Positions 1 to 34,717 of a DNA stretch of 34,717 nt are shown here, piece by piece. How positions within the stretch are numbered: position 1 is the first letter of the stretch; each line of letters starts with the position of its first letter. This stretch comes from Chloroflexota bacterium (GTDB lineage Bacteria > Chloroflexota > Anaerolineae > J036 > Brachytrichaceae), in NCBI GenBank assembly GCA_018969115.1, contig JAGWYZ010000011.1, positions 1 through 34,717 on the forward strand, in the 5' to 3' direction. The notes beneath the pieces were generated by a model. That model saw nothing but the letters and a program-made list of their open reading frames with translations, was not told where the DNA came from and did no database searches. Both the position numbers and the translations under genes were made by a program.

Positions 1-16
1 GGGCTTTTTTGTTTTT
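1..16 (+). terminator. Probable tail of a terminator cut by the window edge
   Basis: The window opens with GGGC followed by two T-runs. This looks like the 3' half of an intrinsic terminator for a rightward gene ending just before the window. The 5' half of the stem is not visible, so the call is tentative. It lies directly behind the stop codon of the leftward cold-shock gene. Confidence 0.3.
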
Positions 17-18
17 CA

Positions 19-210
19 TTAGGCGATTCGAACGTTGATAGCGTTCAAACCTTTTTTACCCTGCTGAGTGTCGAAAGTGACAGAGTCATTTTCCTTGATC
101 TGATCAATCAAACCTGAGATATGCACAAAGATCTCTTCATTGTTGGCAATATTTTTGATGAAGCCAAACCCTTTCGAGTCATTGAAAAATTTTACGGTTC
201 CTTTATTCAT
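19..210 (-). CDS. csp: Cold-shock protein (CspA family)
   Basis: This 63-aa single cold-shock domain is a small OB-fold that binds single-stranded RNA or DNA in the cytoplasm and melts RNA structure. Both nucleic-acid-binding motifs are visible: RNP1 as KGFGFI at residues 13-18 and RNP2 as IFVHIS at 27-32. The N-terminal NKGTVKFFN is also characteristic. The length is slightly below the usual 65-70 residues and the protein is complete. The ATG is preceded by an AAGGA Shine-Dalgarno (219-223, minus strand) at 8 nt. It is a single-gene unit, with the adjacent lipoprotein transcribed the other way. Family assignment is secure; whether it is cold-induced or constitutive cannot be told. Confidence 0.95.
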   Translation of the reverse strand: MNKGTVKFFNDSKGFGFIKNIANNEEIFVHISGLIDQIKENDSVTFDTQQGKKGLNAINVRIA

Positions 211-300
211 TTGAAATTTCCTTTACTAACTTTGCTTCGGGCGTAAATGACGCCGTCAGGCTTTTTCTGTCGGACTATAAAACAACACTAGATAAATCCG
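211..300 (-). promoter_or_regulatory. 5' leader of the cold-shock gene with small hairpin
   Basis: The leader of the leftward csp gene holds the Shine-Dalgarno (219-223) and, just upstream, a 5-bp GC-rich hairpin (GGCGT at 240-244 pairing with ACGCC at 250-254). A TATAGT-like -10 can be read on the minus strand near 275-280, but no convincing -35 is seen. Structured leaders are known to control csp mRNAs; that this one does so is inference. Confidence 0.35.
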
Positions 301-653
301 ACTTCGTTTTTATGCGGAGCGTATTTTTTCATGGCCCGGCTACATCGGTGCCAAATGATATAGCCTAGTAACAGTGCACGAATTTATTTGTGCAGGATAT
401 AATTATAATCAAATTAATCAGCAAATTAAATAAGTGAATGATAAGTGTCGCATAAGTGAAATCTTTGCTGGTGATATTGCGATTTTAGCTTAAAGATGTT
501 CAATCAGTTTCAATGCATCTATACACCATTCGGGTAAGAATTGCCGAAATCCCGATGTCATTTTAGCCACGCAACTGTTATTAGAGCATGTTTGCTACGA
601 TTATGATTAATTCGGTTTTAGGTTTAAGATTACACAACTAGATTACTCAACTA
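301..653. other. Gene-free AT-rich intergenic region
   Basis: This is the divergent spacer between the leftward csp and the rightward lipoprotein gene. It is AT-rich, with no ORF of note, no tRNA and no strong repeat. Promoters for one or both genes must lie here, but I could not find a consensus pair for the lipoprotein gene. Confidence 0.5.
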
Positions 654-665
654 TTGAGGCCAACT

Positions 666-2495
666 ATGAATATTTATACCCATGTTGCATTGCTCACCTG
701 TGGAACGCTGCTATTGACAGCCTGTGTTAACAATGACACGCCAAAACCTGTGGCAACTACCAACAGCACCAGCTTAGCGAAAACCACCGAGGCCGCATAT
801 ACTACCGACGACAAAACCGTAAGCGTGAAAAAAATTGTGATGAAACGTGACGATGGCAAGGGCGAGCCGGGAACTGAGGTAAAAAACTTTAATACCAGCG
901 ATCGTGTTTGGCATTTTGAAGTTGGATTGGATCGAATTGTCACCAATAGCAAAATTAAAATGGATTTTACTGGCGTGAACACCAGCATCGGTAAAGACAA
1001 AAAACTGGGTGCGGTTGAAGGCAAATTATTAATCGCCAACAATTTAACTTTTAAAGTGCCGCTGACTGGCAAAATGGCGGTTGGGCAATATCGCGGGGAT
1101 GTGTATGTCGGCGAAGACGTGATTAAGCGGGTCGATTTTACGGTTGAACCAGAGCAAACTGGCGAAATAAGTATTACGGCGGTGCGTTTATTGGGCGATG
1201 ATGGCAAAGGCGCAGCCAGAGCCGAAGTGAAAGAATTTAAATCCAATCAGCGTAAACAATTTTTTGAGGCCGATACCAAAGGCGCAAATGTGAAGCCCAC
1301 TCAAGTGAAATGGGTCTTTACGGCTTTGGGTAGTCCCAATAACATAAAAATTACAGAAATTACAGATGAGCGCATTATTGAAGACACGATTTTGACTGGA
1401 AACCTCGAATTACAACGTGATTTTCCAGCTGGGCAATATCAGGTTGAAATATTTTTAAATGATAAATTGGCAAAACGTTTTACCTATGAGGTGAAAACAG
1501 AGGCGGCAGCTTTGGTATTTGCCGAGCTAAAATCTTATGGGGCAACTAACAAGATGCTTGAGGTGGCTGTGCCCAAAGATTGGGAGGTGACAGACAAGAG
1601 CAGCGCCGAAGAGACACAAATCGATTTTTACCATCCAAAATCTGAAGCCTATATGGCCGTATATGGATTTAAGGCCGAGCGCAAGCCCGATGCCGCATTT
1701 GTAAAAAACCAACTTGATAAATTTGTGGATAACGTTTACAAAGACGAAAAAGACTATGCTGGCAAAGCGGCTGAACCCCGCAATGATATTGCTGGCTCGG
1801 TCGCTGCCGAAAAAACCTTCACATTGAATGTGACGACATCGAGTGGCAAGACCTATAAGTATGGTGGTTTGGCGATTGCGCGGCATGATAACGGGGTGAT
1901 GTCTATTCGCCGCATACTCATCACGCCTGAAGCCTTGGCGGCCAACCCCGGGGTGTTGCAAAAAATGATCGATGGTTATAAGGTCGCGGCCCCAGCCGCC
2001 GCCGAAGCCAAACCACTTACTATCGGTAAATTGACCACTTACAAGCATAAGTCGGGCGTATTTCAAATCGATGTGCCATCGGATTGGAAAGTGACGGATC
2101 AGAGCAAAACGGGTACGGTGTTAGTCAATTTTGTTGAGCCAAGTCAACGTGCATTGATTGTTGTAGAAGCATTCAGCACCAAGGATAAAAGCAACAGTGA
2201 TGTGCTTAAAAAAGCTTTAGAAACCTATGTTAACAAAGGGTATGGCGATATGCCAAACTTTAAAACCGATAATCCTAAAGCCGAAGGGGAAAATTCAGCT
2301 GGTATGACATTTGTGTTTGACCTTGCAAGCAATGGCAAAACCACGAAAATGGTGGGCGCAGTTTATATTAATCGCACAGCAAATACCATTAGTTATTTGC
2401 GCAGTGTATTGCCATTGGCAGAATCTGGAAACGTGGAAAAACTTTTTGATACGATTGGTAAAAGTTTTAAAGTGAATGGCGCGGCAAAAATTTAG
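666..2495 (+). CDS. Large lipoprotein with two duplicated domain pairs
   Basis: A 609-aa envelope lipoprotein of unknown function. A type II signal peptide ends in the lipobox LTAC (Cys20). After a short Thr-rich linker come two related beta-rich units (about 50-160 and 165-280). Both begin with a V-[KR]-x5-DGKG segment and end in GQY-x-[GV]-[DE], and they resemble extracytoplasmic Ig-like modules. Two further related units follow (about 290-440 and 455-609), sharing the signature VPxDW[EK]VTD, which recalls PsbP/DcrB-like folds. The start is set at ATG 666 because GAGG (656-659) precedes it by 6 nt; a TTG 12 nt upstream keeps the frame open but would put that Shine-Dalgarno inside the gene. 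It is monocistronic, followed by a terminator. The domain naming is inference; the duplications are directly visible. Confidence 0.8.
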   Translation: MNIYTHVALLTCGTLLLTACVNNDTPKPVATTNSTSLAKTTEAAYTTDDKTVSVKKIVMKRDDGKGEPGTEVKNFNTSDRVWHFEVGLDRIVTNSKIKMDFTGVNTSIGKDKKLGAVEGKLLIANNLTFKVPLTGKMAVGQYRGDVYVGEDVIKRVDFTVEPEQTGEISITAVRLLGDDGKGAARAEVKEFKSNQRKQFFEADTKGANVKPTQVKWVFTALGSPNNIKITEITDERIIEDTILTGNLELQRDFPAGQYQVEIFLNDKLAKRFTYEVKTEAAALVFAELKSYGATNKMLEVAVPKDWEVTDKSSAEETQIDFYHPKSEAYMAVYGFKAERKPDAAFVKNQLDKFVDNVYKDEKDYAGKAAEPRNDIAGSVAAEKTFTLNVTTSSGKTYKYGGLAIARHDNGVMSIRRILITPEALAANPGVLQKMIDGYKVAAPAAAEAKPLTIGKLTTYKHKSGVFQIDVPSDWKVTDQSKTGTVLVNFVEPSQRALIVVEAFSTKDKSNSDVLKKALETYVNKGYGDMPNFKTDNPKAEGENSAGMTFVFDLASNGKTTKMVGAVYINRTANTISYLRSVLPLAESGNVEKLFDTIGKSFKVNGAAKI

Positions 2496-2524
2496 AGCTG
2501 CTTGCTTCTATTCCTCCCGAAATC

Positions 2525-2559
2525 GTCCTAAAGTATATTCGCTTTAGGGCAGCTTTTTT
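2525..2559 (+). terminator. Intrinsic terminator of the lipoprotein gene
   Basis: A 9-bp stem (GTCCTAAAG at 2525-2533 with CTTTAGGGC at 2542-2550, one G-T pair) is followed by AGCTTTTTTG. It begins 30 nt after the stop codon. Confidence 0.8.
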
Positions 2560-2635
2560 GTCTACCCTAAAATTGAAAAAAAGCCGCCGATTTTGCTCCA
2601 TGTCAGTACGATAAGCAAAACAGAGGTAACTAAAT

Positions 2636-2711
2636 CACATTTTTGCCGAACTCACTGTATGGGCTTTGAAGGTATGGGCAAAGCCCATACAGTGAGTTCG
2701 GCAAAAATGTG
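2636..2711. repeat. Perfect 33-bp hairpin (class A repeat)
   Basis: Left arm 2636-2668 and right arm 2679-2711 are exact reverse complements over 33 bp, enclosing a 10-nt loop (AAGGTATGGG). The arms contain the class A edges TTTTTGCCGAACTCAC and GTGAGTTCGGCAAAAA. It lies between the convergent lipoprotein gene and the tRNA-Ser unit, each of which has its own terminator, so it is not needed for termination. Confidence 0.9.
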
Positions 2712-2736
2712 TTTGGGGTTTACCCGAATAAGGGTT

Positions 2737-2774
2737 AAAAAAAGCGAGTGTGCACATATTTGAGCACACTCGCT
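2737..2774 (-). terminator. Intrinsic terminator of the tRNA-Ser unit
   Basis: On the minus strand an 11-bp perfect stem (AGCGAGTGTGC, 2774-2764, pairing with 2753-2743) with a 10-nt loop runs directly into seven T residues. It starts 4 nt after the mature 3' end of tRNA-Ser(GCT). Confidence 0.9.
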
Positions 2775-2777
2775 GGA

Positions 2778-2866
2778 CGGGGAGGCAGGGATTCGAACCC
2801 TGGGTCCAGTTTTACCCGGACAACCGCTTAGCAGGCGGCTCCGTTCGTCCACTCCGGCACCTCCCC
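2778..2866 (-). tRNA. tRNA-Ser, anticodon GCT
   Basis: This 89-nt class II tRNA reads AGC/AGU serine codons. The acceptor is GGGGAGG/CCTCCCC with G as discriminator, as expected for serine. The anticodon stem-loop CCGCCTGCTAAGCGG places GCT in the loop. The long variable arm (GTCCGGG...CTGGAC) and the T-loop GGTTCGAATCC are clear. The bases after the discriminator are TCCA rather than CCA, so CCA is probably added post-transcriptionally. It is the promoter-distal gene of a two-tRNA transcript. Confidence 0.95.
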
Positions 2867-2889
2867 TAAGCTAAATCAGAAAAGTTAAG

Positions 2890-2913
2890 TTGCAAAAATT
2901 TTTATTTTTGCAA
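2890..2913 (-). repeat. AT-rich hairpin between the two tRNA genes
   Basis: TTGCAAAAAT (2890-2899) and ATTTTTGCAA (2904-2913) form a perfect 10-bp stem with a 4-nt loop in the 62-nt spacer between the two tRNA-Ser genes. It could mark a processing site or a weak attenuator. No clean T-run follows on the minus strand. Confidence 0.5.
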
Positions 2914-2928
2914 TAAAACAATTCTTAA

Positions 2929-3017
2929 CGGAAAGGGTAAGATTCGAACTCACGGTGAGCCTAAAGACCCACAACGGTTTTCAAGACCGCCGCATTAAAC
3001 CGCTCTGCCACCTTTCC
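2929..3017 (-). tRNA. tRNA-Ser, anticodon TGA
   Basis: This 89-nt class II tRNA reads UCA and related UCN codons. The acceptor is GGAAAGG/CCTTTCC with discriminator G. The anticodon stem-loop CGGTCTTGAAAACCG carries TGA. A long variable arm (TGTGGGTC...GGCTCACC) and T-loop AGTTCGAATCT are present. No CCA is encoded. It lies upstream of tRNA-Ser(GCT) on the same strand, probably as one transcript. Confidence 0.95.
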
Positions 3018-3029
3018 AAGAATAGATGA

Positions 3030-3057
3030 ATTTTATCATAAGACAAAAGAAGGTTAA
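3030..3057 (-). promoter_or_regulatory. Candidate promoter of the tRNA-Ser pair
   Basis: On the minus strand TTAACC (3057-3052), a 16-nt spacer and TAAAAT (3035-3030, 5/6 match to TATAAT) sit 12 nt before the tRNA 5' end. The -35 is weak, and the position is the main support. Confidence 0.4.
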
Positions 3058-3132
3058 AAGAATTTGCATAAATTTAAGTATCTTAACTCGTATCTTCTCA
3101 ATTATTGGGGTATCCCCTCAGAAATGTAATGT

Positions 3133-3208
3133 CTAACTCATTGTCACCTGGTGTTTAGAGCGGGTTTAACCCTCTTTAAACACCAGGTGATAGTAAGTTA
3201 GGCAAAAA
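3133..3208. repeat. Class A hairpin upstream of the tRNA pair
   Basis: A perfect 14-bp stem (TCACCTGGTGTTTA 3144-3157 with 3177-3190) sits inside a looser outer pairing (CTAACT 3133-3138 with AGTTAG 3196-3201). The right edge reads AGTAAGTTAGGCAAAAA, the conserved class A border. It lies behind the transaldolase stop codon, so it may also end that transcript. Confidence 0.75.
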
Positions 3209-3228
3209 TTTGTTTTAATTTCTATCGT

Positions 3229-4338
3229 TTAATGATTTGCAGCCAACAAACGTTGGCGTTTTTCGCTAAGGGCAGCCATCAAGGTTTCAAATGATTTGCT
3301 GAATGAGGCAACGCCTTCGGTTTGTAAGGCTTCGGCCACCACATGAATATTGATGCCTAGCTGCATCAATTGGGCCAAAGTTTTATATGCTTGTGCAACA
3401 TTCAAATCAATAGTACGGGCCGCGACGCCATGATCGAGAATCGCCGTGAGGGTGGCGGGTGGCACGGTGTTAACTGTATCGGGGCCGATCAGGGTGTCGA
3501 TGTAAAGAACATCGGAATATTTTGGGTTTTTGGTGCCGGTGCTGGCCCATAATGGGCGCTGTACTCGTGCCCCTGCTACCGCCAGTGCCGACCAGCGTGC
3601 TCCGCTAAACAATTCGCCAAAACGGGCATAGGCAACTTTGGCGTTGGCGATGGCTGCTTGGCCCATGAGGGCGGCTCCCCCTTCGACTTTTTCAAGCAGC
3701 TTGTCGATGCTACTATCGACACGGCTGACGAAGAATGAGGCGACCGATGCAACTTTGCTTAAATCGCCGCCACCAGAAGCCCAATCTTCTAAACCGGTGA
3801 GGTAAGCATTGGCGACAGCTTCGTATTGGGCTGTGTCAAAAATCAGCGTGACATTTACATTCACCCCTGCCCCAATCAGGGTGCGAATGGCGGGGATGCC
3901 AGCAGGGGTGGCTGGCACTTTGATCATGATATTGGGACGACCCAAGGCGGCAAAAAGGCGTTTGCCTTCTGCAATGGTGCCGGGGGTGTCGTGGGCCAAG
4001 GTGGGGCTAACTTCGAGGCTAATAAAACCATCGGCTCCAGCCGTGCGCTCGTAAATAGGGTACAGCAAATCTGCGCCACTGGCGATGTCGGTCGTCGCTA
4101 AGGTCTCATAAATCTCGGTGACGCTTTTGCCTTCGTTGGTTAGGCGGCGAATATCTGCATCGTAATCGGCGCTGCCTGCAATGGCTTTTTCAAAAATGGT
4201 GGGATTGCTGGTGACACCTGTAACGCCTTTGTCAATTAAGGCTTGCAAATCGCCCATTTCAATCAGGGCACGGCGAATGTTGTCATACCAAATGCTTTGC
4301 CCGAGGGCATTAATTTGGTGAAGGAGGGTAGTAGTCAT
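3229..4338 (-). CDS. tal: Transaldolase (long type)
   Basis: Transaldolase moves a dihydroxyacetone unit from sedoheptulose 7-phosphate to glyceraldehyde 3-phosphate in the non-oxidative pentose phosphate pathway, in the cytoplasm. The signature TSNPTIFEKAI is at about residues 43-53, and the Schiff-base lysine is Lys140 in PNIMIKVPAT. At about 369 residues it matches the long bacterial transaldolases rather than the 215-aa FSA type. The start is ambiguous: ATG at 4338 gives MTTTLLHQINALGQSIW, which fits the family, whereas ATG at 4362 adds eight residues and overlaps the upstream small ORF. Neither has a clear Shine-Dalgarno. It is the last gene of the leftward group with the Rieske protein and amidohydrolase; a functional link to them is not evident. 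Confidence 0.93.
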   Translation of the reverse strand: MTTTLLHQINALGQSIWYDNIRRALIEMGDLQALIDKGVTGVTSNPTIFEKAIAGSADYDADIRRLTNEGKSVTEIYETLATTDIASGADLLYPIYERTAGADGFISLEVSPTLAHDTPGTIAEGKRLFAALGRPNIMIKVPATPAGIPAIRTLIGAGVNVNVTLIFDTAQYEAVANAYLTGLEDWASGGGDLSKVASVASFFVSRVDSSIDKLLEKVEGGAALMGQAAIANAKVAYARFGELFSGARWSALAVAGARVQRPLWASTGTKNPKYSDVLYIDTLIGPDTVNTVPPATLTAILDHGVAARTIDLNVAQAYKTLAQLMQLGINIHVVAEALQTEGVASFSKSFETLMAALSEKRQRLLAANH

Positions 4339-4354
4339 AATAATAGATAGCGAA

Positions 4355-4495
4355 TCAGGCATTTATAACAGTCAAAATCACAATTAAAGCCGCAATAATG
4401 AAAAACATAGTGAGGTTAAACCGACGGGCGTTAAACCAGCGGGGTTGCCGCCACGAAGAATAACGTCGTCGATAACGCTGGTAACGATTTCGCAT
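4355..4495 (-). CDS. Small Arg-rich single-pass membrane protein (46 aa)
   Basis: This short ORF fills the gap between the Rieske gene and tal. The first half is very basic (MRNRYQRYRRRYSSW, with more Arg up to residue 25). The second half (about 29-45, MFFIIAALIVILTVINA) is a clean transmembrane segment, which predicts an N-in, C-out topology by the positive-inside rule. Its ATG lies 4 nt after the Rieske stop codon and its TGA is just before the tal start, so it appears translationally coupled. It has no Shine-Dalgarno of its own. I recognise no family. Support comes from position, composition and the unbroken frame; expression is unproven. Confidence 0.55.
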   Translation of the reverse strand: MRNRYQRYRRRYSSWRQPRWFNARRFNLTMFFIIAALIVILTVINA

Positions 4496-4499
4496 GGGG

Positions 4500-4853
4500 C
4501 TAACTATACACTGCGATAAAAATGATTTCGTCCACGATTTTTACTTCAAATTGCCGCAAACGCCGTCGGTCGGTGAGGCATTGGCCGGTCAATAAATCAA
4601 ACTCCCAACCATGCCAAGGGCAGGCTAAAATTTCGCCATCGCGACCCCAAACCATTTGGCCGGGTTGCGATTCGAGAGTGGTGCCATCGACCCGCCCGAC
4701 ACAAATGGGTGCAAGCTCGTGTGGGCAAATGTTTTGCACCGCCACGACTTGCCCATTGACGTTAAATACGCCAATGGTTTTGCCTGCCACTGTGACCAAT
4801 TTGCGAGCACCTGGCGGAAGCTCATTCAAGCTCGTGATTTGATATAGGGACAT
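4500..4853 (-). CDS. Rieske [2Fe-2S] ferredoxin-like protein
   Basis: A 117-aa soluble Rieske protein. The cluster ligands are in the two standard boxes, C43-P-H45 and C78-PW-H81 followed by GWEFD, and there is no membrane helix or catalytic domain. Such small Rieske proteins carry electrons to oxygenases or form the ferredoxin subunit of a dioxygenase system. No oxygenase is adjacent here. The partner is the amidohydrolase immediately upstream, whose 3' end overlaps this gene by 32 nt, pointing to a shared job in degrading a cyclic or aromatic compound. The family is certain; the partner reaction is inference. Confidence 0.9.
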   Translation of the reverse strand: MSLYQITSLNELPPGARKLVTVAGKTIGVFNVNGQVVAVQNICPHELAPICVGRVDGTTLESQPGQMVWGRDGEILACPWHGWEFDLLTGQCLTDRRRLRQFEVKIVDEIIFIAVYS

Positions 4854-6000
4854 AGGGGTTTTGGATTTTAGATTTTAAATTTTGGATTAATCTTGAGGCG
4901 TGGTGTGAGTTGGTGTTTTTCGTGCGTTCGTCGAGGCGATAAAGTGCCCACGCTGTATCACGCAATACTTGTCGCCGATGGGCGGCAGGAATATGCCGAC
5001 CGACAAAATCGGGGGTATCGCCATCCCAATGTGGGTAATCGCTCGAAAACATCAACATTTTCTCAATAGGCATCATAGCCAACAAATTTTGTAGTTGTTG
5101 CGGGTTTTCGGGTTCTTCGATGGGTTGGGTGGTAAGCAAAATATGCTCGTAGGCATAGTGGCTGGGCGGGTGAATGAGCCAGGGTGATAATTGACGCAAA
5201 GCTTTCCAATTTTTGTCGAAGCGCCACAAAACGGGTACAAGCCACGACACACCACCTTCGATCATGACAAATTTGAGTTTTGGGAATTTGACAAATACGC
5301 CCTCACTAATCAAACTGATCAGATGTGCTAAATAGCTGCCAACTAAACCGGTGTGCCATTCGAGGTAATTGCCGGGGTAGCCTGCTGCCGTCGGCACCCC
5401 TGACACGCCCAAGCCTTCGGTGCCGGGGTGAATGGCAACAGGCAAGCCACATTCTTCGGCGGCAGCATAAATAGGGTGATAGAGGCGGCTGCCATAAGCT
5501 GTACGCGAGCCACTAGGCATGAGCACCTGTACAAATTGGGGGTGCGCCGCCCAGCGGCGAATCTCGGCGGCGGCGTGCTGTGGGTCGGTGGGAGTGACAT
5601 GAATGGAAGCCAGAATACGCGGACTGACAGCAAACCAATCGGTCACAATGGCCTCATTTACGCTTGACATAAAGGCACAGGCAAAATCAGTTTCGGGTGA
5701 AAGCCCGACGTTGATTAAGTCGGCATTCAAAATACCGTGTGAGAGTGCAAAACGGTCGAGATGATGTTTTACCATCGTTGCGGCATCGGCATCGACACGT
5801 TTGCCTTTTTCGGGTGAGTCATCGGGCGCAAAAATATCGTTGCGCCGCACCCCGTTGGGGTTCCAATATCCCAAGTGACCGGGGCCAGCATTGCCGGATT
5901 GCACACGTCGCCGCCATGGTTGGGGCAAAAAATCGGCCACCCGTTGTGGGTCGATATACGGGTGAATATCGGTATCAATTATCCACGCTAAATCATTCAT
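4822..6000 (-). CDS. Amidohydrolase family 2 metal-dependent hydrolase
   Basis: A TIM-barrel hydrolase or decarboxylase of the ACMSD/amidohydrolase-2 family, 392 aa. Visible landmarks are the N-terminal metal motif D11-I-H13, the mid-protein VAIHPGTEG histidine and the C-terminal FSSDYPHWDGDTPD aspartate segment that closes the metal site. Members hydrolyse or decarboxylate ring-derived acids. The gene is head of a leftward unit with the Rieske gene. Odd feature: the last ~20 residues (from about RLIQNLKSKIQN) translate an AT-rich intergenic repeat, and the frame ends 32 nt inside the Rieske gene, so the native C-terminus has probably been extended by repeat DNA. The start ATG at 6000 gives a typical N-terminus; no good Shine-Dalgarno precedes it. 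Confidence 0.88.
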   Translation of the reverse strand: MNDLAWIIDTDIHPYIDPQRVADFLPQPWRRRVQSGNAGPGHLGYWNPNGVRRNDIFAPDDSPEKGKRVDADAATMVKHHLDRFALSHGILNADLINVGLSPETDFACAFMSSVNEAIVTDWFAVSPRILASIHVTPTDPQHAAAEIRRWAAHPQFVQVLMPSGSRTAYGSRLYHPIYAAAEECGLPVAIHPGTEGLGVSGVPTAAGYPGNYLEWHTGLVGSYLAHLISLISEGVFVKFPKLKFVMIEGGVSWLVPVLWRFDKNWKALRQLSPWLIHPPSHYAYEHILLTTQPIEEPENPQQLQNLLAMMPIEKMLMFSSDYPHWDGDTPDFVGRHIPAAHRRQVLRDTAWALYRLDERTKNTNSHHASRLIQNLKSKIQNPYVPISNHELE

Positions 6001-6069
6001 TTAAAGGTATTTTAATGCCAAGATTATTATCGTTGTCTAGATAAATCTTTTTCAATGCCGATTACACGA

Positions 6070-6143
6070 TATGCATTGCCAAACTACGATTGACAATGCA
6101 TATTGTGCAATTGGCAAAAACCTCCAGAAAAGACTTTTCTGGA
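6070..6143. promoter_or_regulatory. Two inverted repeats in a divergent promoter region
   Basis: The 225-nt gap between the divergent amidohydrolase and fadR-type genes carries TATGCATTG/CAATGCATA (6070-6078 and 6094-6102), then a TTGGCAAAAA class A edge (6111-6120), then a perfect 10-bp inverted repeat TCCAGAAAAG-A-CTTTTCTGGA (6123-6143). The last is the best candidate operator for the adjacent GntR/FadR-type regulator, since these proteins bind short palindromes near their own gene. Binding is inference. Confidence 0.45.
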
Positions 6144-6188
6144 TAGCTAAATCCTTCTCTATTTAATGTAATATTTGAAATTTTACAG

Positions 6189-6217
6189 TTGACAGATATC
6201 CTACATGTGACTATAAT
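6189..6217 (+). promoter_or_regulatory. Consensus sigma-70 promoter, probably leaderless
   Basis: TTGACA (6189-6194), a 17-nt spacer and TATAAT (6212-6217) match the housekeeping consensus at all 12 positions. The expected transcription start, 6-8 nt downstream, falls on or next to the regulator ATG at 6226, and there is no Shine-Dalgarno. The mRNA should therefore be leaderless or nearly so. Confidence 0.88.
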
Positions 6218-6225
6218 ATAAATGA

Positions 6226-6972
6226 ATGCTGAATTTGTTTAGTGCTTCGACTGTGCCAACGTTGCTTAAACGCTTGGATAACCCACCGTCATTGGCGCGT
6301 TCAGCACAAGATGCCATCCGCGAATACATCTTAAGCAATCGATTACCGCCGGGCAGTGAATTGCCACCCGAAACTGAGTTAGTAAAGCAGTTGGGCATTA
6401 GCCGAAATTCAGTGCGTGAGGCCGTAAAAGCCTTATCAGCTTTGGGCATGATCGAAGTGCGGCGGGGCAGTGGTTTGTTTGTGGGCGATTTTTCGCTCGA
6501 CCCATTTCTCGACAGTTTGTCTTATAACGTATGGATGGAGCTTGATGCTTTGAGCGATTTGTTACAGGTGCGTCGGGTGCTTGAGGTTGGCATGATTGAG
6601 CAGGCTATTCATGAAATGCGCCCAGCTGACCATGCTAGATTAAAGGCAGTTTTGGCACAAATGAAAACGCTGGCAGATCGTAATGAGGAATTCCCCGAAG
6701 AAGATCGTGAATTTCATCGTTGTTTATTTTTGTGCTTAAATAATAAAGTATTGCTTAAATTACTTGATACCTTTTGGTTAATGCTCAGACGTGCAATTGA
6801 GAATTTGGAAATTGCCAATGTAGATGTGATGTGCACCTACGAAGATCACGCCGCGATTGCGTATGCGGTGTTTACTGGCGATATTGCTACATCACAAACA
6901 AAACTAGACCAACATTATGCCGGGGTGGCTACGCGCCTAGAAAAGACGCGCAAAGCTATTTCTAAACTCTAA
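6226..6972 (+). CDS. FadR/NanR-type GntR transcriptional regulator
   Basis: A 248-aa DNA-binding regulator of the FadR subfamily. An N-terminal winged helix-turn-helix (about 21-85) carries the GntR signature LPPGSELPPETELVKQLG then ISRNSVREAVKAL and a GSGLFV wing. The C-terminal all-helical FCD domain (about 97-235) keeps the acidic/histidine pattern (DREFH, EDHAA, QHYAG) that binds a metal and a small acid effector. The family includes NanR, UxuR and LldR, regulators of sugar-acid and carboxylate use. It starts the plus-strand catabolic run from the promoter at 6189, and the next gene follows after 2 nt. The likely ligand is an acid substrate or product of this locus; its identity is inferred only from context. 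Confidence 0.92.
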   Translation: MLNLFSASTVPTLLKRLDNPPSLARSAQDAIREYILSNRLPPGSELPPETELVKQLGISRNSVREAVKALSALGMIEVRRGSGLFVGDFSLDPFLDSLSYNVWMELDALSDLLQVRRVLEVGMIEQAIHEMRPADHARLKAVLAQMKTLADRNEEFPEEDREFHRCLFLCLNNKVLLKLLDTFWLMLRRAIENLEIANVDVMCTYEDHAAIAYAVFTGDIATSQTKLDQHYAGVATRLEKTRKAISKL

Positions 6973-6974
6973 CT

Positions 6975-7436
6975 ATGATTGTTTCAAATTTAACCCATAT
7001 TCATGCGCAAATTCGCATGACCCCCCATTTCGAAAAAGCATTTCAGTTTTTGAGCCAAGCTAATTTGGCCGATTTACCCGATGGTCGGGCTGTAATCGAT
7101 GATGACAATGTGTATGCCGAAGTGCAGTCGTATAACAGCAAACTCCATGCAGGGGCAAAATATGAGGCACATCGGCGTTATATCGACGTGCAATATGTGG
7201 TGTCGGGCGAAGAATATATTGGCTGGACACCCATCGAAAAGCTAACTGTAACTACCCAATATCATACCGAGCATGATTATTTGCTAGGTGATGTGGCTGC
7301 CAGTGATGTGATTTTAGTGCGATTACAAGCTGGGCAATTTGCCGTGCTTTACCCATTTGATGCGCACGCCCCACGTTTGGCAATCGATGCGCCGATGGCG
7401 ATTAAAAAAATTGTCGTAAAAGTGGCTGTTAATTAA
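6975..7436 (+). CDS. YhcH/YjgK/YiaL family protein (NanQ-like)
   Basis: A 153-aa cupin-like protein of the YhcH/YjgK/YiaL (DUF386) family. Landmarks are the HxxxxDVQYVVSGEE strip (AHRRYIDVQYVVSGEEYIGW), which carries metal-binding His and Glu, and the late FDAHAPRL motif. Members sit in sialic acid, xylulose or other sugar-acid operons; YhcH (NanQ) is reported to speed sialic acid anomer conversion. Here the gene is 2 nt after the FadR-type regulator and in the same run as a NanA-like lyase, which favours a role with a sialic-acid-like sugar. No Shine-Dalgarno is obvious, in keeping with coupling to the regulator. Confidence 0.9.
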   Translation: MIVSNLTHIHAQIRMTPHFEKAFQFLSQANLADLPDGRAVIDDDNVYAEVQSYNSKLHAGAKYEAHRRYIDVQYVVSGEEYIGWTPIEKLTVTTQYHTEHDYLLGDVAASDVILVRLQAGQFAVLYPFDAHAPRLAIDAPMAIKKIVVKVAVN

Positions 7437-7489
7437 TTGTGATTTTGATTCAGACTTAATTTGACAAGGTCAACTTAGAAAAGATGTAT

Positions 7490-7546
7490 GCCAATTTCAC
7501 TCTATTTGCCCTTACTTAGGGCAAGGGAGAATAGAGTGAAATTGGC
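7490..7546. repeat. Class A hairpin before the SBP gene
   Basis: GCCAATTTCACTCTATT (7490-7506) pairs perfectly over 17 bp with 7530-7546. Inside, TGCCCT (7507-7512) pairs with AGGGCA (7518-7523), leaving a 6-nt bulge. The right edge continues as TTGGCAAAAG. It separates the regulator/yhcH unit from the substrate-binding protein gene and may be a partial terminator or mRNA stabiliser. Confidence 0.8.
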
Positions 7547-7620
7547 AAAAGCGGCTAAGATATTGTCAAGCTAAATTCACTGAATCTATCAAAAACCAAC
7601 AAAATTTAAAAGGAGGCAAA

Positions 7621-9381
7621 ATGAAAAACAAATATATATCCTTGGCTATGGCGACCGGATTGGCGCTAGCAGCCTGTGCGGCACCTACCCCAACTGCCGC
7701 ACCCAAACCCGCTGCAACAGCAGCACCCGCCGCACCAGCGGCAACAACCGCGCCTGCCGCACCAGCACCGGCAGCAACGACCGCACCCGCCGCACCAGCG
7801 CCCGCTGCAACGGCTGCGCCTGCCGCGCCTGCCGCCGCCCCCATTGCCAACACTGGCAACATTATCATCGGTGGCTTCGATGTCGGCCCAGGTGGGTTCC
7901 CAGAGCGCTTTGATAACTTTAACGCAGGTGCAGGTTACTATGCATTTGAGTTTTATCTGAGCAAACTGGTGCGTTATTGTGATGTTACCCTGAGCAAGAT
8001 GTGCGGCGACTTGGCCGAGAAATGGGAAGTTGCACCCGATGGGAAGACGGTTACATTTTCGCTAAAAAATGCCAAGTGGCACGATGGTTCAGCTGTGACT
8101 GCCGATGACGTCGTTTTCACCATCAGCCGCCAACTTGATAAAGGCGCCAGCCGCTATGCCGGTTTCTTCTCTGCCATCAGCGGCAGCAAAGATTATGCCG
8201 ATGGCAAAGCCGATAAAGTCAGCGGTTTGGCCGCTGTTGACCCCAAGACTGTCAAGATTTCACTCGACAAACCCAATACGCCATTGCTCGACAGCTTGTC
8301 GTTTATTGGCATTATTCAGAAAAAGCAATGGGAAAAAGTGCCCCCCGCTGATATGCCCAAGAGTGATATTTGGAAGAACGGCATCATTGGCAGTGGCCCA
8401 TTCAAACTCTCGAAATATGTGACAGGCCAATATACCGAGTTTGTGCCATTTGATGATTATTTTGGTGGTAAGCCCAAAGTTGACAAACTCATTAACCGCT
8501 ATTTTCCCGAAGCTGGCACAGCCTTGATTGCCTTGCAAAAGGGTGAAATTGACTTCACTTATGTGACTGTTGATGAATTGGATAAGCTGAAGAGCAATGC
8601 CGACCTGAAGATCATTGAAGGGCCTTCACTCGTAGGGCAATCCATGTATTTGAACTTGCGCATTAAGGAGTTTGATAACAAGCTCGTGCGTCAAGCCATC
8701 ATGCACGCTGTTGACCGCGATACGATTATCAAGACCCTATGGAAAGGCACGGCCTTGCCAAGCAATTGTTTCTATTCACCGGCTGGCCCTTATAACAGCA
8801 AGAATGCTAACCCCTATAAGTATGACGTAGCCAAGGCCAAAGCCTTGCTCAAGGAAGCCAATGTCGATCTTGCAAAATTGGGCGAAATGGAATTCTTGAC
8901 CTATTATGGCGACCAATTGTCGAAAGACATGTTGGCTGTTATTTCTGAGCAACTGAAGGAAATTGGTTTGAAGACGAAGTTGCGCTTTGTCGATGTGCCA
9001 ACTTTCAATAGCGAGTTTTATACCAAAGAGCCAAAGTGGGCCTTGGGTTGGGTGGGTGCTGGTAACGGCCCCGAACCAGACAATGCCTATACCTCGCATC
9101 ACTCTAGCGAAGAATGGCCGAAGGGTATTAACATCAACGTGATCAAGAATGCCGAGCTAGACAAATTGCTCGACGCTGGTCGCGTAGAAGGTGATCCCGC
9201 CAAGCGCCAAGAGATTTATCAGAAGATTTGCCAATTGAGCAATGATGAAGTGCTCCGTGGTTATATGCTCGAAAGCACCCGTTATGGGGCCGCCAGCAAG
9301 AAACTCGGCAATTTCATCTACACCCCATCACCCGGTGGTGGTCGTTACTTGGCCTACCCAGAAAAGTGGACTAAGCAATAA
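7621..9381 (+). CDS. ABC substrate-binding lipoprotein, family 5 (oligopeptide type)
   Basis: A 586-aa extracytoplasmic solute-binding protein. Signal peptide and lipobox ALAAC (Cys19) are followed by a 60-residue Ala/Pro/Thr linker encoded by imperfect tandem repeats, then a family 5 fold (about 82-586) with WHDGSAVTADDVVFT, a landmark of DppA/OppA/NikA proteins. The family binds peptides, nickel, glutathione, opines or sialic acid (SatA). A strong Shine-Dalgarno (AAAAGGAGG, about 7609-7617) sits directly before ATG 7621. Two matching permeases lie downstream at 10440 and 11423, separated by an aldolase gene. No DppD/DppF ATPase genes occur here. Substrate unknown; context suggests a sugar acid or an acylated amino compound. 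Confidence 0.93.
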   Translation: MKNKYISLAMATGLALAACAAPTPTAAPKPAATAAPAAPAATTAPAAPAPAATTAPAAPAPAATAAPAAPAAAPIANTGNIIIGGFDVGPGGFPERFDNFNAGAGYYAFEFYLSKLVRYCDVTLSKMCGDLAEKWEVAPDGKTVTFSLKNAKWHDGSAVTADDVVFTISRQLDKGASRYAGFFSAISGSKDYADGKADKVSGLAAVDPKTVKISLDKPNTPLLDSLSFIGIIQKKQWEKVPPADMPKSDIWKNGIIGSGPFKLSKYVTGQYTEFVPFDDYFGGKPKVDKLINRYFPEAGTALIALQKGEIDFTYVTVDELDKLKSNADLKIIEGPSLVGQSMYLNLRIKEFDNKLVRQAIMHAVDRDTIIKTLWKGTALPSNCFYSPAGPYNSKNANPYKYDVAKAKALLKEANVDLAKLGEMEFLTYYGDQLSKDMLAVISEQLKEIGLKTKLRFVDVPTFNSEFYTKEPKWALGWVGAGNGPEPDNAYTSHHSSEEWPKGININVIKNAELDKLLDAGRVEGDPAKRQEIYQKICQLSNDEVLRGYMLESTRYGAASKKLGNFIYTPSPGGGRYLAYPEKWTKQ

Positions 9382-9390
9382 GCGTATTTT

Positions 9391-9436
9391 GTAGGGGCAC
9401 GGTCGTGAGTGACCTCACGCTAGGCCGTGCCTCTAC
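9391..9436. repeat. GTAGGGGCACGG palindromic element
   Basis: GTAGGGGCACGG (9391-9402) pairs with CCGTGCCTCTAC (9425-9436), one mismatch, and an inner CGTGAG/CTCACG stem is stacked inside. It is a REP-like hairpin between the SBP and aldolase genes. A GTG inside its right arm (9427) is in frame with the aldolase but is an unlikely start. Confidence 0.75.
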
Positions 9437-9453
9437 TACAAAAACCACACATC

Positions 9454-10215
9454 ATGTACCCAAACCCACTTAAAACAAAGATCAAAAATGGCGAGTTAGT
9501 GCTTGGCACTGTGCTCGATGCGCCTACGGCGTTTGTGGCTGCCTCAGCATGTAGAACTGGAGTCGATTTTTTATGGATCGATACCGAACACGGCCCCTAT
9601 GGCGCAGAGAAATTAGATGCTATTCCATCGATCATTCGCAGCAAAGGGGTCGCACCCATGATTCGTGTGGCATGGAATGACCCAGCCCTCATTAAAAAAG
9701 CCTTTGATGTTGGGGCGGTTGCGGTAATGATACCGCAGATCAATACCGTAGAAGAAGCCCAATTGGCAGTGCAATATGCGCGTTACCCACCTTATGGGCA
9801 ACGTGGTATTTCGCCAAGCTGGCCGGTGATTGCTGGCGAAGATTGGGTAAATGTGATTAAAACCGCCAATGAAGAGACAGTAGTCATTTTACAAATTGAA
9901 AGTGTGCAAGCCTACGAGAACCTAGATGCCATTGCCAAAGTGCCGGGTGTCGATGTGCTATTTGTGGGGCCAATGGATTTATCGGCCTCATTGGGGCTAA
10001 TTACCAATATGGCCTCGAAAGAGGTACAGGATATCATGCGTGATGTGCCCAAACGGCTTGCTGGGACCGGTATTGCTACAGGCACAACCTTGACCAATAT
10101 TGCCGAATTACAAGAGAAAAAGAGCTGGGGCTATAACTTTCTCAATATCGGTAGCCCAATGGCTTATGGTGTGCCTGCGGTCAAAGAACATATCGCTACC
10201 TTACGCAACAGTTAA
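9454..10215 (+). CDS. HpaI/HpcH-family class II pyruvate aldolase
   Basis: A 253-aa metal-dependent aldolase that splits (or forms) 2-keto-3-deoxy acids to pyruvate and an aldehyde, like HpaI, RhmA or GarL. Visible features are the catalytic His in WIDTEHGPY, the Arg in APMIRV, the metal-binding Glu in ILQIES and Asp in GPMDLSASLG. Length fits the family. The ATG at 9454 is preferred because an earlier in-frame GTG (9427) lies inside a palindromic repeat; no Shine-Dalgarno precedes either. It sits between the transporter SBP and its permeases, so it likely acts on the imported substrate or a product of it. Confidence 0.92.
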   Translation: MYPNPLKTKIKNGELVLGTVLDAPTAFVAASACRTGVDFLWIDTEHGPYGAEKLDAIPSIIRSKGVAPMIRVAWNDPALIKKAFDVGAVAVMIPQINTVEEAQLAVQYARYPPYGQRGISPSWPVIAGEDWVNVIKTANEETVVILQIESVQAYENLDAIAKVPGVDVLFVGPMDLSASLGLITNMASKEVQDIMRDVPKRLAGTGIATGTTLTNIAELQEKKSWGYNFLNIGSPMAYGVPAVKEHIATLRNS

Positions 10216-10249
10216 TTTATCGAAAAGAGGTACGAATTGAGGAAACGCC

Positions 10250-10314
10250 GATTTCACAATCCCTTTGCAAGGGGCTAGATTACTGGCCTATGCTTGCCAA
10301 GGGATTGTAAAATC
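10250..10314. repeat. Class A hairpin, imperfect
   Basis: GATTTCACAATCCCTT (10250-10265) pairs with AAGGGATTGTAAAATC (10299-10314), one mismatch, with partial inner pairing (TGCAAG/CTTGCC). The left edge CGCCGATTTCAC matches other class A hairpins. It lies between the aldolase gene and the VEII array. Confidence 0.65.
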
Positions 10315-10332
10315 AGGTCAACCTGTATTTTT

Positions 10333-10443
10333 ATGCCGTCCTTAGTAGAGATAATAGTAGAGATAATAGTAGAGATAATAGTAGAGATAATAGTAGAGAT
10401 AATAGTAGAGATAATAGTAGAGATAATAGGAGCCATTCTGTGA
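10333..10443 (+). CDS. Candidate leader peptide MPSL(VEII)7GAIL (36 aa)
   Basis: ATG at 10333 opens a frame that reads four residues, then seven exact VEII units from the tandem array, then GAIL and a TGA (10441-10443). The TGA overlaps the GTG start of the downstream permease in the sequence GTGA, a classic translational-coupling arrangement. The peptide would be an acidic, very hydrophobic repeat. No Shine-Dalgarno is seen before the ATG, and a second plus-strand frame through the array is also open, so this could be chance. Reported as a candidate upstream ORF only. Confidence 0.35.
   Translation: MPSLVEIIVEIIVEIIVEIIVEIIVEIIVEIIGAIL
10345..10428. repeat. Perfect 7 x 12-bp tandem array (GTAGAGATAATA)
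   Basis: Seven identical copies of GTAGAGATAATA run from 10345 to 10428 without a mismatch. They are followed at once by GGAGCC, which with the preceding A makes the permease Shine-Dalgarno AGGAG (10428-10432). Exact copies imply recent expansion or contraction. The unit length is a multiple of three. Confidence 0.97.
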
Positions 10444-11396
10444 TCCAATACATATTTCGCCGCATTTTTATCAATATACCGGTGCTTATTGGCATCACAA
10501 TGGTGGTGTTCATTGCCATTGCATTAGCCCCGGGTGACCCAATGTCGTCATTTATCAGCCCCGAGCTTGCCACCGACCCAGCCATGTTGGCGCGTATGCG
10601 GGCCGAATTTGGATTTGATCAGCCTTTATATATTCGTTATTTTAATTGGTTGGCCCAAGTTTTGCAGGGTAATCTGGGCTATCGCATCAAAACCTATGAC
10701 CCTGTCTTGCGCGTCATCGTTGAGCGAATTCCAGCCACTCTATTATTGATGTCGAGCGCTTTATTAATCGGTATCACTGTCGGCATCCCGCTTGGCATTT
10801 ATTCTGCGCTCAAAAAATACTCATTGCCCGACATGATTTTAACTGCTGGCGTATTTTTAGGGGTCAGCACTCCTGCCTTTTTGATCGGTTTAGGCTCACT
10901 CTTTTTATTTTGTTTGCAATTGCGCTGGTTTCCGGCGGGTGGCATGCATACTCTGGGGCAAGAAGAATCGTTGCTAGATACGCTCCACCATTTGGCGTTG
11001 CCCGCGCTTATTTTAAGCGCCAATTATGTGGCCAGCATGTTGCGCTATACCCGCGCCAGCATGTTAGATGTGATTAGCGAGCAATATGTCACCACCGCCC
11101 GTGCCAAAGGCTTGTCTGAGCCAATCGTCATTTTGCGTCATGCGTTGCGCAATGCCCTTATCCCCATTGTCACCGTGATCGGCTTCTCCATCCCCAATTT
11201 GTTGGCGGGTGCGGTCTTTACCGAAACCATCTTCGCATGGCCGGGCATGGGGTCGGTGTTTGTCGATGGGGTGAACTCGCGCGATTTTCCATTGGTGATG
11301 GGGATTACGCTCATCACGGCCACCACCGTGCTTATTTGCAATTTGCTCACCGATATCGCCTACGCCTTCATTAACCCCAAAATTCGCTTTGGTTAA
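10440..11396 (+). CDS. ABC transporter permease, DppB/OppB type
   Basis: A 318-aa inner-membrane subunit of a peptide-type importer with about six transmembrane segments (the first at about 9-31, IFINIPVLIGITMVVFIAIA). Family marks are the APGDP motif after helix 1, the periplasmic FGFDQPLYIRYFNWL segment and the cytoplasmic EAA-like loop (RAKGLSEPIVILRHALRNALIP) that docks onto the ATPase. Start is GTG 10440 with AGGAG 7 nt upstream; this ribosome site grows out of the tandem array. It is paired with the DppC-type gene 26 nt downstream and with the SBP at 7621. No ATPase gene accompanies them. Confidence 0.94.
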   Translation: MIQYIFRRIFINIPVLIGITMVVFIAIALAPGDPMSSFISPELATDPAMLARMRAEFGFDQPLYIRYFNWLAQVLQGNLGYRIKTYDPVLRVIVERIPATLLLMSSALLIGITVGIPLGIYSALKKYSLPDMILTAGVFLGVSTPAFLIGLGSLFLFCLQLRWFPAGGMHTLGQEESLLDTLHHLALPALILSANYVASMLRYTRASMLDVISEQYVTTARAKGLSEPIVILRHALRNALIPIVTVIGFSIPNLLAGAVFTETIFAWPGMGSVFVDGVNSRDFPLVMGITLITATTVLICNLLTDIAYAFINPKIRFG

Positions 11397-11422
11397 GCGT
11401 TTCGTCACCCTACTATCAACCC

Positions 11423-12322
11423 ATGTCAAATACTTCTACCCCACAAAAACCACCGCCACCGCTCACCCCCACCGCGCGTGCTTGGCGACGTTTTAGGCGC
11501 AGTAAATTGGCCGTGATCGGGCTATTTATGGTGGCATTAATGGCGATTTTGGCAATTGGCGCGCCCTTCATTGCTCAATATGACCCGCTTAAAAATGACC
11601 TGCTCAACCGTGCCAAGCCACCCACCGTCGAACATTGGTTTGGCACAGACCGCACTGGGCGCGATGTTTTTGCTCGTACTATTTATGGCGGGCGCATTTC
11701 ATTGATGGTTGGCTTGGTGGCAGTCACACTCTCAGTCACCATCGGCACTATTATGGGCTTAATCAGCGGGTTTTATGGCGGTATTGTCGATAATTTTGTC
11801 ATGCGTCTCACCGATGTCATCATGAGTTTCCCGCCCATCGTCATCATCATGGCCTCCATTCCCATCACCGCCAATTTGTTGTCATCCGACAACAGCATTT
11901 TGGCAATTATGGCCGTGATTGGGCTATTAACATGGCCGCAGTTGGCGCGGTTGATACGTGGGCAAACCCTGATTGTGCGTGAAACTGATTATGTAACTGC
12001 CGCCCAAAGCCTTGGCGCAAGTAAAACGCGGCAAATGTTTGTGCATATTTTGCCGCAATGCTTGGCCCCACTCATGGTGTTTGCCACCTTCGGTATCGCT
12101 AATGCTATTTTGCTCGAGGCTGGCCTCAGCTTTTTGGGCCAAGGTGTGCAGCCACCCACGCCCAGTTGGGGCAATATGGTCGAGAGCGCCCGCAGCCTCG
12201 ACATTCTCGAAAACCTGCCTTGGACATGGGTTGCACCTGGTATCTTTACAGTCATTACGGTCGTTTCGATCAACTTTATTGGTGATGCACTGCGTGATGC
12301 GGTTGATCCACGATCAAAGTAG
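11423..12322 (+). CDS. ABC transporter permease, DppC/OppC type
   Basis: The second membrane subunit of the same importer, 299 aa. An N-terminal cytoplasmic tail (AWRRFRRSKLAVIGL) leads into helix 1, then the family motif HWFGTDRTGRDVFART, and five further helices. The ATPase-coupling loop is AAQSLGASKTRQMFVHILP, and the ending GLSFLGQGVQPPTPSWG is typical of DppC/OppC. It pairs with the DppB-type permease. The stop codon lies in the first bases of a palindromic repeat. The ATPases must come from elsewhere in the genome. Confidence 0.95.
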   Translation: MSNTSTPQKPPPPLTPTARAWRRFRRSKLAVIGLFMVALMAILAIGAPFIAQYDPLKNDLLNRAKPPTVEHWFGTDRTGRDVFARTIYGGRISLMVGLVAVTLSVTIGTIMGLISGFYGGIVDNFVMRLTDVIMSFPPIVIIMASIPITANLLSSDNSILAIMAVIGLLTWPQLARLIRGQTLIVRETDYVTAAQSLGASKTRQMFVHILPQCLAPLMVFATFGIANAILLEAGLSFLGQGVQPPTPSWGNMVESARSLDILENLPWTWVAPGIFTVITVVSINFIGDALRDAVDPRSK

Positions 12323-12345
12323 AGGCACGGCATGCCGTTCTATAG
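12319..12345. repeat. Second GTAGRGGCACGG palindromic element
   Basis: GTAGAGGCACGGCATGCCGTTCTATAG is a degraded copy of the element at 9391, centred on GGCATGCC. It spans the stop codon of the DppC-type gene and holds an ATG (12332) that is in frame with the next gene but is a doubtful start. Confidence 0.6.
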
Positions 12346-12355
12346 CGTAATAAAA

Positions 12356-13567
12356 ATGAACGCCCAATACGTCACTACAGCCAAGGTCTATATTGACCAA
12401 CTCAAACGTTATCAGGCTATCGAAACCCATCTGGCCCGTTTGTTGGGGGGCTGGCTGCCGGGGGTAGAACGCTGGGAAGTAAAAAAGCAAATTGCCTATC
12501 ATATTTGGGCTGATATGCAACATAGCCAGCGCATCCGCACCCGATTATGGGAATTGCGTATTACCAACCCAGACCGCGATGTGGATGCCGGTATCGAAAA
12601 GGCAATTGAGGCGCTGGCCTGCGCCCAACATGATTATGAACTGATTGCGGGGGTGTATTTGGTGTTAAAAACCGAGTTGTTGGCAGCTTACAAACATTAT
12701 GTCGCCACCACCTTTAGCGTCTACGACTATCCTAGCATCCTGACTCTCAATACCATCATTCCCGAACTCGAGGCGCAGATCAATTGGGCCAGCCGTGTGG
12801 TGGGCGAATTGGCCAACAATGGCGAAAAACGTCGCCAAACCCAGCGTTGGCTGCAATTTGCCAAAGAGATCATCAACGCAATGGGTGGGGTGAATGGTGA
12901 TAAGCCTATCCATGATTTGCCCATTGCGCCGCCGGGTTATGCCCTGCTGTTGCCATTCACCCAAGCCAAACGCGACGAGCGCTTTAAGGTGCAAATTATT
13001 GGCAGCCCCATGCCTGATGAAAATGATGTGATGGCGTATATGTTGTGGCAATTTTCGAATTATGTGCAAGAAATGCAGGCCGCCGAAACCCTCGCTACCA
13101 CTTTGTGGGAGGTAAAAGGCATGGAGTGGGAGTTTTATTACGATGTGGCGCGACATTGTTGGGATGAGGTACGACATTCAGAATTGGGCGAAAATCGTCT
13201 CAACCAATTGGGTTATCACATTACCGATTTTCCATGTTCAATCGGCAGCTATGGCTGGCGGCAATTGTTTAACCCGCTTATTCGCTATTGTGCCCTTACT
13301 TATGTCATTGAGGCTGACTCATTTAAGTTGAAGCACAACAGCTACCAAAAATATTTAGCTGAAAACGATATGGAATCGGCGCAAGCCATCATGTATGACA
13401 TCATGGATGAAACCATGCATGTGCGTTTTGGGCAAAAATGGGTTCCAAAAATGATGCCGCATTATCAGGAGCAAAAAACGTTGCAAGCATTAATCGACGA
13501 ATGCCGCAATATTGTGGCCAAGCATAGTGTTTCGCCAGCCCAACGCCAAGCGGCGTTGGCAAAATAA
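12356..13567 (+). CDS. Ferritin-like diiron protein of unknown substrate
   Basis: A 403-aa helical protein whose C-terminal half has the carboxylate/histidine pattern of a ferritin-like diiron site: Glu residues in EMQAAETLATTLWE, then WDEVRHSELGENRL and DIMDETMHVRFGQKW, the last two giving paired ExxH motifs. An N-terminal helix (HIWADMQHSQRIRTRLWEL) may add further ligands or a second bundle. DUF455/MiaE-like proteins look similar. Diiron proteins of this kind hydroxylate or oxidise small molecules. ATG 12356 is chosen over ATG 12332, which lies inside a palindromic repeat. No Shine-Dalgarno is seen. Context suggests an oxidative step on the imported compound; the substrate is unknown. Confidence 0.75.
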   Translation: MNAQYVTTAKVYIDQLKRYQAIETHLARLLGGWLPGVERWEVKKQIAYHIWADMQHSQRIRTRLWELRITNPDRDVDAGIEKAIEALACAQHDYELIAGVYLVLKTELLAAYKHYVATTFSVYDYPSILTLNTIIPELEAQINWASRVVGELANNGEKRRQTQRWLQFAKEIINAMGGVNGDKPIHDLPIAPPGYALLLPFTQAKRDERFKVQIIGSPMPDENDVMAYMLWQFSNYVQEMQAAETLATTLWEVKGMEWEFYYDVARHCWDEVRHSELGENRLNQLGYHITDFPCSIGSYGWRQLFNPLIRYCALTYVIEADSFKLKHNSYQKYLAENDMESAQAIMYDIMDETMHVRFGQKWVPKMMPHYQEQKTLQALIDECRNIVAKHSVSPAQRQAALAK

Positions 13568-13590
13568 ATAATAGTTGAATAATTTAATAG

Positions 13591-13665
13591 TTGATTGGTT
13601 GATTGAGAACACACGAGCCATGATTTATCAATCAACCAACCAATCAACCAATCAACCAATCAACC
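13591..13665. repeat. Class B hairpin, word AATCAACC
   Basis: TTGATTGGTTGATTG (13591-13605) is the exact complement of CAATCAACCAATCAA (13641-13655). The right side is a tandem run of CAATCAAC-type units (about 13629-13665). It fills the gap between the diiron and alpha/beta hydrolase genes. Confidence 0.85.
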
Positions 13666-13689
13666 GTATTTGTTACAAAAGGAGTATCG

Positions 13690-14742
13690 ATGAATTTACT
13701 ACCCGGTGTTACCTCTCATTATGTTCAAACCTCACGCTTGAAGATGCATTATTTGGACTATGGCCCTGATGATGGCATCCCCGCTATTTTGATCCACGGC
13801 AACCTCTCGACAGGCCGATTTTATGAGCATATTATGCCAAACGCCCCTGCTGGCTACCGATTCATCATGCCCGACATGCGCGGGTTTGGTGATACTGAGC
13901 GCCTGCCGATTGATGCCACACGTGGGTTGCGTGATTGGGCCGATGATACTTATGCGCTTGTGCAAGCGTTGGGTATCACTCAGCCAGTGCATTTGTCTGG
14001 CTGGTCAACGGGTGGTGCTGCCGTTGCAGCCTATGCGATGGATCGACCCGCGCAAGTGGCCTCGCTCACCTTTATTGACCCTGTCTCGCCCTATGGCTTT
14101 GGCGGCATGCATGTTGATGGAACCCCATGCTACCCCGATTATGCCGGTTCGGGTGGTGGCACGGGCAATCCTGACTTTGCCCAACGCATTGCCAATGGTG
14201 ACCGCTCGTCAGAATCGCCACTCTCGCCGCGTAATGTCATCAACTCGTCGTATTGGGCTGCCAGCCACCGCGAGCCAGCCGAGCGTGAAGACATGATTGT
14301 CGATGAATTGTTGAAATCGGTTACAGGCGACGACGGCTACCCCGGCGACTTTACTCCTTCGGCCAATTGGCCCGGCATTGCGCCCGGCACACGCGGCATT
14401 CTCAATGCCCTATCGGGCAAATATTGCAACTGGGCTGGTATTGTCGACATTACCCCCAAGCCGCCGATTTTGTGGGTGCATGGCAGTGCCGATATTGTGG
14501 TGGCTGATGGCTCAGCGTGGGAGATGGGCACACTTGGCAAGATGGGCATCATCCCGGGCTGGCCGGGCGATGCGGTTTTCCCGCCACAAATGATGGTGAC
14601 TCAAATTCGCAATGTGCTGCAACGCTACGCCGACCAAGGCGGCAGTGTGCAAATGGAAATGTTTGAAGGTTCAGGTCATGGCCCCGTGTTCGATGCTGCC
14701 CAACGCTTTAGCGACACCTTCTTTAGACACATCTCAAAATGA
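13690..14742 (+). CDS. Alpha/beta hydrolase
   Basis: A 350-aa cytoplasmic alpha/beta-fold hydrolase with no signal peptide. The catalytic triad is readable: Ser106 in the elbow GWSTG, Asp268 in WVHGSAD and His330 in GSGHG. The oxyanion region is HGNLSTGRF. An insert of about 90 residues (roughly 135-245) forms a large cap and explains the length above the usual 280. The family covers esterases, C-C hydrolases and haloperoxidase-like enzymes. A good Shine-Dalgarno (AAAAGGAG, 13677-13684) precedes ATG 13690. It sits after the diiron gene and before a dehydrogenase, consistent with stepwise breakdown of one substrate. Confidence 0.92.
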   Translation: MNLLPGVTSHYVQTSRLKMHYLDYGPDDGIPAILIHGNLSTGRFYEHIMPNAPAGYRFIMPDMRGFGDTERLPIDATRGLRDWADDTYALVQALGITQPVHLSGWSTGGAAVAAYAMDRPAQVASLTFIDPVSPYGFGGMHVDGTPCYPDYAGSGGGTGNPDFAQRIANGDRSSESPLSPRNVINSSYWAASHREPAEREDMIVDELLKSVTGDDGYPGDFTPSANWPGIAPGTRGILNALSGKYCNWAGIVDITPKPPILWVHGSADIVVADGSAWEMGTLGKMGIIPGWPGDAVFPPQMMVTQIRNVLQRYADQGGSVQMEMFEGSGHGPVFDAAQRFSDTFFRHISK

Positions 14743-14829
14743 AGGATTGGGGATTGGGGATTGGGGATTAAGGATTATTTTCAACTCATGACTCACGCGC
14801 AATCCCTAATCCCTATTCCTCAATCCTTC
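14741..14829. repeat. Class B hairpin, word GGGATT, with CATGACTCAC loop
   Basis: GAAGGATTGGGGA (14741-14753) pairs with TCCTCAATCCTTC (14817-14829), one mismatch. Both arms are runs of GGGATT-like units or their complement. The loop carries CATGACTCAC at 14787-14796. The stop codon of the hydrolase touches the left arm, and the dehydrogenase ATG lies 13 nt after the right arm. Confidence 0.85.
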
Positions 14830-14841
14830 ATCCTTTCCCCC

Positions 14842-15873
14842 ATGCTTACCCAACAACTTCGGTTTTATCCCAATCGGCGTATCGTCGCCGAGCCATATGA
14901 ATTGCCCCCCCCAGCCCCCAACCAAGTGCTGGTAAAGGTAAATCGTAGTGCCATTAGTGCTGGCTCTGAGATGAATTTTGTGCGGCACGGGCCGGAAGCC
15001 TATGGTATTGTGCCAAAGCCCGGCGATGCCAGCTATAACATCGGCTACATGGCAACCGGGCAGGTAGTGGCGCTGGGTGATGGCGTGACCCAAATTGCGA
15101 TTGGCGAGCGGGTGCTGACCGGGAGCACGCATGCCAGCCATTGCTTGGTTGATTTGTCGAAAACTGGCACGGTCATGGACCGCATCCCCGACAATGTGAG
15201 CGATGACGCGGCTTGCTTTGCCATTCTTGGCGATGTGGCCTTGCATGGGGTGCGTCGTGCCAATTTGCAAATTGACCAAGCCGTAGCGGTGTTTGGCATG
15301 GGCATGGTGGGGCAACTTACCATTCAATTGGCGCGTTTATCGGGGGCTTATCCGTTGATTGCGGTTGATTTAGATGACGCACGGTTGCAGATGGCTCGTG
15401 CCGCTGGTACAACCCATACTATTAACGCCAGCCGCGAAGATGCTGTCGCCCGTATTCGCCAAATTACCAGTGAATTGGGGCGGGTGACAGGGGCTGAGGT
15501 CATTTTTCATTGCACGCAAATTGCGGCCATTTTGCAATCGTTGCTTGAAGCCTGTGCCAATCGTGGCAGAATTATCTTGACTGGCAGCCCACCCGGGACG
15601 GCGACCATTCGGCTGCAAGAAGATTTGCTGCGCCGCGAGATTAGCATTACTGGTATTTATGAATCTGGCATGAACGAACCTCATGCTTATTGGGCGTTTA
15701 CCCGCGAACGTAACCGCCGCGCTTGTTTGCGTATGATGTCGCAAGGCACGCTGATGATCGAGCCGCTGATCACGCATCGGGTTTCATTCGCCCAAGCCCA
15801 AGCCATGTATGACATGATGGCCAGCAGCCCCAGTGGTTGGCTGGGGGTGGTGTTTGGTTGGGGCGAGGATTGA
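14842..15873 (+). CDS. MDR-superfamily dehydrogenase without an obvious catalytic zinc site
   Basis: A 343-aa medium-chain dehydrogenase/reductase. The GroES-like catalytic domain comes first; the Rossmann NAD(P) domain carries VFGMGMVGQL (glycine motif) and the acidic strand end IAVDLDD. The usual catalytic-zinc cysteine (GICGSD-type segment) is replaced by RSAISAGSEMNF, and no four-cysteine structural lobe is present, so the enzyme resembles the zinc-free reductase branch. ATG 14842 is chosen because the in-frame extension up to 14761 is only translated repeat DNA. No Shine-Dalgarno is visible. It probably oxidises or reduces an intermediate of the surrounding pathway. Confidence 0.85.
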   Translation: MLTQQLRFYPNRRIVAEPYELPPPAPNQVLVKVNRSAISAGSEMNFVRHGPEAYGIVPKPGDASYNIGYMATGQVVALGDGVTQIAIGERVLTGSTHASHCLVDLSKTGTVMDRIPDNVSDDAACFAILGDVALHGVRRANLQIDQAVAVFGMGMVGQLTIQLARLSGAYPLIAVDLDDARLQMARAAGTTHTINASREDAVARIRQITSELGRVTGAEVIFHCTQIAAILQSLLEACANRGRIILTGSPPGTATIRLQEDLLRREISITGIYESGMNEPHAYWAFTRERNRRACLRMMSQGTLMIEPLITHRVSFAQAQAMYDMMASSPSGWLGVVFGWGED

Positions 15874-15879
15874 GGGTTA

Positions 15880-15943
15880 GAGATTAGGGATTGCATGTGA
15901 CGCATGACTCACAAATAATCCTGAATTCTCACTCCCTAATCCC
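15880..15943. repeat. Class B hairpin, word GGGATTA, with CATGACTCAC loop
   Basis: GAGATTAGGGA (15880-15890) pairs with TCCCTAATCCC (15933-15943), one mismatch. The loop carries CATGACTCAC at 15903-15912. It lies just after the dehydrogenase stop and 10 nt before the next ATG. Confidence 0.8.
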
Positions 15944-15952
15944 TAAAATATT

Positions 15953-16915
15953 ATGAATGCAAAAGACTTTAACGTAAATGCGCTGGCGGCTAATGAAAAG
16001 CATCGGCTGTGGCTAGATATAGATGGTTGGCAATTGCCGGTGTTGTGCATATGCGGGGCGAGCGCTGGGCCGAGATTGGTGTTATTTGGTGCGGTGCATG
16101 GTGATGAATATGATGGGCCAGAGGTTATTCATCGCATATTTGCGCAGGTGCAGCCCGATCAATTGTGCGGTACATTGCTTATGGTTCCGGTATGTAATGT
16201 GCCGGCTTATGAGGTCGTGCAACGTAGTTCGCCCATTGATGGGGCAAATTTAGCGCGGGTATTTCCGGGCAACCCCCGTGGTGGTATTACCGAGCAAATT
16301 GCCTATTGGCTGACCGAAAAATGCATTCGTGGGGCCGATCTGTTGCTGGATATTCATAGTGCCGGTGTGGCATATGACTTGCCAAATATGGTGGGCTGGA
16401 CGCACAGCGATGCACCACATCATCAAGCCGGTGAAGCCGCGGCGCGGGTGTTTGGTGCGCCAGTGGTATGGGCACATCCCGCACCTGTGCCACCCGGTCG
16501 TAGCCTTAGCGCCGCCGATGGATTAGGCGTGCCATCGCTATATACCGAGGCCCCGGGCGGAGGGCGCGTTAGCCCCGAAACCCTGTCGCTTTTTGTAAAT
16601 GGCGTGACAAATGTGATGCAATACATGGGGATGTTGGCCGGTAAGCCAACGCCTGCCGCCCCACAACATGAGTTAATCGGTAATGGCAATCTCGATCAAA
16701 CCATCTTGTCGCCCTGTGCTGGGCATTTTCGTGCTGATGTCAAATTGTTGCAAGACGTGAGGTTCGGGCAACGCCTCGGCACTGTGTATGATTTGCTTGG
16801 CAATGAATTGGCAGTCTTGACCGCCCCCGCTGATGGGCGGGTTATTTTGTTGCGGGCGTTGCATCGGGTAAAAGTTGGTGATGGATTGGCCCAAATCACG
16901 GGAGTGAATCGTTGA
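15953..16915 (+). CDS. Aspartoacylase/succinylglutamate desuccinylase-like deacylase
   Basis: A 320-aa zinc hydrolase of the M14-related AstE/AspA family, which removes acyl groups from N-acyl amino acids. Zinc ligands are His49 and Glu52 in GAVHGDEYDG and His135 in LLLDIHSAG. The catalytic glutamate is probably Glu199 in SLYTEAPGGG. The C-terminal ~80 residues form the small beta domain typical of the family. It begins at ATG 15953 right after a class B hairpin, with no Shine-Dalgarno. Next to the NanA-like lyase, a deacylase could remove an N-acyl group from the imported sugar acid or amino acid; that link is inference. Confidence 0.9.
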   Translation: MNAKDFNVNALAANEKHRLWLDIDGWQLPVLCICGASAGPRLVLFGAVHGDEYDGPEVIHRIFAQVQPDQLCGTLLMVPVCNVPAYEVVQRSSPIDGANLARVFPGNPRGGITEQIAYWLTEKCIRGADLLLDIHSAGVAYDLPNMVGWTHSDAPHHQAGEAAARVFGAPVVWAHPAPVPPGRSLSAADGLGVPSLYTEAPGGGRVSPETLSLFVNGVTNVMQYMGMLAGKPTPAAPQHELIGNGNLDQTILSPCAGHFRADVKLLQDVRFGQRLGTVYDLLGNELAVLTAPADGRVILLRALHRVKVGDGLAQITGVNR

Positions 16916-16920
16916 GGGTT

Positions 16921-17030
16921 TTAGAAGTTGAGAGTTGAGAGTTGAGGGTTAAGAATGAGACATAAGTCACGAGTCATGAGTTGCGACTCTTGACTCATCA
17001 CTTGTGACTGACCTTAACAACTTAAGGATA
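16921..17030. repeat. Class B nested hairpin, word GTTGAGA, CATGACTC-type loop
   Basis: Four near-copies of GTTGAGA (16927-16954) form the left side. GTTAAG (16948-16953) pairs with CTTAAC (17013-17018), AGTCAC (16965-16970) with GTGACT (17004-17009) and GAGTCA (16971-16976) with TGACTC (16991-16996). GAGTCATGAG at 16971-16980 is close to the inverted form of the loop word seen in other class B hairpins. Confidence 0.7.
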
Positions 17031-17041
17031 AAAATAAAAAT

Positions 17042-17950
17042 ATGACAAAAAGACCACATGGCTTAATTACAGCCACCTATACCGCCTTTCATGCAGACGG
17101 TAGTTTAAATTTGAGCGTGATCGCTAAACATGCTGACCTGCTGGTGCGCAATGGTGTAAAAGGTGTGTTTGTATGCGGAAGTACTGGCGAAGGCGTAAGC
17201 ATGACGACCGATGAACGTATTGCCTATGTCAATCGTTGGTGCGAAGTGGGTAAAGATAGCTTGAGCGTGATCGCCCATGTTGGGCATAGCAGCCTAAATG
17301 ATGCGCGTGCGATGGCGGCTGCCGCGCAAAAATCGGGCGCACATGCCATCTCGACTGTTGCACCGAGTGTGCTTAAACCCGCCAATGTTGAAGATTTGGT
17401 TGAGTGGTGTGCCGCTGTTGCTTCGGCTGCGCCAGAATTGCAATATTACTACTACCACATCCCCATTCTCACCACCCTACGGTTTAACATGGTGAAATAT
17501 ATGGAATTGGCTTCACAACGCATCTCGAATTTTTGCGGGATGAAGTTTACAGATGAAGATTTATTTGAATTGGGGCGTTGTGTCGATTGGAGCGGCGGCA
17601 AACATTCGCTGTATTTTGGCCGTGATGAAATTTTGTTGTCGGGTTTGGTAGTGGGTGTGCAAGGTGCGGTAGGCAGCACCTATAACTATAGTGCGCCGGT
17701 ATATAACCGTGTGATGGCAGCTTTTGAAAAAGGCGATATGAAAACGGCCATGCAAGAACAAGCCCGTGCTCGCGAAAGTGTGCAAATTCTGAATGATTTT
17801 GGCGGTGGCGCAGGGAAAGCTATGTTGCGCACCTGTGGTATTGATTGTGGCCCAATGCGTTTGCCCAAGCGCAGCATTACCCCTGAAGCTGAAAAGCAAT
17901 TGTTGGCGCGGCTCGATGCTTTTGGCTGGGATGAAGTTCGTTGTCGGTAA
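17042..17950 (+). CDS. nanA: N-acetylneuraminate lyase-like aldolase (DapA family)
   Basis: A 302-aa class I aldolase of the DapA/NanA family. GSTGEG (46-51) forms the pyruvate carboxylate-binding loop, Tyr138 lies in YYYHIP and the Schiff-base Lys168 in FCGMKFTDED. The segments YYYHIP, FGRDEILLSG and GAVGSTYN are closer to N-acetylneuraminate lyases than to dihydrodipicolinate synthases. The predicted reaction is cleavage of a sialic acid-type nonulosonate to pyruvate and an N-acyl-hexosamine. Support from neighbours: a FadR/NanR-type regulator, YhcH, and a family 5 importer. NanE and NanK are not in the window. Another 2-keto-3-deoxy acid remains possible. It has only a weak, distant AGGA (about 14 nt upstream of the ATG) as Shine-Dalgarno. 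Confidence 0.82.
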   Translation: MTKRPHGLITATYTAFHADGSLNLSVIAKHADLLVRNGVKGVFVCGSTGEGVSMTTDERIAYVNRWCEVGKDSLSVIAHVGHSSLNDARAMAAAAQKSGAHAISTVAPSVLKPANVEDLVEWCAAVASAAPELQYYYYHIPILTTLRFNMVKYMELASQRISNFCGMKFTDEDLFELGRCVDWSGGKHSLYFGRDEILLSGLVVGVQGAVGSTYNYSAPVYNRVMAAFEKGDMKTAMQEQARARESVQILNDFGGGAGKAMLRTCGIDCGPMRLPKRSITPEAEKQLLARLDAFGWDEVRCR

Positions 17951-18056
17951 ATAATCTGAGTTGCTACTCGGCATTTCGAAGTTTTTAGACACTAGCCTGA
18001 GGTTTGTGTCCAGCAAGTAAAATGGATTTGCTCGCTTCTCAATCAGCGGCGAGTCT

Positions 18057-18153
18057 GGAGGTCGAGGCTTTAGTCGGTTAGTAACACGGCTGACGCTTTT
18101 GTTAATGGCATAGGCTTTGATTGGGTGAATAACCGGCTAAAGCCTCGACCTCC
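18057..18153. repeat. 24-bp inverted repeat GAGGTCGAGGCTTTAG
   Basis: Left arm 18057-18080 and right arm 18130-18153 are reverse complements apart from one position, around a 49-nt loop. It lies in the 245-nt gap between the convergent nanA-like and MFS genes; the rest of that gap shows nothing else. It may end both transcripts or be a non-autonomous element. Confidence 0.8.
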
Positions 18154-18195
18154 TAAGCATTTCGTTACCCTACGGTTTCCGCGGCCATACACGCG

Positions 18196-19449
18196 CTAAA
18201 TCGTTATGCGTCTGACGGTAGGCGTAAACAAATTGATGACAAGCGGCGCGAGCAAACAAAACACCCCACCGACTAGGGCCGCCAATGGTGCATCATAATG
18301 ATCGGCCAGCCAGCCAATAAACAAGCTGCCAAAGGGGGCGATGCCTTGTAAGGCCCAAAAATAAGTGCTCATCACTCGCGCTCGTAACGTGTTAGGAACG
18401 GCCAATTGAATGAGGGTATTGGTAAGTGAGAGCGCAGTGACCGTACCCCAACCGATCAACATCATTGTCAAAAGCGAGAGTGGTAGCCAGCGTGATTGGC
18501 TGAAAGCCAGCAGCCCAATGGCAAACACAAATTGCCCAATGGTCAAGAGCAACCCTTTGCGTTTGAGCGATACGCTCGAGGTGGTCACAGTAACGGCAGC
18601 AATCAGCGCCCCAAGCCCCTGCGCAAAAACCAAAGCCGTATTGCGGGCCGCAATATCGGCTTGAGTATCGTTTGTTTGGGTTAAAACATCGTGTGCAAAA
18701 ACCGGGATTTGTTGAATGTTGGGAAAGCCGAAAAAGCTCATTAAACTTGCCATGAAGATGAGCGTGGTGATGAGAGTTGACGTGGTAATGAACCGTTGCC
18801 CTTCACGCAGGTCATATATCACGCTGTGTCGTTCACTGGGGGCCGTATTAATCGGGGCAGGATGAATGAGAAAGAGGCTAACAATGACAAATAAAAACGA
18901 AATACCGTTGGCTAAAAATGCCCAACCCTCCCCCTGATCTTGCAACAACACCAAAAATGGCGTAGAAAAAAGCGGGCCGACCACTCGCGCCATATTAAAA
19001 CTGGTGGAATTTAGCCCAATGGCATTGGGCAAACCCTCTTTTCCCACTAATTCAATCAACATGGCTTGCCGCGCTGGCACCTCAAGTGCTTGTCCCACCC
19101 CAGCTATAAATGATAACGCCACAATCCAGCCAATCGTAATATGACCGCTCAGGGTGAGGGCCGCCATCGTCAAAGCCTGCAACATCAGTAGCGTTTGCAG
19201 CACTATTACCACTTGGCGTTTATTCATACGCTCAATATACACCCCAGCCGGCAATGTGAGCAATAAGGTGGGCAAGGTTGTGGCAAAACCGATCATGCCC
19301 AGATAGAGGGGTTGATTGCTCATGCGGTAAGCCAGATAAGGCTGCACCGTGTTTTGCATCCATGTGCCAATGAGTGAAATTGATTGCCCGATGAAAAAAA
19401 TGCGAAAATCGCGTGATTGCAGCGCGGGAAAATGGGTACTTTTGGGCAT
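18196..19449 (-). CDS. MFS transporter, MFS_3 (EntS-like) exporter type
   Basis: A 417-aa inner-membrane protein with about 12 transmembrane helices. It opens with ALQSRDFRIFFIGQSISLIGTWMQNTVQPYLAY, the hallmark of the MFS_3/EntS group, and carries the cytoplasmic loop PAGVYIERMNKRQVVI after helix 2. The group exports siderophores, drugs or metabolites by proton antiport. It is transcribed away from mnmA and converges with the nanA-like gene. There is no adjacent regulator or biosynthesis gene, so the substrate cannot be guessed. Confidence 0.92.
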   Translation of the reverse strand: MPKSTHFPALQSRDFRIFFIGQSISLIGTWMQNTVQPYLAYRMSNQPLYLGMIGFATTLPTLLLTLPAGVYIERMNKRQVVIVLQTLLMLQALTMAALTLSGHITIGWIVALSFIAGVGQALEVPARQAMLIELVGKEGLPNAIGLNSTSFNMARVVGPLFSTPFLVLLQDQGEGWAFLANGISFLFVIVSLFLIHPAPINTAPSERHSVIYDLREGQRFITTSTLITTLIFMASLMSFFGFPNIQQIPVFAHDVLTQTNDTQADIAARNTALVFAQGLGALIAAVTVTTSSVSLKRKGLLLTIGQFVFAIGLLAFSQSRWLPLSLLTMMLIGWGTVTALSLTNTLIQLAVPNTLRARVMSTYFWALQGIAPFGSLFIGWLADHYDAPLAALVGGVFCLLAPLVINLFTPTVRRITI

Positions 19450-19636
19450 GTAAAGTATGATAACAGCGTTCTGTTTTTGGCTTGAATCCTCGGACTAAGA
19501 GGTTGTATAAAAATACATTCTGTGTGTTCTTTGTAGGCTTGTGAGAGGTTTTGGAGTGATGAAAATAGTTTTTATACTAACGCTAAATACAATGACAACA
19601 AAACGTTTCCTTGCATAGCCTCTCACCAAATCACAG

Positions 19637-19642
19637 TACAAT
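19637..19642 (+). promoter_or_regulatory. Candidate -10 box (TACAAT) for mnmA
   Basis: TACAAT lies 7 nt before the preferred GTG start of mnmA, which would make a second near-leaderless transcript. No good -35 lies at 16-18 nt; TTGCAT is 20 nt upstream. Weak call. Confidence 0.3.
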
Positions 19643-19649
19643 TCTCGGC

Positions 19650-20777
19650 GTGAGCAAGCAAAAAACACGAGTGGTGGTAGCAATGTCAGGCGGGGTGGAT
19701 TCATCGGTGGCGGCGGCGTTGCTGGTTGAGCAAGGTTACGATGTGGTCGGCATTATGCTGCGCCTATGGGCCGAAGAGGGCAACGATGCCTATGGTCAAC
19801 CCAACGCCAACCGTTGTTGTGCCCCCGAAGCTGTCGCCGACGCCCGCGCCATCGCCCAACAACTCGGCATTCCATTTTACGATGTTCATGCTGAGCAAGT
19901 GTTTAAGCAGCGCGTGGTTGATCCTTGGATTAATGGCTACGCCGAAGCCACCACGCCCAACCCGTGCTTTAATTGCAATCGTAGCATTCGCTTTGGTTTT
20001 TTAATGCAGCGGGCACTGGCTTTGGGGGCAGACTATATGGCGACTGGGCATTATGCGCAGGTGCGGCAATATGATGACGCAGCGGCTGAGGCTGGGGTGC
20101 GTTTTGCCTTGGCGAAGGGGCGTGATGCCAAAAAAGACCAAAGTTATGTGTTACATGTGCTTGGGCAAAAAGATTTGCGGCGTGCCATGTTTCCATGTGG
20201 CGGTTATGTTAAGAGCGAGGTGCGCGAGTTAGCCCATAAATTTGGGTTGCCCACCGCCGAGCGCCCCGAAAGCCAAGACCTGTGCTTTTTGACACAAGGC
20301 GATTATCGCGGGTTTTTGGTGCGCCAAATGCCCGAAGTGGCGGTGCCCGGACCGATATTTACAGCGGCAGGTGAGCACATTGGGCAACACGATGGCTTGC
20401 CGTTTTATACCGTTGGGCAGCGCAAAGGGCTTAATTTGTCGGTTAAATCATCGACCAGTGAGCCAATGTTTGTGCTTAAGTTAGATGCCGCCCGCAATGC
20501 GTTGGTGGTTGGCCCAGCCTCAGCGCTGGGGGCGCGTCAGGTGATGGTGCGGGCTATGCATTATTGTGCCGATGTGCCGCCCAGCGGCCCCATCGCTGCC
20601 ACTGCTAAAGTGCGCTACAAGGCCAAAGAGGCCAGCGGCACGCTTTACCCCAACCCCAATGGCTCGGCGCGATTTGAATTTGATGAGCCGCAACGCGATG
20701 CCACCCCCGGTCAAGGGCTGGTGGTGTATGTGGGCGATGAGGTTGTGGGTGGCGGATTGATCGGCAGAAATGAGTGA
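19650..20777 (+). CDS. mnmA: tRNA-specific 2-thiouridylase MnmA
   Basis: MnmA adds sulfur to U34 of Lys, Glu and Gln tRNAs in the cytoplasm, using ATP and a persulfide relay. The PP-loop VVVAMSGGVDSSVAA is near the N-terminus. The two catalytic cysteines are in NPCFNCN (Cys of the first box) and ESQDLCFL (second box). The C-terminal beta domain ends in PGQGLVVYVGDEVVGGGLI. Length about 375 aa is usual. GTG 19650 places the PP-loop at residues 8-22 as in homologues; the TTG at 19611 would add 13 residues of likely promoter sequence. The stop codon lies in the left arm of a class B hairpin that separates it from the convergent UbiB gene. Confidence 0.96.
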   Translation: MSKQKTRVVVAMSGGVDSSVAAALLVEQGYDVVGIMLRLWAEEGNDAYGQPNANRCCAPEAVADARAIAQQLGIPFYDVHAEQVFKQRVVDPWINGYAEATTPNPCFNCNRSIRFGFLMQRALALGADYMATGHYAQVRQYDDAAAEAGVRFALAKGRDAKKDQSYVLHVLGQKDLRRAMFPCGGYVKSEVRELAHKFGLPTAERPESQDLCFLTQGDYRGFLVRQMPEVAVPGPIFTAAGEHIGQHDGLPFYTVGQRKGLNLSVKSSTSEPMFVLKLDAARNALVVGPASALGARQVMVRAMHYCADVPPSGPIAATAKVRYKAKEASGTLYPNPNGSARFEFDEPQRDATPGQGLVVYVGDEVVGGGLIGRNE

Positions 20778-20819
20778 ATGAGTGATTCTTTCATTCGGTC
20801 ATTTACTCATTCACTCATT
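20769..20819. repeat. Class B hairpin, word GAATGAGT
   Basis: AATGAGTGAATGAGT (20769-20783) and ACTCATTCACTCATT (20805-20819) are exact complements. The element overlaps the mnmA stop and ends 8 nt before the stop codon of the convergent UbiB gene, so it could serve as a terminator for both. Confidence 0.85.
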
Positions 20820-20826
20820 CATTCAT

Positions 20827-22563
20827 TTACCCAAACATCGCCTTTGCCAAGGCCAGCCCGCCGACCCCCAAAAACACGCCGCCCACGCCTACAAATTGGC
20901 TGATAAGCAAGGCTGTGCCACAGCCCATAAACACGGCAAAGATGATAAGCCAACTGAGCCGAGAAATACCATGCTCGATGCGGCGCAGATCGTTGGTGCT
21001 GGCTTGGCTCAGTTGGGTGCGTATTTCTAATTGCCCACTCAAGGCGCGTGACAGCACTTGATCGGCTTGGTTGGGCAATTGTACCGTTTGACGCAACAAC
21101 TTAATGACTTCATCCAGCACATCTTGCGCCCCGCGTTTGCTCGATTTTTGCGCCATGCCTTGGGCAAAGGGCTGAATCTCTTTCCAAGGGTTAAATTTGG
21201 GGTCGAGGGCGGTGCTCATGCCGCTCAAAATATTGGCGGCGCGCCCCAGATAAAGCATGTTTTGTGGCATTTGAAAGGGCAAAGTGCTGAGCAGATCCCG
21301 AAATTCGGCCACAAAGCTAAACATCTCGTCGAATGACACATTCACCAGATCGGTGGTGTTTAGCCCCCAAAATTTGTCAAACAACATCGATACTGCTTGC
21401 TCAATACGAAAAAGATCGGCCCCGGGCAAAAACATACCCATGCGCTGGGCCGCCGCCGTTACCCGTCGCGCATCTTTTAGGCTGGTGGCAATAATAATTT
21501 CACGCAGCTCTTTTTCATAGGCTTTAGGCACTGTGCCAACCATGCCAAAATCGATAAAAGTGAGGCGAAACGGGCGCGTGCCATCGGTAGGAACCTCAAT
21601 GTCGAGTTGGGTGGCCTGCGCCACATCGAGCGGCTGCACAAATAAATTGCCCGGGTGTGGGTCGGCATGAAAGAAGCCGTCGGTAAAAAATTGCTGCAAA
21701 TAGGTGTCGAACAATTTGCGTGCCACCGCCACCCGTGAAATATTGGCGCTGGCCAAGCCGTCATAATCGGTAATTTTGATGTCTTCGACATTTTCTAACA
21801 CCAACACGCGGCGCGTGGTGAGGGTTTTATAGGGCTTGGGAATCCGCACTTGGGCATCGTGGGCAAAATGATGGGCGAATAACTCGGCGTTGCGTGCTTC
21901 TTGCTCATAATCTAGCTCGGCCAAAATGCCATCGCTAAATTCACGCACCAAGTCATCGACATTGGCGCGTTCACGCACCAACCGATACCATTTGGCCCAG
22001 CCCATGATGGTTTTAAGCGAGCGCAGGTCGGTTGCTACAATTTGGTCGAGGTTGGGGCGCTGCACTTTTATAATCACGCGGGTGCTTTGGGTGATGGGTA
22101 ATGCGGCAGACGCGACATTGACATTTAACAAAGCGCGGTATGCCTGCCCAAACGAGGCTGCTGCGATTGGATCGGGTTCAAATTCGGCAAACAATTGGCT
22201 GATCGGTTGACCCAATTCATGCTCGATGGTGCGAATGACTTGGTCAGTTGGCTCAGCGGGCACGGCATCTTGCAAATCAGCTAACTCGGCGATAACGCTT
22301 GGCGGCAAAATATCGACGCGGCTGCTGAGAAATTGGCCGAGCTTGATCCATACCCCGCCCAAATCGAGGGCCAAGGCGCGAAATCGACGGGCAAAGACAA
22401 TCATGCGGCCCAATCGGCCTTGTGCCACCCGCGTTTGCCCAAGCAGTCGTGACAAAATTAATTCCCAAAAGATGAGGCTAAGAAATAAGCGTGCCCCAAA
22501 CCACAGGGCGCGTTGCGATCTACCACGAAGATTGGGTGGGGTGGGGGTGTTGTTTTGTCTCAT
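20827..22563 (-). CDS. UbiB/ABC1 (AarF) family atypical kinase
   Basis: A 578-aa membrane-anchored protein-kinase-like protein of the ABC1/ADCK/UbiB family, which supports quinone biosynthesis or lipid homeostasis through ATPase activity. Signature elements are in order: KLGQ in GGVWIKLGQFLSSR, the Ala-rich nucleotide loop AAASFGQ, the invariant lysine in RVIIKVQRP, catalytic HADPHPGNLF and metal-binding FIDFGMVG. Two C-terminal hydrophobic helices anchor it. ATG 22563 is preferred; an in-frame TTG at 22644 would add a low-complexity extension without a ribosome site. It is divergent from the next gene and convergent with mnmA. Confidence 0.93.
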   Translation of the reverse strand: MRQNNTPTPPNLRGRSQRALWFGARLFLSLIFWELILSRLLGQTRVAQGRLGRMIVFARRFRALALDLGGVWIKLGQFLSSRVDILPPSVIAELADLQDAVPAEPTDQVIRTIEHELGQPISQLFAEFEPDPIAAASFGQAYRALLNVNVASAALPITQSTRVIIKVQRPNLDQIVATDLRSLKTIMGWAKWYRLVRERANVDDLVREFSDGILAELDYEQEARNAELFAHHFAHDAQVRIPKPYKTLTTRRVLVLENVEDIKITDYDGLASANISRVAVARKLFDTYLQQFFTDGFFHADPHPGNLFVQPLDVAQATQLDIEVPTDGTRPFRLTFIDFGMVGTVPKAYEKELREIIIATSLKDARRVTAAAQRMGMFLPGADLFRIEQAVSMLFDKFWGLNTTDLVNVSFDEMFSFVAEFRDLLSTLPFQMPQNMLYLGRAANILSGMSTALDPKFNPWKEIQPFAQGMAQKSSKRGAQDVLDEVIKLLRQTVQLPNQADQVLSRALSGQLEIRTQLSQASTNDLRRIEHGISRLSWLIIFAVFMGCGTALLISQFVGVGGVFLGVGGLALAKAMFG

Positions 22564-22743
22564 TTTGGGCAAGTTTAGCTGGCACGGGTGAATTTTGTTT
22601 GAGTTTTTGCCTACCTTACGCGCTATTTTATTTTGCTGATACAAATCAAATACTTGTGTGTGAAACTAATCGGCGGGGCATTCGTAATATATGATGTAAC
22701 ATGTGCTTTGGGTAAAGATTACTCGAAACACAACGGATGTCAT

Positions 22744-23583
22744 GTGAAACAAGATCAATTATTCCGGCCTGAATCGTTAAAACAGGCAACTCAATCCTTA
22801 TTTTCATATGCGTTATTTCGCCCAGAAAGCGCGATTGTGATCGCCCTGAGCATATCGGGGGCTGGGGCCACAGCACTAGGTGTGTCATTTGTGCCCGGCA
22901 CATGGTGGATGTGGCTCGGTCTCGGTTTGATCGGTGAGGTTGGCATCGTATGGACAACTTTGCGGGATGACCAATTGCGGCATCGTATTTTGGATGAGAT
23001 GTTTCGGCAGCAATTTGATTTAAAAAGCATCGTGTTGCCCGAATTGCGCCAAAAATTAGTCAAGGCTTTGGAATACCGCGATTTGTTGGTGCGTGAAATT
23101 GGACGCAAAGACAATGGGACGCTCGATGCCCATTTATTTGATGTGACGCGCAGTATGGAAGATTGGATTGCCCAGATTTACCGGCTGGCACAGGCCACCG
23201 ATGTGTATGCGCGTGACCCCGTGATTGCGCGTGACTTGTTGAGTGTGCCCAAAGAGTTGGAACGTTTTGCGGCGCAGCGCAACCAAGCTCAAAGCAAATT
23301 GGTTTTGGATGAACTCGACAAAACGATTGCGATTAAACGCCAGCAATGGGAGTCATTGCAACGGCTGCGTGATGCGATGGCGCAGGCACAATTACAGCTC
23401 GATCATACTTTGGCGGCGATGGGTACAGTGTATATGCAAGCCAAATTGCTTGGCTCTAATGAGGCCAATTCTGGCCGCGCCCAACGTTTGCAAGCCGATA
23501 TGCTCGAACAGGTGCATCAGCTTGAAGACACTCATGCCGCAATGGAAGAGCTGAGAAATTTTGAATTTAGAATGAAAAATTAA
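22744..23583 (+). CDS. Two-helix membrane protein with coiled-coil tail
   Basis: A 279-aa protein I cannot place in a named family. Two hydrophobic helices (about 30-50 and 54-72, linked by PGTWW) form a hairpin in the membrane. The rest (about 75-279) is charged and helical, with long heptad-like stretches (for example LDELDKTIAIKRQQWESLQRL) suggesting a cytoplasmic coiled coil. It is the first gene of a three-gene set with the SBP-OmpA and SBP-VWA fusion proteins. The GTG at 22744 is chosen, with a weak GGATG-type site before it; the frame is open to 22633, but that extension covers the divergent promoter region. By position it may be the inner-membrane partner of the two exported proteins. 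Confidence 0.7.
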   Translation: MKQDQLFRPESLKQATQSLFSYALFRPESAIVIALSISGAGATALGVSFVPGTWWMWLGLGLIGEVGIVWTTLRDDQLRHRILDEMFRQQFDLKSIVLPELRQKLVKALEYRDLLVREIGRKDNGTLDAHLFDVTRSMEDWIAQIYRLAQATDVYARDPVIARDLLSVPKELERFAAQRNQAQSKLVLDELDKTIAIKRQQWESLQRLRDAMAQAQLQLDHTLAAMGTVYMQAKLLGSNEANSGRAQRLQADMLEQVHQLEDTHAAMEELRNFEFRMKN

Positions 23584-23587
23584 GGGT

Positions 23588-23700
23588 GGCAAGTAGCAAA
23601 GTAGCAAAGTAGCAGGTTGCAAGTGGCAAAGTGGCAAGTGGTAATGAGTAGGTAATGGGTTTCAGGTTGCAACTCTGCAACCTGAAACCCTGCAACCTAT
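23588..23700. repeat. Class B hairpins, words AGTAGCAA and GGTTGCA
   Basis: Direct repeats of AAGTAGCA and AAGTGGCA units (23588-23640) are followed by a perfect 15-bp hairpin: GGGTTTCAGGTTGCA (23657-23671), loop ACTC, complement 23676-23690. The remaining gap up to 23790 holds AT-rich AAATTTT repeats flanked by GAGAG and CTCTC-like ends. Confidence 0.85.
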
Positions 23701-23804
23701 AACCTGCGACTGTTAAATTCAGCAAATTCGTTAACTATTTGAGAGTTAATTTTAAATTTTAAATTTTAAATTCTCAATTTTTAAATTCCCGCAGGAGGGA
23801 AATC

Positions 23805-25421
23805 ATGCAATTAAATAAAACTCGAATCGTCTTTTTTCTGATCGTAGGTCTGGCTTTGACCGTTGTGTGTGCCGGGGCGGCGTATAACGCACTTGGGCCG
23901 CGTTTGTTTAACACCGGCACGCCAAGTAATGGCAATCCAGCTGCACAATCAACCATTGCGCCAGCCGCGCTAAAGCCACCCGCCCCGATTTGGGGCGCGG
24001 GTTATAAGGCCAATGACGGCAAGCCGACTTATATTTGCGGCACCGATGCTTTTGCGTCCTATTTAACCTTGGTGCAAATACAGGTGGCGGGGCTAGACGA
24101 AGCACGTGGTTTTCACCTCGGCATTGTGCCGTTTCAACTCAATAACAAACCCGAATATGCGCTAACTGAAGAACAAAGCAATGCCTTTGTTGAGGCGGGT
24201 GTATGGGATTGCGAATTGAATACCGCTGACTCGGTGGCCTCTAATGCACAAGGTGTGATTACGGCCATCATCGATGAAAGTGCCGGTGGCGATGGCATGT
24301 GGGCACGTAATATTCCGACCCTAAACGATTTAAAGGGCAAGCGTATTGCCTTTGTGCGTGACAGCTCGGCTGAGTATTTTATGTTGTATACGCTTTCGAT
24401 TGCACGGCTAAACCCCAAGTTTGATGTGAAATTGGTGCCAGCCGAAACCCCAGACGAAGCGGTAAAACTATTTAATGAGGGCAAGGCCGATGCGGTGTCG
24501 GCATGGGAGCCGCAATTGTCGCGGGCCAAGCAAGGAGGTGGGGCATCGCTTATCACCTCTAGCCAATTACGCATTATTGTCGATGTCATCATCACCTCTA
24601 AAAAGTCGATTGCCGATAAGCCAAATGTGGTGCAAGCATTTCATGATGCGTGGTTTGAAGCGATGAAGCAACAAACTGAAAAGTTTGATATTGCCGCAGA
24701 GCAGATTGCCAAATGGGGCAATAATGATTGGAGCGAGATAAAACCCGGCACGGCTGGGCAAAATTTGCGCGAGCAACTGAAACAAATTGCGCAGGCCGAT
24801 TTGGGGGCCAATGCGTTTGTGATGCGCGACCCGACCCCTATTTACAATCGGCTGACGATTGCGCGGCGGGTATGGGCGGCAGGTGGGGCCACTGTGTCGG
24901 CAGATAAGGTCGAGGACTTGGTCAACCCATCCTTCGTGGCAAAATCGGCCAGCCAAAGCCAATTGCAGCCCAGCGTACGCCCAGTTAACGACAGCTTTTC
25001 GATCTCGGCCAAGCTCGACTTGAGCGGGGTGAAGGTGCAAAACACCACGACCTTGGCGGTGCTGCCGTGCAACCGTTTTACCTTTTTGCCCGATAGCGCC
25101 ACTTTGACGCTTGAATCGCGGCGGGTACTGGATGATTGTGTCGTGCCAACATTGCAGCAGTCGGTCGGGTTGTATTTGCGGGTGAAGGGGTCATCGGCGT
25201 GGCCCGGCCCCAAGGGAGCTTATACCGAGAAGCAGATTTTAGAATTTGCGCAAGCCCGTGCTCAAGCTGTGGTTGATTATTTGGTGTCGCAAAAAGTTGA
25301 CCGCGCCCGCTTTGTGGTCGAGGCGGTTGTGCCGCCAGTCGAGCGCCGCGAAACCGACGACCCAGACAAACAGGCCGAAGATCGCTTCGTCGAAATGGCG
25401 CTGATTACATCGGGGCGGTAA
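23805..25421 (+). CDS. Membrane-anchored substrate-binding domain fused to OmpA-like domain
   Basis: A 538-aa exported protein. One N-terminal transmembrane anchor (about 8-30), a short Pro/Ala linker, then a periplasmic binding-protein fold of the NMT1/SsuA kind (about 60-360) with the segments LKGKRIAFVRDSSAEYFMLY and FNEGKADAVSAWEPQLSRA. The last ~120 residues (about 415-535) are an OmpA/MotB-like peptidoglycan-binding domain with FTFLPDSATLTLESRRVLDD and AQARAQAVVDYLVSQKVDRARF. A ligand sensor tied to the cell wall is suggested. Strong Shine-Dalgarno AGGAGG (23793-23798) 6 nt before ATG. It lies between the coiled-coil membrane protein and the SBP-VWA protein, probably one operon. Function unknown. 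Confidence 0.85.
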   Translation: MQLNKTRIVFFLIVGLALTVVCAGAAYNALGPRLFNTGTPSNGNPAAQSTIAPAALKPPAPIWGAGYKANDGKPTYICGTDAFASYLTLVQIQVAGLDEARGFHLGIVPFQLNNKPEYALTEEQSNAFVEAGVWDCELNTADSVASNAQGVITAIIDESAGGDGMWARNIPTLNDLKGKRIAFVRDSSAEYFMLYTLSIARLNPKFDVKLVPAETPDEAVKLFNEGKADAVSAWEPQLSRAKQGGGASLITSSQLRIIVDVIITSKKSIADKPNVVQAFHDAWFEAMKQQTEKFDIAAEQIAKWGNNDWSEIKPGTAGQNLREQLKQIAQADLGANAFVMRDPTPIYNRLTIARRVWAAGGATVSADKVEDLVNPSFVAKSASQSQLQPSVRPVNDSFSISAKLDLSGVKVQNTTTLAVLPCNRFTFLPDSATLTLESRRVLDDCVVPTLQQSVGLYLRVKGSSAWPGPKGAYTEKQILEFAQARAQAVVDYLVSQKVDRARFVVEAVVPPVERRETDDPDKQAEDRFVEMALITSGR

Positions 25422-25423
25422 TA

Positions 25424-25520
25424 GTCAATTACGAATTACAAATTACGAATTGCTTCGGTGACTTGTGACTCATGACTCACGAGTCATCTGTCCCAATGCG
25501 TAATGCGTAATGCTTAATAC
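25424..25520. repeat. Class B hairpin, word AATTACGA, with CATGACTCAC loop
   Basis: Left side: three AATTACGA/AATTACAA units (about 25428-25451). Right side: AATGCGTAATGCGTAATGC (about 25495-25513), an imperfect complement. The loop carries CATGACTCAC at 25471-25480 next to GAGTCAT. It ends before a GGGGAGG Shine-Dalgarno. Confidence 0.75.
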
Positions 25521-25538
25521 CCAAAAGGGGAGGCTTAA

Positions 25539-27212
25539 ATGAAACAGATATTTTCACAAGCGTTTTTTGCGTTTTTGCTAATGGCTACTTCCGCTTGTAG
25601 TGTGTTGCGGCAGCCGGTGACGAAGCCATCATCGGGTGATGTGGTGCTGACGGTGGTGGCAAATAGCAGTTTGCAGCCTTGGCTAGACAAGGCCACACTC
25701 GCGTTTAACACTGACCGTGTGCAGACGGGTGGGCGGCGCAACCTATTTGCGCAAGTGCGTTATGTTGAGGCGGGGCAAGCCGTGGCCGATATGGCCACAT
25801 CCACCCCAAGCCTGTGGCTACCCGATAGTGAGGCGTGGGTGGATGTGGCCGCCGCCCGTAAGGTGGCTGGCTTTGCTGCCAATACTTGCGTAAGCACAGC
25901 GCGTAGCCCGTTGGTAATCGCCATGTGGCGCGATGTGGCTGAAGCCTTGGGGTACCCGGGGCGCACTTTGGGCTGGCTTGATATGAGCAGCCTGACTGGC
26001 GATGCCAGTGCGTGGGCTTATTACAGCGGCGGGCAATTTGGGCGTATTTTGCGGATGGCGCACCCCCACCCGGGTATTTCTGGGGCGGGGGCAGGCGCAT
26101 TGTTGGCGGTGATGCAATCGGCCAAGGCCAACGCCCAACCCATCAGCCCCGCCGATGCCCAATTGCCAATTTTGCAGGCTTCAGTGTCTGCATTCGAGAG
26201 TGGCATCGCGCTGTTTGCCAATTCGTCTGAAGCCTTGGGCAAAACCATGCGTGAACGCGGGGTGGGATTTTTAGGGGCAGCGGTGCTTTATGAAAGCACG
26301 GTCGCCCAACTGAACCAGGCGGCAACTTCGCAGTCAACGAATAACAAATCGAGCAATCAACCCGACCTCATCGCCGTTTATCCATTTGAGGGCACGGTGA
26401 TGGCGACGCACCCGGCCTGTTTAAACAGCAGCGCCAGTGCCGAGCAGCAAGAAGGGGCGCGTATGTTTCGCGATTATTTGCTAAAAGACACTGCTCAAAA
26501 ATGGGCGGCGGAGGCCGGTTTGCGCCCAGTAAACGCGGCGGTAAAGGCTGAAGCGCGGGCGGGTATTGATCTCAATCAACCCAAAACCATTTTTGAGCGT
26601 CCGGCAGTTGGTGGGTTAGAGGCATTGCAAGGGGTGTGGCAGGCCAGCAAAAAGCCGATCAATTTGGTGATGGTGCTCGACACATCGGGCAGCATGAGCG
26701 GGGCCAAGATTGAAGGCCTGCGCAGCGCTGCTGCTACTTTTGTGGGGCAAATGAACAATGATGACCAAATTTCGATTGTTAGTTTTGCCACCGATATCAA
26801 AGTGTTGCTGCAAGGGCAAAAAGTGGGCACAGCCCGCGCAAATGCTATCAGCGCAGTAAAGGCGTTGCCTGCCAGCGGCAATACCATGCTTTATGATGCT
26901 ATCGGCGCGGGGGCGGGGGTGATCAGCAAAACCAAGTCATCGCAGCGCACCAATGTTTTGGTGGTGCTCACCGATGGTCTGGACACGGGCAGCAAATTGT
27001 TTAAGTTTGACAATAATTTGATTGCCACTGCATCTCAAAACAGCACGACGGTATGGACAATTGCCTATGGCAACGATGCGGATAAAGACAAATTGTCGCA
27101 ATTGGCACGCCAGAGCAACGGCAGCTTTTACCTCGGCAGCGAAGCCAATATTACGGCTATTTATCAAGAAATGTCGACGGCGTTTGGCGGCAGTGGTGGC
27201 ATTGGGCGGTAG
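25539..27212 (+). CDS. Exported substrate-binding domain fused to VWA domain
   Basis: A 557-aa protein with a signal peptide ending in TSAC (Cys20, a poor but possible lipobox). Residues about 35-340 form a binding-protein fold of the extracellular type (VVANSSLQPWLDKATLAFN, then YPFEGTVMATHP). Residues about 375-555 are a von Willebrand A domain with the metal site D381TSGS385, a later Thr in SGNTMLYDA and Asp in LTDGLD, so the MIDAS is complete and should bind a divalent ion. GGGGAGG precedes ATG 25539 by 5 nt. It is the third gene of the envelope module with SBP-OmpA; both carry binding-protein folds. It is not part of a transporter: no permease or ATPase is adjacent. Confidence 0.88.
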   Translation: MKQIFSQAFFAFLLMATSACSVLRQPVTKPSSGDVVLTVVANSSLQPWLDKATLAFNTDRVQTGGRRNLFAQVRYVEAGQAVADMATSTPSLWLPDSEAWVDVAAARKVAGFAANTCVSTARSPLVIAMWRDVAEALGYPGRTLGWLDMSSLTGDASAWAYYSGGQFGRILRMAHPHPGISGAGAGALLAVMQSAKANAQPISPADAQLPILQASVSAFESGIALFANSSEALGKTMRERGVGFLGAAVLYESTVAQLNQAATSQSTNNKSSNQPDLIAVYPFEGTVMATHPACLNSSASAEQQEGARMFRDYLLKDTAQKWAAEAGLRPVNAAVKAEARAGIDLNQPKTIFERPAVGGLEALQGVWQASKKPINLVMVLDTSGSMSGAKIEGLRSAAATFVGQMNNDDQISIVSFATDIKVLLQGQKVGTARANAISAVKALPASGNTMLYDAIGAGAGVISKTKSSQRTNVLVVLTDGLDTGSKLFKFDNNLIATASQNSTTVWTIAYGNDADKDKLSQLARQSNGSFYLGSEANITAIYQEMSTAFGGSGGIGR

Positions 27213-27221
27213 GTTGTGCTG

Positions 27222-27273
27222 ATTTCATCATATTTAGATGCGCGAGATACCGCGCCTCTGAATATGATGAAAT
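27222..27273. repeat. Hairpin between the VWA and MFS genes
   Basis: ATTTCATCATATT (27222-27234) pairs exactly with AATATGATGAAAT (27261-27273), and an inner AGATGCGCG/CGCGCCTCT stem continues with one mismatch. The edge resembles class A but lacks the GGCAAAA flank. The MFS frame can be read back through it, which makes the earlier start (27216) unlikely. Confidence 0.8.
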
Positions 27274-27293
27274 GGAATATACTAACCGCCTAC

Positions 27294-28538
27294 ATGAAAA
27301 CTACGCAAAAACTCTATTACGGTTGGGTCGTCGTGGCGGTCACGTCGATCGTGTTATTGGTGTCGTTCGGCATTCGCTCATCGCCGAGTGTGTTTATGGT
27401 ATCGCTCGAAAGCGATCTTGGGTGGAGTCGTTCGGCGATTTCGGTGGCGGTGTCATTGGGTCTGATCATTCTTGGCATTACTAGCCCATATGGTGGTATG
27501 TTGGTTGGGCGATTTGGCCCCAAGCGTATGACGGTGATTGCCTTGCTGATGATGGGCGTGACGTTGTTACTCAGCAGCCAAATGAATCAATTGTGGCAAT
27601 TGAATGTGATGTGGGGTGGCTTTTTGGGCTTGAGCGGTGGTTTGGCTGGTTCGGTGTTAAGCGCAACGGTGTCTAACCGTTGGTTTGTTAAAAATCGCGG
27701 CTTGGTGACTGGCATTTTTGGCGCCGCCACCTCGGCTGGGCAATTGGTATTTGTGCCGGTATTAACTGCCATGTTATTAAGCTTTGGTTGGCGTAACAGT
27801 ACTGCGGCGATGGGTGTGTTTATTTTGATCGTGCTTATCCCCGTCATTTTCTTATTCAAAGATGACCCCGCCGATGTCGGGCTTTTGCCCTTGGGCGCAA
27901 CTGCGCCGATTTCGAAATCGCAAGCTGGCGCAGAGACCGGCCTGATGGCGCGAGCCGTGCGTAGCCCCGATTTTTGGCTGTTATGTGTCAGTTTTTTTAT
28001 TTGCGGGGCTACCACCAATGGCATTATTGGCACTCACCTTATTCCTTACGCCATCGATTGCGGCATCCCGCAAGGAACGGCTGCAGGTGTGGTGGCCTTG
28101 CTCGGCAGCATGAACTTTGTCGGCACGTTGGCCTCGGGTTGGTTGACTGATCGTTATGACCCGCGTAAGTTATTATTTTTTTATTATGGCTTTCGTGGGT
28201 TGTCACTCTTTTTATTGCCTTTTGTGACCGATCCGCTGGGGTTATCGGTGTTTGCGGTTATCTTTGGGTTAGATTACATCTCGACCGTGCCACCCACGAT
28301 TGCGATTGCTGCCGATACATTTGGCCGCCGTAATGCTGGCATCATTTATGGCTGGGCATTTTGTGCCCATAGCCTTGGCGCAGCGCTTTCGGCTTATTTG
28401 GGCGGTGTGACGCGCGACATGCTCGGCAATTATGGCCCGGCTTTCGTCGCGGCTGGCATTCTTGGCATTTGTGCCGCCGTGCTTGTCATGCGCATCACAC
28501 GCCATGCGCCACCCAAGCCATTGGTGGCGGTCAGTTAG
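27294..28538 (+). CDS. MFS transporter, monocarboxylate/oxalate-antiporter-like
   Basis: A 414-aa inner-membrane protein with about 12 helices. It opens with YYGWVVVAVTSIVLLVSFGIRSSPSVF, typical of the OFA/monocarboxylate-type MFS carriers, and has GGMLVGRFGPKRM after helix 2 and the mid-protein loop PADVGLLPLG. Such carriers move small carboxylates. ATG 27294 is chosen; a frame open to 27216 runs through a hairpin. It follows the VWA gene on the same strand but is separated by that hairpin. Possible link to the carboxylate-type pathways elsewhere in the window is inference. Confidence 0.9.
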   Translation: MKTTQKLYYGWVVVAVTSIVLLVSFGIRSSPSVFMVSLESDLGWSRSAISVAVSLGLIILGITSPYGGMLVGRFGPKRMTVIALLMMGVTLLLSSQMNQLWQLNVMWGGFLGLSGGLAGSVLSATVSNRWFVKNRGLVTGIFGAATSAGQLVFVPVLTAMLLSFGWRNSTAAMGVFILIVLIPVIFLFKDDPADVGLLPLGATAPISKSQAGAETGLMARAVRSPDFWLLCVSFFICGATTNGIIGTHLIPYAIDCGIPQGTAAGVVALLGSMNFVGTLASGWLTDRYDPRKLLFFYYGFRGLSLFLLPFVTDPLGLSVFAVIFGLDYISTVPPTIAIAADTFGRRNAGIIYGWAFCAHSLGAALSAYLGGVTRDMLGNYGPAFVAAGILGICAAVLVMRITRHAPPKPLVAVS

Positions 28539-28548
28539 CCAGGGTTAC

Positions 28549-28601
28549 CCAACTTCACCATATCCATCTGGCCATAGGCCAGATGGATATGGTGAAGTTG
28601 G
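28549..28601. repeat. Perfect 25-bp hairpin with 3-nt loop (class A)
   Basis: Left arm 28549-28573 and right arm 28577-28601 are exact complements with loop ATA. The right edge GGTGAAGTTGGCAAAAAA is the best class A border in the window. It lies between the convergent MFS gene and the isomerase operon and could stop both transcripts, although no T-run follows on the plus strand. Confidence 0.95.
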
Positions 28602-28646
28602 CAAAAAATTGTTCGCCCTTACCAAGGTGATGTAGATCACTTAAAA

Positions 28647-29438
28647 TCAAACATCACATATCTGCCAGGCCGAGCGCAGCGCTGTCAAAATATCGCCTTG
28701 GGGTTTAAACTCATGCCCAAGATAGCCATCATAGCCAGTGGCGGCAATAGCGCGGCAAATACCGCGATAATTTAGCTCTTGCGGCAAATCAGGGTCGTCA
28801 AAATCCCAGCGTCCGGGGTTGCCAGCGGTGTGCATATGCCCAATCCATTGCACATTGTCACGAATGGTGCGAATAATATCGCCCTCCATGATTTGCATAT
28901 GATAAATATCGTAAAGCAACTTGACTGCTGGGCTATTCACCCGTTGACACACATCGACCCCCCAAGCCGTGCTATCGCATTGATATCCGGCATGGTCAAC
29001 CTTGCTGTTGAGCAATTCCATATTGAGCAATACCTTGTGTTTTTCGGCAAAAGGCGCAATTTGGCGCATACACTCAGCGCAGGCTTCACGCGCATCTTCG
29101 TCGCTTTGGCCCGCATTAATATCGCCGCTAAAGCAAATCAACCCCAAAATATTGTGTTTGGCGGCCAATTCGATGCTGACACGCAACTCATCGATGATAC
29201 GGGCGTGGTTGCTGCGCTTGTTCATGCCATCGCGCAGGGTATAGTGCCCACACATGCTGGCGATGCGCAAACCGGTGGCTTGGGCTGCGTCACATAATTC
29301 ATCAAACACCACCCCATTTTGATTGCGTTGCCAAATTTCAACGGCTGGGTAGCCAATGGTTTTAGCCGTTTTAAGCAATTCAAATAGCGGCATATTGGCT
29401 GGTTGATATAGTGGTAAGCAGAAGGATTGTTTAATCAT
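28647..29438 (-). CDS. Hydroxypyruvate isomerase-like TIM-barrel protein
   Basis: A 263-aa sugar phosphate isomerase/epimerase of the AP-endonuclease-2 fold. Metal-site residues are visible: Glu in NMELLNSKVDH, Asp and His in LLYDIYHMQIMEG, His in IGHMHTAGNPGR and Glu in YLGHEFKP. The combination YDIYHMQIMEGD plus GNPGR matches hydroxypyruvate isomerases (Hyi) well; a related ketose epimerase is possible. It is the last gene of the leftward transporter operon, 5 nt after the phosphodiesterase gene, so it likely processes a C3 or sugar product of that system. Start ATG 29438; no strong ribosome site, so coupling is likely. Confidence 0.85.
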   Translation of the reverse strand: MIKQSFCLPLYQPANMPLFELLKTAKTIGYPAVEIWQRNQNGVVFDELCDAAQATGLRIASMCGHYTLRDGMNKRSNHARIIDELRVSIELAAKHNILGLICFSGDINAGQSDEDAREACAECMRQIAPFAEKHKVLLNMELLNSKVDHAGYQCDSTAWGVDVCQRVNSPAVKLLYDIYHMQIMEGDIIRTIRDNVQWIGHMHTAGNPGRWDFDDPDLPQELNYRGICRAIAATGYDGYLGHEFKPQGDILTALRSAWQICDV

Positions 29439-29443
29439 ATAAA

Positions 29444-30172
29444 TTAATGTTGCGCCCGTTCAATCACTCGTCGCGTCATAGCGGGGTCATTGGTGCATAG
29501 ATCTTCGATGCCGATGGCGACCAATTGTGCCATAACTGGCTCACGCTCCTCGTGCCAACTCATGATGCGCAACCCAGCCGCCCGTACCCGTTCTAGCCAT
29601 TCGGGCGTAATCAGGGCGCATGGGTCAAGGTAATCTTCCCATGCCAAATTCAAACCATCGGCATTACAAGCGCGGGCAATGAGAATAGGATCGATGCTGG
29701 CATTGCGGTAGCTAAAGGCGGTGCGGGCGTTGGGGTCAACCTGCTTGGCAAAAAATACATGGTCGGGGCGCGGCCCAAATAGCACACAACGATCGAGCAA
29801 TTTGGCAGCCTGCAACGTTTGTACTACATAAGTTGTCACGGCTGCATCGGTGTCTTTAAATTCAACATAGATGCCCATGTCAAGCTCAACACACAGCGCG
29901 ATTACCTCTTCCCATTGCGGAATCCGTTCAGCATTGGCGAGCGGGATGTTGAGTAAGCTGTCTAGCGTTAAGCGTTCGACCCGTTGCTCACATTCGCCCG
30001 GGATGGGAATGGTGGTATCGTGAAATACCAAGGCTTTGCCGTCGAGCGTGCGCCGGATGTCGGTTTCGATCATGTGTGCGCCCTGTTGTTTGGCAAGGCG
30101 AAACGAGGTCAGGGTGTTGTCGGTGGCATAACTTGACGCGCCGCGATGTGCCACAATTGAAAATTGGCTCAT
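29444..30172 (-). CDS. ugpQ: Glycerophosphodiester phosphodiesterase
   Basis: A 242-aa cytoplasmic GDPD-family enzyme that splits glycerophosphodiesters to glycerol 3-phosphate and an alcohol. It has no signal peptide. The active-site pattern is H9-R-G, E36-T-D38 and H51-D52. The usual PENT motif reads ATDNT, with Asp18 where most members have a metal-binding Glu; this may weaken or retune the site. Its ATG overlaps the transporter ATPase stop by 4 nt (ATGA), an arrangement like ugpC-ugpQ. The gene symbol is by position and family, not proven orthology. Confidence 0.88.
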   Translation of the reverse strand: MSQFSIVAHRGASSYATDNTLTSFRLAKQQGAHMIETDIRRTLDGKALVFHDTTIPIPGECEQRVERLTLDSLLNIPLANAERIPQWEEVIALCVELDMGIYVEFKDTDAAVTTYVVQTLQAAKLLDRCVLFGPRPDHVFFAKQVDPNARTAFSYRNASIDPILIARACNADGLNLAWEDYLDPCALITPEWLERVRAAGLRIMSWHEEREPVMAQLVAIGIEDLCTNDPAMTRRVIERAQH

Positions 30173-31230
30173 AGTTTCACCTCAAATGGGGGCAATGGCC
30201 CTTGAAATATGAGAAAACGAGTGGGCTTAAAGGTAATCATTTCGCCATCATTTATCTCAATTGATTTTGGCAAATAGAGTTTGAGCATGCCCAGATCGGG
30301 TGATTGCACAAACACTTTGCGATAATGGCCCAAATCGCTCACTTGCGTAATGCGCCCGTGCCAAGCACCTTCGCCAGTTTGGGTCACGATCACATCTTCG
30401 GGGCGAATGGCAATTTTGGCAGGTGCGGCAACACATTCGGCGGGGCTTGGTAGGCGTTGGTTGCCCACTTTGACCACACCGCCATTCACCTCACCGTCTA
30501 GCATATTCATTGCGCCAATAAAATCGGCCACAAATAGGGTTTTAGGGCGGGCATAAATAGTGGCCGGTTTGTCAAGCTGTTGTAATTCGCCTTTGCTCAT
30601 TACTGCAATACGGTCGGCGAGGCTGAGCGCCTCTTCTTGATCGTGAGTGACAAATACAGCCGTAATTTTAAGATTGCGCTGAATTTGGCGTAATTCTTCA
30701 CGCAATCTGACGCGCAACAAGGCATCGAGGTTCGAAAATGGTTCATCCAACAACAGAATTTTGGGTTTTAGCACCAAAGCGCGGGCGATGGCAACGCGCT
30801 GTTGTTCACCACCTGATAATTGTGCGGGGTAGCGATCACCATATCTGCCCAAGCCGACCAATTCTAACGAGGCTTGCACCTCTTGGTCGATTTGGTTTTT
30901 GGGCAAGTGTCGCAGTTTTAACCCAAAGGCGATGTTGTCATAAACTTTCATGTGCGGCCACAAGGTGTATTTTTGAAACACCATTGCGGTTGGGCGTTTG
31001 TTGGGTGGCATATTGATAATGCTTTGTTGGTCAATTTGTACATCGCCACCACTTGGCTCTTCGAAGCCCGCCACCATGCGCAAAGCGGTCGATTTGCCAC
31101 AGCCGCTTGGGCCAAGAATGCACAAAAATTCGCCATCAGCGACATTAATATTGAGGTCATTGACCGCCACAACTGGGTTGGTGACGCTGCCAAATTGTTT
31201 GCGAAGGTTGATGAGGTCTAAGGTAGGCAT
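30169..31230 (-). CDS. ABC transporter ATP-binding protein (PotA/UgpC type)
   Basis: A 353-aa importer ATPase. Walker A is GPSGCGKST (40-48), the Q-loop is MVFQKYTLWP, the signature is LSGGEQQRVAIARAL, Walker B is ILLLDEPFSNLD and the switch histidine is in VFVTHDQEEAL. A TOBE-type regulatory domain fills about 240-353. It serves the two permeases and SBP upstream in the same operon and overlaps the phosphodiesterase gene by 4 nt. The group includes transporters for glycerol 3-phosphate, spermidine, iron and phosphonates, so the family alone does not name the substrate. Confidence 0.96.
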   Translation of the reverse strand: MPTLDLINLRKQFGSVTNPVVAVNDLNINVADGEFLCILGPSGCGKSTALRMVAGFEEPSGGDVQIDQQSIINMPPNKRPTAMVFQKYTLWPHMKVYDNIAFGLKLRHLPKNQIDQEVQASLELVGLGRYGDRYPAQLSGGEQQRVAIARALVLKPKILLLDEPFSNLDALLRVRLREELRQIQRNLKITAVFVTHDQEEALSLADRIAVMSKGELQQLDKPATIYARPKTLFVADFIGAMNMLDGEVNGGVVKVGNQRLPSPAECVAAPAKIAIRPEDVIVTQTGEGAWHGRITQVSDLGHYRKVFVQSPDLGMLKLYLPKSIEINDGEMITFKPTRFLIFQGPLPPFEVKL

Positions 31231-31306
31231 GAAACAGTTAAGGGTTGAGGGTTAAGGGTTGAGCGTTAAGAATTGACTGCTCTCAACGCTCAACGCTCAA
31301 CCTCAA
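31231..31306. repeat. Class B hairpin, word GGGTTGA
   Basis: Left side: units of GGGTTGA/GGGTTAA/GCGTTAA (about 31238-31276). Right side: TCAACGCTCAACGCTCAACC (about 31283-31302), an imperfect complement. It splits the operon between the second permease and the ATPase. Confidence 0.8.
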
Positions 31307-31310
31307 CTTA

Positions 31311-32180
31311 TTAGACTCCAAATCCTGAGCTGACGGTGTTGCCGCGCAGAAATTTTTGGGCGAATGAGAGCAGAACGAGGGATGGCAGCCACAACATGAG
31401 CGAAATGACCGCGCCATATTGCACCACAATTTGATTGTTGATGTATGAATACATCAGCACGGCCATGGTGCGAATACCGGGGATGCCGATGATGAGCGCC
31501 CCTTGAGCCTCGTAAAAGGTGGAGACGAAGGTGAGCAACAACGCAGCCGCGAGGGCCGGAAATACTTGGGGCAATGTAATTTGAAAGAACACGCGCAGGC
31601 GGCCCGCACCTACATCTAACGCCGCTTCTTCAAGCGCACGGTCAATATTTTGAAAAGCGCTGGTGGGGATCCAGATCATCGTGAGCAAGGTGTTGACGAG
31701 TTGGATGAGGATAACCCCGGGTAGCGTGCCAACCAAACCTAAACGAAAGAAAACCACCGCGATGGTAACGTAGAGGCCAAAACGTGGGAAAGCATTGACC
31801 GCCAAAAAGGACAATAACAAGCCCTGCCGACCCGGAAAATTGATGCGGGCGAAGGCGTAGGCCGCTGGCAAACAAATAATTGCCGATAATGCTGTCACTG
31901 TGAGGGCTAAACCTAAGCTCATGGGCATAGCGCTGGTGATATCGTTACGGGCGAGCGTTTCATACCAATAACTTAGCCCCCACTCGGTGGGTAATAAAGC
32001 TGGTTGCCGCCAACGCTCGGCAAAGGCCCACAAAAACACGGTCATCATGGGGCCAATAATGATGAGCGTGAGCGCGACAAGGGCAAAAATGCCAAAGGCC
32101 TCACGCCGTAAGGTGCGAGTAGAAATGCGATACCCGAACATAGTGGGCTGGTGATAGGCGGGTGTGGGGTCAATCTTCAT
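31311..32180 (-). CDS. ABC transporter permease (PotC type)
   Basis: A 289-aa inner-membrane permease with about six helices (the first at about 29-54, ALVALTLIIIGPMMTVFLW). The ATPase-docking loop is EEAALDVGAGRLRVFFQITLPQVFPA. ATG 32180 overlaps the previous permease stop as ATGA, which settles the start; an upstream in-frame ATG at 32240 would overlap the other permease by 64 nt. It is separated from the ATPase gene by a class B hairpin of about 80 nt. Confidence 0.93.
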   Translation of the reverse strand: MKIDPTPAYHQPTMFGYRISTRTLRREAFGIFALVALTLIIIGPMMTVFLWAFAERWRQPALLPTEWGLSYWYETLARNDITSAMPMSLGLALTVTALSAIICLPAAYAFARINFPGRQGLLLSFLAVNAFPRFGLYVTIAVVFFRLGLVGTLPGVILIQLVNTLLTMIWIPTSAFQNIDRALEEAALDVGAGRLRVFFQITLPQVFPALAAALLLTFVSTFYEAQGALIIGIPGIRTMAVLMYSYINNQIVVQYGAVISLMLWLPSLVLLSFAQKFLRGNTVSSGFGV

Positions 32181-33046
32181 GCGCGTTCTCCTCGGCGGCG
32201 AGTGACGGTACGCACATATAAAGCCCCAATCACTGAGCAAATTAAAAATGACAATACGGCTTGTGTTTCTGCACCGCTGCGGTCAAGATAATCAGTAAAA
32301 GTTTGCTGCATATATACGCCCATCATTTGTGGGGCGGCTGGGCCAAGCAGATAAGGGATGGTAAATGAGCCAAAAATACCGATCATATTTAAACAAAATA
32401 CGATCAGTAATGGGCGTTGAATAAGGGGCAACACAATTTGAAAAAACACGCGCAGGCCACTGGCTCCGACATCACGGGCCGCTTCAATCACCGAGTCTTC
32501 TACTTGTCGCAACCCTGCGGTTAATACCAACACCGTAAAGGGAATGTGATCCCATACCAAGGCAAAGATAATCCCGGATGGTTTGAGATAGGGTGTGACA
32601 AAACCAGTGTAGTTAAAGACGATGCGCAAAAACGTATCGACCGTGCCACGTGGGCCAAGGTAACGAATGAGGGCAAAGGCTAAAATCACCCCCGGCACAA
32701 ATAGTGGGAAGAGCGCTAATACTTGAACGATGCCAGCAATGCGGCTGCTTGAGAAACGCAAATAAAGCGAAAGTGGAAAACACACCAAAAATAATAAGGC
32801 GGTGGTGACTACCGTGACCCAAATGGTAAACCACAAATTGCTGCGGGCGATGGGGTCAGCAAAAAAATTGAAATAACGGTCAAGGGTTAATCCGGCTGCT
32901 ATGCCGACCTCTTGGTCGGTCATTACAGTTCGCACAATGGCCTGCCCTGCCGGGTAAAAAATAAGTAAGACTAAAATAATCAGTGGCGGCGCAATAAGGG
33001 CGTAGCCAGCGAACAAGGTATTAAGATAACGTGAGCGTGTCGCCAT
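32177..33046 (-). CDS. ABC transporter permease (PotB type)
   Basis: A 289-aa inner-membrane permease. Helix 1 is LIAPPLIILVLLIFYPAGQAIV (about 17-38). The docking loop reads EAARDVGASGLRVFFQIVLPLIQRP, closely matching the equivalent loop of its partner. It starts at ATG 33046 with no visible Shine-Dalgarno, directly after a class B hairpin, and overlaps the next permease by 4 nt. It belongs to the operon with the SBP at 33186-34448. Confidence 0.93.
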   Translation of the reverse strand: MATRSRYLNTLFAGYALIAPPLIILVLLIFYPAGQAIVRTVMTDQEVGIAAGLTLDRYFNFFADPIARSNLWFTIWVTVVTTALLFLVCFPLSLYLRFSSSRIAGIVQVLALFPLFVPGVILAFALIRYLGPRGTVDTFLRIVFNYTGFVTPYLKPSGIIFALVWDHIPFTVLVLTAGLRQVEDSVIEAARDVGASGLRVFFQIVLPLIQRPLLIVFCLNMIGIFGSFTIPYLLGPAAPQMMGVYMQQTFTDYLDRSGAETQAVLSFLICSVIGALYVRTVTRRRGERA

Positions 33047-33053
33047 AAATGCG

Positions 33054-33178
33054 AAGTGGCAGGTGGCAAGTAGCAGGTGGCAAGTAGCAGGTGGCAGGTA
33101 GCAGATAGCGAGTAATCGTTTTTACTCAGCACTTGCCACTTGCCACTTGCCACACCTGCTACCTGCCACCGGCTACTT
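33054..33178. repeat. Class B hairpin, word GGTGGCAAGTAGCA
   Basis: The longest class B element. The left side is tandem GTGGCAGGTGGCAAGTAGCA-type units (33054-33112). The right side (33127-33178) is CTTGCCACTTGCCACTTGCC followed by CTGCTACCTGCCACC, its complement. The centre is AGTAATCGTTTTTACTC. It separates the SBP from the first permease, as an mRNA-stabilising or partial-terminating hairpin often does between an abundant SBP and its membrane subunits. Confidence 0.85.
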
Positions 33179-33185
33179 GTCTTTA

Positions 33186-34448
33186 TTAAGGTTTAATATT
33201 GGTAGCGACTTTCTCATACCAGCCTTTGTTCCGCTCAGCATCCCACTTGCCACCCGGCCAAGAGGGTACTTTGTCGGTAACAACGCTGTTATATTGTTGT
33301 TGCAAATCCTTGGGGAATTTGTCCCAAGTAAGGGCGGGGAAACCGCCGAGGCTCTTGATGACATCGACTTGGCGATCTTGCTCTAACATCCAATTCACCC
33401 AAGCCAAGGCCCCGGCCTTGTTGCGCGAATTGCTGGGGATGGCATATTGGGCATAGCCCCCCGACATCGGCAGGTCGGTGAATTGGGCCATCTTGACGGT
33501 GGCGGGCAATACCCCCTTGTCAATATTAATGATGACCTGATCGCTCCAAGCGCTGACCATATTAACGCTGCCATTGGCTAGCAATTGTAGGGCGGGTTGG
33601 TTGCCAGCGGGGTAGCTGCCTTTGTCATAGGTCGATTCGTGAATGCTGCGCAGCAATTCCCAAGCCTTGTCATATTCTTTGACCAAAGCCGGATCTGGTT
33701 CGCTGCCTTGGAATTTGCTGGGGTCTTTGCCGGTTACTTCGTGAATGGCGCGAATGACAAAGTTGCCACCGCTACCGCCCTTATCGGGGCGGCCATAAGT
33801 GAATTGCCCGGGGTTCTTCTTAACCCATTCAAGCAAAGCCGGGAAGGTGCGTGGCACGTCGGCATCTTTGATCTTGGCGCTGTCATAGGCCAACAATACT
33901 TGTGAGCCACGATAAGGCATATTTAGATCGCTGACGAAGGCGGCAGGCAATACACCCTTTCCATTTGGCACATTATTGGCATCCAATTTTTCCCACAAAT
34001 TTTCTTTAATCGCTTCAGGGTAGCCGCGCACGTCATACTCAAGCACTTCGGCCTGTGGGTCATTGTTGGTTTGTTTGGCGGCTAAAACACGGTCGGCGAT
34101 GCCGCGCATGCCACTGCCAACGCCCTTGGCGTTGATCATTGTCACTTTATATTGTGGGAATTTCTTCTCAAATTCAGGGATGAGTTTGTTGCTATACCAG
34201 TCGGTAATATTGGTGTCGGCATCTAAATAAATAGTGACATTGCTCTTGCCGGCAGGGGCTGGGGCGACGGTGGGGATCGTCGGTGCAGCGGTTGCGGCTG
34301 GGGCAGCGGCGGCTGGGGCGGTTGTTGCGGCTGGGGCGGCTGGTTTGGGTGCAGCCGGTGCAGGGGTGGCAGTTGGGGTGCTACAGGCTGCTAATAGTAG
34401 GGCAGCACATGCGGCAACTGTCATTTGGCGGGTCAGTTTGTTTTGCAT
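33186..34448 (-). CDS. ABC substrate-binding lipoprotein, family 1 (PotD/FbpA/YnjB-like)
   Basis: A 420-aa solute-binding lipoprotein. Lipobox LLAAC (about Cys22), then an Ala/Pro/Thr linker to about 68, then a binding-protein fold with NVTIYLDADTNITDWYSNK, a hinge near YRGSQVLLAYDSAKI and the QFTYGRPDKGGSGGNF segment. The family binds anions, iron, polyamines or phosphorylated compounds. AAAAAGGAG precedes ATG 34448 closely. It is the first gene of the six-gene minus-strand operon with two permeases, ATPase, GDPD and a Hyi-like isomerase. With the GDPD present, a glycerophosphodiester or related phospho-compound is the best guess for the ligand. Confidence 0.9.
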   Translation of the reverse strand: MQNKLTRQMTVAACAALLLAACSTPTATPAPAAPKPAAPAATTAPAAAAPAATAAPTIPTVAPAPAGKSNVTIYLDADTNITDWYSNKLIPEFEKKFPQYKVTMINAKGVGSGMRGIADRVLAAKQTNNDPQAEVLEYDVRGYPEAIKENLWEKLDANNVPNGKGVLPAAFVSDLNMPYRGSQVLLAYDSAKIKDADVPRTFPALLEWVKKNPGQFTYGRPDKGGSGGNFVIRAIHEVTGKDPSKFQGSEPDPALVKEYDKAWELLRSIHESTYDKGSYPAGNQPALQLLANGSVNMVSAWSDQVIINIDKGVLPATVKMAQFTDLPMSGGYAQYAIPSNSRNKAGALAWVNWMLEQDRQVDVIKSLGGFPALTWDKFPKDLQQQYNSVVTDKVPSWPGGKWDAERNKGWYEKVATNIKP

Positions 34449-34586
34449 AGTTCTCCTTTTTGATTTTTTTCAGACCTCTCATGTGTCATTTGAACATAGA
34501 GCGAAAAACAGATTTTTTATGAAATCACCATCTTGCTATCACATGACAGATTTCGGCATAAGCATAAGGTTGTAATGTTAAGTTCG

Positions 34587-34615
34587 TATTAAATCCTAAA
34601 GATTGTAAATGTCAA
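34587..34615 (-). promoter_or_regulatory. Candidate promoter of the SBP operon
   Basis: On the minus strand TTGACA (34615-34610) is followed after 17 nt by TTAATA (34592-34587), a poor -10. The TTGACA and its place about 160 nt before the SBP start are the only support. Confidence 0.3.
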
Positions 34616-34636
34616 TAGTGTGTAGTATCTCACCAA

Positions 34637-34717
34637 GAAATTAACTTTATGCCGATCTTAGTATGCCAGCCAAGCTACGCTTGGCTGGCATACTAAGATC
34701 GGCATAAAGTTAATTTC
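34637..34717. repeat. Perfect 39-bp hairpin at the window end
   Basis: Left arm 34637-34675 and right arm 34679-34717 are exact complements with the 3-nt loop TAC. The last base of the right arm is the last base of the window, so the true length may be greater. Its style matches the perfect hairpin at 28549. Confidence 0.95.

Follow-up and report, generated by a model that had tools for sequence, protein, structure and literature searches.

Nine intergenic gaps in the 34,717-nt stretch of Chloroflexota DNA analyzed here (the window) raise the question of how two facing repeat arrays come to be complementary, and how they remain so when the repeat itself changes. An earlier note, made from the letters of the window, had described these gaps as short tandem repeats on the left with their complement on the right and a different word at every locus, and had argued that independent slippage cannot give matching arms, so that arm expansion must be coupled, for example by hairpin-templated replication. 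The window is contig C157 of a draft genome (G000; 4.61 Mb in 472 contigs, approximately 94% complete). The genes beside the gaps are ordinary, with DUF455, alpha/beta hydrolase, zinc dehydrogenase, AstE/AspA type, DHDPS family and tRNA methyl transferase (MnmA-type) domains.

The comparisons covered draft assemblies, partial genome samples and approximately 20 orthologous elements. The nearest relative, G003, belongs to the same genus; its copy of the hydrolase at 13690-14742 is 99% identical, and its contig C26 is collinear with the window at a DNA identity of 88-96%. G001, whose hydrolase is 94% identical and which is collinear over 2.7-17 kb at 72-89%, was used as the outgroup to both. In total, 0.57 Mb of G000 (0.44 Mb for the inverted 8-mer count) and 1.03 Mb of G003 were scanned, and genes were called with a simple codon-usage caller written for this analysis.

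Most of the gaps have a common architecture of a 7- or 8-bp tandem array, a loop and the same array inverted (Table 1). Folded as DNA, the gaps paired better than their shuffles (z -2.6 to -8.9). Five are clear two-armed tandem hairpins (13574, 14739, 20764, 31231 and 33054; z -5.0 to -8.9) and three are imperfect or composite (15866, 23586 and 25424, given as 15880, 23588 and 25424 in the earlier note; z -2.6 to -5.4). The description as an array plus its complement therefore held for most gaps but not for that at 16921 (16918..17030), which is essentially one-sided, as its GTTGAGA array has no complementary right arm and pairing is confined to the inner GTCACGAGTC part. At 23586..23707 the inner GGGTTTCAGGTTGCA stem supplies most of the pairing. 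The relatives differ at several of these gaps: at 14739..14831 both G001 and G003 have AATGAGTG arms instead, the hairpin at 15866..15946 is longer in G003 and has another word in G001 (AACGAGTA), and at 16918..17030 G001 has a GTGGCAA-type hairpin.

Table 1. Hairpins in the nine gaps of the window (z, pairing relative to shuffled sequence) and orthologous gaps with different words in G000 and G003.
Feature	Position	Remarks
Octamer hairpin, GTTGATTG/CAATCAAC	13574..13664	two units left, about five right; z -5.0; G003 site empty
Heptamer hairpin, GGGATTG/CAATCCC	14739..14831	begins over the stop codon of the ORF ending at 14742; z -6.1
Imperfect heptamer hairpin, GGGATTA, inner GTGACTC-type stem	15866..15946	z -2.6
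One-sided GTTGAGA array and inner GTCACGAGTC stem	16918..17030	z -2.7
Octamer hairpin, AATGAGTG/CACTCATT	20764..20832	between convergent genes; contains the stop codon of the ORF ending at 20777; z -5.1
Composite: left AAGTAGCA/GTGGCAA array, right CTGCAACC array, strong inner GGGTTTCAGGTTGCA stem	23586..23707	z -5.4
Heptamer hairpin AATTACG, right arm drifted to GCATTAC units, inner GTGACTC stem	25424..25520	z -3.7
Heptamer hairpin GGTTGAG/GGTTAAG, right arm CTCAACG	31231..31310	z -6.5
14-bp superperiod hairpin AAGTAGCAGGTGGC, inverted right arm	33054..33179	z -8.9
Word replaced	window 14743	GGGATTG vs AATGAGTG
Word replaced	L034:1298	TTAATGG vs ATGAGCC
Word replaced	L045:7154	GTTGAGG vs GATAGTT type
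Word replaced	L122:864	CTGAGTT type vs GTGGCAA type

Other repeats were also observed in the window. Near-perfect long hairpins with tiny loops and no tandem word (2633-2714, 3130-3204, 7489-7547, 27222-27273 and 28549-28601) form a separate class, and the one at 28549 is unchanged in G003. A perfect 39-bp inverted repeat with a 3-bp loop at the extreme end of the contig (34637-34717) may be a real element or an assembly-end effect. At 10343-10429, just upstream of a gene start, there is a perfect direct tandem repeat of 12 bp (TAGTAGAGATAA) that has no inverted partner and is present in approximately seven copies, compared with approximately three in G003.

A search for inverted tandem pairs beyond the window revealed a genome-wide class far above shuffled sequence. 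Inverted 8-mer pairs formed 48 clusters with at least three registers in G000 (0.44 Mb) and 131 in the scanned part of G003; first-order Markov shuffles gave 0-1 and 3-5, respectively, and sequence that was only reversed or only complemented gave 3-4 and 16-22. Among 594 intergenic tandem arrays, the period was 7 in 284 and 14 in 85, and 7-nt arrays were concentrated in intergenic DNA, as in STRR-like heptanucleotide repeats. The periodic hairpin elements totaled 169 (51 in G000 and 118 in G003, or about 0.9 and 1.1 per 10 kb), with a period of 7 in 144 and 8 in 25.

Contrary to the earlier note, the words of these elements are not specific to their loci. Approximately 28 word families recur, each up to 22 times, and most of the 169 elements belong to the GCCATGA, GGATGAA, GGTTAAT, GAATTAC, GTGCAAA and GGTTGATT families. 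Members of a family do not cluster locally (5 same-family neighbor pairs against 4.2 expected), and the birth of words from neighboring elements was rejected on this basis. The vocabulary varies between species: strict TTAATGG hairpins gave 33 matches in G003 and none in G001 or G002, GGATGAA hairpins gave 16, 3, 0 and 19 matches in G000, G001, G002 and G003, and AATGAGTG hairpins gave 1, 5, 0 and 2. The class was not found in 80 kb of G002, in 50 kb of E. coli or in 16 further relatives sampled at approximately 20 kb apiece; its distribution is patchy.

The loops are mostly locus-specific within these genomes. One loop word, TGACTCA/GAGTCAC, occurs in 19 of 117 loops, beneath nine different outer words, and only twice as an arm word. 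Two TTAATGG hairpins of G003 (L044:2122-2228 and L073:11648-11790) have in common a non-periodic core of approximately 108 nt with an inverted repeat of its own (GTTAGCATAC / GTATGCTAAC); this core is a further repeat element, nested within the loops of heptamer hairpins. The G-rich words were also observed to be rich in stop-start overlap motifs (ATGA, GTGA, TTGA and TAATG; 12 of 28 families against 6.3 expected, p = 0.011). As this test was post hoc, an origin of the words as repeated stop-start junctions was not relied on.

The arms are oriented in one way almost without exception. A complementary partner lay within 200 bp for 333 of 472 arrays of the 7- and 8-bp type, and the G-rich array was 5' and the C-rich array 3' in 253 cases against 6 (G-rich arrays: partner to the right in 126, to the left in 5; C-rich arrays: to the left in 127, to the right in 1), the arrangement of inverted G-first array pairs of the Xanthomonas type. 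Because a hairpin reads alike on both strands, this polarity is independent of the direction of replication or of the genes. It also holds far from the window. Of 301 sampled Chloroflexota, only 4 had GGATGAA hairpins, and three of these (G054, G090 and G272) belong to a single genus that differs from the window's genome in family and in class. In its G-first form this word gave 16 matches in G000, 17 in G272, 6 in G054, 1 in G090 and 19 in G003, and the C-first form gave none in any of these five genomes; in viral contigs there were 15 G-first stretches and no C-first stretch. Hairpins of GGGGATT were found in the viral contigs in neither polarity. A one-sided AGGGTAC heptamer array lies near a GGATGAA hairpin in G272 (L186:1953-2005), which suggests more than one word in that genus. 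No mechanism that we tested accounts for the polarity, and fold-back from a G-rich nascent 3' end may underlie it. The near-absolute G-first polarity is nonetheless a strong and simple constraint for any mechanism.

Comparison of orthologous gaps showed that, as the earlier note had anticipated, the word can change with pairing kept. At four gaps with flanks 94-99% identical between G000 and G003, both arms differ and pairing is present in both genomes (Table 1), and whole-stem replacement of this kind was found at two further gaps relative to G001. At window 14743, G001 has AATGAGTG, and in G003 the AATGAGTG arms enclose an internal GGATGAA array; in G000, AATGAGTG is gone from both sides, a common GAAAGGATGAAGGAT segment is kept and GGGATTG is present. 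The order of these states suggests that at this one locus the succession may have proceeded from the inside of the hairpin. The gap at window 13568 (GCAAAATAAATAAAAGGAG), between codirectional genes, is filled in G000 and empty in G003, and no clear target duplication was found at this sole empty/filled pair. The AATTACG hairpin at L109:2733-2953 of G000 has an additional segment of approximately 120 bp that G003 lacks; the ends of this segment are GTAGGAC/GTCCTAC-like, and it constitutes an insertion into a heptamer arm or next to one.

Orthologs with the same word differ in unit number, some in both arms with mirrored variant units and some in one arm only. For example, between L110 and L080 three variant units are mirrored, GCTATGA-GCCATGA-GCCGTGA standing on one arm and the exact complement on the other. 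Changes independent of the other arm were also seen: L095:16004 and L095:17047 show single-arm 7-bp slips, and at window 25424 one arm has changed en bloc to GCATTAC while the other is still GAATTAC; yet coupled changes of two arms occur alongside them.

Mirroring of variant units beyond the shared word, as hairpin-templated copying predicts, was confirmed by pooled tests. When the units of one arm were shuffled, the observed pairing exceeded every shuffle (z = 8.5, 119 loci). As the arms were found by complementary seeds, this test is possibly inflated, and a rotation null that keeps neighboring units together was chosen to lessen the inflation; it gave z = 4.5 over 116 loci, and the observed sum was not reached in any of 2000 draws. 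With reversed unit order as the null, p was 4e-7. A unit-shuffle test made earlier for each locus separately had given a weak result (7 of 62 loci at p <= 0.05), in contrast to the pooled tests. Pairing within a genome exceeded pairing of arms between genomes at only 8 of 11 same-word loci (p = 0.18). As this cross-pairing test was not significant, strict coupling of the arms was rejected and arm-to-arm copying is at most occasional. Arm lengths were weakly correlated (rho = 0.28). Growth from the hairpin tip was likewise rejected, the mismatch rate being flat from base to loop, end effects aside.

Together, these data indicate that coupling of the arms is real but not strict. We read them as inter-arm copying with frequent slippage within the arms. 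The argument that independent slippage cannot give matching arms was not supported, because two arms that already consist of the same word remain complementary in any register even when each slips on its own. An inverted copy is needed for the birth or replacement of a two-armed word, but not for routine changes in length. The earlier description was thus sound as to two-armed hairpins at most gaps, and its interpretation drew support from word change with pairing, a genome-wide class and mirroring; locus-specific words and strict, obligate coupling of the arms did not stand.

The explanation we favor, with a probability of about one half, is that the gaps hold dispersed DNA hairpin elements shaped at the DNA level by slippage, hairpin-templated copying and word turnover. 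Each element would begin with a G-rich array in which one word of 7 or 8 bp is repeated in tandem; after a short loop, this array would return in inverted form. Strand slippage would gain or lose whole units in either arm, and fold-back or template-switch synthesis at the hairpin would copy arm into arm, restoring complementarity and mirroring the order of variant units. In turnover, a new word from the limited genome-wide vocabulary would enter the same gap and the old arms would be lost; in at least one case the new word appears to adjoin the loop of the old hairpin. Pairing would be a product of copying and not of RNA selection, and the elements would be tolerated between a stop codon and the next start as an extra 50-150 bp. 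Some observations count against this model. Mismatches are not fewer toward the loop, and the excess of A-T over T-A (1604:1199) runs counter to the prediction of U-A enrichment under intrastrand switching (PMC8794818). Fold-back alone leaves the recurrence of the same words at unlinked loci unexplained.

A rival reading is insertion of mobile elements. If each word were a small non-autonomous hairpin element (MITE- or REP-like) inserting whole, with word change as insertion plus loss, then the limited vocabulary, the absence of local clustering and the species-specific words would be expected, as would the empty G003 site at window 13568. Words do spread as families between loci, because a GGATGAA hairpin lies in frame in a G090 gene, inside a Maf domain match that is full (186 positions of the profile, 219 residues), because the variant unit GGCGGAA is common to 8 of 17 non-identical GGATGAA hairpins of viral contigs, and because one contig classed as viral (L204, IMGVR_UViG_3300039109_000141) has two GGATGAA hairpins with the same arms and loop in different flanks (7034-7079 and 8633-8678). 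By the criteria for MITEs, however, the loops are mostly unique, the common core of L044 and L073 excepted, and the sole empty site has no clear duplication; in addition, unit numbers vary freely between arms. Candidate enzymes were also not found in G000. The Y1 transposase (PF01797) gave no match in G000 (approximately 94% complete), compared with 5 in G001, 3 in G002 and 5 in G003, and RAYT-driven REP elements were rejected for this reason. Reverse transcriptase was found in none of G000, G001 and G002, and the negative result in the first two led us to reject reverse-transcriptase-based writing. We consider insertion of whole elements possible, although we lean against it.

In-frame GGATGAA hairpins were observed within protein-coding genes of both G090 (L182:935-1879) and G272 (L183), one gene encoding Maf and the other a long ORF with a GSYYTP methylase-like stretch; the peptides they add include KDEGGKMKDE and HPSSFILHP. 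SbcD, a subunit of the hairpin nuclease, occurs in all of G000, G001, G002 and G003, in G001 as two pieces at contig ends, and loss of SbcCD was rejected as a cause of the elements.

A function at the RNA level, in which the arms would act as terminators, attenuators or mRNA-stability structures and pairing selection would keep them complementary as words drift, we judge unlikely. The predicted stems are strong, and their placement would suit such a role: elements begin a median of 4 nt past the upstream stop and end a median of 11 nt before the next start (n = 123), and they are rarer in divergent gaps (12.5% against 20.7%; p = 0.015), the share being 20.6% for codirectional gaps and 21.2% for convergent ones. 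This placement and the rarity in divergent gaps also fit insertion tolerance away from promoters. Under selection on RNA, G.U mismatches should outnumber A.C mismatches on the transcribed strand. In the stems of codirectional gaps, oriented to their genes, there were 89 G.U and 112 A.C mismatches (one-sided p for a G.U excess, 0.95), and as no excess was found, RNA selection was rejected; nor did this wobble test support the suggestion that the hairpins stop or stabilize transcripts. In addition, words are replaced wholesale, the empty site lies between codirectional genes, and Rfam gave no match at these gaps.

A bolder reading would be a genome-wide exchange of heptamer words, in which a dedicated or hijacked DNA synthesis writes one G-rich word into both arms and spreads favored words, so that families sweep and are replaced and a universal G-first polarity appears in distant lineages; we regard this as quite improbable. 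It is very improbable that the hairpins are capped breaks, in which both 3' ends were extended with the same G-rich word and joined head to head. The polarity of 253:6 would then be automatic and a weak correlation of arm lengths natural, but variant units are mirrored and there is no candidate enzyme, reverse transcriptase not having been found in G000. An artifact of short-read metagenome assembly is hardly credible, for although every element-bearing genome in this analysis is a draft assembly and contig ends hold some of the elements (e.g., the start of L101), the same hairpin occurs at the same gap in separately deposited assemblies, in some cases identical over 80 nt (L034:2213), loops are locus-specific and ORFs run in frame through copies.

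These elements bear on the question of how long paired stems arise and change their sequence with pairing kept. Hundreds of loci in close genomes allow the behavior to be counted, polarized by means of an outgroup and subjected to statistical tests. Should the DNA-level reading be true, compensatory-looking changes in intergenic hairpins can come from copying, and are not proof of RNA function.

The closest likeness is to the P6b arms of the group I intron in Nostoc trnL (tRNA-Leu UAA), which consist of heptanucleotide repeats of Class I (TDNGATT) or Class II (NNTGAGT) (PMC4476775, PMC3488679; Costa 2002 cited therein). These classes have repeatedly and independently replaced one another, and their origin is stated to be unknown (PMC4476775). 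As here, degenerate 7-nt repeats face their complement, unit number varies, sometimes on one side, and the whole stem is replaced by another word class without loss of structure; even the words are similar, an AATGAGT type having been replaced by a GGGATT type at window 14743. P6b, however, is one locus in a self-splicing intron with two classes, whereas the present elements comprise approximately 28 families, genome-wide and intergenic, in another phylum and with no intron. The only two tRNA matches of the window (2778-3017) are away from the gaps, and no intron family matched.

The GGGAATC arrays of Xanthomonas are described as 70-75 convergent pairs per genome, always with one array per strand, and are treated together with the GGGGA(C/T)T arrays of Nostoc as G-quadruplex repeats (PMC4692102). 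They too are intergenic G-rich 7-nt arrays whose length differs between close species, and the Xanthomonas pairs appear G-first if read as here. These arrays differ in having one word per genome, and word replacement and unit mirroring are not among the features described in the parts of that source consulted. Cyanobacterial STRR and TAACTGA repeats are likewise intergenic tandem heptamers, with mixed words in some genomes, but the TAACTGA repeats of Maribeggiatoa form 169 direct sets with only one indirect repeat (PMC4679880). REP and REPIN sequences with their RAYTs, as far as the consulted parts of the sources describe them, are also dispersed intergenic palindromes; their arms are not tandem words (PMC3733652, PMC3116915), and a RAYT-type Y1 transposase was not found in G000. 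Template switching is an accepted, documented mechanism that makes and repairs stems (PMC8794818). Its mutations make inverted copies and restore pairing as proposed here, but the documented cases concern RNA genes, without tandem arrays or word exchange. The kind of element is therefore known from single words or single loci, and here it is genome-wide, many-worded, fixed in polarity and word-switching.
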